Assembly (NCBI GenBank): GCA_017549505.1
Contig: JAFYUS010000054.1
Location: forward strand, 1-64,000
Length of the DNA: 64,000 nucleotides
Source: Bacteroidales bacterium
GTDB lineage: Bacteria; Bacteroidota; Bacteroidia; Bacteroidales; UBA932
Reading direction: 5' to 3'
Positions 1 to 64,000 of the stretch are shown here, piece by piece; the stretch's first letter is position 1, and every line of letters starts with the position of its first letter. The position numbers and the translations under genes are program-made. The notes below the pieces were generated by a model that worked only from the letters and a program-made list of their open reading frames with translations, was not told the origin of the DNA and did no database searches.

Positions 1-612
1 CACAGGAGCGTTCACGCTATAGAACGCATAGTGGTTACGGCGCTCCTTGTATTCTGTCTTATGATAGATAACCGAACCATCCACCTCAACCTCTCCGGTC
101 GAGAAGTTTCTCTGGAAGTTCTCCATATCGGTTGCTGCGTTCCAAAGGCACCACTCGGCAAACGACCAGAGCTTGAAGCGTTTTGTTTCAGAAGAGGTAT
201 TGCGGAGGGTCATCTTCTGAACCTCACCCCATGTGTGAAGAGGGACAAAGAAGAGGACGCTTGCCTCGATACCGTCCTTTGCACCTGTGATACGGGTATA
301 GCTCATACCATGGCGGCACTCATAGAAATCGAGCGGGGTCTTGCAAGGTTTCCAACCTGGAGACCACACCGTACCGTTATCATTGATATAGAAATACCTT
401 CCGCCGTTGTCCATAGGGACTCCGTTATAGCGGTAACGTGTGATCCTGCGGAACTTAGCATCCTTGTAGAACGAATATCCGCCGGCAGTATTGGAAATCA
501 GCGAGAAGAAGTCCTCGTTACCGAGGTAGTTTATCCAAGGCCACGGGGTCTTGGGATCTGTGATGACATATTCGCGGGTAGCGTCATCAAAATGTCCGAA
601 TGTCTGCTTCAT
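1..612 (-). CDS. GH94 cellobiose-type phosphorylase (N-terminal part, runs off the window)
   Basis: The minus-strand reading frame is open from an ATG at 610-612 to the window edge (204 codons). It begins [16 protein letters not shown] and contains [27 protein letters not shown] and [11 protein letters not shown], which I recognise as the N-terminal beta-sandwich domain of GH94 cellobiose/cellodextrin phosphorylases. There is no signal peptide, so it should be cytoplasmic. Known GH94 members split cellobiose with phosphate to glucose-1-phosphate and glucose; the catalytic (alpha/alpha)6 barrel lies outside the window, so specificity cannot be read. It follows the GH36 gene by 41 nt in the same direction and is probably the last part of the mannan locus, where it could process cellobiose-type units from glucomannan (inference). 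Confidence 0.88.
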
Positions 613-653
613 TGAATGCGATGTATCTTATTAAATAACAATAGATCAACACG

Positions 654-2846
654 TTACTGCGCACTGAGGTACAGCACGCGGCTAGACCAGTCGTCCTGCT
701 TGTGGTAATCCACGATGTGCTTGAGAGGGATTTCAAGGCCGTTCTCCATCAGGAACTTTCCGCTGAAGGACATGCCTTCGTATTTCAAAGGAACATTGTC
801 TATCCTGTTGAGCTCGGTCACCTTGTACATCTTATCCGGATCAAGACCAGCCATCCTCACTCTTGGGAGATGGTCATCGTAGAAGGTCTCGGTCTTCCAC
901 CAGTAGAAGACAGCCTGATTCTTTTCAGGAGCAACGTACATCAGGGACGCCATATTGTGTCCGTCGTATGGAGAGACAAGACGATAGATGTCACCGAACT
1001 GGACTACAGGACGGATCTCCTTGTACTCCGCGATTGCCTTACGGCAGAGATCGCGCTCCTCCTGAGTCATGTTGCGAGGCTGGATCTCCATTCCGAGACG
1101 TCCGCTCATGGCAACGTCGATGCGGTATTTGAGGGAGGTCGTACGGAATACGGTGTGGTTAGGGGTTGCGCTGATATGCGAGGCCATCGCTATCGCAGGG
1201 AAGAAGTATGATGTTCCCCACTGCATATGGATACGCTGGAGGGCATCTGTATTGTCGCTCACCCAGAATTCGTCGAACCAAGGGAGGACACCCCAGTTGG
1301 CACGTCCGCCGCCGGATGCGCAGGCCTGGATGGTCACATCCGGATACTTCGCACGGATACGGTCACATACCTTTGCAAAGCCGCGGTGGTACTCGATGTA
1401 CAGATGGCTCTGCTTGTTCTTCGGAAGATACTGCGATCCGTGGTTCGATATAGGCATGTTTGCATCCCACTTGATATAGTCGATCTTAGGATTCTCAGTC
1501 ATGAGATCATCCACAATCTTGAAGACGAAGTCCTGGACTTCAGGATTGCCGAGATCAAGAACGAGCTGTGTACCGCCACGGCCAAGGACAGGCTCGCGCT
1601 CCGGTGCCTTGATGATCCATTCAGGATGTTCTTCATAAAGTTCGCTGACGCTGTTGGTCATCTCCGGCTCGATCCAGATGCCGAATCTGATTCCATGCTT
1701 GTCAGCTTGCTCGACAAGCCAGCCGATTCCGTTAGGAAGCTTGTTCCTGTCTACTTTCCAGTCTCCGAGAGAGCTGTTGTCGGTAAGGCGCGGATACTTC
1801 TCTCCGAACCATCCGTCGTCCATCACGAAAAGCTCTCCGCCCATATAGGCGATGTCAGCCATCATCTGGTCCATGCCCGGCTCATTGATGTCGAAATAGA
1901 CACCCTCCCAGCTGTTGAGCAGGATCTTCCTTTCCTTGTCTCCATGAGCCAGCTTGTACTTGCGGCCCCATCTGTGGAAGTTGCGGCTGGCTCCGCTGAG
2001 TCCTTCATCGGAGTAAGTGAATGCAAGCTCAGGGGTCTTGAAGACTTCCTTCGACTCAAGTATGTACGCAGAATTGTCAGGGTTGATTCCGGCAAAGAAT
2101 TCATGATAGTCGGTGTCACGGGTATCGATACGGAGCTCATAGTTTCCGCTATAGCAGAGAGCCGCTCCGATCACTCGTCCGGCGTTCTCCTGAGGTTTGC
2201 CGTCGAGAGAGAACATCACCTCAGAATGGTCAGTATGTGCATTACGTGCACCATCCTTGTTCTTTATCACCATCATTCCACGCTCCAGCTGCTCCTGGGT
2301 AAGACGGCCTTCAGCTGCCCATGTACCATGGAGATGGCTTATCCATACATCACCGACGCGGACAGGGAGATGACCTGAGTCAAAACGTGTCAGAGTGACC
2401 GCCTTCTTGCCGAGGTTCTCGATCTCGGTCCATGTCTCGATCATATCCACATCCTGATATGCCTTGTAGCACACGGTCACATAGAACGGATACACGGTAT
2501 CCTTGAGTCTGATGCGTGTGATCTGTGCACCGTCTTCATGTGACTGGGAAACGGTGTCGACCTTCAGAACGGTCGACATGTTTCCGTCGGCGTGTGTCAC
2601 GCCGATGGAAGCTTCGCCTGCGCAGTGGAATCCATATGCAGGGTATGCATCCACCCATGCTGCACCTGCCGCTTCAAGTCCTGCAACATCCGCATCCGAG
2701 AGACGGGCACCATAATAAAGAACCTTAAGTTCGCTTCCGGCGTCTGCCTTCAACACCATCTCTGTTTCAGGGGTAGTGACACGCACATGAGCCATTGCCG
2801 CAAGAGATGCGCAAAGCAAAGCGCTGATCAATATCATTCTTTTCAT
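654..2846 (-). CDS. GH36 alpha-galactosidase, secreted
   Basis: A 730-residue protein with an N-terminal signal peptide (MKRMILISALLCASLAAMAH) and no lipobox Cys, so probably periplasmic. Residues ~20-290 form the GH36 N-terminal beta-supersandwich, ~300-620 the TIM barrel and the rest the C-terminal sheet. The barrel shows VMDDGWFG, the nucleophile motif YIKWDAN (Asp461) and the acid/base motif WVSDNTDA (Asp531), all typical of GH36. It should remove alpha-1,6-galactosyl branches from galactomannan oligosaccharides. It lies 12 nt after the GH26-GH5 gene in the same operon, which supports a galacto(gluco)mannan substrate. Confidence 0.93.
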   Translation of the reverse strand: MKRMILISALLCASLAAMAHVRVTTPETEMVLKADAGSELKVLYYGARLSDADVAGLEAAGAAWVDAYPAYGFHCAGEASIGVTHADGNMSTVLKVDTVSQSHEDGAQITRIRLKDTVYPFYVTVCYKAYQDVDMIETWTEIENLGKKAVTLTRFDSGHLPVRVGDVWISHLHGTWAAEGRLTQEQLERGMMVIKNKDGARNAHTDHSEVMFSLDGKPQENAGRVIGAALCYSGNYELRIDTRDTDYHEFFAGINPDNSAYILESKEVFKTPELAFTYSDEGLSGASRNFHRWGRKYKLAHGDKERKILLNSWEGVYFDINEPGMDQMMADIAYMGGELFVMDDGWFGEKYPRLTDNSSLGDWKVDRNKLPNGIGWLVEQADKHGIRFGIWIEPEMTNSVSELYEEHPEWIIKAPEREPVLGRGGTQLVLDLGNPEVQDFVFKIVDDLMTENPKIDYIKWDANMPISNHGSQYLPKNKQSHLYIEYHRGFAKVCDRIRAKYPDVTIQACASGGGRANWGVLPWFDEFWVSDNTDALQRIHMQWGTSYFFPAIAMASHISATPNHTVFRTTSLKYRIDVAMSGRLGMEIQPRNMTQEERDLCRKAIAEYKEIRPVVQFGDIYRLVSPYDGHNMASLMYVAPEKNQAVFYWWKTETFYDDHLPRVRMAGLDPDKMYKVTELNRIDNVPLKYEGMSFSGKFLMENGLEIPLKHIVDYHKQDDWSSRVLYLSAQ

Positions 2847-2858
2847 ACCCTTTCTTCT

Positions 2859-4871
2859 TTAGAGCTGTTCCTTCACATATTTTCCCCAAGGGCTGAGATC
2901 AGCTTCCGCCCATGGTCCTTCAGACGGAGCCGAAGGATAGAGCATAGAGCAGGTCTCCTTCTTGTCTGAGATCGACCAGAAAAGGTAGCTGATGTCGTTT
3001 GCATCCATCCACTCTACCCACTCCTCGACAGATTTCTCGTCGATCGGGCCCTGACCGTCTGCATTCATTCCGCCGCACTCAGTGACAAAGAGTGCAAGTC
3101 CCTTGCTCATCGCATAGTCACCCTTTTCGCGGAGCCACTCCTTATGGGTTCCTGCATAGAAATGGAGGGTATACATGAGGTTGTCATATCCGACGATAGG
3201 GTCATTGGCAGCATCGTCCACATTCTGCGACCATCTTGGAGTGCCGACAACAATGACTGCATCCTTCTCGATGGCGCGGATCGCCTTGATGACTGCCTCG
3301 GAATACTCCTTGATCTCTGCCCATGTATAGTCGATCTGCTTCTCGTGATCCTTGTATGACGGCTCGTTCCAGATCTCATATATCACGTTAGGAACACCCT
3401 TATACTTTTCAGCCATATATGTAAAGAATTCTACGGCAGCATCGGTGTGAAGACCATGAGCATGCCAGTCCACAAGAACATATACTCCGTTCTCGATGGC
3501 TGCATCTACAATCTCACAGGCCGATTTCTTACCGAATTCCGGATCCTTGAGATAACACTGCACCTGACATTCGTCGTTGTCGATCTCGACTCCGACAGCA
3601 GCGCGTACTATTTCCGCATCCCACTCGTCCACGACATGCTTCACAGCACCTGCGTTATAGAAACGAGGCCAGAGCACATTCCATCCGAAGCTGACACCCT
3701 TGAGTTCCACAGTCTCTCCGGACTCGTTCTTGAGAGCCGTACCCTCTACATGAAGGGCCTGCACCTTGGGAGAAAGCGTCACGATATCATCGAGAGCTAC
3801 GAAATCGTTGAAGTCGTCAGCTGACTGCTGACCAGGGAAAGGAGCATAATAGTGGTGCTGCATGTCATCGTCACATGCATTTCTCCATACAAGCACATAT
3901 GATACAGGATAATCCTTCATCACAGGATAGAGGACCTCTGTCCACCACTTAGGATCCTTCAAGGTCTCATGGCCTGTCTCGGTTATGGCAAGGAGCTTTC
4001 CATGTTCCTTTGCAAAGGCAGAAGATATTTCAAGGGCATTCTTCATCGAAGCCACATACATATCCTTTGAGCGTGTATGGTAGCAATCGAAGCCCACCAT
4101 ATCGATTATCTCGTCTCCTGGATATCTTTCGCCGAATACATCAATTGAGGAAAGTTCGCCGGCACCCGGAGAATATGACCACACAAGGTGGTTCATACCG
4201 CGTTCACCGACCATATAATCGTATGTCATCTGCCAGAGTGCCTTGTACTGCTCTGTGGTACAGAGCTTCTGTCCCCACCAGAACCAGCTTCCTGTGTGCT
4301 CATGCCATGGCCTGAAGATCAGAGGAATCTGCTCTCCGTCAGCAGTCTTGATAGAAGACATGAAGTCAGCAGCCTTTGACAGCCAGCTCATGAAATACTC
4401 ATGCTTCTCGCCACCAGGAAGAATCGATGCCACCACCTGGTCTGAAGATACATCCCACGCGTCACCGCCGGTAAGAGGATTGCGAGGGTGCCATGAGAAT
4501 GTCACGATACCGCCGCGCTCGTGGTGAGCCACTGCGGCGGCGCGCATATGGTCGAACAGGTTCTTGTCAAGGTTTGCAGGCCAGTCTACCTCGATACCGC
4601 CAAGGTCCATACCGTAGACTGCAGGATATCTTCCGGATACGGAATATACATCTGACTGCACATACTCTGTAGCATCGTCAGCAAGCTTCCACGAATGGCC
4701 ATACATGTATGTATCCTGATGGCCTAGCATTATCTTTCCTTCCTCGATCATACCTGACAGACGGGCCATAAGGTCTTCTGCAGGAGTATTTTCAGGATTC
4801 TTGGAAGCACAGCATGAAGCCAGCGCAATGGCGCTTGCAATGATAAGAATATTCTTCAGTATTGATTTCAT
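2859..4871 (-). CDS. Surface lipoprotein with GH26 and GH5 domains (bifunctional mannanase)
   Basis: A 670-residue lipoprotein: MKSILKNILIIASAIALASC has a lipobox ending at Cys20. Residues ~30-350 are GH26, with RPWHEH (acid/base Glu181) and ITETGHE (nucleophile Glu288). Residues ~355-670 are GH5 of the cellulase/mannanase type, with YEIWNEPS (Glu493) and LFVTECGG (Glu588). The frame is open upstream to 4916, but ATG 4869-4871 gives the proper signal peptide and a 10-nt gap to the upstream gene, so I chose it. The GH26 half is clearly paralogous to the cytoplasmic GH26 at 22075-23127. Two endo/exo activities on one chain suggest cooperation on the same glucomannan chain (inference). Confidence 0.9.
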   Translation of the reverse strand: MKSILKNILIIASAIALASCCASKNPENTPAEDLMARLSGMIEEGKIMLGHQDTYMYGHSWKLADDATEYVQSDVYSVSGRYPAVYGMDLGGIEVDWPANLDKNLFDHMRAAAVAHHERGGIVTFSWHPRNPLTGGDAWDVSSDQVVASILPGGEKHEYFMSWLSKAADFMSSIKTADGEQIPLIFRPWHEHTGSWFWWGQKLCTTEQYKALWQMTYDYMVGERGMNHLVWSYSPGAGELSSIDVFGERYPGDEIIDMVGFDCYHTRSKDMYVASMKNALEISSAFAKEHGKLLAITETGHETLKDPKWWTEVLYPVMKDYPVSYVLVWRNACDDDMQHHYYAPFPGQQSADDFNDFVALDDIVTLSPKVQALHVEGTALKNESGETVELKGVSFGWNVLWPRFYNAGAVKHVVDEWDAEIVRAAVGVEIDNDECQVQCYLKDPEFGKKSACEIVDAAIENGVYVLVDWHAHGLHTDAAVEFFTYMAEKYKGVPNVIYEIWNEPSYKDHEKQIDYTWAEIKEYSEAVIKAIRAIEKDAVIVVGTPRWSQNVDDAANDPIVGYDNLMYTLHFYAGTHKEWLREKGDYAMSKGLALFVTECGGMNADGQGPIDEKSVEEWVEWMDANDISYLFWSISDKKETCSMLYPSAPSEGPWAEADLSPWGKYVKEQL

Positions 4872-4881
4872 GATCATATGA

Positions 4882-6429
4882 TTAGTTCTTTGGTGCGTTT
4901 CGATAGACATCGTCAAGGGTAAGGGAATTCGTGTAAGATCCTACAAGGGCCTGGATTGCAGCCTTCGCCTCAGGAGAGCAGTACTCGCCTGTTCCATGGT
5001 CTATGAAAGCATGCTTCTCATTTCCGGCACCTTTAGCACCGTTATCCCAGAGGATTGCAGGCACTCCATAAGTCTTTGCCAGCTTTGCGTAATATTTGAG
5101 ATAATACTGCTGGAAGGCCTGCTCGCGGGCGGTTGCACGGTTCACGCAACCGAATTCGCCCATATATACAGGTATGCCCTTTGAAATGAAGTTCGAGTAA
5201 ATCTTTTCAAACACCTTCTTAAGGTCGGCTTCATTATCTCCTGCAACCTTATTGGATGCATTTGCAGTATGTCCCCACTCAGATTTTGTTGCAGGAAGCG
5301 TGTAGTCATATGGATCGTAGCAATGCACTGCCATCATAAGACGGTCCTTCGCAGTATCTTCAGGGAATACGAATGTCTCGATGGCGATGTCCACATTGGT
5401 ACAATATGCAGGAATACCCAGGATTCGGTCAGCGTTCTCACCGCCTGATGCACGGACTGCGTCCACGAAAGCCTGATTCCACTCGTTCAGACATTTGTAC
5501 TGCTTGCCGCCGTCATTGCGGTTGGCGCCCCAGCCCCAGCCGCCGTCATGGATCTCATTGAAGGACTCGAAGACCAGGAACTCGCCCTTGTCCTTGAACT
5601 TGTCGGCAATCTGTCCCCACATGGCACCGATCTGCTCCAGCAACTGCTTCTGGACGTCAGGATTGGCAGCAGCTGTCTTTATATCCAGCCAGAACTTGCT
5701 GTCCGAGCCGTCATGGTGCATATTGATGATTGCATTCAGACCAGCTTTCTCAGCATATCCGACAACTTCAGCCACCCTGTTCAGCCACGCCTCCTCAATC
5801 TTGTAATCAGGAGCTTCTCCGATATGTCCCATCCAGGTAACAGGTATTCTTACTGTAGTGAATCCTGCAGCCTTTACCTTGTTGAACGTTGCCTGAGTTG
5901 CCTTAGGATTACCCCAGAATGTCTCTCCCGACACTCCGTTGTTCTGGGCATCGAAATGGTTTCCGAGGTTCCATCCTATTCCGAACCTTTCAGCAAACTG
6001 CCATGCAAGATTACCGTCATTTACAGGGGTATCGGATCCGCCGCCGTTTCCACCACCCTGATTTTCTCCACCATCCGGAGAAACAGAAGCAGCAGCCTGC
6101 GAAATGTCAACATACTGTTTCTCTTCTCCAGCCACTACAGAAACCCTTGTTTCACGCGGCTCAGGAAGCATATTCTTCTCTACGGTAACAGTCACAACGG
6201 TCTTGTTGTCTGCCGCGGTGCCTTTCTTCGTCTTTACCCACTTGTCTCCGGGAACGAGATAAACCGTTTCCGATGCAGTCACGGTAAAGTTCTGTTCACC
6301 GCCGTCTGCGGCGAATTCCAATGAATTCTTGTCGATGGACAGACCGACCGGTTCGGTCTGGTCCGGGGTTTCCGGGCCGCATCCTGCGGCCAGAAACAAT
6401 GTGGTCAGTATATAAAGTATCTGTTTCAT
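4882..6429 (-). CDS. BACON-domain GH5_4 endo-glucanase/glucomannanase lipoprotein
   Basis: A 515-residue lipoprotein with signal MKQILYILTTLFLAAGC (Cys17). Residues ~27-115 are a BACON-like Ig domain (SLEFAADGGEQNFTV ... DISQA), followed by a Gly/Asn-rich linker (~120-135) and a GH5 catalytic domain. The motifs FGIGWNLGN, TVRIPVTW, INMHHD, ESFNEIHDG (acid/base Glu292) and MGEFGC (nucleophile Glu425) point to subfamily GH5_4, which acts on beta-1,4-glucans, xyloglucan or glucomannan. The BACON domain commonly holds such enzymes off the outer membrane. It sits between two GH26 genes (3-nt gap upstream, 10-nt gap downstream). The subfamily is my reading of the motifs; xyloglucanase activity cannot be excluded. 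Confidence 0.9.
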   Translation of the reverse strand: MKQILYILTTLFLAAGCGPETPDQTEPVGLSIDKNSLEFAADGGEQNFTVTASETVYLVPGDKWVKTKKGTAADNKTVVTVTVEKNMLPEPRETRVSVVAGEEKQYVDISQAAASVSPDGGENQGGGNGGGSDTPVNDGNLAWQFAERFGIGWNLGNHFDAQNNGVSGETFWGNPKATQATFNKVKAAGFTTVRIPVTWMGHIGEAPDYKIEEAWLNRVAEVVGYAEKAGLNAIINMHHDGSDSKFWLDIKTAAANPDVQKQLLEQIGAMWGQIADKFKDKGEFLVFESFNEIHDGGWGWGANRNDGGKQYKCLNEWNQAFVDAVRASGGENADRILGIPAYCTNVDIAIETFVFPEDTAKDRLMMAVHCYDPYDYTLPATKSEWGHTANASNKVAGDNEADLKKVFEKIYSNFISKGIPVYMGEFGCVNRATAREQAFQQYYLKYYAKLAKTYGVPAILWDNGAKGAGNEKHAFIDHGTGEYCSPEAKAAIQALVGSYTNSLTLDDVYRNAPKN

Positions 6430-6432
6430 AAT

Positions 6433-7923
6433 CTATTTAAGATTCGGCATGTCTTCGCGATTGATTACATATGGGCTTGACATTACAGTCTTCCAATATT
6501 CAGATGTATTGAGCTTGAAGTTATTGTCCGAAGGAGTCATAACTATGTTTCCGTTGGAATCAGAGTTGCACCATACCATGAACCATGACCATCTGTTGCC
6601 AGCCTCCATGTTTTTTGCAGGATCCGGAATATTGCCGCATTCGCTGACAGTCACGAGCTTCTTACCCTTTGTCATATCTACCATCGCCTGATACTGGCGT
6701 GTCTTGGCATCTGTATTTGTCTCATAGATATCCACTCCCAGAATATCCACATATTCGTCTCCAGGATACCAGTCAATATACTGGTCCTCTGCTCCCTTGG
6801 TAACATCCACTGTCCAGACCCAGATAAGGTTGTCAAGGCCGTAGACATTGACCAGCTGGTCGTAGAGAAGCCTCCAGAGCTGCTTGCAAGGCTCGGCTCC
6901 ACCTCTTCCCCACCAGAACCAGGCGCCATTAGGACCATATAGATTATAATTACCGGCCGCTTCATGGAGAGGACGCCAGATCACAGGGATATTCTCATCT
7001 TCAAGAAGCTGGAGATAACCAGCCACCTCTTCTATATCCTTCATGATGAAGTCATTCTGCCATGTACCCGGTTTCAGAGCTTCACGGATATCAAAAGATG
7101 TCTGGTCACAATAGAATGCGTATCCGTCGAAGTTGTAATTGTTCACACCGTTATCCCAGGCTGACTTGCTGTCCGGTACATTCCAGTGCCACATATAGTT
7201 CACGAGGCCTCCGGCGGCCCACTGCTCCTTCGGAGCGGAGATGTCATTGTAGTTCTGCACCCAGCTCCAGTTGTCTGGCGTAGGTGAGAACTGAAGGAAA
7301 AGGAAGTCGTAGCCGGCAAGCGCAGGATGCTTTCCTGTATGCTTATAGACTGCATCCACGAAATCATTCTTATGCGAGTGGCTGGACTGAACGCCGGAAA
7401 GGGTCTTCTTTCCGCTCTGCTCAAGAAGGAATCCATAGACATTCTGAGCCTCCTTTGAAGCCTTCGGATTGGTAAGAGTCTTTACCGGGTCGAGCACTGA
7501 TGGAACATAAGGCTCCACATATTTCATTGTAAAGCTAATGGAAATGCCTGCGGCATCCTCCTGACCGGTCTTGAAACCGGAAACCGTCCCCTCGGGAACG
7601 TCTACCCTGTAAGCCTTTCCGGAGCCATCCTCAAGACCGGACAGGGAGATCTTCAAATCTGTATTATATGCTGAAACATTATCAATGACTGCACCGCCAT
7701 CGACAGTTACTTTCTTCTGCTGCTGGGACGAACACTTGATGTTCTGGTCGAATGTCAGCGTCAGAGTCAGCGTCTCCCCTGCAACCCCCTCGGCTCCGTC
7801 CGCAGGATCACTACCCACAAGCTGCGGCGGAGTCACAGGATCCGGCGGATCCACTTCCTTGCCACAACCAGTCAGAAGTGCAATTAAAAAAAACAAAAAT
7901 ACCGCCTTACGCATTTTTAACAT
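6433..7923 (-). CDS. GH26 beta-mannanase lipoprotein with N-terminal Ig-like domain
   Basis: A 496-residue lipoprotein, signal MLKMRKAVFLFFLIALLTGC (Cys20). Residues ~33-135 resemble a Big_5/SbsA Ig-like domain (SDPADGAEGV ... TLTFDQNI). Residues ~150-490 are GH26, with IWRPLHEAAG (acid/base Glu321), WFWWG and VSECGN (nucleophile Glu428). The family hydrolyses beta-1,4-mannan. This GH26 is more distant from the other two GH26 domains in the locus than those are from each other, so it probably has a separate role such as endo-attack at the cell surface. It lies directly downstream of the IPT-domain surface protein. An ATG three codons in is an alternative start. Confidence 0.91.
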   Translation of the reverse strand: MLKMRKAVFLFFLIALLTGCGKEVDPPDPVTPPQLVGSDPADGAEGVAGETLTLTLTFDQNIKCSSQQQKKVTVDGGAVIDNVSAYNTDLKISLSGLEDGSGKAYRVDVPEGTVSGFKTGQEDAAGISISFTMKYVEPYVPSVLDPVKTLTNPKASKEAQNVYGFLLEQSGKKTLSGVQSSHSHKNDFVDAVYKHTGKHPALAGYDFLFLQFSPTPDNWSWVQNYNDISAPKEQWAAGGLVNYMWHWNVPDSKSAWDNGVNNYNFDGYAFYCDQTSFDIREALKPGTWQNDFIMKDIEEVAGYLQLLEDENIPVIWRPLHEAAGNYNLYGPNGAWFWWGRGGAEPCKQLWRLLYDQLVNVYGLDNLIWVWTVDVTKGAEDQYIDWYPGDEYVDILGVDIYETNTDAKTRQYQAMVDMTKGKKLVTVSECGNIPDPAKNMEAGNRWSWFMVWCNSDSNGNIVMTPSDNNFKLNTSEYWKTVMSSPYVINREDMPNLK

Positions 7924-7975
7924 ATGTTAATATCTGGCTCCCAAGGAGGCGGTCAGGCCTCCCTGGGAAATATTG

Positions 7976-10414
7976 TTAGAGAAGAGTAATCTTTGTACAC
8001 TTAGTATTGTCACCGTTGAGGACGAATGTACCTCCCCACCACTGCTGAACGAGTGCAGCCTCAATCATCTCCTGAGTTAATGTAAGACCAACCTTGCCAC
8101 CGTTTGCTTCAAGGTCATACTCAGTGAACTTACCACCTTCTGTATCAGCACCAACTGCGCAGACGCTCAAGTATGTAGGTCCCCAGTGACCTTCTACGAT
8201 CTGGACCTTCCAAGGATCTGCACCGATCTGCTCGAAGTAGAAGTAAACGATCTGTCCTGGCTGAGCACCTGCTGCAGCAAGCTCAAGACCTGCGTCTGAA
8301 AGGGCATATGGCTGGCTAGCCCAGTCGTCTGCGATAAGCTCACCTTCCCAAAGATCAACCTCCTGAGAAATCTCAGTTGTAAGAGTAATCTTTGAGATGT
8401 TGTAGCCTGTACCGCACATTACCAGACCTCCATTATTCTGGAGTTCTGCAAGGTCTGCTGCTGTGAGTTTGACAGCCATATATGTAAGACCCTTTGCAAT
8501 TGATACATTACCATCACCGTCAGCACCAGTAAAGCCCTTGGTTGTAGGGAGAGCCACCCAGCTACCGTTTCCGAAGCGGATGACAGCACCGTCATCAACG
8601 ACCTCAAAGTATGCTGTAAGAACGGTTCCAGCCTTGACTGTAGACCAGTCGTATCCGCCCCAAGAGAGATTTGAAACAGCTCCACCAGACCATGTCACAT
8701 ATGACTCACCTTCCCAGATAGTCTTGATGTCAAGTTCAAGACCCACCTCGATAGGAGTAGCCACTGTCTCGACATCACCACTGAAGAGATGGAAGCTCAT
8801 ATTGTAAGCACCGGCCTTGCACCAAGGCATAAGGAAGCGTACCTCTGTATCTGTACGGAGGCTGTACTGAGTTACCTTTGTCTCGCCGATGAAGATGTTC
8901 TCGACAAGGGCGAAGTTAGAGCCCTTGAGGACAACTTCCTGACCGATATGCTGCATTGCCGGCATTTCATTTACGATCACGAGAGCGTGATAGTTCACTT
9001 TGATCTCCTCAACAGATTCAACCACATAACCGTTTGCAGCAGTAAGCGCAACCTTACCCTTGAGAGATGATACGGTTGTTCCTACCAGAAGCTTGCCATC
9101 TTCAGTATATTCAATTTCTTCAGCGGCACCGCCGAGAGTGGCGCTTACGACGAGGTCAAGGTCTTCACCAGTCACAACTACAGACTCGTCACCGGCATAA
9201 AGCTCGAGAGGAGTAACTTCAGTAATAACAGGCTTTACAAGCTCGACTGCCTCAGTAGAGACTGTCTTGCCGTTTGCAAGAGTAAGAGTCACAGCGCCGT
9301 CAACAGCCTTTGCAGGAATTACAAACACAAGCTTACCATCAACAAGGGCTGGCTCAAGAGCTGTACCTGCAAGGTCAGCGGCAGTCACAAGATCAAGATC
9401 CTTACCAGTAATCACAGCGTTGAGACCGGCCTTATAACGGGTCTCTGCAGCGATCGCAACACCTGTAGGGATTACTGTAGTATAAGCACCAGCCTTGAAT
9501 TCCTTGCCTGCATATGAAGTAAGGACAACCTCACCATCGGCTACAGAAGCAGGAAGCTCGACTGTTACTGACTTATGGTCGTCAGCGAGAACGAAATCCA
9601 CATCAGTATATGCCACAACATCTTCTGCACCTTCTTCAGCTGCAGGAGTAGTAACCTTGAAGGAAACCTTCTCGATCATGTCAAGGAATGCTCCCTCGAC
9701 CTTGATGCTTGCACCAGCCTTGAGCATACCTCTTGCTACGGACTTGACTGTAGGATCACCTATGACAAGAGTCTCTTCCGAAGGAATGTTGTTTGGTATA
9801 AGTCCCTCAGGGTTGTTGTTCTCGTCTACGTCACCGATGGTAACGGGACCTGATACCGCATTTGAAGGAACGATGAACTTGAGTTCACGACGGCTCTTGG
9901 ATACGATCTGATCACCTGTCACATAAACACCATTGTTGAGAACGACCTGCTGGACATTATAAAGATAATCACCTTTCACAGTAACCTCATCACCTGGCAT
10001 CGCAGAGGATGGAGAGAAAGAGTCAAAGACTATACCTTCAGTAAAGGTAAGGTCTGCGGAAGTCTTATATGTATTTCCTGCATTGTCGACAATTTCTACA
10101 GGTCCTGTAACCGATGCATCTTCCGCACCTGCCTTAGGAGTTACTACGCGGATTTCGCTGACCCTGCCTGAAGCCACGACATTGATGTCGGTAATAGGCT
10201 CAGCTCCCGGAATGCGCACCTCGACGATCTTGTCAAGATTACTACCTAAGATACGAAGTTCCGCACCACGTACTATAGGATTTGGAGCAACTGCACCCAA
10301 CACGACTGCGTCATCCTGATACTGGTCCGTCGAGAGTTCTTCATGAGAACAAGCAGAAAGACCCACAAGAGAGCAGAGGGCAAGAAGTGCTGAAAATCTG
10401 AATATATTTTTCAT
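7976..10414 (-). CDS. Surface glycan-binding lipoprotein, IPT/TIG repeats plus tandem C-terminal beta domains
   Basis: An 812-residue lipoprotein (MKNIFRFSALLALCSLVGLSAC, Cys22). About six IPT/TIG-like repeats fill residues ~38-560; each starts with a pattern like VAPNPIVRGAELRILGSNL or FSPSSAMPGDEVTVKG. Two similar C-terminal units follow (~570-690 and ~695-812), each opening with xWEGEL/xWEGES and containing aromatic-rich strands (WGGYDWS, WGPTYLS, QQWWGGTF). I infer that these are carbohydrate-binding beta-sandwiches. It corresponds to SGBP-B type proteins encoded after SusD: an elongated rod holding binding sites away from the membrane. No catalytic motif is visible. Position in the operon: third after SusC. 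Confidence 0.82.
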   Translation of the reverse strand: MKNIFRFSALLALCSLVGLSACSHEELSTDQYQDDAVVLGAVAPNPIVRGAELRILGSNLDKIVEVRIPGAEPITDINVVASGRVSEIRVVTPKAGAEDASVTGPVEIVDNAGNTYKTSADLTFTEGIVFDSFSPSSAMPGDEVTVKGDYLYNVQQVVLNNGVYVTGDQIVSKSRRELKFIVPSNAVSGPVTIGDVDENNNPEGLIPNNIPSEETLVIGDPTVKSVARGMLKAGASIKVEGAFLDMIEKVSFKVTTPAAEEGAEDVVAYTDVDFVLADDHKSVTVELPASVADGEVVLTSYAGKEFKAGAYTTVIPTGVAIAAETRYKAGLNAVITGKDLDLVTAADLAGTALEPALVDGKLVFVIPAKAVDGAVTLTLANGKTVSTEAVELVKPVITEVTPLELYAGDESVVVTGEDLDLVVSATLGGAAEEIEYTEDGKLLVGTTVSSLKGKVALTAANGYVVESVEEIKVNYHALVIVNEMPAMQHIGQEVVLKGSNFALVENIFIGETKVTQYSLRTDTEVRFLMPWCKAGAYNMSFHLFSGDVETVATPIEVGLELDIKTIWEGESYVTWSGGAVSNLSWGGYDWSTVKAGTVLTAYFEVVDDGAVIRFGNGSWVALPTTKGFTGADGDGNVSIAKGLTYMAVKLTAADLAELQNNGGLVMCGTGYNISKITLTTEISQEVDLWEGELIADDWASQPYALSDAGLELAAAGAQPGQIVYFYFEQIGADPWKVQIVEGHWGPTYLSVCAVGADTEGGKFTEYDLEANGGKVGLTLTQEMIEAALVQQWWGGTFVLNGDNTKCTKITLL

Positions 10415-10431
10415 AATCTATCCCTTTTAAA

Positions 10432-11733
10432 TTATTTCACAGGAACAACACGGAGGTTGTCGATTCTGAAGACAGGAGTACATTCAGTACCTGCAACTCC
10501 ACCGCTCCAAGCCCAAATACAGAATGAAGCGAAGTCTTCAGGTTTCTGAAGTGGAACCTTACCCGCTGTACCATCGGCATTGTATGTGAACTCTGAGAAC
10601 GGTACGGTCACGGTAATCCACTTTCCGCCTGTATCGAACGAACCTGTAGTCTCCCAAGGACGATAGAGTCCACGGCAGAGATCCAGACCGCCATTAGCGG
10701 CAACGTCGATATAGGTGTTGTTCTGCCACTCGTCATTGGCAGCCTTGTCCGAACTACAGAAGACAAGCTGAAGCGCACCTGACATCCAAGGAGCATCCGC
10801 AGGAATGCAGAGTTCGAACTTGAAAGCCATGCTCTGCCAGTTTGTTAAGTCGATCACGTTGCATATAGGAGTTCCAGGACCAGAGGTGATGCTCATAGGG
10901 TCTCCACCCCAGTTACCGCACCAGAAGTCGATCTTGTAGTCTTCGTTCCAACCACCGTTGGCATCAAGAGGATTGGCACTCTTAAGCTCCACGTAATTGC
11001 CGAAGATACCGTCTACATCACTGTATACTCCGCTGAAGTTCCAACCCTGAGGTACGATATCTGTCGTGCCATCGAAGTCTGTGATCAGACCACCACAGAA
11101 ATCATAATAAGAGAATGGTGAACGACCCAGGCCGGACTCTGTCTCAATTTTGATCTTACCAGGCTTGGCATCTGCAGGAATCGTGAACGTAACTTCAGTC
11201 ATGGAGACACTCTTGAACGATGTAACAGAAGCACCGTTACCGTCTTCAAAGGTGATTGTCATAGGCTCGGCGAAGTAGTTTCCATAAACTGTAACCTCTT
11301 CACCCGGCTTCTGGAATTCACAAGACATGGACTTGATCTGTGGAACAGGCATCATTACCTTGAAATCTACAGCAACTGTGTCCTGGCCCTTGGTTATCAT
11401 GTAGGCCTTGTCTGTCTTTACCTTCGGAAGGTTTGCAGGAATTGCTGCCACCAAAGTGTTTTCAGTAATGAAGCTGGTATTGAGAACCGTCTTCTGGTCA
11501 TTGAAGTAAAGTTCACGTACGCTGCAGAGGTTCTCACCGACGAAGCATACGACTTCGCCCATGAAGGCCTGCTCGATGAAGACGTCACGGTCTGCATACC
11601 TTACATAATGTACGGTAGGCACGCCGTCTGCAAGCTCGAATGCATCAGGATAGTCCTCGCACGATGCGAAGCCCAATGCCGCTGCAGCCAAAAGCATTAT
11701 GTGTTTAATATATCTTTTCATATCCGTAATCAT
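10432..11733 (-). CDS. Surface glycan-binding lipoprotein (SGBP) following SusD
   Basis: A 433-residue lipoprotein. The ATG at 11731-11733 overlaps the SusD stop as TAATG; a second ATG four codons on (11719-11721) gives a cleaner signal peptide, MKRYIKHIMLLAAAALGFASC. Residues ~40-215 hold two IPT-like Ig domains (MGEVVCFVGENL; KPGEEVTVYGNYF). Residues ~215-433 form a beta-sandwich with many exposed aromatics (GWNFSGVYSD, DFWCGNWGGD, FCIWAWSGG) and the C-terminus FRIDNLRVVPVK, as in Bacteroidetes glycan-binding surface proteins. It is inferred to bind the mannan for SusCD. No enzyme motif is seen. Confidence 0.85.
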   Translation of the reverse strand: MITDMKRYIKHIMLLAAAALGFASCEDYPDAFELADGVPTVHYVRYADRDVFIEQAFMGEVVCFVGENLCSVRELYFNDQKTVLNTSFITENTLVAAIPANLPKVKTDKAYMITKGQDTVAVDFKVMMPVPQIKSMSCEFQKPGEEVTVYGNYFAEPMTITFEDGNGASVTSFKSVSMTEVTFTIPADAKPGKIKIETESGLGRSPFSYYDFCGGLITDFDGTTDIVPQGWNFSGVYSDVDGIFGNYVELKSANPLDANGGWNEDYKIDFWCGNWGGDPMSITSGPGTPICNVIDLTNWQSMAFKFELCIPADAPWMSGALQLVFCSSDKAANDEWQNNTYIDVAANGGLDLCRGLYRPWETTGSFDTGGKWITVTVPFSEFTYNADGTAGKVPLQKPEDFASFCIWAWSGGVAGTECTPVFRIDNLRVVPVK

Positions 11734-13583
11734 TAGAAGTTGTAAACATACTCTGCGCGAACATCTACCGGCTGTGCAGGCTCAAGAAGATGAGGGTTGA
11801 ATGTCACATCGGCTGCCGGAAGAGGAAGAGTGAAGATACCCTCGTTTACATGAGTTGAACGACCTGGAAGATCGTCAGCGTATCTTACATCATTGTTGAG
11901 CAGGCTCCATTCAGCCTTGGTAGCATCGAATGCAGTAAGGTCTGCCGGTGCATCCTCAAGAGTACCGCCGCATCCTGTGTACCAGTAGTTCTTGCAAGCC
12001 TCGTTGTAGCTGTAGAGCTGGTTCATGAGCTGGCCTGAAAGATCTGCCATTGCAGCAGCCTTGTCATAATAAGCAAGACGCACATAGTCATACCAACGGT
12101 CTCCTTCTCCTGCAAGCTCAAGACGACGCTCCTTCCAGATATCATCGAATGTCACATCGGTAAGCGCACCGTCAGTCTCATCGATCTTTTCGTTGATTGC
12201 ACGTGCACGTACTGCGTTTACATACTGAAGAGCCTTTGCCTTTGTGCCGCCGCCGAGAAGATTCGCCTCTGCACAGATGAGATATACATCTGAAAGACGG
12301 AGAAGATGGGTAGGAAGCTGGTTGCTCATTCTGCCTGCAGCAACACCGATGGCAGCCTCATGGTCAGCACCGTCACCGAAGAGATGCTTCACGTTCTGGC
12401 TTCCGCAAGGACCTTCCCACTGACCAGGAGAGCCATAGCTTGCATACTCCTCATCACCGCTGAAAAGGAAGTAAAGATAGTTGAAGCCTTTGTTTCCCCA
12501 AGGGTCAGCCTTTGTTGTCCAGAAGTATTCGTAGATATCACCGGCCATCATAAGGGTAGCCTTACGACGTGTATCCTTCTCCTTTGCCTCTCCACGCTCA
12601 GCCGGAGACTGCAATGGGTCTACGCCGAATGCAAGAGCGAGGTCATAAGAAGGACCGCCCCAGCCGCCCCAGAGGTCACCGAATTCGCTGAATCCCTCGA
12701 AGCAGAGGTCGCACTGCAGAGAGTTCTGGGCTGTCCAGTTGCCTGACTTCGCTTCCCACTGCCAAGATATGAGGCTCTCACCTGTAGCGTTGTATACGCT
12801 TGGAGCAATACGGAATACGTCAGAATACTTAGGAGTAAGAGTACGTCCCGAATTGAGGATCACGTCTTCTGAAAGATCGGCTGCCTTCTTGAGGTCATCG
12901 TTGTTCAATGATCCGGCAAGACCGGCTCTTGTAAGATAAACCTTTGAAAGAAGAGCCTCAGCAGCATAGTAGTCAATACGTCCGTTCCAACCTGAAGTCT
13001 GCTTAGGAAGAAGTTCCATAGCCTTCTCAAGGGTCATGATGATGTATTCGTATACGCTTGCTCTGTCTGCCTTGTAAAGGTCGTTGTATGTACCTTCAGT
13101 AAGGATTGCGTTATTGTCGTGTACGATAGGAACTTCACCGAAAGTCCTTACCATATAGAAATAAGCCATTGCCTTCCATGTGAGGGCCTCGCCGATAGCC
13201 TTGTTCTTTGCAGCCTGTGAAGGGCCTTCAGCATTCACGATATTGAAGATTACGGTGTTTGCATGCGCATTTACCGACCACAATGAGTATGACATGTTGA
13301 CAAGGTCAGTATCGGAACCGTTTGTCGAGAAATCAAGATATGGGCTGTCCCAGTACATGTTTCCGGCCATGACCTCTCCGATCTTGATATAAGGACGGAT
13401 GAAATCATACCAAGGGGAATTGTACAGGTAATTGACACCCTGCTCCACCTGCTCGTCCGTCTGGTAGAAATTCGAGACATTGTAGCTGTCTTCGGTAGGA
13501 CGGTTCAGGAAGTCCTGGCAAGAAGCGAAGCTGATAGCTAGAACTCCTGCCATAACACCTTTGAATATATTACGTAGTTTCAT
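11733..13583 (-). CDS. susD-like: SusD-like glycan-binding lipoprotein
   Basis: A 616-residue lipoprotein; signal MKLRNIFKGVMAGVLAISFASC (Cys22) followed by the SusD-typical QDFLNRPTEDSY. The fold is recognisable from the N-terminal RagB/SusD segment (FYQTDEQVEQGVNYLYN), TPR-like helices with AMAYFYMVRTFGEVPIV and AEALLSKVYLTRAG, and the C-terminal YLICAEANLLGG / VNAVRARA / WKERRLELAGEGDRWYDYVR block. In the family it caps the SusC barrel and loads glycan. It lies 19 nt after SusC, forming the pair that defines the locus as a PUL. Confidence 0.96.
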   Translation of the reverse strand: MKLRNIFKGVMAGVLAISFASCQDFLNRPTEDSYNVSNFYQTDEQVEQGVNYLYNSPWYDFIRPYIKIGEVMAGNMYWDSPYLDFSTNGSDTDLVNMSYSLWSVNAHANTVIFNIVNAEGPSQAAKNKAIGEALTWKAMAYFYMVRTFGEVPIVHDNNAILTEGTYNDLYKADRASVYEYIIMTLEKAMELLPKQTSGWNGRIDYYAAEALLSKVYLTRAGLAGSLNNDDLKKAADLSEDVILNSGRTLTPKYSDVFRIAPSVYNATGESLISWQWEAKSGNWTAQNSLQCDLCFEGFSEFGDLWGGWGGPSYDLALAFGVDPLQSPAERGEAKEKDTRRKATLMMAGDIYEYFWTTKADPWGNKGFNYLYFLFSGDEEYASYGSPGQWEGPCGSQNVKHLFGDGADHEAAIGVAAGRMSNQLPTHLLRLSDVYLICAEANLLGGGTKAKALQYVNAVRARAINEKIDETDGALTDVTFDDIWKERRLELAGEGDRWYDYVRLAYYDKAAAMADLSGQLMNQLYSYNEACKNYWYTGCGGTLEDAPADLTAFDATKAEWSLLNNDVRYADDLPGRSTHVNEGIFTLPLPAADVTFNPHLLEPAQPVDVRAEYVYNF

Positions 13584-13602
13584 ATTCTTCTTTCTTTAAG
13601 GA

Positions 13603-16600
13603 TTAGAATGTAAGGCTTACACCGAATGAATATGTGGTAGGAGATGGGTAACGACCGTTATCCACTCCGTAAGCATATCCTGATGAGTCCTGTGTCGAAG
13701 CACCTACCTCAGGGTCATATCCTGAATACTTTGTGAAAGTATAGAGGTTCTGGATGTTGCAGTAAACGCGGATGTTTTCGAAATTGATCTTCTGCATCCA
13801 CTTCTTAGGGAATGTATATCCGAGGGTCACGTTCTTGATACGGAGATATGATCCGTCCTCAATGTAGCGTGTGCTGAGACGGTCATTGTCATTAGGGTCG
13901 TTCAGAGTAGGACGAGGAGTCATCGTACCGCTGTTTGCAACCTTCACGTTAGTTATGTCGTCGAACCATGAACCGCTCTCATAAACCTTGTCTGGATCGA
14001 TAGGAACAAGCTGTGCCTTATCCTTGATGGCTGATGCATTCTGGTTTACCCATACTGACTTCATTGAAGCAAGACCGCCTGAAGGACCGTTCATAAGGCT
14101 GTAGTTGAGAACCTTGTTGCCATACGATCCGTTGAGGAAGATATTGAGGTCAAATCCCTTGTAGCGGAATGTATTGTTCCAACCGAATGTAAAGACAGGA
14201 AGCGGGCTTCCGATGTCTGTCATATCATTTTCATCAATGACGCCATCCTCGTTGATATCCTTGTACTTGAGGTCACCGACCCATACTGTATTCGAACGGT
14301 TGTAAACTCCGTTTGAAGGGTGCTTTGCTGTCTTTGGAGAATTCTCGATATCCTCAAGAGATTCATATACGCCTTCTACCACATAACCATAGAAGTTGTA
14401 GAGAGGTTTTCCGATCTCAGAAAGACATACGACATCATCCCACTGTCCGTAACCGATGATGCTGGCAGCAGATGTTCCGCTGAGAGCAACAAGTTTGTTG
14501 CGGTTGAATGAAATCTGAGCATTGCTGTCCCACTGGAACTCGCCTACGAAAGGATGAACATCGAGAGTGAACTCAAGACCCTTGTTCTCGATGCTTCCGT
14601 AGTTACCCTTAGGAGCTGCAAGAACTGATGATCCGTTACCCTGGGTTCCCATATATGAAGGAAGCTGCATGGACATAAGCATGTCCTTTGAAACCTTCTG
14701 ATAGAGATCTACTGTAACATTGAGTCTGTCCTGGAAGAATCCGAGGTCGAGTCCGAAGTTCAACTGCTCCTGTGACTCCCATCTGATGGCTGTGTTAGGA
14801 ATGTTTGCAGGACGATAACCGGCACCGAGAGCCGAGTCCATAGAGCTGATTGCCGAGCCCCATGCATATCCTCCGATGTTTGAGTTACCGGTCTGTCCCC
14901 AACCTAAACGGACCTTACCGTTGCTGAACCAGTCAAGACTTTCCATCCACTTCTCGTTGGTAAAACGCCATGAACCTGCTACCGAATGGAAGCCTGCCCA
15001 ACGGTTATCAGGACCGAAGTTGGAAGAACCGTCGTAACGATAAGTATAAGTCAGATAATATCTGTTGTCATAATTGTAAGTCTCACGGGTGAAGAATGAA
15101 GCCATTGCCGAGCTTCCGAATCCTGAACCGATTGTAGGAGTACCTGCTCCAAGGTATGGGTTATGAACTTCGTCAGAAGGAAGCTTGGTATTGTAGATAC
15201 TCTGATATTCCCAGCTTGACTCCCAAAGTTCCTGTCCTGCCATCACAGAGAAGTTGTGCTTTCCGATTGTGTTGGCGTATGTGATATAGTTCTTGAGCTG
15301 CCAGAACATGCTAGTATTGTTCTGCCATCTAGCCTCGTTTGTACCACGCTGCCAGTTACCGAGGTTAACCATTGGAGTATAAGTCTCCGACTTGTTGAAA
15401 CCGAGGTCAAAGCCTACCTCTGTATGCCATGTGAGGTTCTTGACAGGAGTAATGTCAGCAAAGATGTTTCCGTTGAGTTTCTGACGCTTAAGGATGATGT
15501 CATCCATCATTGCCATAGCGATAGGATTGACACGGCTGCCGAGACCTTCGCGGACTTCAGAAGTAAAGTTTCCATCAACGTCATAGATAGGAATGTCTGG
15601 AAGACTGGTCAACGAAGTGAACACGATACCTTCCTGGCTGTCTGCAAGCTTAAGGTCATCGACAGTATTTGAGTAAGTTGCGTTCACACCGAGCTTGAAC
15701 CACTTCTTGAGCTGTGCATCGAGATTTGTACGTACGCTGAAACGTGAGAAGTTCGATCCGATGATGGTACCTTCCTGATCCATGAAGGATCCTGACACAT
15801 AGTACTGTACCTTGTCAGTACCGCCGGAAGCTGAAACCTGATGCTGGTGCTGGAGAGCTGTCTGGAAAATTGCATCCTGCCAGTTTGTACCTACACCAAG
15901 GACTGAAGGATCAGAGTAATATGCATTGGCTTCATATCTTTCGCCGATTCTGAGAAGCTCGTTATAGTACTCTGCATATTCACGAAGATTCATCATATCC
16001 ATACGACGAGTCTGCTGTGATACTGCAAACATACCGTCATAAGTGAACTTCGCCTCGCCTGCCTTACCACGCTTTGTAGTGATGAGAACGACACCGTTCG
16101 CACCCTGTGCACCGTAGATCGCTGTTGCAGAAGCATCCTTGAGGATCTCCATGCTTACGATATCTGCAGGGTTGATTGTCGAGAGAGGTGAAATTGTAGA
16201 TACAGATCCGTTTCCGAGAGCATCACCAAGACCGAAGTCACGGCCTGAAGATCCGCCACCCTGAACGATAACACCGTCGATGACGTAGAGAGGCTCTGCG
16301 TTAGCGTTGATGGTAGCCTGTCCGCGGACACGGATCGATGATGACGAACCAGGTGCTCCTGAAGTCTGGACTGCTGTCACACCGGCAGCACGACCCTGGA
16401 GAGTCTGGTCAAGAGATGAAACGATGGAACCTTTGATGGACTCCTCGCTCATCGAAACTGATGATCCGGAAAGGTCACTTCTCTTCATCGTACCGTAACC
16501 TACGACTACGACTTCGTCCAGAAGCTGCTTGTCTTCCTGCAGAGTTGCATTGTAGACATTCTGACTTCCCACGAGAAGCTCAACATCCTTGTAACCGATG

Positions 16601-16815
16601 GAAGAAATGACGATTGTCGCTCCCTGAGGCACGCTCAATGTCCATTTTCCATCCAGATCTGTAACGGCACCGTTTGAGGTACCCTTCTCAATGACGCTCG
16701 CTCCTGCAACAGGACCAACCTCGTCAACGACTGTACCGCTGACCTGTTTGGTCTGTGCCATGAGCGATATGCTCAGAAAGAGCATCGCCAAGCAAGTAAA
16801 TAGTTTACTTTTCAT
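13603..16815 (-). CDS. susC-like: SusC-like TonB-dependent outer-membrane transporter
   Basis: A 1070-residue protein with signal peptide MKSKLFTCLAMLFLSISLMAQ. A carboxypeptidase-D regulatory-like domain (~23-95, VSGTVVDEVGPVAGASV) precedes the TonB box (DEVVVVGYGTMKRSDLSGS). The plug (~110-240) contains RIRG-type motif SIRVRG, PLYVIDG and ILKDASATAIYG. A long beta-barrel ends in TTYSFGVSLTF with the C-terminal Phe expected for Bam insertion. It imports oligosaccharides produced at the surface, energised by TonB. It starts 34 nt after the GH5-CE7 gene and is followed by SusD. Confidence 0.97.
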   Translation of the reverse strand: MKSKLFTCLAMLFLSISLMAQTKQVSGTVVDEVGPVAGASVIEKGTSNGAVTDLDGKWTLSVPQGATIVISSIGYKDVELLVGSQNVYNATLQEDKQLLDEVVVVGYGTMKRSDLSGSSVSMSEESIKGSIVSSLDQTLQGRAAGVTAVQTSGAPGSSSSIRVRGQATINANAEPLYVIDGVIVQGGGSSGRDFGLGDALGNGSVSTISPLSTINPADIVSMEILKDASATAIYGAQGANGVVLITTKRGKAGEAKFTYDGMFAVSQQTRRMDMMNLREYAEYYNELLRIGERYEANAYYSDPSVLGVGTNWQDAIFQTALQHQHQVSASGGTDKVQYYVSGSFMDQEGTIIGSNFSRFSVRTNLDAQLKKWFKLGVNATYSNTVDDLKLADSQEGIVFTSLTSLPDIPIYDVDGNFTSEVREGLGSRVNPIAMAMMDDIILKRQKLNGNIFADITPVKNLTWHTEVGFDLGFNKSETYTPMVNLGNWQRGTNEARWQNNTSMFWQLKNYITYANTIGKHNFSVMAGQELWESSWEYQSIYNTKLPSDEVHNPYLGAGTPTIGSGFGSSAMASFFTRETYNYDNRYYLTYTYRYDGSSNFGPDNRWAGFHSVAGSWRFTNEKWMESLDWFSNGKVRLGWGQTGNSNIGGYAWGSAISSMDSALGAGYRPANIPNTAIRWESQEQLNFGLDLGFFQDRLNVTVDLYQKVSKDMLMSMQLPSYMGTQGNGSSVLAAPKGNYGSIENKGLEFTLDVHPFVGEFQWDSNAQISFNRNKLVALSGTSAASIIGYGQWDDVVCLSEIGKPLYNFYGYVVEGVYESLEDIENSPKTAKHPSNGVYNRSNTVWVGDLKYKDINEDGVIDENDMTDIGSPLPVFTFGWNNTFRYKGFDLNIFLNGSYGNKVLNYSLMNGPSGGLASMKSVWVNQNASAIKDKAQLVPIDPDKVYESGSWFDDITNVKVANSGTMTPRPTLNDPNDNDRLSTRYIEDGSYLRIKNVTLGYTFPKKWMQKINFENIRVYCNIQNLYTFTKYSGYDPEVGASTQDSSGYAYGVDNGRYPSPTTYSFGVSLTF

Positions 16816-16849
16816 GTTACTGAATTTTGGTTAATAATTATGGGTATAA

Positions 16850-19324
16850 CTAGTTGTTATATTTATCAAAGAACTGCTGCTTCGCCACAGGCCAGCCAGG
16901 CTGCTGCCACACATTGTGACCGGACTCGGGATAGCATATCCATGATTTTTCTGTCTTGATGTGGTTGTATCCGGCGAAGTTGGTATGAGGAGGACATGTG
17001 ATATCCTGAAGACCTATGGCCATGATGACAGGACACTCTATCCTGTCTGTAAAGTTCTTCACATCGAAATAGCTGAGGGTCATGTAAAGGTCTTCGTCAC
17101 TGATTCCTTTCTCTTTCGCTGCCTTGAGAATCGGCTCTGCAGGCCAGTGTGCAAGAGCGAAATAGTCCTTATAGTCGTTGAGGAACGGCGCAGAAGGAGC
17201 TATTGCTCTGATCCTGTGGTCAAGAGAGGCCGCTACGAGAGTCAGGGCACCACCCTGACTTTCACCGTATGCGAAAACGCGTGTGAGGTCGGTCTGAGGG
17301 AGAGAGCAGATGAAATCTACAGCCCTTACGGCGTCGGCGAATGCTCCTCTATAATAATATGTCTCCTTGTCTTCGAGTCCGCGGACACACCAGTCTCCTT
17401 CCTCTCCCGGCATCCGGTTGAAGGCCTGGTTGCGGATGCAGAGCTGGAACTCTATCATCTGAGGATTGTCCGAAGGATGGGGATAGTACACGTCACTTCC
17501 GTATCCCATGTAGGAAATCATGGCAGGATACTTTCCCTCTGCCACAGGCAGATAAAGAAGTCCGCTGGCGGTTTCGCCGCCAAAGGACTTCATCTCGACA
17601 CGATATGCCTTGCGGATATCGTTGGAATGTTCCTCAAGAAGAGTGTATTCCGGTTCCATCTCTACCGCTGCAAGCTGAGCAAGAGTGTTTTCCCAGAAAG
17701 CATCGAAATCAGGCTGCTTGTCCTGCTCCGAAACTATCTGCTCAGGGTTGAAACCGAGGTTGGTTCGGGCAAGTTCAACCTTTGTTCCGTCGTTGAGGGC
17801 GAGACTCAGCACCGCCTGATAGAAACCTGGCTTGAGGTCAAGCTTGAATACAGATTTGTTCTTCAAGGACTTTACAGGTTCGCCGAAATCCGTATACACA
17901 TCAAGAACGAGGTCCTTGACATCATACTCTGACTGTTCCATACCCACCTCAACTACATGAGGGCCTTTGCCTGTGAAAATTCCTGAAGTCTTGTCAAGTA
18001 CGAACCAGGCTTTCGGAAGAAGAGCCTTTTCTATAGATTGAGAAGCCTTTCTTATGACAGATACTGTAGACTCATCTGACAGGTATACGGAATTAAGTCC
18101 CTGCTGCTCCTGACCTGGATCTCCACAGTAATCGTCACCAGGTTTCCAATAAAGGTTTGTTTCTGACTGACCTGCGAGGCCGCCCCATCCCCAGAAATTA
18201 AGTCCGGCAAACAATCCTTCCTCTGCTGCAGATTCCGCTATGCGTCCGAAGACATGTGCGTAATACTCGTCACGTGCAGTTGTAGAAGTACCTTTCTTGA
18301 ACTGGAAGTCGTCTCTAGGGAATCCGAACTCTTCGAGAACTACAGGCTTTCCGTACTTTGCGGCAATCGCAAGATGGGAGTCGATATATTCGTCTGTATT
18401 GGCGATAGCGACAGGAAGATTGGTCTTGAGGGTGTTCTCACGTACCCAGTTCCAGTTGTACGGCCAGATATGGATGTTCATGTAATCGATATCAGGGCAT
18501 GAATGTATCTTCTCGAAGAGATCCATATCACCCTCGCATCCCCACATGCCTTCGCTGCCGGAAGACACCATGTGATTAGGGTCGATCGACTTGATGAGGG
18601 CAGCTGTAGTCCACATGTAATCCACAAATGCAGCCTGACCAAGGGAATCGGCTCTGAAGCAGCGAGGCTCATTTCCGATCTGCCATGAGAATATGGCGGG
18701 ATCTTCTGAATAAGGTTTGCCGGTGATCGTGTTGGTACGGCTCACGACATGTCTTACATGATCGTAGAACAGTTCTTTAGCCTTGTCGTTGGTCACAAAA
18801 TGCGAAACGGATTCCATGAACGGCACATATCCCACCTCTGCCGGGATAAGAGACTTTCCTGCTCCTGCCCACTCAAGGTACATTCCGTAACCGCCTGACC
18901 ACTCCCATGAGTTGTTGAGGAAGAGCACCGCCTTCATATCGCGTTCTGCCATCTCGGCAAGGAGATAGTCAAGACCACGAAAAAGCGTGTCGTTATAGAC
19001 TCCCGGCTCCTTCTGGAGAGTCGGAGTCACACGGGTAGGCACGCCGTCAGGTCCGTCGCCGCCGACAAGAACACGAAGGTTCACAAGTCCCAGGGACTTG
19101 AGCGAGTCGAGCTCGGCCTCAAGGCGAGCTCTGTCGCCTCCGGCACCTTCGCTGCCGAGGATGGGACCATACCAGAAGTTGGTTCCGATGAAATGTGAAG
19201 GATAATTCTCAGAGACGAAGAGACCGTCTTCCACATGAGCGAAAGAAGGTCTTTGATTCTGACACGAACCCAGCAACAGAACCAGAGCGCTTGTCAGAAC
19301 CGAAAGAAGTTTAAAAGATTTCAT
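16850..19324 (-). CDS. GH5 mannanase fused to CE7 acetyl esterase, lipoprotein
   Basis: An 824-residue lipoprotein (MKSFKLLSVLTSALVLLLGSC, Cys21). Residues ~30-430 are a GH5 domain of the mannanase type (probably GH5_7): IGTNFWYG, FSWQIGNEPR (acid/base Glu219), VVLEEFGFPRD (nucleophile Glu332). Residues ~440-530 form a beta linker. Residues ~535-824 are a CE7/AXE1 acetyl-esterase: the nucleophile elbow YGESQGG (Ser689), GLQDITCPP (Asp774) and ESGHNVW (His803) complete a Ser-Asp-His triad. The combination suggests simultaneous deacetylation and cleavage of acetylated (galacto)glucomannan. It is the first gene after an internal terminator/promoter and precedes SusC by 34 nt. Both active sites look intact. 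Confidence 0.9.
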   Translation of the reverse strand: MKSFKLLSVLTSALVLLLGSCQNQRPSFAHVEDGLFVSENYPSHFIGTNFWYGPILGSEGAGGDRARLEAELDSLKSLGLVNLRVLVGGDGPDGVPTRVTPTLQKEPGVYNDTLFRGLDYLLAEMAERDMKAVLFLNNSWEWSGGYGMYLEWAGAGKSLIPAEVGYVPFMESVSHFVTNDKAKELFYDHVRHVVSRTNTITGKPYSEDPAIFSWQIGNEPRCFRADSLGQAAFVDYMWTTAALIKSIDPNHMVSSGSEGMWGCEGDMDLFEKIHSCPDIDYMNIHIWPYNWNWVRENTLKTNLPVAIANTDEYIDSHLAIAAKYGKPVVLEEFGFPRDDFQFKKGTSTTARDEYYAHVFGRIAESAAEEGLFAGLNFWGWGGLAGQSETNLYWKPGDDYCGDPGQEQQGLNSVYLSDESTVSVIRKASQSIEKALLPKAWFVLDKTSGIFTGKGPHVVEVGMEQSEYDVKDLVLDVYTDFGEPVKSLKNKSVFKLDLKPGFYQAVLSLALNDGTKVELARTNLGFNPEQIVSEQDKQPDFDAFWENTLAQLAAVEMEPEYTLLEEHSNDIRKAYRVEMKSFGGETASGLLYLPVAEGKYPAMISYMGYGSDVYYPHPSDNPQMIEFQLCIRNQAFNRMPGEEGDWCVRGLEDKETYYYRGAFADAVRAVDFICSLPQTDLTRVFAYGESQGGALTLVAASLDHRIRAIAPSAPFLNDYKDYFALAHWPAEPILKAAKEKGISDEDLYMTLSYFDVKNFTDRIECPVIMAIGLQDITCPPHTNFAGYNHIKTEKSWICYPESGHNVWQQPGWPVAKQQFFDKYNN

Positions 19325-19357
19325 CCAGTTTTAGTGTCAATCTGTTATTATGCGATA

Positions 19358-19365
19358 CAAATATA
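19358..19365 (-). promoter_or_regulatory. -7 box for the GH5-CE7/SusCD transcription unit
   Basis: On the minus strand the sequence reads TATATTTG, an exact match to the Bacteroidetes -7 consensus TAnnTTTG, about 33 nt before the ATG of the GH5-CE7 gene. No clear -33 TTG is seen at the right spacing because the terminator hairpin occupies that place. This would let the SusCD half of the locus be transcribed separately from the upstream GH26-GH130-transporter unit. Confidence 0.55.
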
Positions 19366-19368
19366 AAT

Positions 19369-19406
19369 AAAAAATCGCCCTCTGTAATATCAGAAGACGA
19401 TTTTTT
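19369..19406 (-). terminator. Intrinsic terminator or attenuator inside the mannan locus
   Basis: Arms AAAAAATCG (19369-19377) and CGATTTTTT (19398-19406) are perfectly complementary and continue inward with a mostly paired CCCTCTG/CAGAAGA segment around a TAATAT loop. On the minus strand the hairpin is followed by a T-rich tail. It lies in the 122-bp gap between the transporter stop and the GH5-CE7 start. It is read as a terminator for the upstream unit; partial read-through is possible. Confidence 0.65.
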
Positions 19407-19446
19407 AAGGTCATAAAGACAAATCCGACCTATATTTGATACAAAT

Positions 19447-20847
19447 TTACAGACCTCTCTTTTCTGCAAGCTCCACCTGAACACCTTCCATCTTCTTCTT
19501 TGTAAGAGGATAGAACCATACGATGAATACTGCAAGTGCTGCAATAGCTGCAGGAACAAAGCTCATAAGCATACGGAGACCCATGATTGCTGTCTCTGTC
19601 TGAACCGCACCTGCGATGGTGTTATAGCCGAAGGCAGCAAGAAGCCACATCACGGCCGATCCGCCGAGAGCACCACCGAACTTCTGTGCCATGGAAGCAG
19701 ATGAGAAGATAAGTCCTGTAGATGATGTTCCTTCCTTGAATTCAGTATAATCCGCAACGTCAGCATACATGCTCCAGATAAGCGGAGACATCACTCCTGA
19801 GAATACGCAGATCACAATCTGAAGACCGAGCATCGCCCAATATCCACCTGCTGTAGGAGGAAGGAAGAAGAATACCACGCTCAAGCCGGCAAGAGCTGCC
19901 ATTGAAAGCATGTATGTGGACTTCTTTCCAAGATTCTTTGAAAGAGGAACTGCGAGAACGACTCCGACCATATTGGCAACCTCACCCATTGAAAGGAAGA
20001 TACCTGCCGAAACGAGGAATGCCCACTGCGGAGCAAGCTCGACTGATTTCTGGAGGTAATCTGCAAAGAAATATGCGGCTGTCGTTCCACGAACTGTATT
20101 GAAAAGGTTTGAAGCAAGAGCAGCGCCCACAAGAATCCACCAAGGCTTGTTCTTGAGGAGAAGCTTGAGGTCCTTGCCTACAGAAACGGTAGATTCACTC
20201 TTCACATACTCCTTCGTCATGAGGAAGCTGAGTATGAATAAGATGAAACAGCACGCCGCAATGACGATCATTGCGTGCTGCCATGCTTCCGGATTTGTGG
20301 AAATCGATGCGAGTCCGCCTTCAGCGCCTTCAACAGCTACACGTGTCTTGTCGAACATGTTGCAGAGAGGTTCCCATACACCGAGAGCGATGAAGCTACC
20401 TGCATATGCGAAGAACATTCTGTATGAAGAAAGTACGGATTTCTCGTCCGAATCCGCAGTCATCACATTGAGAAGAGAACCGTAAGGTACATTGATACCT
20501 GTGTACACGGTCATCATCAGGATGTAAGTGACATAAGCCCAAACTGTCTTGCCGTTTTCAGGAGTAGTGAAGAGCAGTACTCCGCAGACTGCAAACGGAA
20601 GAGAGAAGAACAGGAGATATGGACGGTATTTACCCCATCTTGTCTTCGTTCTGTCCGCAAGGATACCCATCATAGGATCAGATACCGCGTCCCAGAGACG
20701 TGTAATGAGCATCAGCATTCCCGCATCAGCAAGGCTGAGTCCGAACACGTTCGAATAGAAGAACGGAAGGAAGTACGAGAAAAGCTTCCAGAACATCGAT
20801 GACGACATGTCACCGAAACCGTAGCCGATTTTCTGTGATAATTTCAT
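19447..20847 (-). CDS. GPH-family sugar:cation symporter (inner membrane)
   Basis: A 466-residue, about 12-helix MFS protein of the glycoside-pentoside-hexuronide type. Visible signatures are KIGYGFGDMSSSMFW at the N-terminus, DAVSDPMMGILADRTKTRWGKYRPYLL (loop 2-3 motif) and NVPYGSLLNVMT. In characterised mannan loci of Bacteroides a protein of this family imports mannobiose or related disaccharides into the cytoplasm, where GH26, epimerase and GH130 act. It is placed between GH130 (58-nt gap with a hairpin) and the internal terminator, so it belongs to the intracellular-processing unit. Substrate is inferred from context. Confidence 0.92.
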   Translation of the reverse strand: MKLSQKIGYGFGDMSSSMFWKLFSYFLPFFYSNVFGLSLADAGMLMLITRLWDAVSDPMMGILADRTKTRWGKYRPYLLFFSLPFAVCGVLLFTTPENGKTVWAYVTYILMMTVYTGINVPYGSLLNVMTADSDEKSVLSSYRMFFAYAGSFIALGVWEPLCNMFDKTRVAVEGAEGGLASISTNPEAWQHAMIVIAACCFILFILSFLMTKEYVKSESTVSVGKDLKLLLKNKPWWILVGAALASNLFNTVRGTTAAYFFADYLQKSVELAPQWAFLVSAGIFLSMGEVANMVGVVLAVPLSKNLGKKSTYMLSMAALAGLSVVFFFLPPTAGGYWAMLGLQIVICVFSGVMSPLIWSMYADVADYTEFKEGTSSTGLIFSSASMAQKFGGALGGSAVMWLLAAFGYNTIAGAVQTETAIMGLRMLMSFVPAAIAALAVFIVWFYPLTKKKMEGVQVELAEKRGL

Positions 20848-20868
20848 TGGTTATCAGTTTTTATTTGA

Positions 20869-20890
20869 ATCCCCGGCCGTGACCGGGGAT
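20869..20890 (-). other. Intercistronic hairpin between GH130 and the transporter
   Basis: ATCCCCGG (20869-20876) pairs perfectly with CCGGGGAT (20883-20890) around a 6-nt loop. No T-run follows on the minus strand, so I read it as an mRNA processing or stability hairpin rather than a terminator. Confidence 0.45.
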
Positions 20891-20905
20891 AAGATTACAT
20901 GAATA

Positions 20906-22063
20906 TTACTTCAGGTTCTTGTCGATAAGACGGTTGAGTCTCTTGACTGACTCGCCTGTAGTAAGAGCGTCAGGCTCTGTATTCATACAGTAGTCTACGA
21001 GACGGTCAACTGTCGATGTAGCTACATGCATGCGTGTGTCGCTTGATGCGTAGTAGATGAACACCTTTCCATCCTCATCCACGATCCAGCCGTTGGTGAA
21101 GAGGACGTTCATTACGTCACCGATGTACTCCTCACCCTCCGGTACCATGAAGAATCCTGCAGGATCTGCGATCATCTTGGTAGGATCCTCGAGAGATGTC
21201 ATGTACATGTAGAGGACATAACGGAGACCTGATGCACAGCCGCGTACTCCGTGTGCGAGGTGGAGCCAGCCCTTGTCAGTCTTGATAGGGTGCGGACCTT
21301 CACCGTTCTTCACCTCCTTGATTGTGTGGTAGTATCTCTGGTTGATGATCTTCTCCTCAGTCACGACTGCCTTCTCCATGCTGTCCACGAGTGCCCAGCC
21401 GATTCCGCCGCCGCTGCCGGCGTCGATGAATCCGTCCTGCGGACGGGTGTAGAGAGCATACTTGCCGTCTACGAACTCAGGGTGGAGAACCACGTTACGC
21501 TGCTGCGACTTTGACTCGAGGTCCGGAAGACGCTCCCAGTTCACGAGGTCCTTTGTACGTGCGATACCAGCTGCTGCAACTGCTGACGAAAGGTCACCTG
21601 CAGGGGCATTCGGATCCTTGCGCTCAACGCAGAAGATACCGTAGATCCATCCGTCCTCGTGCGCTGTAAGTCGCATGTCATATACGTTTGTAGCAGGCTC
21701 GCCATACTCAGGCATAGTGATAGGGCGGTCCCAGAACTTGAAGTTGTCAACTCCGTTAGGGCTCTCTGCTACAGCAAAGAAAGACTTGCGGTCAGCACCC
21801 TCGACACGTACTACGAGGATATACTTTCCGTTCCACTTGATGGCACCTGAGTTAAGTGCAGCGTGGATACCATAGCGCTCCATAAGATATGGATTAGTCT
21901 CCTTGTTAAGGTCATATCTCCAGAAAAGCGGAGAATGGTCTCCTGTGAGGATTGGATACTTGTAACGCTCGTAAACGCCGTTTCCTTCGATAGCCTCGTT
22001 CTTTCTGGTAATGAGGGCCTCGTGCTCAGCCTTAAGCCACTCAAGTCTCTGTTCAAAAGTCAT
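20906..22063 (-). CDS. GH130_1 4-O-beta-D-mannosyl-D-glucose phosphorylase
   Basis: A 385-residue cytoplasmic protein (no signal). The segments [58 protein letters not shown] and GIGWALVD match GH130 subfamily 1; the conserved Asp in NVYDMRLT (Asp129) corresponds to the known general acid. The family converts beta-1,4-mannosyl-glucose plus phosphate to alpha-mannose-1-phosphate and glucose. It lies 11 nt after the cytoplasmic GH26 and opposite the epimerase gene that makes its substrate, so the complete intracellular mannobiose pathway known from Bacteroides fragilis is present. Confidence 0.95.
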
Positions 22064-22074
22064 AATCTTGTAAT

Positions 22075-23127
22075 TTATTTAATGAATAACATATTTTCAA
22101 TCGATGCAAATGCCTTGAAGTCCTCTACGGAATCATGGCCGGGATAAGGGGCGTAGAAATGGTGCTGCATGTTCTCGTCGCAGGCATTTCTCCATAGCAG
22201 GACGTATGATACCGGATAATCCTTTATGGCCGGATAAAGTACTTCCGTCCACCATCTTTCATATTTGACTCCTTCCCATCCGGCCTCGGTCACGGCTATC
22301 ATCAGCCCATGTTCCTTGGCAAATGCTGAAATCACATCAAGAGAATACTTCATCCTCCCGACATATACTTCATTTTCTGTAAACTGGTAGAAATCGACAC
22401 CTATCATATCAACGATCTCGTCGCCAGGATAACGTTCCTCCACGTCCAGAGGATCGCTTCCGCATGAATCCGGGGAATATGACCAAACCAGGTGGTCCAG
22501 TCCCCTCTCCTTGGTCATATAATCGTACGTCATGCTCCATAGAGCCTTGTACTGCTCTGTGGTACACCAGTCCTGACCCCACCAGAAGTAGTTCTTTGTA
22601 TGTTCATGCCATGGGCGGAAGATGACAGGTATCATCCTGCCGTCATCGGTCTTGAGGGATTCCAGATAATCAGCTGCCTTCCTGAGCCATCCCATGAACA
22701 TTTCATGATTGCTGCCGCCGGGAATTATCGAAGCGACCGCTTCGGTCGACGACGTGTCCCACGTGTCGCCTCCGGTCAGAGGATTGCGCGGGTGCCATGA
22801 AAAAGTAATGACTCCTCCCCTCTCATGATGAGCCTTCACTGACTCTCTCATCTGGTTGAAGTCATTCTTGTCGATATTTAAAGGGGAATCAAGTTCGATT
22901 CCTCCGAGGTCCAAACCATAAAGTGCAGGGTATACACCTGCAACATCCTCTATATCAGTCTTGTTGAAATCCGTTGCATCTGAAGCGATCTTCCAAGAAT
23001 GGCCATACAGAAAGCTATCCTGATGGCCGAACATTATCTTTCCGTCTTCAATCTGCTTTGAAAGACGGGACAAGAGGGCTTCTGCAGGAGTATTGACAGC
23101 TTTCATGGTTCTTGACAAATTCATCAT
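22075..23127 (-). CDS. Cytoplasmic GH26 mannanase (mannobiose-releasing type)
   Basis: A 350-residue protein with no signal peptide, unlike the other two GH26 proteins here. The motifs are [26 protein letters not shown] (acid/base Glu175), FWWGQDWC and AVTEAGWEG (nucleophile Glu281). It is close in sequence to the GH26 half of the 2859-4871 fusion. The gene order GH26-GH130 beside an epimerase matches known loci in which an intracellular GH26 releases mannobiose from manno-oligosaccharides. It is the first gene of the minus-strand locus. The ATG at 23104-23106 is an alternative start. Confidence 0.92.
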
Positions 23128-23155
23128 AAAGATACAACTATTTATTTATAACATG

Positions 23156-23186
23156 CAAAATTATATCATCGCTTAATCCCAAACAA
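23156..23186 (-). promoter_or_regulatory. Main promoter of the mannan locus
   Basis: On the minus strand a -33 TTG (complement of CAA, 23184-23186) lies exactly 20 nt from TAATTTTG (23156-23163), matching the Bacteroidetes consensus TTG-N19/20-TAnnTTTG. The predicted start near 23149 gives a leader of about 22 nt before the cytoplasmic GH26 ATG. Confidence 0.75.
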
Positions 23187-23281
23187 ATACATATTTATCA
23201 AATGATTATACTTTTTTTGCATAATTGTGCGCAGAGACAGACAAATGGTTTTCCACGCAAGTCATAATGATTGTTTTTGAT

Positions 23282-23289
23282 TATATTTG
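23282..23289 (+). promoter_or_regulatory. -7 box of the epimerase gene
   Basis: TATATTTG matches TAnnTTTG and ends 18 nt before the ATG of the epimerase. Transcription would start about 10-14 nt before the ATG, so the leader is very short and holds no Shine-Dalgarno sequence. An in-frame TTG at 23287 lies within this box and therefore cannot be the start. No good -33 TTG is seen. Confidence 0.6.
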
Positions 23290-23307
23290 CGCCAAACCCT
23301 TACAGAA

Positions 23308-24522
23308 ATGTCAACAACAGATAAAACATCAGCAGAGCTGCTGGCGGCACAGGCGCTGGCATCGCAGGTAAAGAAGGAACTTACAGAAAACATCCTTCCG
23401 TATTGGATCAACAAGATGTGTAAGCCGGAAGGCGGATTCTATGGTCAGATCAACGGCAGTGAAGAACTCGTCGCAGACGCTCCTGTCGGTAACATCATGA
23501 CAGCCAGAGTCCTCTGGACATTCGCATCGGCGTACAGGATCCTCGGCAACCAGGAGTATCTTGAGATGGCCCTCAGGGCCAAGAAACTTCTCCTCGAGAA
23601 GTTCGTGGACCCCGAATTCGGCGGAACATATTGGTCAATCAACGCAGACGGTACCCCGCTCGACACAAAGAAGCAGATCTACGCGATCGCATTCTCCATC
23701 TACGGACTGTCGGAACTCAACCGCGCGACCGGCGACGCCGAAGCGCTCGAATATGCGATAAAGCTCTTCCGCTCGATCGAAGACCACAGCTTCGACAATG
23801 AGAAGGACGGTTATTTCGAGGCATTCACCCGCACATGGGAAAAGATCGAGGACATGCGCCTCAGCGACAAGGATGCCAATGAAAGCAAGACCATGAACAC
23901 TCACCTCCACATCCTGGAGGCTTACACATGCCTTTACCGCGTATGGAAGAACCCTCTTCTGGAGAAGCAGCTCCGCGGTCTGATCGAAATCTTCGAAAAC
24001 AGGGTGCTCGGCGAAGACGGCCACCTCAAGCTGTTCTTCAACGACGACTGGCACTGCGGATACGACATCTTCTCATACGGCCACGACATCGAGGCTTCAT
24101 GGCTGATCCACGAGGCCGCTCTCGTGCTCGGAGACGCCGAGGTCCTTGCAAGAATGGATAAAGTTGTACCTGATGTCTACAAGGCAGCCATGGAAGGTTT
24201 CAACGAGGAAGGCGCCATGATCTATGAAAAATCCGGAGACCATGTAGATGGAGACCTCCACTGGTGGGTACAGGCCGAGACGATCGTAGGCTGCTTCAAC
24301 ATCTGGGAGCATTTCGGCAAGACCGAAGCCCTTGAAGAGGCCCTCAGATGCTGGGACTACTGCAAGGCGAGGATCATCGACAAGGAGAACGGCGAATGGT
24401 ACTGGAGCGTACGCGCAGACGGCACCACCAACCATGATGACGACAAGGCCGGCTTCTGGAAATGTCCATACCACAACGGACGTATGTGCATGGAGGTTGT
24501 CGAGCGCATGATGCATATGTAA
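23308..24522 (+). CDS. AGE-family cellobiose/mannobiose 2-epimerase
   Basis: A 404-residue cytoplasmic protein starting at ATG 23308. The (alpha/alpha)6 barrel of the N-acylglucosamine/cellobiose 2-epimerase family shows the conserved active-site segments TMNTHLHILEAY, FSYGHDIEASWL, HWWVQAE and WKCPYHNGRMC, with the catalytic histidines of cellobiose 2-epimerases. It converts the reducing-end mannose of beta-1,4-mannobiose to glucose, making the GH130 substrate. It is transcribed divergently from the mannan locus across 180 bp that holds both promoters, which would allow joint control. GH43 follows 17 nt downstream. Confidence 0.94.
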   Translation: MSTTDKTSAELLAAQALASQVKKELTENILPYWINKMCKPEGGFYGQINGSEELVADAPVGNIMTARVLWTFASAYRILGNQEYLEMALRAKKLLLEKFVDPEFGGTYWSINADGTPLDTKKQIYAIAFSIYGLSELNRATGDAEALEYAIKLFRSIEDHSFDNEKDGYFEAFTRTWEKIEDMRLSDKDANESKTMNTHLHILEAYTCLYRVWKNPLLEKQLRGLIEIFENRVLGEDGHLKLFFNDDWHCGYDIFSYGHDIEASWLIHEAALVLGDAEVLARMDKVVPDVYKAAMEGFNEEGAMIYEKSGDHVDGDLHWWVQAETIVGCFNIWEHFGKTEALEEALRCWDYCKARIIDKENGEWYWSVRADGTTNHDDDKAGFWKCPYHNGRMCMEVVERMMHM

Positions 24523-24539
24523 TCAAACGACAGTTGACT

Positions 24540-26084
24540 ATGAAAAGATTCATCCTGATGCTTGCGCTGGCGGTTGCGTCCTTCAGCGCAACAGCCCAGG
24601 GGTACACCAACCCTGTGGTCACAGGCTTCTGCCCTGACCCGAGCATCTGCCGTGTAGGCGAAGACTACTATCTGGTAGCCAGCAGCTTCCAGTACTTCCC
24701 GGGAGTTCCGCTCTACCACAGCAAGGACCTTGTGAACTGGAAGCAGGTGGGACACGTACTGACCCGCGACTCGCAGCTTCAGCTCGAGAACGCGAATTCC
24801 AGCCAGGGCATCTTCGCACCGACCCTCCGTTACCACAACGGCAAGTTCTACATGATCACGACAAATATCTCCAGCCTCGGCAACTTCATCGTGACGGCGG
24901 AAGATCCTCTTGGAGAATGGTCGGACCCTATTCCGGTGAAGATGGGCGGCATCGACCCTTCGCTCTTCTGGGACGAGGACGGCAGCTGCTGGTACACCGG
25001 TTCGACCGGCACAAGTGTGATGATAAGCCAGATCAATCCTGACACAGGAGAGATACTTTCGACACCGAAAGTGGTCTGGAACGGCATGGGAGGCAGGTAT
25101 CCCGAGGCTCCGCATATCTACAAGAAGGACGGATGGTACTACCTCATGATCGCCGAAGGCGGAACTGAGTTCGCGCACAGCGAGACCATCGCCCGCAGCC
25201 GCAACATCGAAGGACCGTACGATCCCGCACCGCACAACCCGATCATGACCCACTTCGCCTCATCGGCGCAGGCCAACCCGATCCAGGGTGTGGGCCACGC
25301 CGACCTGGTCGAGGCACATGACGGTTCATGGTGGCTGGTATGTCTTGCCTTCCGCGTCAACCACGGACTCATCCACCTTCTCGGACGCGAGACCTTCCTC
25401 GCTCCGGTACGTTGGGACAAGAACGCATGGCCGGTAGTAAACGGAAACGGCGAGATTTCCCTCAAGATGGACGTCCCTACCCTTCCTCTCAAGCCTTTTG
25501 AGCCGGAGCCTGCGCGCAACGAATTCGATGAGCCTCTCGGACCGGAATGGTCATGGCTGCGCAATCCTGTCAAGGAGCGTTACAGCATCGAGGGCGGCAA
25601 GCTCCGCATGTGGGGATCTGCTGAGGGTCTCAACGAGCTCCGCAACTCCCCTTCATTCGTGGGATACCGTCAGAAGGAATTCGACTTCACGGCGGAGACC
25701 TGCGTGCAGCTTGGAAACGCACGCAACGGAGACAAGGCGGGAATGACTGTCTACATGGACTACAACGGACATTATGACGTATATGTAGAGAAGAAGGGAG
25801 GAAAGATGGTGATCGGAACCAACTACACCTTCGGCCCTGTGAACCACGTAGAGGAAATCCCTGTGAACGCTTCGAAGGTATGGCTCCGCCTCACAGGAAA
25901 CCGTATGCAGTACCACCTCTGGTACTCTACAGACGGCAAGAACTTCAAGGAAGCCGGCGTCGCTGACGCACGCTTCATCAGCACCGAGACCCTAGGAAAC
26001 TTCACCGGCATCATGCTCGGTCTCTGGGCTCAGTCCCCTTCTCAGAAGGGTTACGCTGACTTCGAGTATTTCGAATACAGATAA
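24540..26084 (+). CDS. GH43 beta-xylosidase/arabinofuranosidase-type enzyme with C-terminal beta-sandwich
   Basis: A 514-residue secreted protein; signal MKRFILMLALAVASFSATAQ. The frame extends upstream, but ATG 24540-24542 gives the signal peptide. The five-bladed propeller (~22-310) opens with GFCPDPSICRVGEDYYLV (base Asp) and contains GGIDPSLFWDEDG (middle Asp) and GRYPEAPHIYKKDG (acid Glu). Residues ~330-514 are the beta-xylosidase C-terminal concanavalin-like domain (EWSWLRNP, GNFTGIMLGLWAQS). Family enzymes cleave beta-xylosyl or alpha-arabinosyl ends. It is cotranscribed with the epimerase and followed by a strong terminator. Its activity on a mannan side chain is unproven; it may link to xylan use (GH10 at 49 kb). 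Confidence 0.91.
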   Translation: MKRFILMLALAVASFSATAQGYTNPVVTGFCPDPSICRVGEDYYLVASSFQYFPGVPLYHSKDLVNWKQVGHVLTRDSQLQLENANSSQGIFAPTLRYHNGKFYMITTNISSLGNFIVTAEDPLGEWSDPIPVKMGGIDPSLFWDEDGSCWYTGSTGTSVMISQINPDTGEILSTPKVVWNGMGGRYPEAPHIYKKDGWYYLMIAEGGTEFAHSETIARSRNIEGPYDPAPHNPIMTHFASSAQANPIQGVGHADLVEAHDGSWWLVCLAFRVNHGLIHLLGRETFLAPVRWDKNAWPVVNGNGEISLKMDVPTLPLKPFEPEPARNEFDEPLGPEWSWLRNPVKERYSIEGGKLRMWGSAEGLNELRNSPSFVGYRQKEFDFTAETCVQLGNARNGDKAGMTVYMDYNGHYDVYVEKKGGKMVIGTNYTFGPVNHVEEIPVNASKVWLRLTGNRMQYHLWYSTDGKNFKEAGVADARFISTETLGNFTGIMLGLWAQSPSQKGYADFEYFEYR

Positions 26085-26117
26085 AAAAATCATCGGCTCG
26101 ACGAGCCGATGATTTTT
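26085..26117. terminator. Bidirectional terminator between GH43 and DUF4252 genes
   Basis: A nearly perfect palindrome: AAAAAATCATCGGCTCG pairs with CGAGCCGATGATTTTTT across 26084-26118. It has A-run and T-run ends on both strands and sits in the 47-bp gap between convergent genes, so it can end transcription in both directions. Confidence 0.9.
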
Positions 26118-26131
26118 TGTATTCTATCTCG

Positions 26132-26632
26132 CTACATCGCGGAAGTGGAAGCTTTGGCGATCAGGGATTCGACCTCCTTGCGGTCCATGGCACCGTCGAG
26201 GCAGATGAACTGGGTTTCCGTGCCGTCATTAGCGATGAACAGGAAACTTTCGACTGTCTTTGCATCCCCTGCCGTGTACATACGCAGTTTGTCTCCGCTG
26301 TCCTTGACTTCCATCAGCATTTCATATTTTCCCTTGTTTATCAAAGTGGTGACCTCCTTGTAGAGTTCCGAAGCCAGAGTCTTTTCGCTGATGTCCAGCA
26401 TGTAGAATCCGGTGAATGAACGTATCAGAGGAACAAGGTCCATCTTTTCTCCATTGCCCATATCTACGTTCAGCTCCGGAATCTGGCCGATGAGCTTGAA
26501 CATTGCAGGCGATATGTATACCGCTGAGACTCCTTCAGAGTCAGAATACTTGTTGTAGAGGCGCTTGCCTTCCTGGGCGAATGCTCCGGCTGCCATGAGG
26601 AGCATTACTGTTATTGCTATAATCTTTTTCAT
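26132..26632 (-). CDS. DUF4252 secreted protein (last gene of sigma cassette)
   Basis: A 166-residue protein with signal peptide MKKIIAITVMLLMAAGAFAQ. The body (VYISPAMFKLIGQIPEL, FTGFYMLDISEKTLASELYKEV, LLMEVKDSGDKLRMYTAG, FIANDGTETQFICLDGAMD) fits DUF4252, a family found next to ECF sigma genes in Bacteroidetes with no known biochemical role. It is the fourth gene of a DUF4252-sigma-membrane protein-DUF4252 cluster, 66 nt after the membrane protein. It is distantly paralogous to the first DUF4252 gene at 27573-28088. Confidence 0.82.
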   Translation of the reverse strand: MKKIIAITVMLLMAAGAFAQEGKRLYNKYSDSEGVSAVYISPAMFKLIGQIPELNVDMGNGEKMDLVPLIRSFTGFYMLDISEKTLASELYKEVTTLINKGKYEMLMEVKDSGDKLRMYTAGDAKTVESFLFIANDGTETQFICLDGAMDRKEVESLIAKASTSAM

Positions 26633-26698
26633 GTTTTTTTCTGTTTATACCCCTTTCTGAGGGGCTATGTTGACATTGATCCCGGTTACGACGGAATG

Positions 26699-27097
26699 TT
26701 ATTCTTCTGAAAAGACAGATGTGGCCCTGTCGATTATCGTTTCGGACTTGTCTGCCATTGCGAGGGCTTTGTTCATGCCCTCCGACATGGTCGAGAATGC
26801 CTTTTCCAGTTCTGCGTATGCAAGATATGGATCTGTGAACGTGTCTTTCGGTTCGCTCTGCCACCTTGCTATACCTAGGCCGATGCCTATCAGAAGGAGC
26901 ACGGAGGCAGCAACGCCTATCACTGGGACCAGACGGATTTTCCGAGGTTCCTCTTTCATGGTTTCCAGTTTGTTCTGGGCATCCAGTTCGGCTTCCAGCC
27001 TTTGTCTGAAGCCTTCCGGAACCGCAATGGCTTCATCCTGAGAGACTGCTTCCAGCTGCTCAAGAGAGATATCTTCTATTTCCTTCAATGACTTCAT
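26699..27097 (-). CDS. Single-pass membrane protein, probable anti-sigma partner
   Basis: A 132-residue protein starting at ATG 27095-27097, which overlaps the sigma stop codon as ATGA. The open frame continues upstream in the wrong frame through the sigma gene; that part is not coding. Layout: an acidic N-terminal cytosolic segment (~1-50), one transmembrane helix (~53-72, LVPVIGVAASVLLLIGIGLG), then a periplasmic tail with a helical region (YAELEKAFSTMSEGMNKALAMAD). Size, topology and translational coupling to the sigma gene suggest an anti-sigma role, but I see no zinc (HxxxCxxC) motif, so the assignment rests on position. Confidence 0.7.
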   Translation of the reverse strand: MKSLKEIEDISLEQLEAVSQDEAIAVPEGFRQRLEAELDAQNKLETMKEEPRKIRLVPVIGVAASVLLLIGIGLGIARWQSEPKDTFTDPYLAYAELEKAFSTMSEGMNKALAMADKSETIIDRATSVFSEE

Positions 27098-27576
27098 ATT
27101 CTTAACTTTTGCTTTAGAGTTTTTCTTGCTGTGCTTATAAGTACCCTTACATGTACTTGTGAAAGGCCTGTCCTTTCCGATATTTCCTTGTAATCGAGAT
27201 CTTCGATGACCATCATCTTCATCACCCGGGCCTGCGTCTGAGGGAGCCGGTCGATTTCTTCCATGACCTTTTTCAGAATGTCCCTTGCGGCGAGTCGTTT
27301 CTCGGGAGGAGCGTCTGCCAGCGGAACTCCGGCTTCCAACGGCTCGGCCTTTCTGATTTCCCGCCTTCTTATCCTGTCTATACAGATGTTCTTCAGAAGG
27401 GACATTCCGTATGCCGCCGGGCTCCTGAGATCTGTCAGGTTCGCGTGGGATTTCCATATCTTCAGGTAGAGTTCCTGGACGGCATCCTCCGCATCCTGCT
27501 GAGATTCAAGCAGATAGTATGCAGCCCGATAGAACCTCTCCGCCAATGGCATCCATATGTTCCTGAAATCCGTCAT
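27094..27576 (-). CDS. ECF-type sigma-70 family RNA polymerase sigma factor
   Basis: A 160-residue protein. Region 2 is seen at ~8-75 (AAYYLLESQQDAEDAVQELYLKIWK, AYGMSLLKNICIDRIRRR) and region 4 at ~105-158 (IDRLPQTQARVMKMMVIEDLDYKEISERTGLSQVHVRVLISTARKTLKQKL). It overlaps the upstream DUF4252 stop by 4 nt and the downstream membrane-protein start by 4 nt, so three genes are translationally coupled. ECF factors usually activate their own operon; the -7 box upstream looks like the housekeeping type. Confidence 0.92.
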   Translation of the reverse strand: MTDFRNIWMPLAERFYRAAYYLLESQQDAEDAVQELYLKIWKSHANLTDLRSPAAYGMSLLKNICIDRIRRREIRKAEPLEAGVPLADAPPEKRLAARDILKKVMEEIDRLPQTQARVMKMMVIEDLDYKEISERTGLSQVHVRVLISTARKTLKQKLRI

Positions 27577-28088
27577 TTATTCATTTCTATGATATCCGCT
27601 ATCTTTTCCGTGCTGATCTTGCCGAAGAGACAAATTAGGGCGCAGTCCTGGGGGACAAATAGGATGATGTCATCTATTCTTTCACCGTTGCCGGAGGAAG
27701 TTCCGTAGAGATTCATGGTTTCGCCGTTATCCTTGACTTCAAGGATCTTTTCAGAGTTCTCCAGTACCTTTTCCACCTTGGCTGCGAACTCCTGTCTGGT
27801 TTCAGGATCGGCTGACTCATATTCCATCACGACCACCCTGTTCAGTCCGTCAAGAATTTCCAGCGCCTGTCTGTCTTCTGGAGACTCTGCAGCGGCCTTG
27901 GCAATAACTCTTACAAGTCCAAGTCCCAGACCTCCTACAGAAACCGTTTCAAATCCCTGTTTATTATTATACTCCCTCACAAGGCTTGTCACTGCAGCCG
28001 ATTCAGATTTCCTGGATGCAGCTCCAGCCGTCATTCCAGATCCGGCCGTCAATGCCGCAAGCAGCACTATCGCTATAAATTTCTTCAT
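27573..28088 (-). CDS. DUF4252 secreted protein (first gene of sigma cassette)
   Basis: A 171-residue protein with signal peptide MKKFIAIVLLAALTAGSGMTAGA. The body (LVREYNNKQGFETVSVGGLGLGLVRVIAK, VVMEYESADPETRQEFAAKVEKVL, LEVKDNGETMNLYG, ILFVPQDCALICLFGKIS) shares the DUF4252 pattern and final helix (TEKIADIIEM) with the protein at 26132-26632. It overlaps the sigma start as ATGA. Function unknown; two DUF4252 proteins bracketing sigma and anti-sigma suggests they sense or signal at the envelope (inference). Confidence 0.82.
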   Translation of the reverse strand: MKKFIAIVLLAALTAGSGMTAGAASRKSESAAVTSLVREYNNKQGFETVSVGGLGLGLVRVIAKAAAESPEDRQALEILDGLNRVVVMEYESADPETRQEFAAKVEKVLENSEKILEVKDNGETMNLYGTSSGNGERIDDIILFVPQDCALICLFGKISTEKIADIIEMNK

Positions 28089-28167
28089 GTCAATTTTCTT
28101 TTAGTCCGTTAAACATTTTCCTGAGCGCTCACCTATATAGACGCACCTGCCTCGGATCTGTTAATGA

Positions 28168-28175
28168 CAAATTTA
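28168..28175 (-). promoter_or_regulatory. -7 box for the DUF4252-sigma operon
   Basis: Minus-strand TAAATTTG matches TAnnTTTG and would start transcription about 70 nt before the first DUF4252 ATG. No TTG is seen at the -33 distance, so support is partial. Confidence 0.4.
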
Positions 28176-28215
28176 GAAACTTTTTACCTGCATTTGTCTG
28201 CTTTGCATAATCTCT

Positions 28216-28253
28216 TGTCGGCTGAGTGCATGCTTTTCATGACGTTGCCGACA
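28216..28253. repeat. Palindromic repeat, TGTCGGCTGAGTGCA family, copy 1
   Basis: TGTCGGCTGAGTGCATG (28216-28232) is the same 17-mer that recurs at 28302. Its first seven bases pair with GCCGACA (28247-28253). It lies in the intergenic space before the sigma cassette. Confidence 0.6.
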
Positions 28254-28300
28254 GCTCTCTTTAAATAAACCGTTAACAATCAATACATTATACAAAAACC

Positions 28301-28342
28301 ACTGTCGGCTGAGTGCATGAACTTATGCACTCAGCCGACAGT
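28301..28342. repeat. Palindromic repeat, TGTCGGCTGAGTGCA family, copy 2 (18-bp perfect stem)
   Basis: ACTGTCGGCTGAGTGCAT (28301-28318) and its exact reverse complement (28325-28342) enclose a 6-nt loop. It lies 27 nt beyond the stop of the 28369-28764 gene, so it may act as a 3' end hairpin for that operon, but there is no T-run. A related copy is at 52962-52999. Confidence 0.75.
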
Positions 28343-28368
28343 AACGCAGTTCAATCAGAGCTGTGACA

Positions 28369-28764
28369 TTATAAATTGACTTTCCTTTTGAAGTCTATAT
28401 AGTCACGACCCACTACACCTTGCCATTCCATCTTCCATATCATTTCAGAGTCGTTGAGTTTGGTAACTCTATATTGATGCTCTTGCTCGTCTATACGAGT
28501 TAAGGTCAGGACCCCGTCAGAAAGGGTATATGTTCCATTCATTGAAAATGACTCGCCAGACAGATCCCCACTAGTGAATGTGATTCTCTCGGTATAACTG
28601 CCAGTCTCATAGAACGTGTAATGCTGTGAATACTCTGTCGGCCAGACAGTTTCCCATGCACCGACCAGCAATGACTGATCTATCGTTGCCTGCTCCGTCT
28701 CGTAGTTCTTGGAACATCCCGCCAGACAGATTATTGATGCCAGAAAAAGAAAAAAATATCTCAT
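28369..28764 (-). CDS. Small lipocalin-like lipoprotein, paralogue of its neighbour
   Basis: A 131-residue lipoprotein, MRYFFLFLASIICLAGC (Cys17). The body is short beta strands: LLVGAWETVWPTEYSQHYTFYETGSYTERI, MNGTYTLSDGVLTLTRI, VTKLNDSEMIWKME. The pattern (GxW near the start, TFYExGxY, GTYTLSDGxLTL) resembles lipocalin-like domains of Bacteroidetes. It is clearly related to the protein encoded 4 nt upstream (same order of strands), so the two arose by tandem duplication. Function unknown. Confidence 0.8.
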   Translation of the reverse strand: MRYFFLFLASIICLAGCSKNYETEQATIDQSLLVGAWETVWPTEYSQHYTFYETGSYTERITFTSGDLSGESFSMNGTYTLSDGVLTLTRIDEQEHQYRVTKLNDSEMIWKMEWQGVVGRDYIDFKRKVNL

Positions 28765-28768
28765 GATT

Positions 28769-29158
28769 CTAACTGTTTTCAGGGATTATTCTGTTCATAT
28801 ACATATACTCTTGTTTCGTCAGCGAGTTGTCAAGTATCTTTAACGTCATTTCTGTCTCGTTGAGTTTGACCACTTCAAATTTCTGTATGCCGTTAAACGA
28901 GAGGATTCCGTCATAGAAAGTGTAGGTACCAGAGTTAAAGCTATATTCGCCACCCCAGACTTCATCAAGGTATTTGAACTTATACGTGTAGATACCACCC
29001 TCGTAGAACGTGTAACGGATCGAATACTCCATCGGCCACAATTCCTCCCACGTACCGAGCAGTAACAATGCAGAATCCGTTTCCTGCTCAAGTTCCTGAT
29101 TCTTGGAACATCCGCAGAAACAAATCAAAGTTACCAAAAACAGTAAGATTTTTTTCAT
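28769..29158 (-). CDS. Small lipocalin-like lipoprotein, first of a tandem pair
   Basis: A 129-residue lipoprotein, MKKILLFLVTLICFCGC (Cys17). Strand motifs LLLGTWEELWPMEYSIRYTFYEGGIYTYKF, NSGTYTFYDGILSFNGI and VVKLNETEMTLKIL align with those of the downstream gene. There is no catalytic motif. A minus-strand TATTTTTG (29198-29205) about 40 nt upstream could be its -7 box. Probably a cell-envelope protein of unknown role. Confidence 0.8.
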   Translation of the reverse strand: MKKILLFLVTLICFCGCSKNQELEQETDSALLLLGTWEELWPMEYSIRYTFYEGGIYTYKFKYLDEVWGGEYSFNSGTYTFYDGILSFNGIQKFEVVKLNETEMTLKILDNSLTKQEYMYMNRIIPENS

Positions 29159-29522
29159 GATACAATACCTTTAAGTAAGTTAAACATCGGGGCTTTGCAA
29201 AAATAATAATTTCTATGGTACTATGGTTACCCCGGAATCCCAAATAACATTCCAATTCTTATCTGATCCATATGTGGTATTGATAAGGTTTACATTATAC
29301 TGGCATATTACCGCGTTAATGTATAATGTATTGTTTAAAAGTTCGTTGTAAATTTAATGTTAAGAAAGAAGTTAATATGTATTTTTGTATCTGAAATTTA
29401 TTTCACTTCGAATATATAACAAATTGAAAATCATTGGGTTACAAGAGTAAAATAAATTAAATTATTTCACGCTTGTAACCCAATGATAATCAAAGGACTA
29501 ATAATGCTTCCTGAAATATAAA
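29159..29522. other. AT-rich intergenic stretch with a long inverted repeat
   Basis: No coding frame is convincing in these 364 bases. The stretch holds a possible -7 box (29198-29205, minus) for the lipoprotein pair and the inverted repeat at 29430-29487, listed separately. The rest is AT-rich sequence without recognisable elements. Confidence 0.6.
29430..29487. repeat. Inverted repeat with 16-bp perfect arms
   Basis: ATCATTGGGTTACAAG (29430-29445) and CTTGTAACCCAATGAT (29472-29487) enclose a 26-nt AT-rich spacer, itself partly self-complementary. It lies 35 nt beyond the stop of the TPR regulator and may form its transcript end or a protein-binding site. Confidence 0.7.
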
Positions 29523-31166
29523 TCAGCCTATAACTTCAAGAAAATCTAACTTATGTTCGGCATCTGAGTTCTTAACAATACCTTTAAGACGATTCTTGAT
29601 AATCCGGACAGCGTTTTCGCTACACCCCATGAAATGTGAAATAATCGTCGAATTGAAACCAAGAGCCAGGTATCCAAATAATGTATAGTATCTCTTGTTC
29701 AATGTTGGTAATTCTGTCCGAAGTTTTGTCATCATTCCATTGAGTTCCTCATCTAGATTCCTATCAAATCTGGTACTATTTTCGATATCTTTTCGAAGTT
29801 CGTCAATAAGCGATACCACTCGCTTATATATCAGTCGTTCTGCATCGACTCTATCCTCTGTCTGAAGATATTTTTCAAACAGAATCTGAAGGGTTTCATA
29901 TTTTGTTTTATACATAGAGATGTACTTCTTCTGCAGAGAAGAATAAGTACCATTCTTGAATTCATCAAGTTGACGGCTTACCTCTCCTGCATATCTGATA
30001 TAATACACCTTTTCTTCTTCTTTCTTACATCTATAGCGTATTATAGAAATACACATCAAAGACAAAATAAAAAGGGTAGAAATTATTACAATCCAGAGAA
30101 TTAGACTACGTATTCTTATTATATTTTCTGATATTTCGTACTGAGATTGGTAGTAATCTCTCTGTGCTATGGAAATAGATTGTTTTAAGATTTGAACGAC
30201 CTCTTCATTATTTATATCAGAAAATTTCTCGAAATAATCTAAGCTCTCAACATCTCGACCTTGTGCCTTAGCTATAGCATATTGCCAATAATACGCAGTT
30301 CCTGAAGTATCAATCAGAACTAACTTATCTAGAATCTTTTGAGCAGCATCGTTATTTGAGGTTTTTACCAATGCATATGCCCATACCCAATAATCCTGAT
30401 ATGACATATATTTTCCATGGCCAACTTCTATCGCTTTCTCATAATACACTATAGTTGTCTTGTAATCAGGATTGGGACAAGTTCCCTTAAGAAAAGCATA
30501 GTCTCTATTAGCCTTAAGAATTATTGTTTCATTATTTGCTTTATTTAACAGAAGATCTTCAAGGATTGACTCAGCTTCTTCATAATTTCCATTGCTCATA
30601 TACGATTGAGCAAGCCTTAACTTTGCGACATCAATATAATCAACAGCATTTATTGCCGCATATATCCTCAATGCTGACTTTATACATTCTAATTCATCCA
30701 AATCATTGTAGTTCAAATCATATATATTAGCTTTCAACATTTGGATAAAACCTAAATAAAGACTGTCACATACGACTGCTATAGGCTCTGCCTTGGAAAG
30801 CTCAGATATGGATTTATCATACTGTTCATTATAATAGTATGCAAGACCCTTATAGTATAAAGATCGAACTAGATTTCTTTTATCGCCGTGGTTCTGGTAA
30901 TACTTTAACGCGACATTGGATAGAGAATCATCAGTGACATCAATATAATTCTTATCAAGCGCCATTGCATGCAGGAGGGCATGATGGGCACGAAGATGCT
31001 CATTCTTGAGAAGAGTGCGGTCCATCGTGTCAAGTACAGCCAGGGCACTGTCAGGACGTTCCATTATATAGGATTCGACATCCTTAAGGATTTCATTGAC
31101 TCTGTGTGAAGAGCACCCGTCTAAAAGAAACAGTGAGAGGAAAATAAACAGCAAAGTCCGTTTCAT
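29523..31166 (-). CDS. Membrane-anchored TPR protein with C-terminal HTH (regulator)
   Basis: A 547-residue protein from ATG 31164-31166, chosen because it gives the signal MKRTLLFIFLSLFLLDGC with a possible lipobox; the frame is open 34 codons further up without a signal. Residues ~25-340 are TPR-like helix pairs (YYKGLAYYYNEQYDKSISELSKAE, AQSYMSNGNYEEAESILEDLL). A transmembrane helix follows at ~353-377, then a coiled-coil-like segment and a LuxR-like HTH at ~490-530 (YTLFGYLALGFNSTIISHFMGCSENAVRIIKNRLK). Such Bacteroidetes proteins are thought to pass an envelope signal to DNA. Base composition is more AT-rich than the neighbours, so transfer is possible. The target is unknown. Confidence 0.85.
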   Translation of the reverse strand: MKRTLLFIFLSLFLLDGCSSHRVNEILKDVESYIMERPDSALAVLDTMDRTLLKNEHLRAHHALLHAMALDKNYIDVTDDSLSNVALKYYQNHGDKRNLVRSLYYKGLAYYYNEQYDKSISELSKAEPIAVVCDSLYLGFIQMLKANIYDLNYNDLDELECIKSALRIYAAINAVDYIDVAKLRLAQSYMSNGNYEEAESILEDLLLNKANNETIILKANRDYAFLKGTCPNPDYKTTIVYYEKAIEVGHGKYMSYQDYWVWAYALVKTSNNDAAQKILDKLVLIDTSGTAYYWQYAIAKAQGRDVESLDYFEKFSDINNEEVVQILKQSISIAQRDYYQSQYEISENIIRIRSLILWIVIISTLFILSLMCISIIRYRCKKEEEKVYYIRYAGEVSRQLDEFKNGTYSSLQKKYISMYKTKYETLQILFEKYLQTEDRVDAERLIYKRVVSLIDELRKDIENSTRFDRNLDEELNGMMTKLRTELPTLNKRYYTLFGYLALGFNSTIISHFMGCSENAVRIIKNRLKGIVKNSDAEHKLDFLEVIG

Positions 31167-31297
31167 AAAATACTTATACGATATATTATGCAAAGTAACT
31201 GTTTTTTGAAGATAATTGCTACCCTTATGGCAGCTTTCCCTTTTCCTTAACACTCCTACGTAAAACATAAATTACTGACAAACAACTCCTTATAATA

Positions 31298-31408
31298 AAT
31301 GCGTGCTACCAAAGGGGAGCACGCATTTACTATAAAATGTTTATTATTAGCGATTTACATAAGCCAGCGGGCACCGTATCTCTCTGCGAAGCGAGCCGGG
31401 TCCGTTGG
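31298..31408. repeat. Composite repeat: GCGTGC palindrome plus degenerate GCGAAGCGAGCC element
   Basis: AAATGCGTGCT (31298-31308) pairs with AGCACGCATTT (31318-31328). About 35 nt on, CCAGCGGGCACC (31364-31375) and GGTCCGTTGG (31399-31408) form imperfect arms around TCTCTGCGAAGCGAGCC. The same two parts in the same order occur at 53392-53535, so this is a second, decayed copy of a composite element. Confidence 0.55.
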
Positions 31409-31427
31409 TTTTGATATTTCGAACTGA

Positions 31428-32117
31428 TTACTTGGTGGTAAGGTAGTTGAGAACCTTGACAAGGTCGTCGGTCTTGTTCCAGTTGATGTCGTTTTCCTTG
31501 AGGAAAGCCTTGAAAGCCTTCTTGTCGAGGCCTTCCATATCGTTGACGCTCTTCTTATTGGCTACTATGAGCTGGTTTCCGATGACAAGGTATGTCTCTT
31601 CCAGGACAGGAAGCTTCTCGGCATCGTTCTTCATAGCGAGAAGGTCCTTATAGACGTCTGTCATAAGGTAGCCGTTGTACTGGTTGAGGGCGTTCTCGTT
31701 ATAGAGGAACGACTTGGTGGTCGTACTGGTAAGGGATGAAGAACCATAGGCACCGTCATCCTTGATGACAGAAGAATAGTTCGCCTTGTATTCCTTTACG
31801 ATGTAGCCACCTTCGGTCTCAGCAAGAATCTTGAGCATCTTGCCGGCAACGAAATGGAACTTGTCCTCTCCGACCACCAGACCTGTAACTCCCCATGTGT
31901 CGGCCTCCTTGATGCGACCGTTCTTACCCACGTAATGGAGCGAACTGAGGCTGAGGTGGACATTGTACAGAGCTCTTACAGGTGCCTTTCCGACACGCAT
32001 CAGTTCGCCTGCCTTGAATTCAGGGTACAGATACGGCCACTTGGTTGTCGGTTCATCCTGTGCAAGTGCTGTGGCAGCCATCAATGCTGCCATGCACACA
32101 AGAAGAAGTCTTTTCAT
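31428..32117 (-). CDS. Secreted protein of unknown function
   Basis: A 229-residue protein with signal peptide MKRLLLVCMAALMAATALAQ. It contains FKAGELMRVGKAPVRALYNVHLSLSSLHYVGKNG, a beta-rich middle (FHFVAGKMLKILAETEGGYIVKEYKANYSS) and a helical C-terminus (MEGLDKKAFKAFLKENDINWNKTDDLVKVLNYL). I do not recognise the family. It starts 6 nt after the aspS stop and is presumably cotranscribed with it, which may be a matter of position rather than function. Confidence 0.75.
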   Translation of the reverse strand: MKRLLLVCMAALMAATALAQDEPTTKWPYLYPEFKAGELMRVGKAPVRALYNVHLSLSSLHYVGKNGRIKEADTWGVTGLVVGEDKFHFVAGKMLKILAETEGGYIVKEYKANYSSVIKDDGAYGSSSLTSTTTKSFLYNENALNQYNGYLMTDVYKDLLAMKNDAEKLPVLEETYLVIGNQLIVANKKSVNDMEGLDKKAFKAFLKENDINWNKTDDLVKVLNYLTTK

Positions 32118-32123
32118 GATATA

Positions 32124-33896
32124 TTACTCTTTATGTTCTGCCTTTGATTCGAGGAAGAGTTCGTCCATCTGCTCCTGGTCGATGTATGAAGGAGAGTCGA
32201 TCATCACGTCGCGGCCCTGGTTGTTCTTAGGGAATGCGATGTAGTCACGGATGGTCTCCTGGCCGCCGAAGAGCGAGCATACGCGGTCAAAGCCGAAGGC
32301 GAGACCGCCATGAGGAGGAGCACCGAACTTGAACGCGTTGATGATGAATCCGAACTTGTATTCCGCATCTTCCTTGCTGATGCCGAGGACTTCGAACATA
32401 CGCTCCTGCATTGCCGCCTCATGGATACGGATCGATCCGCCGCCGAGCTCTGTACCGTTGAGGACGAAGTCGTATGCGTTTGCACATACCTTCTCAAGGT
32501 CTTCCTTCTTGTCGCTGTAGAAGAGGTCAAGGTGCTCAGGCTTAGGTGCTGTAAACGGATGGTGCATGGCGTAGAAACGCTGTGTCTCGTCATCCCACTC
32601 CACGAGAGGGAAATCCACTACCCAGAGAGGTGCGAAGTTGAACGGATCGCGGAGACCGAGGCGGTTACCCATCTCGATACGGAGTACTCCGAGCATGTTC
32701 TGGGTCTTTCTCTTCGCGCCGCAGAGAACGAGCATCATGTCGCCCTTCTTTGCGCCGAGACGGTCAGCTACTGCCTGGAGCTGCTCTGGAGTATAGAACT
32801 TGTCGATTGAAGACTTGATGCTTCCGTCCTCATTGATCTTGATATAAACAAGTCCCTTTGCGCCTACCTGAGGTCTCTTCACCCACTCTGTGAGTTCGTC
32901 GATCTGCTTACGTGTATAGTTTGCAGTACCCTCAACGTTGATTGCACCGATATAGTCGACGCTGTCGAACACAGAGAAACCGCAACCCTTCACGAGGTCT
33001 GTGATCTCGTGGATCTTCATGTCGAAACGGATGTCCGGCTTGTCACTTCCGTAGAAATCCATCGCGTCGTACCAGCTCATGCGAGGGATACGCTCTGCGA
33101 TCTCTACGTCCAGGACGTTCTTGAAGAGGGTTCTCATCATGCCCTCGAATGTGTTGAGTACGTCTTCCTGCTCCACGAACGACATCTCGCAGTCGATCTG
33201 TGTGAACTCAGGCTGACGGTCGGCACGGAGGTCCTCGTCACGGAAGCAGCGTACGATCTGGAAGTAGCGGTCGTAGCCGGCTACCATGAGGAGCTGCTTG
33301 AAGGTCTGAGGAGACTGAGGAAGGGCGTAGAACTGACCAGGGTTCATGCGTGAAGGCACGACGAAGTCACGTGCCCCCTCAGGAGTTGACTTGATGAGGT
33401 ATGGGGTCTCGATTTCGAGGAAGTTCTGTGCATCGAGGTAGTTGCGTACCTCATGAGCGATCTGGTGACGGATCTTGAGAGCTCTCTGGAGAGGACCTCT
33501 ACGGAGGTCGAGGTAACGGTATTTAGCTCTGAGCTCCTCGCCGCCGTCGCTGTCTTCCTCGATTGTGAATGGAGGAGTATTGGCCTTGTTGAGAACCTTG
33601 ATCTCGCTGAGGCTGATCTCGATGTCGCCTGTGTCCATCTTAGGGTTCTTGCTCTGACGCTCGATAACATCTCCGGTAACCTGGAGCACCCACTCACGTC
33701 CGAGGCTTGCCGCTGCGTCCTGGAGTTCCTGTGCTGCATGGGCATCCACAACAAGCTGGGTGATGCCGTAACGGTCACGAAGGTCAACGAAGGTCATACC
33801 TCCGAGCTTTCTGCTCTTCTGTACCCATCCGGCCAGGGTCACTGTCTGGCCTACATTTTCTATGCGGAGTTCTCCGCAGGTATGTGTTCTGTACAT
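32124..33896 (-). CDS. aspS: Aspartyl-tRNA synthetase
   Basis: A 590-residue class II synthetase of the bacterial type. The N-terminal OB-fold (~1-105) contains [31 protein letters not shown]. The catalytic core has motif 1 ([33 protein letters not shown]), motif 2 ([23 protein letters not shown]) and motif 3 ([27 protein letters not shown]), with the bacterial GAD insertion between. The family attaches aspartate to tRNA-Asp. It is transcribed divergently from rsmA. Confidence 0.98.
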
Positions 33897-33931
33897 ATGA
33901 TTTGATTGATTTATTTCCTACTAAAATCTGA

Positions 33932-33939
33932 CAAAAGTA
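33932..33939 (-). promoter_or_regulatory. -7 box of aspS
   Basis: Minus-strand TACTTTTG fits TAnnTTTG, about 36 nt before the aspS ATG. No -33 TTG is evident. Confidence 0.4.
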
Positions 33940-33983
33940 ATCAAATTATATGGAATATAGAGGTGTCAGCTGGTAAAATGAAT

Positions 33984-33991
33984 TATATTTG
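33984..33991 (+). promoter_or_regulatory. -7 box of rsmA
   Basis: TATATTTG is an exact TAnnTTTG match ending 20 nt before the rsmA ATG. An in-frame GTG at 33991 uses the last G of this box, so it cannot be the translation start. Confidence 0.6.
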
Positions 33992-34011
33992 TGGAAATTT
34001 ATAAGTCAATT

Positions 34012-34845
34012 ATGGAAGTTAGAGCGAAGAAGGCCCTTGGCCAGCATTTCTTGACAGACCTGTCGATAGCGCAGCGTATCGCTGATGCGCTTATCGTACC
34101 TTGTCCTGGCGTTGAAACGATTAACGATGCATCCAATCCGATGCCGGCGCTGGAGGTAGGTCCGGGTATGGGAGTGCTTACACAGTATGTGCTCCAAAGG
34201 CCTGAGGTGGACCTGCGTATGGTGGAAATCGATACGGAATCTGTTGATTATCTGCTGGTTCACTTTCCACAGGTAAATGGAAAGCTCATCGAGGCCGACT
34301 TCCTGAAACTCAAGCTGGAGTCATTCTTCCCCGGACAGTTCTGTGTAATAGGAAACTTCCCGTACAATATCTCCTCACAGATCTTCTTCAAGGTCCTGGA
34401 CTACAAGGAACAGGTACCGCAGGTAGTCTGCATGATCCAGAAGGAGGTTGCAGAACGCATCGCAGAGAAGCCCGGCACCAAGACTTACGGCATCCTCTCT
34501 GTTCTTCTCCAGGCATGGTATGACATAGAATATCTCTTTACGGTAGGAGAAGGCGCATTCAACCCGCCGCCAAAGGTAAAATCAGCCGTGATCAGACTTG
34601 TACGTAATCAGCGTACATCATTGGGCTGCGACGAAAACCTGTTCAAGACAGTGGTAAAGACCGGTTTCAACCAGCGCCGCAAGACCCTCCGTAATTCCCT
34701 CAAACCTCTGATCCGTGCCAAGGCGGACCGCCTCGGATGGTCTGAAGAACAGCTCGCTGAATTCGTCTCAGACCCTGTATTCGAACTCCGTCCGGAACGC
34801 CTCAGCGTCGAGGACTTCATCAGCCTTACCCTTAAGTTAGCCTGA
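34012..34845 (+). CDS. rsmA: 16S rRNA (adenine1518-N6/adenine1519-N6) dimethyltransferase
   Basis: A 277-residue protein starting [16 protein letters not shown], the classical KsgA N-terminus. The SAM site [16 protein letters not shown], the acidic loop [11 protein letters not shown] and the catalytic motif [13 protein letters not shown] are present, and the C-terminal helical domain contains [14 protein letters not shown]. The family dimethylates two adjacent adenines near the 3' end of 16S rRNA. ATG 34012 fits both the family start and the promoter position. Confidence 0.97.
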
Positions 34846-34908
34846 TGAATCAAAGCTCCAGGATCTGGAAGTCCGGCTGTGGACAACATTACGCTAAAAC
34901 AGAGTAAT

Positions 34909-37900
34909 ATGAACAACCGTATCATTACCCTCTTCCTGATGCTGTCGACAGCCGCTCTGTCAGCCCAGGACAAGCCTTTTCTGGAAGACATTCCTTATTA
35001 TGTAGAGAACCTTTCGGTTTTCGAACTCAATCAGGAGGACAGCCGTGCGCACCATATCCCGGACAAAAGCATTTCCTTGAACGGACAATGGAAGTTCAGG
35101 TATGCCGAGACGCCTGCTGAAATCCCTTCGGATTTCTTCAAGACGGGTTATAATGACAGGAAATGGGACAATATACAGGTTCCTTCAAACTGGGAGATGC
35201 AGGGTTTCGGAGAACCTCTTTTCCGAAACATGACGACTCCTTTCCCTAATACCTTGCCTTCTACGATGCGTGATTCTCTTGAAAGAGTCATCGACGGCAG
35301 GATACCTGCGAGTGAAATGCAGAAGAGATGGGCTCGGTACCAGTTGTCAGGAGTAAGCCGTGATCCGTTCGCAGTCGAGGTACCGTATACTCCTGAATTC
35401 AATCCTACAGGTGCCTACAGGACCAGTTTTACGATTCCTTCATCGTGGAAAGGTGACAGAATCTTCCTGCGTCTCGAAAAGGTGGCTTCTGCATCATTCA
35501 TCTGGATCAACGGACAGCAGGTCGGCTACAACGAAGGTGCTCAGGAGCCTGCAGAGTATGATATCACGGATTATGTAAAGCCGGGAAAGAACTTCCTCTC
35601 TGTCCTTGTCCTGAAATACAGCGACGGCTATTATCTTGAAACACAGGATTATTGGAGGCTTGCCGGCATCTTTGATGACGTATGGGTGTTCGCGACGCCG
35701 CAGGCGCGCATCTTCGACTGGCAGGTCATCACGGACTTCGACAAGAGCTATACGGACTCAGAACTTGACATAACCGTGGATGTACGTGGTTATAATCCTG
35801 CTTCAGAGAGTTATACGGTTACGGCTGAAGTCAGCCGTAACGGCCGCATGGCCGCGGCCATGACCGGCGGTCCGTTCGTGCTGAAGCAGAACGGAAAGCA
35901 TACGGTAAAGCTTCATTCTCTGGTAAAGTCACCTGACAAATGGACTTCGGAGACTCCGGACCTCTATGACATGACCCTCATCCTTTCTGATGATGCAGGC
36001 AATGTGGTGGACAAGGTCACCAAACGTATCGGCTTCAAGAAGACCGAGATAATCGACGGAGTATTCTATCTCAACGGAGTCGCCCTGAAAGTAAACGCCC
36101 AGTGTTCGCACATGCAGCACCCGTCTACAGGCCATGTCATCACGGAAGATGTCATAAGGAAGGATATGGAAATACTCAAGCAGTTTGGCTTCAATGCAGT
36201 AAGGACATCGCATTATCCACCTGTCCACCGCTATCTCGAACTTGCAGATGAGTATGGTCTTTATGTCATCGACGAGACAGGAGATGAGGCACATGCTACA
36301 GAATATGTCAGCTCCATCCCTGAATTCAAGGAGATGTACAGGGAGAGGGTCAGAAGAATGGTGCTGCGCGACAGAAACCATGCATGCGTGCTTTTCTGGA
36401 GTGCAGGAAACGAGAGCGGAGAGGGCTTCCTTATCAATGAAGTGGTCAAGGAAGGCAGGAAATATGATCCTACAAGATTCTGGATGTATGGCGGCAATGC
36501 CGCCGTCCATCCGGCCGAAGACATCGTCGGCCCGCGCTATCCGTCCCCGATAGAGCATGAGTTCCGCTACGGATTCAAGCCACAGGACAAGCGTCCTTCA
36601 TTCATGGACGAGTATCTTTCTGTGGCAGGAAACGGTGGAGGCGGAATGGATGACTTCTGGAACGAGATATATGACCACCCGAGCCTGATGGGCGGTGCCA
36701 TATGGGATTTCGTCAGCGTCGGAATAGACCAGCCGGTGCGCACATTGAAAGACAAGTCTCCATACGATACTCCGGCAAACATCATGGGACGTGCAAGACT
36801 CGTGTCCGGTCCTTCAGGAAAGGCTATAGACTTCAACAGGCAGGACCAGTGGGTACAGGTCTACAATGCAGACAATGTCGAGATATCAGGAGACAAGCTG
36901 ACTCTGACTCTTGACATATATCCTCGCAGCTACAATGCCAGCGGTGGATACATGATCAACAAAGGAAGCAACCAGTACGGTCTCAGGCAGAACGGAAAGG
37001 ACAAGCTTGAATTCTATATCGATACAGGCCGCAGGGAACTTCTGAGTGTCGATCTTCCTTCAGACTGGCAGGACAGGTGGCACAATGTCACTGCTGTCTA
37101 TGACGGTGCGGAAATGACCATTTATATCGACGGCGAAAAAGCCGGCAGCAGGCCGGCAAGAGGCCGGATACGCAATCTTCCGCTTTCACTCTGCATCGGC
37201 AGGGATGAGGAAAGATGCGGACAGGAGACCATCTATACCTGCGATGCGATCATTGACAATGTCGGTATCTTTGATAGGGCTGTATGGCCTGCAGATGGAT
37301 TCAATGCCGAAGATGCAGTCCTCTGGCTCGATTTCGAAGAAGAAGGCGGCGAAGGAATGTTCTGGTCTTATGGAGTGGGAGCTAGAACTTATGGCAGCAT
37401 ATGGCCGGACAGGACTCCTCAGCCGGAGATGTGGCAGATGAAGAAGAGCGTCCAGCCTCTTTCATTCAGTCTTCTGGATCCCGAAAAAGGAATAGTCGAA
37501 GTCTGGAACAGGAACCATTTCATAAATGCGGATTTCTATAGGACTTATTGGAAGATAACTGCTGATAATGAAGTAGTTGCATCCGGAGAAACAGCCCTTG
37601 ACGTTGCTCCTTTGTCACGCTCTGTGGTAAAGATCCCTTATTCAAAGCCTTTAATTGTTCCCGGTAAGGAATACAGGCTGGAGATAAGCTCAGTCTTAAG
37701 GAAGGACGAAGTCTGGGCCAAGGCCGGACATGAGGTATCATGGGAGCAGTTCGAGCTCAAGGACTGGAACAGGCCTGCAGAAAAGGCTTGCCGTACAGCA
37801 GGAGAAGTTGCTGTTACGGAAACAGACGGAAAGGTCGTTCTGGCAGGAAACGGATTCTCATATTCTTTTGACAAGTCGACAGGTGAACTTGTTTCCATCA

Positions 37901-38769
37901 TGTCGGATGGTCGAGAGATCCTCACCAGGGCGGTGACGCTGAATGTGTGGAGAGCACCGCTTGCCAATGAGGTGGACGGCTGGAACGCATATAGCGGAGG
38001 AGCAATAAATGCATCAGGATACGGCGGCATCGGACATTCAAATGTCCTCGCCGCCCATTACTACTCCGCAGGACTGGATAATCTGGGTCATGCAGTAGCC
38101 TCTGTGAATGTCCGCGAGTTCGACGGAGGAGCGGCTGTAGACGTGCGTGAGCTTGTGCTTCTCGACGGCGGACAGGGAGAGACACGTCAGCTCGACCAGT
38201 ACATCAGCGGAATGGCTTTCGACGGCTTCGAAAGCACATGGAGGTACATCGTATACGGCGATGGAACGCTGACCATCCGTCATATCATAAAGCCGCAGGG
38301 CACCATGCCTGCATGGCTTCCTCGTCTGGGAGTCACATTGGGTCTGGACGGCGCTTACAGCAATGTGGAATGGCACGGAAGAGGCCCGCAGGCCAATTAT
38401 CCGGACCGCAAGAGCGGCTACCGCCTCGGCATATGGAAGACCTCGGTCGAAGATATGTACGAACCATATCTCATACCGCAGGACTACGGACTGAGGACAG
38501 ACAACAGATGGGTGAGGATGACGGATGCCGAAGGCCGGGGTGTGGAATTCTCGGTCGACGAGCCGTTCAACTTCAATGCCTACAATTATTCAACGGAAAA
38601 CCTGACGAAGGCAGTCTACACATACCAGCTCCAGAAGACAGATGATATAACCTTCAACCTTGATTACGCGACTTCCGGAGTAGGCTGTACGGCACGAGGC
38701 ATATTCAACTCATACAGAGTCTACCCTCAGGCCTGTGAAAGAACCATAACCGTCAGGCTTATTCGCTAG
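34909..38769 (+). CDS. GH2 beta-galactosidase-type enzyme with inserted LamG domain
   Basis: A 1286-residue secreted protein; signal MNNRIITLFLMLSTAALSAQ from ATG 34909. LacZ-type layout: jelly roll (SLNGQWKFRYAETP, VPSNWEMQGFGEPLF), Ig domain, TIM barrel with VRTSHYPP, LFWSAGNESGEG (acid/base Glu near residue 503) and FMDEYLSVAGNG (nucleophile Glu near 567), and a C-terminal beta-supersandwich (WHGRGPQANYPDRK). A LamG/concanavalin-like domain (~residues 620-805) is inserted after the barrel (GGAIWDFVSVGIDQPV) and before SIWPDRTPQPEMW, where LacZ runs on directly. Substrate is not readable. It follows rsmA by 63 nt and leads a GH63-like gene by 23 nt. Confidence 0.92.
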   Translation: MNNRIITLFLMLSTAALSAQDKPFLEDIPYYVENLSVFELNQEDSRAHHIPDKSISLNGQWKFRYAETPAEIPSDFFKTGYNDRKWDNIQVPSNWEMQGFGEPLFRNMTTPFPNTLPSTMRDSLERVIDGRIPASEMQKRWARYQLSGVSRDPFAVEVPYTPEFNPTGAYRTSFTIPSSWKGDRIFLRLEKVASASFIWINGQQVGYNEGAQEPAEYDITDYVKPGKNFLSVLVLKYSDGYYLETQDYWRLAGIFDDVWVFATPQARIFDWQVITDFDKSYTDSELDITVDVRGYNPASESYTVTAEVSRNGRMAAAMTGGPFVLKQNGKHTVKLHSLVKSPDKWTSETPDLYDMTLILSDDAGNVVDKVTKRIGFKKTEIIDGVFYLNGVALKVNAQCSHMQHPSTGHVITEDVIRKDMEILKQFGFNAVRTSHYPPVHRYLELADEYGLYVIDETGDEAHATEYVSSIPEFKEMYRERVRRMVLRDRNHACVLFWSAGNESGEGFLINEVVKEGRKYDPTRFWMYGGNAAVHPAEDIVGPRYPSPIEHEFRYGFKPQDKRPSFMDEYLSVAGNGGGGMDDFWNEIYDHPSLMGGAIWDFVSVGIDQPVRTLKDKSPYDTPANIMGRARLVSGPSGKAIDFNRQDQWVQVYNADNVEISGDKLTLTLDIYPRSYNASGGYMINKGSNQYGLRQNGKDKLEFYIDTGRRELLSVDLPSDWQDRWHNVTAVYDGAEMTIYIDGEKAGSRPARGRIRNLPLSLCIGRDEERCGQETIYTCDAIIDNVGIFDRAVWPADGFNAEDAVLWLDFEEEGGEGMFWSYGVGARTYGSIWPDRTPQPEMWQMKKSVQPLSFSLLDPEKGIVEVWNRNHFINADFYRTYWKITADNEVVASGETALDVAPLSRSVVKIPYSKPLIVPGKEYRLEISSVLRKDEVWAKAGHEVSWEQFELKDWNRPAEKACRTAGEVAVTETDGKVVLAGNGFSYSFDKSTGELVSIMSDGREILTRAVTLNVWRAPLANEVDGWNAYSGGAINASGYGGIGHSNVLAAHYYSAGLDNLGHAVASVNVREFDGGAAVDVRELVLLDGGQGETRQLDQYISGMAFDGFESTWRYIVYGDGTLTIRHIIKPQGTMPAWLPRLGVTLGLDGAYSNVEWHGRGPQANYPDRKSGYRLGIWKTSVEDMYEPYLIPQDYGLRTDNRWVRMTDAEGRGVEFSVDEPFNFNAYNYSTENLTKAVYTYQLQKTDDITFNLDYATSGVGCTARGIFNSYRVYPQACERTITVRLIR

Positions 38770-38792
38770 GAAAAAATAACAAGACGACTCAT

Positions 38793-40679
38793 ATGAAATA
38801 CAAGGCTTTGATTTTCCTTTTGTCGTGTCTGCTGCCGGGAGGGTGCTTATATGGGCAGTCTCCCCGAAACATCAGGACCGACGAATACAGGCAGCTTCAG
38901 GAGAAGCTGTGTACAGGATGGAACACATGGTACAACAACAACCTTATCTCCCATGTCCTTCTTCCGGAAGGATTGACGGTCAACATGTGCATAGCGACCG
39001 ATGACAACAGGAAGATGCTGAAGGAAGTCTTCAAGTCGGCAGACATAAACGGAAGGCCGGAAAGAGTGTTTCCGGGTCTGAGGTCGGAGGACGGCAGTTA
39101 TACGAGTCTCGATCTGTACTATGAAGACATGGAACTGAAGATAGAGACTGCTGTTGATGGTGAGGATTTCGTAGCTCTCATTACTCCCCGGCAGCCTTCG
39201 GAAAACGTACTCGTTGTGGAACTGGGCATGGCATACGGCCTTGATGGCATGGTCGGAAAGACAGGAGATAGACTGACTGCATTTTGTGGCGGAAGGGAAT
39301 GGACTGTTTCGTTGACAGGCCCGAACATTCAGAAGGAATATCTGACATCGACTGCACCTCGCCTGAATGTCCTTCTGGACGGGAAGCAGGCAGTCTATAC
39401 CGGTAAGGAGCGTACTCTGGAACAGATAGAGGATATTATCGCGTCAGGAAGAGAAGCCCTTGCGCATCGTGTCGGATCATATGGAGACATGTCGGATGCG
39501 TTCCTTTCCATGCAGACCATTCTTGCATGGAACACCATCTATGATGCCCCAAACGACAGAGCGATAACTCCTGTCAGCAGAAACTGGAATCAGGGATGGG
39601 GAGGATATGTGCTCTTCGACTGGGATACATATTTCGCAGCCTACATGTTTTCTCTGTTCAACAAGGAACTGGCATATGCGAATGCCATCGAGATAACTAA
39701 AGCCATAACTCCGGAAGGCTTCATACCTAACTTCCAGTCTGTCAGCGGATATGTCAAGGATGGAAACACCTCTTCATGGGACAGGTCACAGCCTCCTGTC
39801 GGAAGCAAGATAATCTGGGAGATTTATTCCCGATATGGAGAGAAGTGGTTCCTTGAGGAAGTCTATGACGAACTCATTACATGGAACAGATGGTGGGACA
39901 GGAAACGTAACAATAAGGGTTACCTTGCATGGGGAAGCCATTTTGTAAGGGACGGTGCGGATATCAGCGAAGGCCTTCAGGGTGCCATGTATGAGTCCGG
40001 TCTGGACAATTCACCTATGTATGACGGAGTGCCGATGAATGAGGATTGTCTTATGGAACTTGCTGATGTCGGACTGATCAGCATGTATATTATGGATTGC
40101 AATATCTTGAAGGAGATTGCTTTGGTCCTGGGACATAAGAAAGACGCAAAGGAACTCTCAAAGCGTTCTGAATCATACTCAAAGGCATTGGAAACTCTTT
40201 GGGATGAAGAGACGGGAATATACCGCAACAAGAGGCTGGATACAGGGGAATTCAGTCCTGCATTGTCGCCTACGAACTTCTATCCGATGCTGGCAGGATG
40301 TCCTGAAAGGCATGTAGAAAGGATGATAAATGAGCATTATTTCAATCCTGAAGAATTCCATGGCGAATACATACTCCCATCCATAGCCCGCAATTGTCCG
40401 GGTTTCTCCGATAACGATTACTGGAGAGGCCGCGTATGGGGACCGATGAACTTCCTTGTATATCTTGGTATGCAGAACTATGACATCGCGGATGCCAGAA
40501 AGGATCTTATCGACAAGTCATATAACCTGCTGATGAAGAACTGGAAGAAGAACGGTGGTATCTTCGAAAACTACAACTCCGTAACAGGAGAAGGCGACGA
40601 CGTCTACAATGCGGACGGCTTCTACCATTGGGGCGCTCTCCTGACCTTTATGGGTTTCCTCGAAGCTGAAGCTATCTGA
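38793..40679 (+). CDS. GH63-like glycosidase, secreted
   Basis: A 628-residue protein with signal MKYKALIFLLSCLLPGGC (possible lipobox). The (alpha/alpha)6 barrel (~230-625) shows LFDWDTYFAAYMFSL, SWDRSQPPVGSKIIWEIY, ESGLDNSPMYDG and DYWRGRVWGPMNFLVYLG, the segments conserved in GH63 alpha-glucosidase/mannosylglycerate-hydrolase relatives. Residues ~30-220 form a beta-sandwich N-domain. The family inverts alpha-glucosidic bonds; the Asp of SGLDNSP is the usual catalytic acid. It is coupled to the GH2 gene, so the pair probably takes apart one oligosaccharide. Confidence 0.87.
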   Translation: MKYKALIFLLSCLLPGGCLYGQSPRNIRTDEYRQLQEKLCTGWNTWYNNNLISHVLLPEGLTVNMCIATDDNRKMLKEVFKSADINGRPERVFPGLRSEDGSYTSLDLYYEDMELKIETAVDGEDFVALITPRQPSENVLVVELGMAYGLDGMVGKTGDRLTAFCGGREWTVSLTGPNIQKEYLTSTAPRLNVLLDGKQAVYTGKERTLEQIEDIIASGREALAHRVGSYGDMSDAFLSMQTILAWNTIYDAPNDRAITPVSRNWNQGWGGYVLFDWDTYFAAYMFSLFNKELAYANAIEITKAITPEGFIPNFQSVSGYVKDGNTSSWDRSQPPVGSKIIWEIYSRYGEKWFLEEVYDELITWNRWWDRKRNNKGYLAWGSHFVRDGADISEGLQGAMYESGLDNSPMYDGVPMNEDCLMELADVGLISMYIMDCNILKEIALVLGHKKDAKELSKRSESYSKALETLWDEETGIYRNKRLDTGEFSPALSPTNFYPMLAGCPERHVERMINEHYFNPEEFHGEYILPSIARNCPGFSDNDYWRGRVWGPMNFLVYLGMQNYDIADARKDLIDKSYNLLMKNWKKNGGIFENYNSVTGEGDDVYNADGFYHWGALLTFMGFLEAEAI

Positions 40680-40746
40680 TGAAATTGGTCGTAGCCGGCT
40701 TTTTCTTGACTACAAAATAGCACAAACACACAAAGTGTTAAATACT

Positions 40747-40804
40747 AATAACTTACGACGTTTAGGGTCGGCGAATTTACTGACCCTAAATGTCGTAAGT
40801 TATT
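40747..40804. repeat. Long inverted repeat with 23-bp arms after the GH63-like gene
   Basis: Arms at 40747-40769 and 40782-40804 match over 23 bp with a single G-T type difference, enclosing a 12-nt loop. Inner part: CGACGTTTAGGGTC with GACCCTAAATGTCG. It lies 68 nt after the GH63-like stop. There is no T-run, so it is either a 3' stability hairpin or a mobile palindrome. Confidence 0.7.
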
Positions 40805-40951
40805 GGCAGTAAGTGTTTTGAGCGTTTGGCGGATTACGCCACATATAGATGTCTTTCACAACTTTTGCCCAGATATACTTTCATAGTTTGATACAAAGTG
40901 CCAATTTTGCATATGATGTGACAGAAGATATCATTACTAAATACTATTATT

Positions 40952-41380
40952 ATGAAGAAGATCATTATCAGCATGGTTGCCATGCTTGCACCGCTTGCGG
41001 CTGCATTTGCACAGGACGTCGTTGGAAAATGGAAACTTGATGACGGTTCTGCTATCGTTGAGGTTTATAAGCAGGGAGATGCTTTCAACGGCAAGATCGT
41101 CTGGCTCCAGGATCCTACAGAACCGGACGGAAGTCCTGCAGTGGACACCAACAATCCGGATGCAAAGCTCCGTTCACGCAAGCTTATCGGTCTGAACATG
41201 CTCAGCGGCCTCAAGAAGAGCGGTGCTGAGTATACTGGAGGAAGCATCTATGATCCGGGTAACGGAAAGACCTACAACTGCTCGATGAAAGTAGAAGGCG
41301 ACGTACTCAAAGTACGAGGCTCTCTCGATAAAAAAGGTCTTCTCGGCAGGACCATGGACTGGTACCGCGTAAAGGAATAG
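40952..41380 (+). CDS. DUF2147 secreted protein
   Basis: A 142-residue protein with signal MKKIIISMVAMLAPLAAAFAQ. The body DVVGKWKLDDGSAIVEVYKQGDAFNGKIVWLQDP, GLNMLSGLKKSGAEYTGGSIYDPGNGKTYNCSMKVEGDVLKVRGSL and a C-terminal RTMDWYRV match DUF2147, small beta-barrel proteins of unknown function in the periplasm. It is monocistronic and convergent with the flavodoxin-like gene; the palindromic element at 41392-41500 separates them. Confidence 0.88.
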   Translation: MKKIIISMVAMLAPLAAAFAQDVVGKWKLDDGSAIVEVYKQGDAFNGKIVWLQDPTEPDGSPAVDTNNPDAKLRSRKLIGLNMLSGLKKSGAEYTGGSIYDPGNGKTYNCSMKVEGDVLKVRGSLDKKGLLGRTMDWYRVKE

Positions 41381-41391
41381 CCTGATTGCTA

Positions 41392-41500
41392 GCAAAATAA
41401 CCGGCAGGTATTGATGTAAGTGACATGCCACCCCCGGCTAGGGGGTGCCTGTCGAAAGACAGGCGGGGGTCACTGGAATCAAACCTGCCGGTTATTTTGC
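41392..41500. repeat. Structured repeat, CCACCCCCGGCTAGGGG family, copy 1
   Basis: Outer arms GCAAAATAACCGGCAGGT (41392-41409) and its exact complement (41483-41500) surround a core that starts ATTGATGTAAGTGACATG, continues CCACCCCCGGCTAGGGG and ends GCGGGGGTCACTGGAATCAA. A GAAA-capped hairpin (GCCTGTC/GACAGGC) sits in the middle. The core recurs at 50564-50717 with different outer arms. Here it separates convergent genes and could stop transcription both ways. Confidence 0.8.
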
Positions 41501-41515
41501 CGTAAGGTGAATGCT

Positions 41516-42160
41516 TTATCGTATGAAGTTGGTCATTACCGGCTTTTCCTTGACAGGGTCAGGGATACCGGCAGCCCTGCCGGCTTCTATGCATTTGAGA
41601 AGCCATGCCATGTTGCGGCCGAGTTCCCTCATGACCTGCATGCCTTCTTCGTCCTGACGCACCTGCTCCGGTGTGTTTCCATGTACCATGTTCCAGTATT
41701 TTGACGACACCACCGGCATGGACGAGATAGTGAAGTACTTGTTGATCTGATCGAAAGCAGCTGTGGTGCCTCCTCTGCGGGCGCTGACGATTCCGGCAGC
41801 AGGTTTGTAGCGGTAGACTGCTCCCTTGCCGTAGAAAGCACGGTCCATGAATGAGGTCAGCGCTCCCGAAAGGGCAGCGTAATGAACCGGACTTCCGAAT
41901 ACGAAGCCATCAGCTTCCTTTGCCTTTGTGATGAATTCATTGACTATGTCATCTATAACGCAGAGTCCGCTTGGCTTCTCGCCGTTCGGACCTCTTCTGC
42001 AGCATGCTCCGCATCCCAGGCAGCCTGAGATAGGCTTGGTTCCGAGCCAGAAGATTTCAGTTTCGATGCCCTCTGCATTGAGCTCCTTCTCCACCTCTGT
42101 CAGGGCGGTGTATGTGCAGCCCTCCTTATGCGGGCTTCCGTTTACAAGTATTACTTTCAT
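41516..42160 (-). CDS. Flavodoxin-fold NAD(P)H-dependent FMN reductase/oxidoreductase
   Basis: A 214-residue protein starting at ATG 42158-42160 (MKVILVNGSPHKEGCTYTAL). An upstream TTG frame extension overlaps the -7 box and is rejected. The flavin site is shown by NGSPHKEG and FGSPVHYAALSG; a Cys cluster CLGCGACCRRG (~57-67) followed by C75 suggests an iron-sulfur-flavoprotein-like relative. The family reduces FMN-linked substrates with NAD(P)H. Convergent with the DUF2147 gene; monocistronic. Confidence 0.88.
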   Translation of the reverse strand: MKVILVNGSPHKEGCTYTALTEVEKELNAEGIETEIFWLGTKPISGCLGCGACCRRGPNGEKPSGLCVIDDIVNEFITKAKEADGFVFGSPVHYAALSGALTSFMDRAFYGKGAVYRYKPAAGIVSARRGGTTAAFDQINKYFTISSMPVVSSKYWNMVHGNTPEQVRQDEEGMQVMRELGRNMAWLLKCIEAGRAAGIPDPVKEKPVMTNFIR

Positions 42161-42184
42161 GGGTTTCTTATGTTGTTCAACCGA

Positions 42185-42192
42185 CAAATATA
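42185..42192 (-). promoter_or_regulatory. -7 box of the flavodoxin-fold gene
   Basis: Minus-strand TATATTTG, exact match to TAnnTTTG, ending 24 nt before the ATG. No TTG lies at the -33 distance. Confidence 0.5.
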
Positions 42193-42275
42193 CAGAATAT
42201 TATTGACTGTAATACATCCGAACCCACATGGTGGGCTGATATAGTGTAATTAAATCAAACTGCATAATCATAGTT

Positions 42276-42388
42276 ACCTCCGTGACACGATTCGCCTTTT
42301 CTATGTTACGGAAGTGTCAAAAACAAATCATTTTGAGTCACTTTAGTGACCTCCGTGACATAGATTTTTGAATTTATGTCACGGAGGT
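42276..42388. repeat. Paired 40-bp palindromes with 73-bp period, locus 1
   Basis: Unit 1 (42276-42315) has arms ACCTCCGTGACA and TGTTACGGAAGT; unit 2 (42349-42388) has ACCTCCGTGACA and TGTCACGGAGGT, perfectly complementary over 14 bp. Each unit is 40 nt, the spacer is 33 nt, and the start-to-start period is 73 nt. Locus 2 (52115-52227) has the same numbers with related arms. It lies in the 357-bp intergenic region between the EF-G2-like gene and the flavodoxin-fold gene; nothing else is recognised there apart from their promoter and terminator. Confidence 0.8.
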
Positions 42389-42445
42389 TAATCTTCATTA
42401 CTATATTAACCGTTAAGCATTTTTGCAAAACATCACATTGGGCAA

Positions 42446-42490
42446 AATTAAAGAAGCCGGCCCATTAGGGGTCGGCTTCGATCTTTAATT
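42446..42490 (-). terminator. Terminator of the EF-G2 gene
   Basis: GAAGCCGGCCC (42453-42463) pairs with GGGTCGGCTTC (42469-42479) and is extended by ATTAAA/TTTAAT flanks. Read on the minus strand, the hairpin is followed by TTTAATTTT. It lies 28 nt beyond the EF-G2 stop. Confidence 0.7.
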
Positions 42491-42517
42491 GACTTATATA
42501 AAGGTCTGTTTAAACTT

Positions 42518-44671
42518 TTAGTCTTCCTTCTCCTCTTCGAGGTAAGCCTTCAGGAGCTTCTCCTGTACATCGCCAGGTACCGGCTGGTAGTCAGCAAAGT
42601 CCATTGTGAAGGTTGCGCTACCTGATGAGAGAGAGCTGAGGGTTGTCGAGTAACGGTAGAGCTCTGCGAGAGGAACGCGTGCCTTGATCACTTCGAATCC
42701 CTTATCTGAACCCATTCCCTCGATGAGGGCGCGACGGTTCTGAAGGTCTGACATACATGCACCCATGTACTCTGATGGTGTAAGCACCTCAACATTGTAG
42801 ATAGGCTCCATGATCTTAGGACCTGCGATACGGAACGCTTCCTTGAATGCGTTACGAGCTGCGAGAACGAATGAGATTTCATTTGAGTCTACCGGATGCA
42901 TCTTACCGTCGTAAACGTATACGCGGATGTCACGTGCAAGCGAACCTGTAAGAGGACCTTCGCTCATCTTCTCGTTGATACCCTTGAGGATAGCAGGCAT
43001 GAAGCGTGCGTCGATAGCACCACCAACGATACAGTTGTAGTACTCGAGCTTACCGCCCCATGGAAGGTCGAATTCTTCCTTACCCTTGATGTTGAGGACA
43101 ACTTCCTTGCCGTCCACCTTGAATCTGTTACCTGGGTCAACGCCTTCCTGATAAGGAGCGATGAGGAGGTGAACTTCACCGAACTGACCTGCTCCACCTG
43201 ACTGCTTCTTGTGACGGTAGTCAGCACAAGCGACCTTGGTGATGGTCTCACGGTAAGAGATCTTAGGAGCCGAGAACTCGATCTCGAGCTTGTTCTCGTT
43301 CTGGAGTCTCCACTTGAGAGTATTTACGTGCTGCTCACCCATACCCTTGAGGATGGTCTGCTTCTGCTCCTTGTGGTACTCGATGACGTATGTAGGATCC
43401 TCGGCAGCGATCTTTGCCATTGCGTCGCTTACCTTTTCCTCATCCTTAGCGTCCTTTGCCTTTACAGCACAACGATACTTGTAGTGCGGGAACTTGATGT
43501 CGAGATATGCGATGTCTGAACCAGGTGCGCAGAGAGTAACGTTTGTCTTTGCTGCACGGAGCTTCACTGTACATCCGATATCACCGGCCTGAAGTTCAGT
43601 AACCTTCTCCTTCTTCTTACCTGCAACGGCATAGATAGCTGTAATTCTTTCCTTGTCGCCTGTTTCAGGATTTTCGAGGTCAGCTCCTTCAGTAAGCTTT
43701 CCTGACATAACCTTGAAGTATGCAACTTCTCCGAGGTGCTGCTCTACCGCGGTCTTATATATGAAGAGTGATACAGGTGCATCGACCTTGCACTCAAGTT
43801 CTTTTCCATCCTTAGTCACAACCTTGCGCTCTGCAGGAGATGCTGCTGTGCGGATTGTGAACTCCATCAGACGCTTGACTCCGATATCCTTCTTTGCAGA
43901 AAGACAGAAGATAGGCATCACATCGCCCTGGCGGATACCGATTCCGAGACCCTTTCTGATCTCATCCTCTGAAAGTACGCCCTGCTCGAAGAATGTCTCC
44001 ATGAGGGTGTCATCGTACTCAGCTGCGCGCTCGATGAGAGCGTTTCTGAGTTCTTCAGCCTCTTCAAGCATGTTTGCAGGAATCTCGAGGTCCTGACGCT
44101 TGCCTGTATCTCCTTCGAAGCGATAATATTTCATCTTTAGAACATCCACGAAGCCGTCGAAGTCAGGTCCTACGGTAACAGGATACTGAACCACTACAGG
44201 CTTGTTTCCGAATGTCTCCTTCATTGATTCGAGAGTTCCCTCCCAATTTGCCTTATCACCATCAAGCTGGTTTACAGCCACGATCATAGGAATGCCGTAT
44301 TCCTTTGCATAACGTGAGAAAATCTGAGTTCCGACTTCAACGCCCTGCTGTGCGTTCACTACGAGAACTCCAAGGTCACACACCTTGAAAGCCGACACTG
44401 CGCCACCCACGAAATCGTCTGCACCCGGAGTGTCGATGATATTGAACTTGGTATCCATGAACTCGGCGTAAAGCGGAGTCGCATAGATGGACCTCTGGTT
44501 GATCTGTTCGATCTCGGCGTTGTCAGAAACAGTGTTCTTCGCCTCAACAGTACCTCTTCTGTCAATTACCTTACCTTCGTAAAGCATCGCTTCAGATAAT
44601 GTGGTCTTACCTGACTTGGTGCTACCAAGCAGAACCACATTACGGATGTTTTGTGTTGAATAAGTCTTCAT
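42518..44671 (-). CDS. fusA2: EF-G2-type translation factor with degenerate GTPase motifs
   Basis: A 717-residue EF-G paralogue with all five domains. The P-loop GSTKSGKTT (16-24) is kept, but the catalytic PGH of canonical EF-G is PGA (Ala84 in DTPGADDF), NKxD is NQLD, and the switch I RGITI motif is replaced by RSIYA. Domain II follows at ~290-390, domain IV contains YRHKKQSGGAGQFGEV, and domain V ends near ETYRYSTTLSSLSSG-like text (LYRYSTTLSSLSSGSATF). Bacteroides EF-G2, a paralogue that supports translocation without GTP hydrolysis under starvation, has such losses; I infer the same here. Monocistronic, with its own consensus promoter and terminator. Confidence 0.9.
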   Translation of the reverse strand: MKTYSTQNIRNVVLLGSTKSGKTTLSEAMLYEGKVIDRRGTVEAKNTVSDNAEIEQINQRSIYATPLYAEFMDTKFNIIDTPGADDFVGGAVSAFKVCDLGVLVVNAQQGVEVGTQIFSRYAKEYGIPMIVAVNQLDGDKANWEGTLESMKETFGNKPVVVQYPVTVGPDFDGFVDVLKMKYYRFEGDTGKRQDLEIPANMLEEAEELRNALIERAAEYDDTLMETFFEQGVLSEDEIRKGLGIGIRQGDVMPIFCLSAKKDIGVKRLMEFTIRTAASPAERKVVTKDGKELECKVDAPVSLFIYKTAVEQHLGEVAYFKVMSGKLTEGADLENPETGDKERITAIYAVAGKKKEKVTELQAGDIGCTVKLRAAKTNVTLCAPGSDIAYLDIKFPHYKYRCAVKAKDAKDEEKVSDAMAKIAAEDPTYVIEYHKEQKQTILKGMGEQHVNTLKWRLQNENKLEIEFSAPKISYRETITKVACADYRHKKQSGGAGQFGEVHLLIAPYQEGVDPGNRFKVDGKEVVLNIKGKEEFDLPWGGKLEYYNCIVGGAIDARFMPAILKGINEKMSEGPLTGSLARDIRVYVYDGKMHPVDSNEISFVLAARNAFKEAFRIAGPKIMEPIYNVEVLTPSEYMGACMSDLQNRRALIEGMGSDKGFEVIKARVPLAELYRYSTTLSSLSSGSATFTMDFADYQPVPGDVQEKLLKAYLEEEKED

Positions 44672-44736
44672 CAGTTTTTTGTGTTATTGTGTTTATAGTT
44701 ATTTGTTCTTTCCGTGTCTTTTCAGACACATCCTCG

Positions 44737-44767
44737 CAAATCTAATAAAATATTGTCGCATTATCAA
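44737..44767 (-). promoter_or_regulatory. Promoter of the EF-G2 gene
   Basis: Minus strand: -33 TTG (complement of CAA 44765-44767), 20-nt spacer, TAGATTTG (44737-44744). This is a full consensus match with a predicted leader of about 58 nt. Confidence 0.75.
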
Positions 44768-44924
44768 CATTTCCCATAAGATTTTCCTGTATGTCGTCAG
44801 AAGACATACCGAAAGCGAGATAAAGAGCATTGTCAGCCAAGGCATGATCCGAGTAACATTCATCGATGCCTTTTCCAGTCATAAGTCTGCCGCAAAGGTG
44901 CAGGAATCTGATATCTTCATTCAT
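44742..44924 (-). CDS. Possible small protein, 60 residues, unknown
   Basis: An ATG at 44922-44924 opens MNEDIRFLHLCGRLMTGKGI and the frame ends TIFY at 44742. Codon choice is like that of neighbouring genes and the composition looks like a soluble, acidic small protein, but I do not recognise it and no promoter is visible. Its 3' end overlaps the EF-G2 promoter, and an N-terminal extension to 44948 is possible. It could be chance. Confidence 0.35.
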   Translation of the reverse strand: MNEDIRFLHLCGRLMTGKGIDECYSDHALADNALYLAFGMSSDDIQENLMGNVDNATIFY

Positions 44925-45103
44925 AAGCGCAAGATTTAACACCAGCAAATCTGTCTGTAGTAATCGGAAAAACCAAAGTTTTGTGACGAAATCACTGGAA
45001 AAGGTCTCAGATTTTTCTTTTTTTTATCATTTTTTCCGTTTTTTAGTCAGTTTTTCCGATGTTTCGCAAGAATTTCCGGTTTAACACGGGCCTTCAGATA
45101 GGA

Positions 45104-45111
45104 TAATTTTG
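45104..45111 (+). promoter_or_regulatory. -7 box of the XRE regulator
   Basis: TAATTTTG fits TAnnTTTG, 23 nt before the ATG at 45135. The -33 region is T-rich (TTTTAGTCAG to GGTTTAAC) without an exact TTG at the right distance. Confidence 0.45.
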
Positions 45112-45134
45112 TCCATGAAATCAGAATTTCAGTC

Positions 45135-45521
45135 ATGGACAACACATCGATAAAGAAAAACATACGCACCAGAAGGAAAGCCAGAAGATACACTCAGGAA
45201 GAGATGGCCGACAAGATGGGCATGTCCCTGACCGCATATCGCGATCTTGAAAAAGGAGAGACATCCATCGTAAACACGAATCTCCTGAAAATAGCCATGC
45301 TTCTTGATACGACCAGCGAGGAGCTTGTACTTGGCTACCGTCCCGTCCAGATGGAAGGACCTGACCTGGAAGATGTACGGGAAGAATACTCTGGAAGGGT
45401 GGCCGCACTCGAAAGAAGGATTGCCGATCTTGAAAAACTCGTACTTAGTCTGGAAGAAACGATCGCGACCAAGAACGAAATCATCACAATGCTCAAAAAA
45501 TCCCTTGGCGAGGACAAATAG
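45135..45521 (+). CDS. XRE-family HTH regulator with C-terminal coiled coil
   Basis: A 128-residue protein. The HTH_3 domain spans ~6-64: KNIRTRRKARRYTQEEMADKMGMSLTAYRDLEKGETSI. A heptad-like segment (~85-124, RVAALERRIADLEKLVLSLEETIATKNEIITMLKKSL) should form a coiled coil for dimerisation. It is a DNA-binding regulator; no target site can be named. It lies just upstream of rnhB, whose promoter is inside the 3' end of this gene. Confidence 0.87.
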   Translation: MDNTSIKKNIRTRRKARRYTQEEMADKMGMSLTAYRDLEKGETSIVNTNLLKIAMLLDTTSEELVLGYRPVQMEGPDLEDVREEYSGRVAALERRIADLEKLVLSLEETIATKNEIITMLKKSLGEDK

Positions 45522-45535
45522 ATTGTGTATTTTTG
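45505..45535 (+). promoter_or_regulatory. Promoter of rnhB inside the XRE gene end
   Basis: TTG (45505-45507), 20-nt spacer, TATTTTTG (45528-45535): a full consensus. The -7 box ends only 4 nt before the rnhB ATG (45540), so the transcript should start at or next to the start codon (leaderless or nearly so). An in-frame GTG at 45525 lies within this region and is rejected as start. Confidence 0.75.
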
Positions 45536-45539
45536 CAGA

Positions 45540-46151
45540 ATGGGCAAAGAAGCACATCTCTTGAATTATCTTAACGCCGATCTGATTGAAGCGGGATGCG
45601 ACGAAGCTGGCAGAGGACCTCTGGCCGGCTCCGTTTTTGCTGCCGCCGTCATTCTTCCGAAAGATTTCCACCACCCACTTCTGAATGACTCCAAGAAGAT
45701 GACCGAGAAAGCACGTGAAATCCTGCGTCCTATTATCGAAAAGGAAGCCGTCGCATGGGCGGTTGAGGAAGTCACCGCTGAAGAAATCGATACGATCAAC
45801 ATACTCAATGCTTCCATAACCGGCATGCAGAGGGCGGTAAGAAGACTTATCGTCAAACCAGAGTTCCTGCTTATCGACGGAAACCGGTTCAAGCCTTTCG
45901 ACGGATATCAGTATCAGTGCGTGGTCAAAGGTGACGGAAAGTACGCATCGATTGCCGCCGCATCTGTCCTGGCAAAGACATACAGGGACGAATACATGAG
46001 GAATCTTGCAAAGGAATACCCGCAGTACGGATGGGACCGAAACATGGGATACCCTACCAAGGAACATATAGAAGCTATCGTTGCCCACGGCTACACGCCT
46101 TATCACAGGAAAAGCTTCCATCTGAAACAACTTGAACCAACTTTATTTTAA
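45540..46151 (+). CDS. rnhB: Ribonuclease HII
   Basis: A 203-residue protein. The RNase HII motifs are clear: EAGCDEAGRGPLAGSVFAAAVIL (metal-binding DEAGRGP), LLNDSKKMTEKARE, LLIDGNRFKPF, KGDGKYASIAAASVLAKTYRD and the C-terminal YGWDRNMGYPTKEHIEAI / YHRKSF. The family cuts the RNA strand of RNA-DNA hybrids at single ribonucleotides. It is followed after 2 nt by the S46 peptidase, so it heads a likely operon. Confidence 0.97.
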   Translation: MGKEAHLLNYLNADLIEAGCDEAGRGPLAGSVFAAAVILPKDFHHPLLNDSKKMTEKAREILRPIIEKEAVAWAVEEVTAEEIDTINILNASITGMQRAVRRLIVKPEFLLIDGNRFKPFDGYQYQCVVKGDGKYASIAAASVLAKTYRDEYMRNLAKEYPQYGWDRNMGYPTKEHIEAIVAHGYTPYHRKSFHLKQLEPTLF

Positions 46152-46153
46152 AT

Positions 46154-48334
46154 ATGAAAAGAATTGTAACAATCATCACGGCTTTGACGGTAAGTCTCAG
46201 CGCATTGGCTGACGAGGGAATGTGGATGCTTCCTCTCCTTCAGAAGATGAACGCGGACGCCATGAAGGAACTGGGATGTGAACTCACTCCCAAACAGATC
46301 TACGACATAAACAACAGCTCCCTCAAGGATGCCATCGTCCAGTTCGGAAGAGGATGTACAGGCGAGATCATCTCCAAGGAAGGTCTCCTGGTCACTAACC
46401 ACCACTGCGGATACGGCAACATCCAGAAGCTCAGCAGTGTGGAGCACGACTACCTCAAGGACGGCTTCTGGGCTATGAACCGCAACGAAGAGCTGCCATG
46501 CGAAGGTCTTACAGTGACGTTCCTGGAATACATGAAGGATGTCACTCCTGTGATCGACAAGGCGATAAAGAAGGCACGCAAGGAGTTCGGAGACGACGAG
46601 AAGAAAGTCGAAGAGGCACAGGTGAAGGCCATGACTGCTCTGGCTGAAAAGGCAGAGAAGGAAAATCCTCATTGCCATGTGCAGGTGACACAGTTCTATA
46701 ACAAGAATGTATATTACCTTATAGTATATAAGACATACAGCGACATACGTTTCGTAGGAGCACCGCCTTCATCCATCGGAAAGTTCGGTGCGGACACAGA
46801 CAACTGGATGTGGCCTCGCCATACAGGTGACTTCTCGATGTTCCGTGTCTATGCAGACAAGGACAACAATCCTGCAGACTATTCACCTGAAAACGTTCCG
46901 CTCAAGGCAAAGAACCATCTGAGAATATCCATGAGCGGAGTACAGGAAGGCGATTTCACCATGATCATGGGTTATCCAGGCCGTACCACACGCTTCCAGA
47001 CTTCTCCGGAGCTGAAGTTCCAGATAGAAAAGAACGACATCAGCATCGCCGCACGCACCATCCGCCAGGATGTGCTTCTCGAGGATATGCTTGCCGATCC
47101 GAAGGTGAAGATCCAGTATGCAAGCAAGTATTCAAGTTCTTCGAATGCATGGAAAAAATGGCAGGGAATGAAGCTTGCCTTCGACAAGCTGGACATCATC
47201 GGAAGGGCAGAGCAGGAGGAGGCCGAGTTTACAGAATGGGTGAACGCCAATGCAAAGCGCCAGGCTGCATACGGCACGGCACTCAAGGACCTCGCAGAGG
47301 GAATCGAAGCCGGAAAGAAAGCCAACTTCGCATTCACAAAAGCAACGGAGACAGTATATAATATAGAGCTTACCAGATTCGGAATCTACCTCAAGCTATA
47401 TTCAGGCAGAGGTCTCATAGACGGTACAGACACCCTCTCAGCCCTCAGATCCGCATATGAAAGGTTTGCTTCACAGTACGGAGACTACTCTGTAGGCACA
47501 GACAGGAAGGTAGCAAAGGCCATGATGAAGCATTACCGTGAAATCGCTGATCCGGAAAACTACCTCAAGGGAATCGGGGAAGACTTCGCTACAATGGATA
47601 TCGACGCATTCGTGGACAATCTCTTTGACAACAGTGCATTGACTTCAGCTGAAAGCCTGAAGGCCGCAATCGAGGAGAAGGGAGCTGACATCCTCAAGGA
47701 CCCTGCAGTAATCATCGGAATGGCAATCTATAACGAATGCCTTGATGCACAGAATCTTGCAGCAGTGTCTGATGATAACCTCGCCAAGGCACGTCAGACA
47801 TATACCGCAGGACTTCTGGAATGGAAGAAGGGAGAGCCTTCATATCCTGACGCAAACTTCACCATGCGTCTGACCTACGGAACCGTAAAGGGATACTCTC
47901 CTAAGGATGCCGTAGTCTACAAACACTACACCACCCTAGACGGAGTCATGGAGAAGGAAGATCCCGACAACTGGGAATTCGTTGTCCCTGAAAAGCTTAA
48001 GGAACTCTGGAAAAACAAGGACTACAGCTCGGCTGACGGTTTCCGCAATTATGGCACTCCTGACGGAAAGATGCCGACATGCTTCCTCAGCAACAACGAC
48101 ATCACCGGAGGAAACTCAGGCAGCCCGATCATGAACTCGCGCGGACAGCTTATCGGTCTTGCCTTCGACGGCAACTGGGAGTCGATGAGCAGCGACATCA
48201 TGTTCGAGCCGGACCTCCAGAGATGCATCAACGTGGACATCCGCTACGTACTCTTCATCGTCGACAAGTTCGGCGGCGCAGGCCATCTCATCGATGAAAT
48301 GGATCTGGTATGGTCAACAGGAAAGGATTATTAA
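46154..48334 (+). CDS. S46 dipeptidyl-peptidase (DPP7-like)
   Basis: A 726-residue protein with signal peptide MKRIVTIITALTVSLSALA. The S46 features are DEGMWMLPLLQKMN at the mature N-terminus, LLVTNHHCGYGNIQ (catalytic His ~84), DNWMWPRHTGDFSMFRVY (Asp) and ITGGNSGSPIMNSRGQLIGLAFDGNWE (catalytic Ser near residue 655). The residue after FD is Gly (FDGNW), as in DPP7-type enzymes with hydrophobic P1 preference; DPP11 types have Arg there. It would release dipeptides from peptides in the periplasm. Confidence 0.93.
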   Translation: MKRIVTIITALTVSLSALADEGMWMLPLLQKMNADAMKELGCELTPKQIYDINNSSLKDAIVQFGRGCTGEIISKEGLLVTNHHCGYGNIQKLSSVEHDYLKDGFWAMNRNEELPCEGLTVTFLEYMKDVTPVIDKAIKKARKEFGDDEKKVEEAQVKAMTALAEKAEKENPHCHVQVTQFYNKNVYYLIVYKTYSDIRFVGAPPSSIGKFGADTDNWMWPRHTGDFSMFRVYADKDNNPADYSPENVPLKAKNHLRISMSGVQEGDFTMIMGYPGRTTRFQTSPELKFQIEKNDISIAARTIRQDVLLEDMLADPKVKIQYASKYSSSSNAWKKWQGMKLAFDKLDIIGRAEQEEAEFTEWVNANAKRQAAYGTALKDLAEGIEAGKKANFAFTKATETVYNIELTRFGIYLKLYSGRGLIDGTDTLSALRSAYERFASQYGDYSVGTDRKVAKAMMKHYREIADPENYLKGIGEDFATMDIDAFVDNLFDNSALTSAESLKAAIEEKGADILKDPAVIIGMAIYNECLDAQNLAAVSDDNLAKARQTYTAGLLEWKKGEPSYPDANFTMRLTYGTVKGYSPKDAVVYKHYTTLDGVMEKEDPDNWEFVVPEKLKELWKNKDYSSADGFRNYGTPDGKMPTCFLSNNDITGGNSGSPIMNSRGQLIGLAFDGNWESMSSDIMFEPDLQRCINVDIRYVLFIVDKFGGAGHLIDEMDLVWSTGKDY

Positions 48335-48345
48335 CAGAATTGGAT

Positions 48346-49407
48346 ATGGAAGTTAACGACATAAGAAAATGGCTCCAGGAAGTGGAGCACCCTGCAAAGG
48401 GAGACAAGAACATAGTGGAACTCGGAATGGTCGAGAAGATCGAGACCGGCGAAGGCGCCGTGACCGTGACCCTCGCATTCCCGAAGCACCGTGACCCTCT
48501 GGCAGAATACCTCATCGGCAGCACCAAGGCCACGATAATCCGCAACTCCCCTGCCGGTACAAAGGTAGAAGTCAAGACTGTTATCAAGGACGAGGCTCCT
48601 AAGAAGAAGCCAGGTCTTGACCTCGGAGAGGAAGAGCTGGCAGATGTAAAGCATATAATAGGTATTGCATCAGGAAAAGGCGGCGTAGGCAAGTCGACCG
48701 TTTCCGTCAACCTCGCAGTCGCTCTAGCCCGCCTCGGATATAAGGTCGGACTGGCAGACGCCGATGTATACGGACCATCTGTTCCGAAGATGACAGCGAC
48801 TGAAGGCGAGATGCCTGACGCAATCCAGGAAGGAGAAAAGGAGGTTATCCTGCCGATGGAGAAATATGGAGTGAAATGGATGTCCATCGGATACTTCGCC
48901 CGCCCGGAGCAGGCTCTCATATGGAGAGGTCCTATGGCATGCAATGCATTGAAACAGATGATACTGCAGGTAAGATGGGGCGAGCTGGACTTCCTCCTCA
49001 TCGACATGCCTCCGGGAACAGGAGACATCCATATCAGCCTTGTCCATGATATCCCGATGGAAGGTGCAGTGATCGTCAGCACGCCGCAGGATGTGGCTCT
49101 GGCAGATGTGGAAAAGGGTGTCAACATGTTCCGCAACGAAAGCGTGAACAAGCCTATCTTCGGACTCGTAGAGAACATGGCATGGTTCACACCGGCCGAA
49201 CATCCGGACGAAAAGTATTACCTTTTCGGCAAGGATGGCGGCATCAGGATGGCCGAGAAATACGGCATTCCTCTTCTGGGACAGATACCTATCGTCCAGA
49301 GCATACGCGAGGGCGGAGATGCAGGAGAGCCTGCGGCTCTTTCAACCCGTCCTGACGGACTTGCATTCATAGCATTGGCCGAAAAGGTTGCAGAATCCTT
49401 AAAATAA
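48346..49407 (+). CDS. mrp: Mrp/ApbC-family Fe-S carrier P-loop ATPase
   Basis: A 353-residue protein. ATG 48346 lies 11 nt after the peptidase stop; an in-frame ATG at 48310 overlaps that gene and is less likely. Residues ~1-80 are a MIP18/DUF59 domain; ~100-353 are the MinD-like ATPase with the deviant Walker A ASGKGGVGKSTVSVNLA, LADADVYGPSVP and LIDMPPGTGD. Only one Cys (in GPMACNALK) is present, and the C-terminal CxxC found in many Mrp proteins is replaced by WFTPAEHPDEKYY. A role in Fe-S cluster delivery is inferred from the family. Confidence 0.93.
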   Translation: MEVNDIRKWLQEVEHPAKGDKNIVELGMVEKIETGEGAVTVTLAFPKHRDPLAEYLIGSTKATIIRNSPAGTKVEVKTVIKDEAPKKKPGLDLGEEELADVKHIIGIASGKGGVGKSTVSVNLAVALARLGYKVGLADADVYGPSVPKMTATEGEMPDAIQEGEKEVILPMEKYGVKWMSIGYFARPEQALIWRGPMACNALKQMILQVRWGELDFLLIDMPPGTGDIHISLVHDIPMEGAVIVSTPQDVALADVEKGVNMFRNESVNKPIFGLVENMAWFTPAEHPDEKYYLFGKDGGIRMAEKYGIPLLGQIPIVQSIREGGDAGEPAALSTRPDGLAFIALAEKVAESLK

Positions 49408-49425
49408 CCATATAAAATCAGTACT

Positions 49426-50565
49426 ATGAAAAACTTCATGTTTCCACTCGTCACTGCCGTTGCAGTCATGATGTCTTCATGTGCTTCCGCACCGGAAGAC
49501 ACATCACTCAAGGATGCATATGCAGACAGCTTCATGATCGGCTGCGCAGTCAACCCCCTCCATACCAGCGGCCGCCTGGAACAGGCGAACGAGCTGATAT
49601 TCAAACATTTCAACGCACTCTCTCCAGAGAACTGCCTCAAACCGGAGGCAGTACATCCGAGACCGGACGTATGGGACTTCAGGGAAGCAGATGAATATGT
49701 TCAGTTCGGCGAGGATCACGACATGTGGATACTCGGCCATACCCTCGTATGGCACAACCAGACTCCTTCGTTCTATTGGGAGAACAAGGACGGTTCGCCT
49801 AAGACCCGCGAGGAGCTAATCGAAACCATGCGTCAGCACATCGAGACAGTGGCAGGCAGGTATGCCGGCCGGATCGATGCCTGGGACGTCGTCAACGAGA
49901 TCATCGGCGAATTCGGTGAATACCGCAACAAGGGATGGGTCAAGGCTTTCGGCGGCGACGGATATGAAGTCGTAAGGAACGCATTCATTTTTGCGGACCG
50001 CTATGCTCCTGATGCAGAGCTGTACTACAACGACTTCAACGTATGGAGGCCGGCACATGTCGACGGAATCGTGACCATGGTCAAGAAACTCCAGGCTGAA
50101 GGAATCAGAATCGACGGAGTGGGCATACAGGCGCATTGGGGACTCAATTATCCCAAGACAGAGTATATAGAGCACACAATCGACACTCTTTATTCATTGG
50201 GAGTCAAGGTCATGATTACCGAACTTGACGTTGATGTCCTCCCTATTACAAGGGAAGGTCAGGTCATCGGACAGTCGCTTACCGACCCTCTCTACCAGCA
50301 TGAGGAGTTCGAAGAGTATCTGGATCCATACAAGGACGGTCTGCCTGCAGAAGTGGAGCAGCAGCTGGCCGACAGATATGAGGAGCTCTTCCGCATATTC
50401 TACAACCGTCGTGACAAGATCGACCGTGTCACTCTCTGGGGTCTTACAGACGATTCTTCGTGGAAGAACGGCTATCCTGTGCCCGGCAGAACCAATTATC
50501 CTCTTCTCTGGAACAGAGACTACACCCCGCACGCCGCACTACAATCCATATTAGCGATTCCATAA
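49426..50565 (+). CDS. GH10 endo-1,4-beta-xylanase lipoprotein
   Basis: A 379-residue lipoprotein, MKNFMFPLVTAVAVMMSSC (Cys19). The single GH10 barrel has NALSPENCLKPEAVHP, GHTLVWHNQTP, IDAWDVVNEI (acid/base Glu), GIGIQAHW-like VGIQAHWGL and VMITELDVDVLP (nucleophile Glu), ending with WGLTDDSSWKNGYP. It cleaves beta-1,4-xylan at the surface or in the periplasm. It follows mrp by 18 nt, and its stop codon lies in the left arm of the structured repeat at 50564-50717, which supplies the terminator. It is isolated from SusCD genes in this window; the GH43 at 24.5 kb could act downstream. Confidence 0.95.
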   Translation: MKNFMFPLVTAVAVMMSSCASAPEDTSLKDAYADSFMIGCAVNPLHTSGRLEQANELIFKHFNALSPENCLKPEAVHPRPDVWDFREADEYVQFGEDHDMWILGHTLVWHNQTPSFYWENKDGSPKTREELIETMRQHIETVAGRYAGRIDAWDVVNEIIGEFGEYRNKGWVKAFGGDGYEVVRNAFIFADRYAPDAELYYNDFNVWRPAHVDGIVTMVKKLQAEGIRIDGVGIQAHWGLNYPKTEYIEHTIDTLYSLGVKVMITELDVDVLPITREGQVIGQSLTDPLYQHEEFEEYLDPYKDGLPAEVEQQLADRYEELFRIFYNRRDKIDRVTLWGLTDDSSWKNGYPVPGRTNYPLLWNRDYTPHAALQSILAIP

Positions 50566-50717
50566 AAAAAACAATGGGTATTAATGTAAGCGACATGCCA
50601 CCCCCGGCTAGGGGTCGCGAGCGGCAAGGCAAACAGTCCAGTGGACTTTTGCAGCGAGCAGCCTGCGGCAGCAGGTTTAGGGCGGGGGTCGCTGGAATTA
50701 AACCCATTGTTTTTTTT
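50564..50717 (+). repeat. Structured repeat, CCACCCCCGGCTAGGGG family, copy 2 (acts as terminator)
   Basis: Outer arms AAAAAAAACAATGGGT (50564-50579) and its exact complement ending in eight Ts (50702-50717) flank a core starting ATTAATGTAAGCGACATG, then CCACCCCCGGCTAGGGG, and ending GCGGGGGTCGCTGGAATTAA. Compared with copy 1 (41392-41500), the outer arms differ completely but stay self-complementary, and two inner pairs have changed on both sides (AGTGAC/GTCACT to AGCGAC/GTCGCT; TTGAT/ATCAA to TTAAT/ATTAA). The interior is longer and contains a small AGTCC/GGACT hairpin. Confidence 0.82.
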
Positions 50718-50719
50718 AC

Positions 50720-50727
50720 TATATTTG
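50720..50727 (+). promoter_or_regulatory. -7 box of the MATE gene
   Basis: TATATTTG fits TAnnTTTG, 31 nt before the ATG, right after the T-run of the repeat. The -33 position falls inside the repeat arm and has no TTG at 19-20 nt spacing. Confidence 0.5.
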
Positions 50728-50758
50728 CGGCCGTTTTTTGAAAACTTAGTAGTGTAGT

Positions 50759-52096
50759 ATGAAATATGGTAAGTTAAGCAGGCAGCTTACAGCGCTTGCA
50801 GGGCCGATCTTCATCGAGACCCTGCTGGTGATGATGCTGGGTGCTGTCGATACATTCATGTTGAGTCGACACTCCGACAACAGCGTAGCTGCGGTCGGTG
50901 TCGTCAATCAGCTCATGAATCTGGTATTCCTTCTTTTTGAGGTGATCTCCCTCGGAACATCTATCTTATGCTCCCAGTACATAGGAGCCAAGAGAAGGGA
51001 CAAGGTCATACAGGTAGTGGGAATCTCTCTCATCTTCAACCTTATCTCTGGTCTTCTTCTGAGCGGTTGTCTATATCTTTTCGCAGACAATTTTCTGTCC
51101 CTTATGGGACTCAGACCGGACCTTATGAGCGAAGGTCTTCCTTATATGAAGATAGTGGGAGGATTCGCATTCCTTCAGGCTGTTTCTCTCTCGCTTTCGG
51201 CATCTCTAAGAAGCGCCAACAAGGCAAAGTATCCGATGTATATATCCCTGGTCGTCAATGTATTGAACATCATCGGCAACTATACCCTCATCTTCGGTAA
51301 GTTCGGTATGCCTGCTCTCGGAGTGGAAGGTGCGGCGATATCCACATCTTTCTGCCGTTTCGTTTCGGTAATCCTGCTTTTCATCATTCTCCTAAAGAAG
51401 CACATTCCTTCATTCCCTAAGGAGTATTTCAGACCTTTCCCATGGATCGAGCTGAAGAATCTGCTCAAGATCGGCATCCCTTCTGCCGGCGAACACATGT
51501 CCTACAGCTTGTCTCAGGTCGTGATCGCGTATTTCATCAACATGATCAGCAACGAGGCCCTGGCGACAAGGACATATATCGTGAACATCGTCATGTTCAC
51601 GTATATCTTTGCTCTGGCCCTTTCGCAGGGAGGCGCCATTCTGATCGGACAACTTGTCGGAATGAAGAAGATCAGGGCTGCCTATACCATAGGTAAGAGA
51701 ATCATGAGATTAGGCGTAGCAATGTCAGTAAGCCTTTCATTTGTTACCGCTATTTTCGGAACACAGATCCTGTCCATGCTGACATCGGACCCATGGATCA
51801 TCTCTACGGGAGCCATGATCCTGTGGGTTGAAATCCTGCTCGAGAACGGCCGTGCCTTGAATTTCTTCGGAGTAAACGCCTTGCGAAGCGCAGGCGACAT
51901 CTATTTCCCTGTCATCATCGGCATCATCGTCATGTGGGGAATACAGGTGGTCGGAAGCTACATTCTCGGCATCACTCTGGGCTGGGGACTCATAGCCATG
52001 TGGGCAGTCTTCGCCCTCGACGAGAACATCCGCGGCCTGATCTTCGTCCGCCGCTGGAACAGCTTCAAATGGGTCGGAAAGGCATTCCTGAAATAA
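50759..52096 (+). CDS. MATE-family multidrug/cation efflux transporter
   Basis: A 445-residue inner-membrane protein with about 12 helices in two MatE repeats. Conserved segments include LAGPIFIETLLVMMLGAVDTFMLSRHSDNSVAAVGVVNQLMNL, GTSILCSQYIGAKRRDK and, in the second half, GIPSAGEHMSYSLSQVVIAYFIN, ALSQGGAILIGQLVGMKKI. Family members export cationic compounds using Na+ or H+. It is monocistronic, between the structured repeat and the paired palindromes. Confidence 0.94.
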   Translation: MKYGKLSRQLTALAGPIFIETLLVMMLGAVDTFMLSRHSDNSVAAVGVVNQLMNLVFLLFEVISLGTSILCSQYIGAKRRDKVIQVVGISLIFNLISGLLLSGCLYLFADNFLSLMGLRPDLMSEGLPYMKIVGGFAFLQAVSLSLSASLRSANKAKYPMYISLVVNVLNIIGNYTLIFGKFGMPALGVEGAAISTSFCRFVSVILLFIILLKKHIPSFPKEYFRPFPWIELKNLLKIGIPSAGEHMSYSLSQVVIAYFINMISNEALATRTYIVNIVMFTYIFALALSQGGAILIGQLVGMKKIRAAYTIGKRIMRLGVAMSVSLSFVTAIFGTQILSMLTSDPWIISTGAMILWVEILLENGRALNFFGVNALRSAGDIYFPVIIGIIVMWGIQVVGSYILGITLGWGLIAMWAVFALDENIRGLIFVRRWNSFKWVGKAFLK

Positions 52097-52114
52097 AATC
52101 TTTCGGGAATTTCA

Positions 52115-52227
52115 ACACCTGTGACAGTTTTCGGACTGGAAATGACACAGGTGTGGCTAAAAGAACCGTTTTTACATGGTTTCGGGAACAGCTGTGACAG
52201 TTCTGAACGTTTTTTTGACACAGGTGT
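52115..52227. repeat. Paired 40-bp palindromes with 73-bp period, locus 2
   Basis: Unit 1 (52115-52154) has arms ACACCTGTGACA and TGACACAGGTGT; unit 2 (52188-52227) has ACAGCTGTGACA and TGACACAGGTGT. Each is 40 nt long with a 33-nt spacer; the period is 73 nt, as at 42276-42388. Both units are preceded by TTTCGGGAA. It lies 18 nt after the MATE stop. Confidence 0.8.
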
Positions 52228-52308
52228 AAAGGACTATACAGTAGAACACCAGATTTCAATAAAGATTCCGAGATGCAGCTGACTGTCAGAAAGTCGGGAC
52301 GGGCGGCG

Positions 52309-52337
52309 GGTCGCTCCGCAGGAGCATAGGGAATATA
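52309..52337 (-). repeat. Partial GGAGCATA repeat at the broken 5' end of the next gene
   Basis: TCGCTCCGCAGGAGCATAGG (52311-52330) followed by GAATATAC is, in reverse orientation, the core of the repeats at 53113-53188 and 53461-53535. Only about 29 bases remain, and the decayed gene at 52330-52953 begins within it. Confidence 0.65.
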
Positions 52338-52953
52338 CTTCTATGGAGAGGGAGACGACCGCTGGGTCGACCTCGGCCTCCCATCCGGCATCCTCTGGGC
52401 GAAGTACAATGTCGGTGCCACCTCCCCGGAAGAATACGGCGGCTACTACGCCTGGGGAGAAACGGAGGAGAAGGAGAGTTATACATGGGAGAATTATAAG
52501 TATGGGGAGAAAATTTGGTCAGAAGCTGAAAAAGATTGGGTATGGCACACTATTGGGCTCCCTTATACTATATGTAACACTCCATTTGATGTCGCTCATG
52601 TCAAATGGGGAAATGGAGCACGAATGCCTAGTTTAGAAGATATTGACGAGCTGATTGATTATTGTAAATGTGAAAGTGGATATCTATATAAGGTAGCTGG
52701 TAGTTTTGTAATTGGACCGAATGGCAACAAGATTTTCCTTCCTTTTGCAGGAGCAAAAGAAAGGAATAGCCTAAGACAACATGGTATCGAGGGCTATTAT
52801 CGGTGTGGAACAGTAAATGAAGAATATATAGATGAGAGTCTTGTTTACACTCTTTGCACACGAAGTTCTATTATAAGTAAAGGGAAAGGCGGAGGAACAA
52901 CATATGGTTTACCAGTCCGTCCGGTCAAAGACAAAGATTCGATGGAAGAATAG
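52330..52953 (+). pseudogene. 5'-truncated fragment of a Fib_succ/DUF1566-type surface protein
   Basis: The frame is open from just after a TAG at 52327-52329 to the TAG at 52951-52953 (207 codons) and reads WVDLGLPSGILWAKYNVGAT, EEYGGYYAWGETEEKESYTWENYKYG, ARMPSLEDIDELIDYC, then GLPVRPVKDK. This is the pattern of the repeated paralogous domain of Bacteroidetes and Fibrobacter surface proteins. No ATG, GTG or TTG start precedes the domain in frame; the first ATG is at 52624, deep inside it. The upstream part that should hold the signal peptide is replaced by a repeat remnant. Composition turns AT-rich after ~52480, unlike both neighbours, suggesting foreign origin. Confidence 0.7.
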
Positions 52954-52961
52954 GCAGGTAA

Positions 52962-52999
52962 TGTCGGCTGAGTGCAGTTTAGATGTGACTCAGTCGACG
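52962..52999. repeat. Palindromic repeat, TGTCGGCTGAGTGCA family, copy 3
   Basis: TGTCGGCTGAGT (52962-52973) pairs with ACTCAGTCGACG (52988-52999) with two wobble-type differences. The 15-mer TGTCGGCTGAGTGCA is identical to the copies at 28216 and 28302. It lies 9 nt after the stop of the truncated gene. Confidence 0.65.
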
Positions 53000-53038
53000 T
53001 TTGTTGTCTTTAATGTAATGTAAGGATCCTTATTCTAA

Positions 53039-53077
53039 GGATGCTTCACTCCGTTCAGCATGACAGAGTGAAGATCC
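53039..53077. repeat. REP-like palindrome (GGATGCTTCACTC ... GAGTGAAGATCC)
   Basis: GGATGCTTCACTC (53039-53051) pairs with GAGTGAAGATCC (53066-53077) with one bulge; the loop region reads CGTTCAGCATGACA. Words of this shape (TTCACTCCGTTCAGCATGACA-like, split here) are common extragenic palindromes in bacterial genomes. Only one copy is in the window. Confidence 0.6.
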
Positions 53078-53112
53078 CACTAATAAAAACTGTATATAGT
53101 TCAATTAATGTA

Positions 53113-53188
53113 TCGTCCGGTCACGGGAGGGGCGAGCGGAGCATATACCTATGCTCCTGCGAAGCGAGCCACTTCTGTGACCGGACGA
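53113..53188. repeat. GGAGCATA repeat with locus-specific arms, copy A
   Basis: Outer arms TCGTCCGGTCAC (53113-53124) and GTGACCGGACGA (53177-53188) are exact complements. Inside, GGAGCATA (53138-53145) and TATGCTCC (53150-53157) form a second stem with a TACC loop, bordered by GGCGAGC and GCGAAGCGAGCC. The inner core is shared with 53461-53535, while the outer arms are unrelated. Confidence 0.75.
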
Positions 53189-53391
53189 CAATGCACCAGA
53201 TCAATCAAAGGCCCTTATGAGTAAAGAGTTTGCGGGGACCGGCGAAGAATCATGAAAACTAATTTATTAACAATCAACCACTTACACCAATACATTATCG
53301 CCAGTCTCTGTAAATGTCTTCATCGCATCGTCTAAGAACTGGGACTATAACTGTCGTGTCAAACAAAATATTGTCTCTCAATAATTTACAG

Positions 53392-53535
53392 AAAATGCGT
53401 GCCGCCAATGGGGAGAAAGCATTTTGCATATAACACTAATAATCAACATGTTACAGAACACACCAGACCCCGTCGGTGGCGGAGCGGAGCATATTCCTAT
53501 GCTCCTGCGGAGCGAGCCACTGACGGGGTCTGATG
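53392..53535. repeat. Composite repeat: GCGTGC palindrome plus GGAGCATA element, copy B
   Basis: First part: AAAATGCGTGCC ... AAAGCATTTT (53392-53425), related to the palindrome at 31298-31328. Second part: arms at 53461-53480 and 53516-53535 (CAGACCCCGTC with GACGGGGTCTG) around GGAGCATATTCCTATGCTCC. The order and spacing match the decayed copy at 31298-31408. It lies 36 nt beyond the galM stop and may form the end of the arabinose transcript. Confidence 0.7.
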
Positions 53536-53571
53536 TTTATGAAATTCCCTGTCGGGACCTGAGGTGACGAA

Positions 53572-54720
53572 TTACTTCACGCTGAACTTGTAGATGCAGC
53601 GGTGGGTGTAGGTTTCACCTGGGCGGAGAGTTGCGGATGGCCACTCAGGCATATTAGGTGAGTTTGGATAAAGCTGTGTCTCGATGCAGACAGAAGCTCT
53701 CATAGGGTACTTGATGCCATGCTTTCCAGGAACCTCTCCTGTAAGGAAGTTACCAGTATACACCTGTACGCCTGGCTGATCTGTGTACTCCTCGAGGAGG
53801 ATACCTGTCTTAGGAGAGTAGACGCTGACAGCGAGCTTGTTGATGTCACCTGCTGTGTTGAGCACCCAGTTGTGGTCATAACCGTTACCGAGAACGAGCT
53901 GGTCGTAGTCCTGGTTGATATCCTGTCCGATAGCCTTAGGAGTACGGAAATCGAACGGAGTACCCTCTACAGGGCGCATCTCTCCGCTAGGGATGAGCTT
54001 GTCGTTTGCAGGAGTGAAGACGTCAGAGTTCACATAAAGAATCTGGTCTGTTCCCTCTACAGCGTGGTCTCCAGAAAGGTTGAAGTATGCATGGTTGGTC
54101 ATGCTGAGCACTGTCGGCTTGTCAGTTGTACCGCTGTATGTAATGTCGATGGCGTTGTCGTCAGTAAGAGTGTAAGTAACTACTGCTGTAACTGTACCAG
54201 GGAATCCCATGTGTCCGTCTGGATCTACCATTGTGAGCTTAAGGGTCTGAGGGTCAACCTGCGCAGCCTCATAAACCTGATACTGCCAGCCTTCTGCACC
54301 GCCGTGGAGACAGTTCTCGCCGTCATTCTGGTTGAGAACCACCTTCTGACCGTCGAGCTCGAAAGTACCGCCTGCGATACGGTTTGCATAACGTCCGATA
54401 GAAGCACCGAAATCGCTTGCCTTGGTCATGTAGTCGTTGATGTTGTCGAAACCGAGGATAACGTCAACCATGTTGCCATCCTTGTCCGGAACCATTACGG
54501 ATACGAGACGTCCACCGAAGTTTGTGATGCAGACCTCCATTCCGTTTGCATTGGTCAATGTATACAGAGCTGTAGCCTTACCGTTCTTTTCGCCTACGAA
54601 AGCTTCAGGATCGAGTCCTGAAAGGGTAAGTGCAGGCTTGCTCGAGCAAGCTGCAAGGCAGAGGGCAGCCATAGCTGCCCCTGCGATTGTCTTGAAGATT
54701 CTTTTCATATTATCATTCAT
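53572..54720 (-). CDS. galM: Aldose 1-epimerase (mutarotase), lipoprotein
   Basis: A 382-residue protein. The ATG at 54718-54720 overlaps the araB stop as TAATG; ATG 54706-54708 four codons on gives the signal MKRIFKTIAGAAMAALCLAAC with a lipobox. GalM motifs: TNFGGRLVSVMVPDKDG, ASIGRYANRIAGGTFELDG, MTNHAYFNLSG (catalytic His), LGNGYDHNWVL, QPGVQVYTGNF and ETQLYPNSPN (catalytic Glu). It interconverts alpha and beta anomers of aldoses such as arabinose or galactose, here in the periplasm or at the surface, feeding the symporter of the same operon. Confidence 0.94.
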   Translation of the reverse strand: MNDNMKRIFKTIAGAAMAALCLAACSSKPALTLSGLDPEAFVGEKNGKATALYTLTNANGMEVCITNFGGRLVSVMVPDKDGNMVDVILGFDNINDYMTKASDFGASIGRYANRIAGGTFELDGQKVVLNQNDGENCLHGGAEGWQYQVYEAAQVDPQTLKLTMVDPDGHMGFPGTVTAVVTYTLTDDNAIDITYSGTTDKPTVLSMTNHAYFNLSGDHAVEGTDQILYVNSDVFTPANDKLIPSGEMRPVEGTPFDFRTPKAIGQDINQDYDQLVLGNGYDHNWVLNTAGDINKLAVSVYSPKTGILLEEYTDQPGVQVYTGNFLTGEVPGKHGIKYPMRASVCIETQLYPNSPNMPEWPSATLRPGETYTHRCIYKFSVK

Positions 54721-56369
54721 TATTTTGCTACCTCTTCGCAGTATGCACCGAGCTTGAGATAACGCTGATAAACCTCATCATAAATCTTGACCTGGTCTGG
54801 CTCAGGGAAGTATTCCTTAGCAAAACCTGAGTTCATTGCATCCTGAGCATCAGCTACAGTAGCATATGCACCTGCAGCAGTGGCTGCGAACATCGCAGCA
54901 CCGAGAGCACAAGCCTGGTCGGTATTACATACCTTGATAGGCATGTTGAGCACATTCGAGAGAGTCTGCATTACAAAAGGTGACTTGAGGGCGATACCTC
55001 CGATACCGATGACATCGTTGATACGCATTCCCTCTGACTTGAATCTCTCTACGATTGCACGTGAACCGAATGCAGTCGCCTCGACAAGTGCACGGAAGAT
55101 CATAGGAGCTGTAGTACCGAGATTGATGCCGCTGATAGCACCCTGAAGGAGCTGGTTGGCATCCGGAGTACGACGTCCGTTCATCCAGTCTGTAGCTACT
55201 ACCGAGCTCTCGCCTGCAGGTATCTTCATCGCCTCTACAGTGAGTGCAGGGATGATCTTGTCGCAAGCCTTGTCGAGAGCCTCACCCTCAAGACCTGAAA
55301 CAGTCTTGAGCGGCCACTCGAGGACGCGGCGGAACCATGCATAGATGTCACCGAAAGCTGACTGACCAGCCTCAAGACCGATCATGCCAGGCATTACGGA
55401 ACCGTCCACCTGACCGCAGATACCTCTTACGAGCTTGTCGCCAAGTTCCTCAGGAGATACTGTCATGATGTCGCATGTTGAAGTACCGATCACGCGTACG
55501 AAAGTGTTGTTCTTTGCACCTGCTCCGATTGCACCCATATGGCAGTCGAATTCGCTGCCTGCAACCACTACGTCTGTAGAAAGTCCGAGGCGCTCAGCCC
55601 ACTCAGGACAAAGCTTTCCTACAGGCTTCTCTGCTGTAGTTGTCTCGCTGTAGAGACGGTCACGGAATCCTACGAGAACAGGATCGAGGCTGCTGAGGAA
55701 CTCTTCCGAAGGAAGACCGCCCCACTTTGCATGCCACATGGCCTTATGGCCGGCTGCGCAACGGCTGCGAGGCACCTCGCTGATGTGCTTTGCACCGATA
55801 AGGAGAGCAGGCATCCAGTCGCAATGCTCTACGATCGAATAAGCAGCCTCACGTACAGCTGCATCCTCACGGAGAACATGCAGAGCCTTGGCCCAGAACC
55901 ACTCTGATGAGTAGATACCTCCCTCGTATGCTGTGTAATCTATCTCGTTTGCATGGCATTTCTCGTTGATCTCTGCAGCTTCCTTTACAGCGGTGTGGTC
56001 CTTCCAGAGGACGAACATTGCGTTAGGATTCTCTGCGAATTCAGGCTTGAGAGCGAGAGGAACACCATTCTCGTCTGTAAATACAGGAGTTGAACCGGTA
56101 GTATCGAAAGCGATACCGATCACATTCTCAGCTGTTCCGGCAGGACATGCTGCAAGAGCCTCCTTCACAGAGCCTTCGAGCACCTCGATATAATCTAGCG
56201 GATGCTGACGCCACTGGTTTGCAGAAGGTACGCAGTACATACCCTTCTTCCAACGAGGATAATACTTCACAGCTGTTGCGAGAGTCCTTCCGTCTGCGAC
56301 ATCAACAACCACCGCACGTGCTGAATCCGAACCGTAGTCCAGACCTATTACATATTTGGTATCTGCCAT
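54720..56369 (-). CDS. araB: L-ribulokinase
   Basis: A 549-residue FGGY-family kinase: N-terminal YVIGLDYGSDSARAVVVD, IGIAFDTTGSTPVFTDENG, VAGSEFDCHMGAIGAG, IGTSTCDIMTVS and C-terminal IGIGGIALKSPFVMQTLSNVLNMPIKV. It phosphorylates L-ribulose to L-ribulose-5-phosphate with ATP. It follows araA by 2 nt and overlaps galM by 1 nt, so translation is coupled along the operon. Confidence 0.97.
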   Translation of the reverse strand: MADTKYVIGLDYGSDSARAVVVDVADGRTLATAVKYYPRWKKGMYCVPSANQWRQHPLDYIEVLEGSVKEALAACPAGTAENVIGIAFDTTGSTPVFTDENGVPLALKPEFAENPNAMFVLWKDHTAVKEAAEINEKCHANEIDYTAYEGGIYSSEWFWAKALHVLREDAAVREAAYSIVEHCDWMPALLIGAKHISEVPRSRCAAGHKAMWHAKWGGLPSEEFLSSLDPVLVGFRDRLYSETTTAEKPVGKLCPEWAERLGLSTDVVVAGSEFDCHMGAIGAGAKNNTFVRVIGTSTCDIMTVSPEELGDKLVRGICGQVDGSVMPGMIGLEAGQSAFGDIYAWFRRVLEWPLKTVSGLEGEALDKACDKIIPALTVEAMKIPAGESSVVATDWMNGRRTPDANQLLQGAISGINLGTTAPMIFRALVEATAFGSRAIVERFKSEGMRINDVIGIGGIALKSPFVMQTLSNVLNMPIKVCNTDQACALGAAMFAATAAGAYATVADAQDAMNSGFAKEYFPEPDQVKIYDEVYQRYLKLGAYCEEVAK

Positions 56370-56371
56370 GA

Positions 56372-57913
56372 TTATTTAAGAGCTTTGTTCAACATGTAGT
56401 AAACCTCGTTGACTCTCATTTCCTTCTTGAAGTCAGAAATTGTAGTCTTGTCATCGATCACGAGCATCTCGACGTCAGCGATCTCAGCATAATCCTCCCA
56501 GTACTCTGTAGTAAGGTCATATGAGAAGCTTGTATGGTGAGTACCACCTGCGAGCATCCATGCTGCAGCACCTACCTCGAAGCTTGGCTTAGGAATCCAG
56601 AGAGCGGATGCCACAGGAAGCTTAGGAAGCGGCTTTGACTCGATGCACTTCACTTCATTTACGATAAGACGGAAACGGTTACCCATATCGACGACAGTCG
56701 CGGCTACGCCGTCTCCTGTCTTGCTGGTGAATACGAGACGAGCTGTCTGGGTCTTGCGCACTCCGATACCGAGGTGGTGAACCTCAAGCTTCGGCTTCTC
56801 AGCTGCGATTGCTGGGCTGATCTCGAGCATATGAGCCTGGAGAAGAGCAGAGTTTGCGCCGTCGAAGTGGATTGTATAGTCCTCAAGGAATGATGAGCCC
56901 TTTGGAAGGCCCTGGCCCATGTACCATGCTGTACGTACGAGAGCGGCAGTCTTCCAGTCACCTTCGCCGCCGAAGCCGTAACCGTCAGCCATAAGACGCT
57001 GCGAAGCGAGACCAGGGATCTGGTCGAAGCCCTTGCCTGTCTGCTCTACATTTACGTCGCCGAGGTCATCGAAGTTAGATGTGAACGCCTTTGCGCCATA
57101 TGCCTCAAGAACTGCACGGAGAGTAAGCTCAGCCTTTGCAGAGTTCCATACCTTTCTGTATGCCTCTGTAGACTTGTCTTCAAGCTCAGGAGCATGGTCA
57201 TACTCGTTGAAATATACAGCCACGAGTTCGTCAACTGCCTTATCCTCAACCTTTTCAAAGTAAGTCATCACCTCGCTGAAAGGAACATAGTCAACGTGGA
57301 AACCGAAACGGATCTCAGCCTCAACCTTGTCACCGTCTGTAACGGCTACGTTGTTCATCTGGTCTCCGAAACGGATGATCCTCATATCCTGTGAGTCAGC
57401 CCAGGCTGCAGCGACTCTCTGCCATACGGCGATTCTCTCGAGAGTCTTAGGATCCTGCCAATGACCTACGACGGTCTTGCGGCCCTTGCGAAGGCGTGAA
57501 AGGATATGTGCATATTCTCTGTCACCATGAGCACTCTGGTTGAGGTTCATGAAGTCCATGTCCATTGTATCCCAAGGAATCTCCTTGTTGAACTGGGTAT
57601 GGAGATGGAGGAGAGGCTTGCGGAGGATCTGCATGCCGTGGATCCACATCTTTGCAGGAGAGAAAGTATGCATCCATGTGATCACACCGACGCACTTCTT
57701 GTCTGCTTCGGCAGCTGTCATGAGGTCAGCAACCTCCTTTGAAGAGTTTGCAGTACCTTTATATACAACCTTTACTGGAAGAATGCCTGAAGCGTTCATT
57801 CCTTCAACCATTGCTGAAGAGTGGCCGTCAACCTGTACCACTGCATCACCTCCGTAAAGGAGCTGAGCTCCTGTTACGAACCATATTTCGTGATTTTCAA
57901 ATGCCTTGATCAT
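56372..57913 (-). CDS. araA: L-arabinose isomerase
   Basis: A 513-residue protein of family length. It begins with EIWFVTGAQLLYGGDAV and holds WMHTFSPAKMWIHG, GFGGEGDWKTAALVR and SFLEDYTIHFD (the two metal-binding Glu), AHMLEISP and GGTHHTSFSYDL (metal-binding His). It converts L-arabinose to L-ribulose in the cytoplasm. Gene order symporter-araD-araA-araB-galM puts the whole arabinose path into one unit; no AraR-type regulator is encoded in the window. Confidence 0.98.
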   Translation of the reverse strand: MIKAFENHEIWFVTGAQLLYGGDAVVQVDGHSSAMVEGMNASGILPVKVVYKGTANSSKEVADLMTAAEADKKCVGVITWMHTFSPAKMWIHGMQILRKPLLHLHTQFNKEIPWDTMDMDFMNLNQSAHGDREYAHILSRLRKGRKTVVGHWQDPKTLERIAVWQRVAAAWADSQDMRIIRFGDQMNNVAVTDGDKVEAEIRFGFHVDYVPFSEVMTYFEKVEDKAVDELVAVYFNEYDHAPELEDKSTEAYRKVWNSAKAELTLRAVLEAYGAKAFTSNFDDLGDVNVEQTGKGFDQIPGLASQRLMADGYGFGGEGDWKTAALVRTAWYMGQGLPKGSSFLEDYTIHFDGANSALLQAHMLEISPAIAAEKPKLEVHHLGIGVRKTQTARLVFTSKTGDGVAATVVDMGNRFRLIVNEVKCIESKPLPKLPVASALWIPKPSFEVGAAAWMLAGGTHHTSFSYDLTTEYWEDYAEIADVEMLVIDDKTTISDFKKEMRVNEVYYMLNKALK

Positions 57914-57930
57914 ATCTGTAATGTTTTATG

Positions 57931-58623
57931 TTATTTCTTTTTCTGTCCGTAGTATGCGTTAGGACCATGCTTGCGGTTGAAGTGCTTCTCGATGAGAAGG
58001 TCGTTCATTGTGAGGTTAGGGTTCACACCGTAAGCGATATACGCCATCTTCGCAACCTGCTCCATCACAACTGCGTTGTGTACAGCATCGAAACCGTCCT
58101 TACCCCATGAGAAAGGACCGTGGTTCTTCACGAGTACACCTGGAGTATGTACCGGGTTGAGACCCTCGAAACGCTTTATGATCACGTTTCCTGTCTCGAG
58201 TTCATATGCACCCTTTACCTCCTCCTCGGTCATGCTCTCTGTGCATGGAATCGCGTTGTGGAAGTAATCGGCATGGGTTGTGCCGATGTTAGGGATGTCC
58301 CTGCCTGCCTGCGCCCATGCGGTAGCATAAGTCGAGTGCGTGTGGACCACACCACCGATTTCAGGCCATGCACGATAAAGTGCAAGGTGGGTAGGAGTAT
58401 CTGATGAAGGGTTGAGGTCTCCCTCGACGATATTTCCGTCGAGGTCGACCACAACCATATCTGATGGTTTCATATTATCATACGAAACGCCGCTTGGCTT
58501 GATTACCACAAGGCCGCTTTCGCGGTCGATTGCAGAGACGTTACCCCATGTAAAGATGACGAGTCCATGCTCCACAAGTTCAAGATTGGCCTTGCAGACT
58601 TTTTCTTTGAGTTCTTCCAACAT
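57931..58623 (-). CDS. araD: L-ribulose-5-phosphate 4-epimerase
   Basis: A 230-residue class II aldolase-fold protein. It contains [31 protein letters not shown], the zinc ligands [16 protein letters not shown] and [11 protein letters not shown], and the helix [12 protein letters not shown]. It converts L-ribulose-5-phosphate to D-xylulose-5-phosphate, linking arabinose to the pentose phosphate pathway. One nucleotide separates its ATG from the symporter stop; araA follows after 17 nt. Confidence 0.97.
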
Positions 58624-58624
58624 A

Positions 58625-60610
58625 TTACCAGAGAGCTACGTAAAGTACAACGATGATGATACCGATTGCAAGAGCACCCCATGCATATTCCTTGCTTGTC
58701 TCGAAGAGCTTGAGGTCAAGGCTATGACCCTTAGGGTCGATCTTCTTGTCGTTTGCGTCTGACCAGAGCCATACTGCGTTGCAGCCTACGATTGCTCCGA
58801 AGAAGAAGAATGCCTGGAATCCGATATCATTGAGGTAAGCGATGAAGCTTGTCTCAGGAGTTGCTGTTGCAGGGAGACATGCGCCCCAGATAGTGACGAC
58901 AGCTGCAATGAAGATGAAGAATACACCTGCACCACCGAGGATCTTCGCCCACTTGATCATGGTCTTTCTGTCCTTCTCCTCAGGAAGTTCGCAAGAGATG
59001 AACTTCTTGTCAATGAGGGAGATGATGATGAACATTGTAACGAGGATCATGAAGACGTAACCTGCGCGGAGCTGGAAGGCAACTTCAGGCATGGTGAGCT
59101 TGAAGAGGACTCCGAGAGGAATTGTAGCGATAGCGCTCCATACGGCAGCCTTGTTGGAAGCACGCTTCCACAGAAGACCGAGACCGAATACGACCACGAT
59201 ACCAGGATAGATGAATCCTGAATACTCCTGGATATACTGGAACGCCTGGTCGAGACCGCCAAGGAGAGGCTTTACAGCGACTGCAGCAATCACGAGAGCT
59301 ACAAGAGAAGTAAGACGACCTGTGTTTACGAGATTCTTGTCAGAAGCCTTAGGATTGATGTACTTCTTGTAGATATCCATTGTGAAGAGGGTCGAAGTCG
59401 AGTTGAACATCGACGCAAGCGATGAAATGATCGCTGCAGCAAGAGCTGCGAACGAGAGACCCTTCACTACAGGAGGTGCGAAGTTACGGATGAGCCATGG
59501 GTAAGCATCGTCAGCTACGTTGATTGAACCCTGGAGCATTGTGAACTGGTCAGCGTGTTTGGTCATGTAGAATGCACATACGCCCGGAAGCACAACGATG
59601 AAAGGAATGAGGAGCTTGAGGAGACCTGCGAAGATGAGACCCTTCTGAGCTTCATTGATGCTCTTCGCTGCAAGACCCTTCTGGATGATGTACTGGTTGA
59701 AGCCCCAGTAACCGAGGTTTGTGAGCCAGAGGGCACCTACGAGAGCCACGAGACCTGGTACGTTAGCGAATGCCTCAGGATTGTGCGACTTCTGGATTAC
59801 AAGATGGAAGTGGGTGTCGTTTGCATACTCACCTGTTGTCAAAGTGGTGTAAACGTTTCTGAGACCCTCCATTGCAGCACCGTCACCGGCTGCCTTGAGG
59901 GCGAAGAATGCAGTGATGAGACCACCACCGACGAGGAATACCACCTGCATCACGTCTGTCCATGCCACTGAAGCAAGACCGCCGTAGATAGAGTAGATAC
60001 CTGCAATGAGGAAGAGGAATACCACGATTACCATTCTCATAGAGATCATTGTCTCTCCGAATGTGATGAACACTCCCTGGAGTCCGAGGATCTGCTCGAT
60101 GGCAAGAGCACCGAGCCATGCCACTGAAGTAAGGTTTACGAACACATAAAGGAAGAGCCAGAGGATAGAGAATGCAAGACCCACTCCGTCGCTGTACCTC
60201 TCGCGGAGGAACTGAGGGATAGTGAAGATCTTTCTCTTGAGCATGACCGGAAGCAGGAACTTACCGATCACCACCAGCGTGATGGCAGCCATGATCTCAT
60301 ATGCCGCAGTAGCGATACCGTCACGGAAACCTGTTCCGGACATACCGATGAACTGCTCCGCAGAGATGTTTGCGGCAATGAGGGAAGCTCCGACAGCCCA
60401 CCATGTCAATGTGTTACCTGCGAGGAAGTAGTCGTTTGCACTCTTTTCCTCACCTTTCTTTGTGCGGCCAAGGAAGAGACCCAGACCTACGAGAACTACA
60501 AGATAGATGACCAGGATAACGAGGTCAATGGTCTTGAATCCCGATGCACCGATGGCGGCACCGAGGTCGATCGACCTCATGGTTTCGCCGAATTGCTGTA
60601 CAAAATTCAT
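58625..60610 (-). CDS. Sodium/sugar symporter (SSS family), probably for arabinose
   Basis: A 661-residue inner-membrane protein with about 14 helices. SSS signatures: [49 protein letters not shown]-like [25 protein letters not shown] and [20 protein letters not shown]. It resembles SGLT-type Na+/sugar cotransporters. As first gene of the arabinose operon, with a consensus -7 box in front, it is inferred to import L-arabinose. Confidence 0.93.
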
Positions 60611-60663
60611 GATTTTAGGTTATTAGTTATTTAGATTAATGCGTGCTTATCCTATTAAGCAAG

Positions 60664-60671
60664 CAAATATA
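60664..60671 (-). promoter_or_regulatory. -7 box of the arabinose operon
   Basis: Minus-strand TATATTTG, exact TAnnTTTG, directly behind the tnaA terminator; leader about 46 nt. The -33 site would fall in the terminator stem and shows no TTG, so an activator may be needed (inference). Confidence 0.55.
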
Positions 60672-60712
60672 AACAAAAAAACAGAGACTTCATATAAATA
60701 AAGTCTCTGTTT
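60671..60712 (-). terminator. Terminator of tnaA
   Basis: AAACAGAGACTT (60679-60690) pairs with AAGTCTCTGTTT (60701-60712) around a 10-nt loop; on the minus strand the hairpin runs into a TTTTTTTG tail. It begins 20 nt after the tnaA stop. Confidence 0.85.
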
Positions 60713-60731
60713 CAATCAATATCTATCTATG

Positions 60732-62105
60732 TTAGAGTCTCTCGAGCTTTACTGTGAAGTGGCGCATGAGTTCAGTCTCCCATACGATCTTCACACCGCG
60801 TGTGATCTCGTGACGACGGTCGTAAACGTTCTTGAGGGCTGCTGCAATCACGTCCATGTGGTTGTTTGTGTAGACACGACGTGCGATGCACAGACGGAGA
60901 AGGTCGAGACCTCCGAAACGGTTCTCACGTGTAACAGGATCACGGTCAGCGAGGATGTATCCGATCTCGCATCCACGTACACCAGCCTCGATATAGAGCT
61001 CGATGGCAAGAGTCTGTGCAGGAAACTCCTCCTTAGGGATCTGGTCGAGAACGCGGTCAGCATCCACGAAGATCGCGTGACCACCTACAGGACGCTGGTA
61101 AGGGATACCATACTCGTCAAGCTTTGCAGCAAGATACTGTACCTGACGGATACGTGTCTCGATTGTCTCGAGCTCTGTGTTCTCATCAAGACCTACAGCA
61201 AGAGCTGCCATATCACGACCGTTCATACCACCGTATGTAAGGAAGCCCTCGAATGGGATACAGAATCTCTTTGCACCCTCGTACCAGTCCTCGTGACGTG
61301 TAGCGATGAAACCACCCATGTTCACGAGACCGTCCTTCTTTGATGACATTGTCATACCGTCTGCATATGAGAACATCTCCTTGCAGATCTCCTTGATGGT
61401 CTTGTCAGCATATCCTTCCTCACGCTCATAGATGAAGAAAGCGTTCTCTACGAAACGTGCAGAGTCGAAGATCACTCTCTTGCCGTATTTGTCAGCGATC
61501 GCACGTACCTCGCGAAGGTTCTGCATTGATACAGGCTGTCCTCCGGCTGTGTTGTTGGTGATTGTAACGATGATGAAAGGAACTTTCTCAGCGTTCTCTG
61601 CAAGAACCTTCTCAAGCTTCTTAGGATCTACGTTACCCTTGAAAGGAACCTCAAGCTGAGTATCCTTTGCCTCGTCTACAGTGCAGTCAACAGCGAATGC
61701 CTTGCGGCTCTCGATATGGCCCTTTGTAGTATCGAAATGTGAGTTACCGGGAACGATGGCACCAGCAGTCACAAGGTGGCTGAAGAGAACGTTCTCGGCA
61801 GCACGTCCCTGATGGGTAGGAATGACATATTCGAATCCTGTAAGTCTTGTGATGGTATCCTTGAGCTGGAAGAACGAAGAAGAACCTGCATAGCTCTCGT
61901 CACCCATCATCATGGCAGCCCACTGGCGGTCGCTCATCGCACCTGTACCGGAGTCAGTAAGACAGTCGATATAGACCTGGTCAGACTTGAGCTGGAAAAG
62001 GTTGTAGTCAGCTTCCTTGATCCACTGTTCGCGCTCCTCGCGTGTGCTCATGCGAAGAGGCTCCACCATCTTGATCTTGTAAGATTCTGCAAAAGGTAAT
62101 TTCAT
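60732..62105 (-). CDS. tnaA: Tryptophanase
   Basis: A 457-residue PLP enzyme of the tryptophanase/tyrosine phenol-lyase family: DQVYIDCLTDSGTGAMSDRQW, IPTHQGRAAENVLFSHL, FDSARFVENAFFI and MTMSSKKDGLVNMGG with the PLP lysine (Lys257). Tyrosine phenol-lyases carry an Arg in VRSMERG; here the segment is VRGCEIG with Ile at that place, as in tryptophanases (VRAVEIG). The predicted reaction is L-tryptophan to indole, pyruvate and ammonia. It lies 13 nt after a lipoprotein gene and shares its promoter; no tnaC-like leader or tryptophan permease is seen. Confidence 0.93.
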   Translation of the reverse strand: MKLPFAESYKIKMVEPLRMSTREEREQWIKEADYNLFQLKSDQVYIDCLTDSGTGAMSDRQWAAMMMGDESYAGSSSFFQLKDTITRLTGFEYVIPTHQGRAAENVLFSHLVTAGAIVPGNSHFDTTKGHIESRKAFAVDCTVDEAKDTQLEVPFKGNVDPKKLEKVLAENAEKVPFIIVTITNNTAGGQPVSMQNLREVRAIADKYGKRVIFDSARFVENAFFIYEREEGYADKTIKEICKEMFSYADGMTMSSKKDGLVNMGGFIATRHEDWYEGAKRFCIPFEGFLTYGGMNGRDMAALAVGLDENTELETIETRIRQVQYLAAKLDEYGIPYQRPVGGHAIFVDADRVLDQIPKEEFPAQTLAIELYIEAGVRGCEIGYILADRDPVTRENRFGGLDLLRLCIARRVYTNNHMDVIAAALKNVYDRRHEITRGVKIVWETELMRHFTVKLERL

Positions 62106-62118
62106 GATTATCAGTTTT

Positions 62119-62829
62119 TTAGTATGTAAATTTATAATGTTCAGTCAATGAATTCTCGGAAGCGGTAGAAACGACTATCATGTCGGTAACTCTTCCGTCC
62201 TTGTCGAAATTGTATGTGAAATAATAAGAGGTATCTCCTACTTCTACACTCTTTATAAGATTCTTGCTGTACATGCCCTGAATCTTCATGGTATTGAACA
62301 TGGTGAACATGTTCGAAATCTGAGGCACATTGTTCAGGTCTATGCTGTAATGGTTCTCATACTGCGTATAAGTATACTTAAGGGTATTGCCTTCAAAGTC
62401 GTGAAGGACTGTGAAGTTACCGTTCTGTACCTGAGTGGCAAGAGAATAGCTTGTATCTCCGGAGTTGACGTCGAAACGGCTGAGATAACCGTCAGATCCG
62501 TAAGAGCACATCACGATGCCTGATCCGGAAACGATCTTCTCAGGAATACCTGCCTTGTTGATATTGATGATGCAGGCTCCCCTGTTACCTAGAATGGTAA
62601 TGGACTCAGGAGAGTAGTAGAATGTCCTTGAATGGTCATAAATGGTCGAAAAATTGACGATATCTGTAAGCTGACCCTTTGAATCATACTCATATCCTAT
62701 TCCATATTCCAATTTTCCTCCCTGGTAGCACTCCACCTTCTTCACTACCTTGGAAACCACAGGGGCTTCCTTTCCGCATCCGGCGAAGAGAAACACAAGA
62801 CAAGCAAGTGCCGATAATTTCTTTAACAT
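62119..62829 (-). CDS. Lipoprotein with YD-like beta repeats, unknown function
   Basis: A 236-residue lipoprotein, MLKKLSALACLVFLFAGC (Cys18). The rest is beta-rich: YEYDSKGQLTDIVNFS, TFYYSPESITILG, CSYGSDGYLSRFDVNSGDTSYSL, YTYTQYENHYSIDLNNVPQ, YNFDKDGRVTDMIVVS. The YxxDxxGxLTxI pattern is like DUF4595/YD-type Bacteroidetes proteins. It is upstream of tnaA with a 13-nt gap; a functional link is unknown. Confidence 0.78.
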   Translation of the reverse strand: MLKKLSALACLVFLFAGCGKEAPVVSKVVKKVECYQGGKLEYGIGYEYDSKGQLTDIVNFSTIYDHSRTFYYSPESITILGNRGACIININKAGIPEKIVSGSGIVMCSYGSDGYLSRFDVNSGDTSYSLATQVQNGNFTVLHDFEGNTLKYTYTQYENHYSIDLNNVPQISNMFTMFNTMKIQGMYSKNLIKSVEVGDTSYYFTYNFDKDGRVTDMIVVSTASENSLTEHYKFTY

Positions 62830-62855
62830 ATTAAGATTATTTTTGTTTTAACTTA

Positions 62856-62885
62856 CAAATGTACAAAGAATTTACGTTTGGACAA
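62856..62885 (-). promoter_or_regulatory. Promoter of the lipoprotein-tnaA operon
   Basis: Minus strand: -33 TTG (complement of CAA 62883-62885), 19-nt spacer, TACATTTG (62856-62863). Full consensus; leader about 20 nt. It sits directly behind the GH97 stop codon. Confidence 0.72.
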
Positions 62886-62892
62886 TTATTTT

Positions 62893-64000
62893 TTAACGTA
62901 CATTCTTGGGTACTATTCTGGCCGCATATCCGCCTCCCGGAGCCATCACGGCAGTGAGTCTCATGTCTGCCGGAAGGTCGATGCACTCCTTGGCATAGTC
63001 AGTGGCAGACCTGTGTGCATTGACACCGTCGCGATATATCTCGACGCTGTATTCACCTTCAGGAAGGAATCCCAGATCAAGGACAAGAGTCCTTTCGTCC
63101 CAATCAGTCAGAGCACCGACATACCATGTGTCACCGCTTCTTCTTGCCATGGAGATGTAATCGCCGACCTTTCCGTCCAGACCGACGGTCTCGTCCCATA
63201 CGGTAGGAATTGCAGCAATATATTCAGTACATTCCTTCTCCTTCATATAGTTGGATGGAGAATCGCAGAGCATATTGAGCGGAGATTCGAAGATCACATA
63301 CTCGGCAAGCTGCCTGCAGCGTGTTCCCTGGCTCATCGGCTCTGAATTCGAAGGATGGTATGAAGATCTGGTAGCATTTCTCATGGCTCCCTGAGTATAA
63401 TCCATCGGACCTGCCATCATTCTGATGTATGGAACAGTCACATCATATGTAACCTGATCCACGGAAGCAGGACTCCATTTCATGTTCTCAAGTCCGTGTA
63501 CTCCCTCATAGTTGATGACATTAGGATAGGTCCTGTGGAGACCTACAGGCTTGTAGGTTCCGTGGAAGTCCACCAGCATGTGGTACTTTGCGGCAGTTTC
63601 GGCGGCTCTTGTATGGAAATCCACGACATCCTGGTCCGCACGGTCCATGAAATCGATCTTGAATCCCTTGAATCCCATCTCCGAATAATGCCTGCACACC
63701 TCTTCCATATCCCTTTCGAATGCGATATATCCAGCCCAAAGAATAAGGCCTACTCCCTTTGAATCGGCATAAGTGACAAGTTCCTGGAGGTCGATTTCCG
63801 GCACTACCTTGAAAAGGTCTGCCTCTCCGTTTACCGACCATCCCTCATCGAGGATGACATACTCGACACCGTACTCTGCCGCAAAATCTATATAATATTT
63901 ATATGTAGCATTGTTCACTCCTGACTTGAAGTCCACTCCACGGATGTTCCAGTCATTCCACCAGTCCCAGGCAACCTTGCCAGGCTTAACCCAGCTCCAG
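62893..64000 (-). CDS. GH97 glycoside hydrolase, C-terminal part (runs off the window)
   Basis: The frame is open from the right edge (…WSWVKPGKVAWDWWNDWNIRGVDFKSG) to the stop at 62893. The barrel motifs VEYVILDEGW, GLILWAGY, FKGFKIDFMDRADQDVV and MLVDFHGTYKPVGLHRTYPNVINYEGVHGLE are those of GH97. The Asp in KIDFMDR is where retaining GH97 alpha-galactosidases have their nucleophile, so I favour that class over SusB-type inverting alpha-glucosidases. The N-terminal sandwich and any signal peptide lie outside the window. Confidence 0.92.
   Translation of the reverse strand, partial: WSWVKPGKVAWDWWNDWNIRGVDFKSGVNNATYKYYIDFAAEYGVEYVILDEGWSVNGEADLFKVVPEIDLQELVTYADSKGVGLILWAGYIAFERDMEEVCRHYSEMGFKGFKIDFMDRADQDVVDFHTRAAETAAKYHMLVDFHGTYKPVGLHRTYPNVINYEGVHGLENMKWSPASVDQVTYDVTVPYIRMMAGPMDYTQGAMRNATRSSYHPSNSEPMSQGTRCRQLAEYVIFESPLNMLCDSPSNYMKEKECTEYIAAIPTVWDETVGLDGKVGDYISMARRSGDTWYVGALTDWDERTLVLDLGFLPEGEYSVEIYRDGVNAHRSATDYAKECIDLPADMRLTAVMAPGGGYAARIVPKNVR

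Follow-up and report, generated by a model that had tools for sequence, protein, structure and literature searches.

The two palindrome pairs in the window

The window, i.e. the whole stretch of 64,000 nucleotides that was analysed, comprises positions 1-64,000 of contig JAFYUS010000054.1 (assembly GCA_017549505.1, Bacteroidales bacterium) and carries two pairs of palindromes, both of which are intergenic. Locus 1 is located between two genes of the - strand, with the 3' end of an elongation factor G gene (fusA) on one side and the start of an FMN-reductase gene on the other. Locus 2 begins 18 nt past the stop codon of a MatE gene. The unit found at both loci is a 40-nt palindrome made of two 12-nt arms and a 16-nt loop, and the units are paired with a period of 73 (Table 1). 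The original prediction had placed two 40/33/40 palindrome pairs at 42276-42388 and 52115-52227, and these coordinates were confirmed exactly. Its description of the arms as palindromic holds overall, but the first unit of locus 1 is imperfect.

Table 1. Units and spacers of the two palindrome doublets (positions in the window)
Feature	Position	Strand	Remarks
Locus 1, unit U1 (REP-like palindrome)	42276-42315	.	10/12 arm pairs, imperfect
Locus 1, spacer	42316-42348	.	33 nt
Locus 1, unit U2 (palindrome)	42349-42388	.	arms fully paired; period 73 to U1
Locus 2, unit U1 (palindrome)	52115-52154	.	ACACCT-GTGACA subfamily
Locus 2, spacer	52155-52187	.	33 nt
Locus 2, unit U2 (palindrome)	52188-52227	.	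period 73 to U1

The doublets are stable as folded RNA, having z values of -8.7 and -3.2 on the + strand and of -7.3 and -2.2 on the other strand. The predicted minimum-energy structure on both strands of both loci is a long hairpin, the outer arms being mutually complementary. Stable folding, together with the short distance between the MatE stop codon and locus 2, might be expected of transcription terminators or of mRNA 3'-end hairpins that lack mobility, and U2 of locus 1 does match a simple, rather crude terminator pattern. However, this match is found on the + strand only, while both neighboring genes are on the - strand, and locus 2 does not match the pattern. An Rfam search of the window returned no family at the gathering threshold, and a terminator function would explain neither the exact period nor the dispersal of the copies described below. 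Terminators are therefore a very improbable explanation. A tRNA and tmRNA search of the window found none.

The window contains other repeats. A short dispersed repeat at 41407-41479 and 50577-50614, which is also present on contig C64 (L053, 4924-4989 and 14544-14597), shows no likeness to the palindromes. The window also has short repeats at 53134-53173, 53482-53521 and 53378-53460, which it shares with contigs C51 and C64. Two long stretches, 29424-29493 (70 bp) and 40747-40804 (58 bp), are imperfectly self-complementary (about 86%). The segments 3808-4804 and 22115-23108, each about 1 kb long, are 69% identical and probably represent paralogous genes.

Copies dispersed in the same genome

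When one mismatch is allowed, the pattern GTGACA-N16-TGWYAC has 10 matches in the window, compared to a mean of 1.33 and a maximum of 6 in shuffled sequences. The exact pattern has 50 matches in the whole genome (29 forward and 21 reverse), and the reversed-pattern control has none. Because palindromes score on both strands, the 50 matches reduce to 33 distinct places. In five of these (C9, C22, C26:4288, C31 and C55:29713) the outer arms are not palindromic, and the matches seem to be due to chance. Eleven more doublets of this genome, having a period of 73 or 74, were aligned; they are located on contigs C4, C11, C26 (two), C32 (two), C34, C39, C46, C51 and C64. Single units (L030, L042) and copies cut at contig ends are also present.

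The segment 42267-42322, which covers part of locus 1, recurs on contig C55 in a copy with 89% identity. The canonical form of a REP, a short-loop imperfect palindrome preceded by a 5' GTAG-type tetranucleotide, is not seen here, as the loops are 16 nt long. An alignment of 15 doublets, inspected by eye, has no conserved tag of this type within 5 nt outside either end.

Period, arms and loops in other genomes

A genome search with free spacing had been set beforehand as the test that could refute the original prediction. Contigs were scanned for GTGACA doublets with the period free between 68 and 78, and 44 stretches were returned. Thirty-five of them come from 12 Bacteroidales MAGs and contain a total of 38 doublets, with a period of 73 in 33 cases and of 72 in five. 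The remaining nine stretches (eight non-Bacteroidales records and one Tannerella) have scattered periods of 68, 69, 69, 72, 75, 76, 77, 78 and 78 and were left out of the count of 38. The flanks in SIG150, SIG159 and RGIG8943 are 100% identical to those in G209, G025 and G031, and these three of the 12 MAGs are not additional genomes. The original prediction withstood this form of its test, the spacing of exactly 73 being the dominant one, but periods of 72 and 74 also occur. No GTGACA copy one helical turn off was found in 61 genomes when periods of 58-88 were allowed (three genomes had matches), suggesting that any phase rule acts between RAYT lineages and not between copies.

The core GTGACA/TGTCAC is constant because the search requires it. 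The search pattern left the six outer positions of each arm free, and across 49 distinct doublets 4.65 and 4.33 of these 6 positions are paired. These outer 6-mers vary by genome, with six perfectly paired forms: ACCTCC, ACACCT, ACCGGC, ACCACC, ACGACC and AGGACC. Pairing of the outer arms across the units (4.67 and 4.55 of 6) is about equal to that within the units, which leaves both two hairpins and one long hairpin compatible with the data. Loop 1 agrees with the complement of loop 2 at 6.61 of 16 positions, which is barely over the largest value among 500 shuffles (6.59).

The loops and spacers had been thought not to be conserved. This is correct for loci 1 and 2, which belong to different subfamilies, but within a subfamily both are conserved. 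The locus 2 doublet and a doublet situated beside a RAYT gene in another species (RGIG5202, L107) are identical at 96 of 113 positions, and the C55 copy of locus 1 behaves similarly.

A search of 60 relatives for the fusA/FMN-reductase region gave no syntenic empty site. G007 is the only listed genome in which matches to both genes lie on one contig, where their relative orientation is opposite. Comparison of the flanks of 52 doublets showed the matching sites to be occupied, with no clean insertion. In one complex case the second doublet of L108 is absent in L134, but within a larger difference.

RAYT genes flanked by doublets

The same genome has a divergent RAYT (Y1/HUH transposase) gene of 306 aa at C34:12820-13737 on the - strand. 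It was found by a profile built from the Y1 genes of relatives, PF01797 having missed it. A doublet at 13753-13865 is located 15 nt upstream of the start codon, and a decayed doublet with a period of 73 (12692-12804) starts 12 nt past the stop codon. PF01797 at E 0.001 detects four genes in this genome, but none of them adjoins a GTGACA palindrome, and they were rejected as the cognate RAYT. The RAYT of SIG150 (L142) is preceded by a doublet at a distance of 17 nt, and in RGIG5202 the doublet of the locus 2 subfamily mentioned above lies 8 nt beyond the 3' end of a RAYT. The 5' and 3' flanks share at least ten 9-mers in 89 of 125 RAYT-clade loci, compared to 37 of 400 mismatched flank pairs.

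As it has a doublet on each side, the C34 RAYT is most likely the cognate enzyme of locus 1. Locus 2 is a member of a sister subfamily, the RAYT of which is seen in a related species (RGIG5202). The ACACCTGTG arm, which corresponds to the ACACCT arms of locus 2, is absent from the 12 Y1 loci of the own genome that were inspected, which cover 7 genes (the genome is 77.8% complete). The enzyme of locus 2 might therefore lie in the missing part of the assembly, might have been lost, or might be the C34 enzyme.

All 27 aligned RAYT proteins have the motif H50-x-H52 and residue Y107, and we infer that Y107 is the catalytic tyrosine. The middle residue of the HUH motif is T, T and A in three proteins and is not bulky hydrophobic. 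At E up to 1, the NCBIfam family REP_Tyr_transpos (NF047646) matches 17 of the 27 members (best 1.7e-10) and Pfam Y1_Tnp (PF01797) matches 10 of them (best 3.2e-5). Searched singly, the RAYT protein P0001 matches no Pfam family even at E 10, and its match to REP_Tyr_transpos (E 0.0085, 16 bits) is below the cut-off of 80 bits. A sequence-profile search did not lead to any solved RAYT structure. The RAYTs of this clade are common: at E 0.001 a match, in many cases a weak one, is present in 113 of the 151 genomes of the genus, and at E 1e-50 the figure is 124/400. In several genomes the RAYT is found next to one and the same upstream neighborhood while the palindromes, where readable, differ (L143, L210, L212, L142/L215), an arrangement which fits vertical descent with co-evolving repeats.

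Two further explanations can be weighed against these data. The high symmetry of the arms, the fixed core and spacing, and the position of locus 1 upstream of the FMN-reductase gene are all compatible with an operator-like element, in which a host DNA-binding protein would occupy two dimer sites and the RAYT genes would be merely among its targets. Nevertheless, many RAYT genes are flanked by repeats on both sides, and these repeats differ in sequence from one RAYT to another. Moreover, the loops and spacers are conserved among some dispersed copies and between species, as in copied DNA, and locus 2 is placed after the MatE gene. An operator is hence an improbable interpretation. The doublets might also be MITEs of a DDE-type insertion sequence that lie near RAYTs by coincidence, as each is a 113-bp element with complementary outer arms that can form a long hairpin. 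However, the Y1 genes are directly flanked by doublets, and this is the least probable of the explanations considered.

The dispersal of the copies, their fixed geometry and the RAYT flanked by doublets together indicate that the pairs are REPINs of a Bacteroidales RAYT branch. Thus, both pairs are very probably non-autonomous doublets of REP-like palindromes, which would have been spread between genes by a RAYT acting in trans. The earlier suggestion of a mobile or protein-binding element, as opposed to an ordinary terminator, is supported by the dispersed copies and by the cognate RAYT with its doublet on each side.

Several other Y1 genes have repeats of their own. The own genome has a second RAYT of the same clade, which is 50% identical and is one of the four PF01797 genes (L031, C26:3288-7500). 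It has different palindromes on both sides (core GAGTCGCA, period ~71), and its 3' flank also contains a 15-bp tandem repeat. A further Y1 gene of this genome (L209, C35:800-3450) has its own doublet with a period of 73 and CCGTTGAGC arms. Genome G031 has a second doublet family (L062, 1284-1400) with the core GGTGCTACA, and the arms of this family are found in the 3' flank of a RAYT of G031 (L149) with a period of 74, so that one genome probably has at least two RAYT/REPIN pairs. The Y1 gene of L097 (G062) lies between two tandem arrays with a period of 73 (452-1290 and 2416-3195; 11.5 and 10.7 copies). The repeats flanking the Y1 genes of L082, L087, L095 and L098 have a period of 52 (in L095 also 104), or about five helical turns.

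Spacing of the doublets beside RAYT genes of the genus

The doublets beside RAYT genes were identified by a script that requires four matching 12-nt arms. Forty-five of the first 66 clade loci have a doublet: 19 are spaced at 71-74 and 23 at 82-84, the others being at 104, 126 and 128. The distance between these two modes is close to one helical turn. When all P0001-clade loci are considered, 83 of 129 have doublets, with 46 at 71-74, 32 at 82-84 and none between; the remaining doublets are at 104 (two) and at 126, 128 and 132 (one each). Another 34 loci, which are the PF01797 matches of the genus plus two more Y1 genes of the own genome, have eight doublets at 52, 52, 53, 63, 73, 73, 83 and 134 (Rayleigh test at 10.45 bp: R 0.915, p 0.0012).

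A grid of 10.45 bp was noted before more loci were fetched, at a time when the 66 clade loci and the 34 loci of other Y1 genes were already known. The grid values were named, with no tolerance stated. The 63 new clade loci gave 38 doublets, 27 of them at 71-74, nine at 82-83, one at 104 and one at 132, and the grid noted in advance fits 37 of the 38.

The pooled set contains 94 doublets from 188 loci (the clade and other Y1 loci of the genus and order, the NF047646 loci being outside the pool). It was thinned to one value per RAYT cluster, with 45, 24 or 14 clusters. A free scan between 6 and 16 bp gave best periods of 10.55, 10.45 and 10.30 bp (R 0.81, 0.87 and 0.86), respectively. A maximum as high as the observed one arose in 0, 0 and 2 of 20,000 draws of jittered data, although these probabilities are optimistic because the thinned clusters are still related. 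The spacings 126, 128, 129, 132 and 134 fit the grid poorly as a set. With a looser 8-mer measure two loci fall between the modes (76 and 78), and there are scattered short periods of 36-57, which are partly tandem repeats.

In a tree of 66 RAYT proteins the 73 and 83 states require at least five changes (56 labelled rows, looser 8-mer labels included). Fifteen of the 66 tree labels came from the 8-mer measure, and with palindromic labels alone (42 rows) there are at least three switches. Within the unit, the arms are offset by 38-42 in 16 of 23 loci of the 83 type, but by 28 or less in 17 of 19 loci of the 73 type, showing that the extra length sits in the loop. Loci L151, L178 and L179 have an offset of only 18-26 and a long gap, and their total is still 82, suggesting that the distance between the centers is the quantity that is kept.

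The grid is absent in the canonical RAYTs outside the genus. Of 60 NF047646 loci of the order and phylum, 57 were scannable and gave 16 doublets. One was a run of N and was discarded. The spacings of the remaining 15 are spread between 49 and 133 (R 0.386 at 10.45, p 0.11), so the script itself does not create the grid. Among 720 control pieces a doublet was called in only five, and one of these calls was a run of N. The proposal that both palindromes face the same side of the helix has thus found comparative support within the genus, but fails in the canonical RAYTs of other families.

Comparison with known REP systems

The original prediction knew of no named family with this layout. This is incorrect, since REPINs, according to the available text of PMC3116915, are named REP doublets that have a preferred spacing and are thought to be moved by a RAYT in trans. 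In Pseudomonas fluorescens SBW25 (Bertels and Rainey 2011, PMC3116915) REPINs with preferred spacing (GI: 71 bp) occur together with a RAYT. They resemble the doublets described here in being dispersed and near a specific RAYT, in their ability to form a long hairpin, and in having compensatory changes; the SBW25 doublets are extragenic, as are both copies in the window. However, the SBW25 doublet consists of two inverted REPs, whereas the units described here are near-perfect palindromes in their own right, with loops of 16 nt. The two common SBW25 spacings, which are counted from the first residue of one conserved 16-mer to that of the other, are 71 and 110 bp and do not both equal a whole number of turns, and the words helix, helical and periodic do not appear in the available text of that paper.

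The TnpAY1 subclass 2.6, which is RAYT group 5 of the Bacteroidetes, is similar in that "atypical secondary structures" flank the RAYT and have copies elsewhere in the genome (PMC6006769, as far as its text was available). Its members have a median of 179 aa, the motif YIH[QN]NP and a median HuH-Y distance of 82. In contrast, the RAYTs described here are about 305 aa long, with SYxLRNxLHHG as the Y motif and a distance of 55 residues between H52 and Y107. Membership in subclass 2.6 was rejected, as neither the Y motif nor the length matches. None of the Y motifs tabulated in the available part of PMC6006769 fits SYxLRNxLHHG, by eye.

The GTAG- and CGTC-tagged REPs and REPtrons (PMC3733652, in the sections at hand) form dimers mostly 20-100 bp apart and have RAYT genes flanked by repeats, as is the case here. 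Unlike in those families, no GTAG or CGTC tag was identified and the period is strict. The E. coli TnpAREP/REP system, as presented in the accessible portion of PMC8266576, likewise has an HUH/Y1 enzyme with cognate palindromes that are recognized as folded single strands, but in E. coli the REP stem is bulged and a GTAG tag is present, unlike in the palindromes described here. The word "spacing" is absent from that portion. The same source describes RAYTs as domesticated single-strand transposases and calls the spread of REPs poorly understood.

Within the literature covered (many subscription papers and all preprints were outside its scope), no published REPINs in Bacteroidetes and no helical spacing were found beyond the short accounts in the available text of PMC6006769 and PMC3733652. 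The REPIN/RAYT kind of system is known, and the long-RAYT Bacteroidales variant with a quantitative spacing rule appears new within that coverage.

A possible mechanism and its implications

With the dispersal, the geometry, the paired variation of the outer arms, the RAYT linkage and the quantised spacing at the level of the genus established, a mechanism can be outlined. The RAYT would recognize the GTGACA core in the arms of the folded palindromes. By analogy with TnpAREP and the IS200/IS605 enzymes, as described in the available parts of PMC8266576 and PMC6006769, it would bind the folded palindromes and cut beside them. Movement would involve the doublet as a unit. Both palindromes may be engaged together in this RAYT branch, and a centre-to-centre distance of whole turns would be favored because the DNA between the palindromes is duplex at that moment. 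An oligomer of the RAYT bridging two extruded hairpins is one possible form of such a complex. We propose tentatively, as a reading somewhat short of an even chance, that the RAYT branch of the genus recognizes its REPIN as two palindromes on one face of the duplex, and that the spacing evolves mainly by whole turns (5, 6, 7, 8 and 10).

The palindromes of this RAYT branch are unusually regular, and their spacings jump by about one helical turn. The phase model predicts that activity would fall when half a turn is added and would return with a full turn, and natural spacing variants of 52, 63, 73, 83 and 104 are available together with their enzymes. If the model is true, there would be a duplex-phased step in a class of transposases thought to act on single strands.
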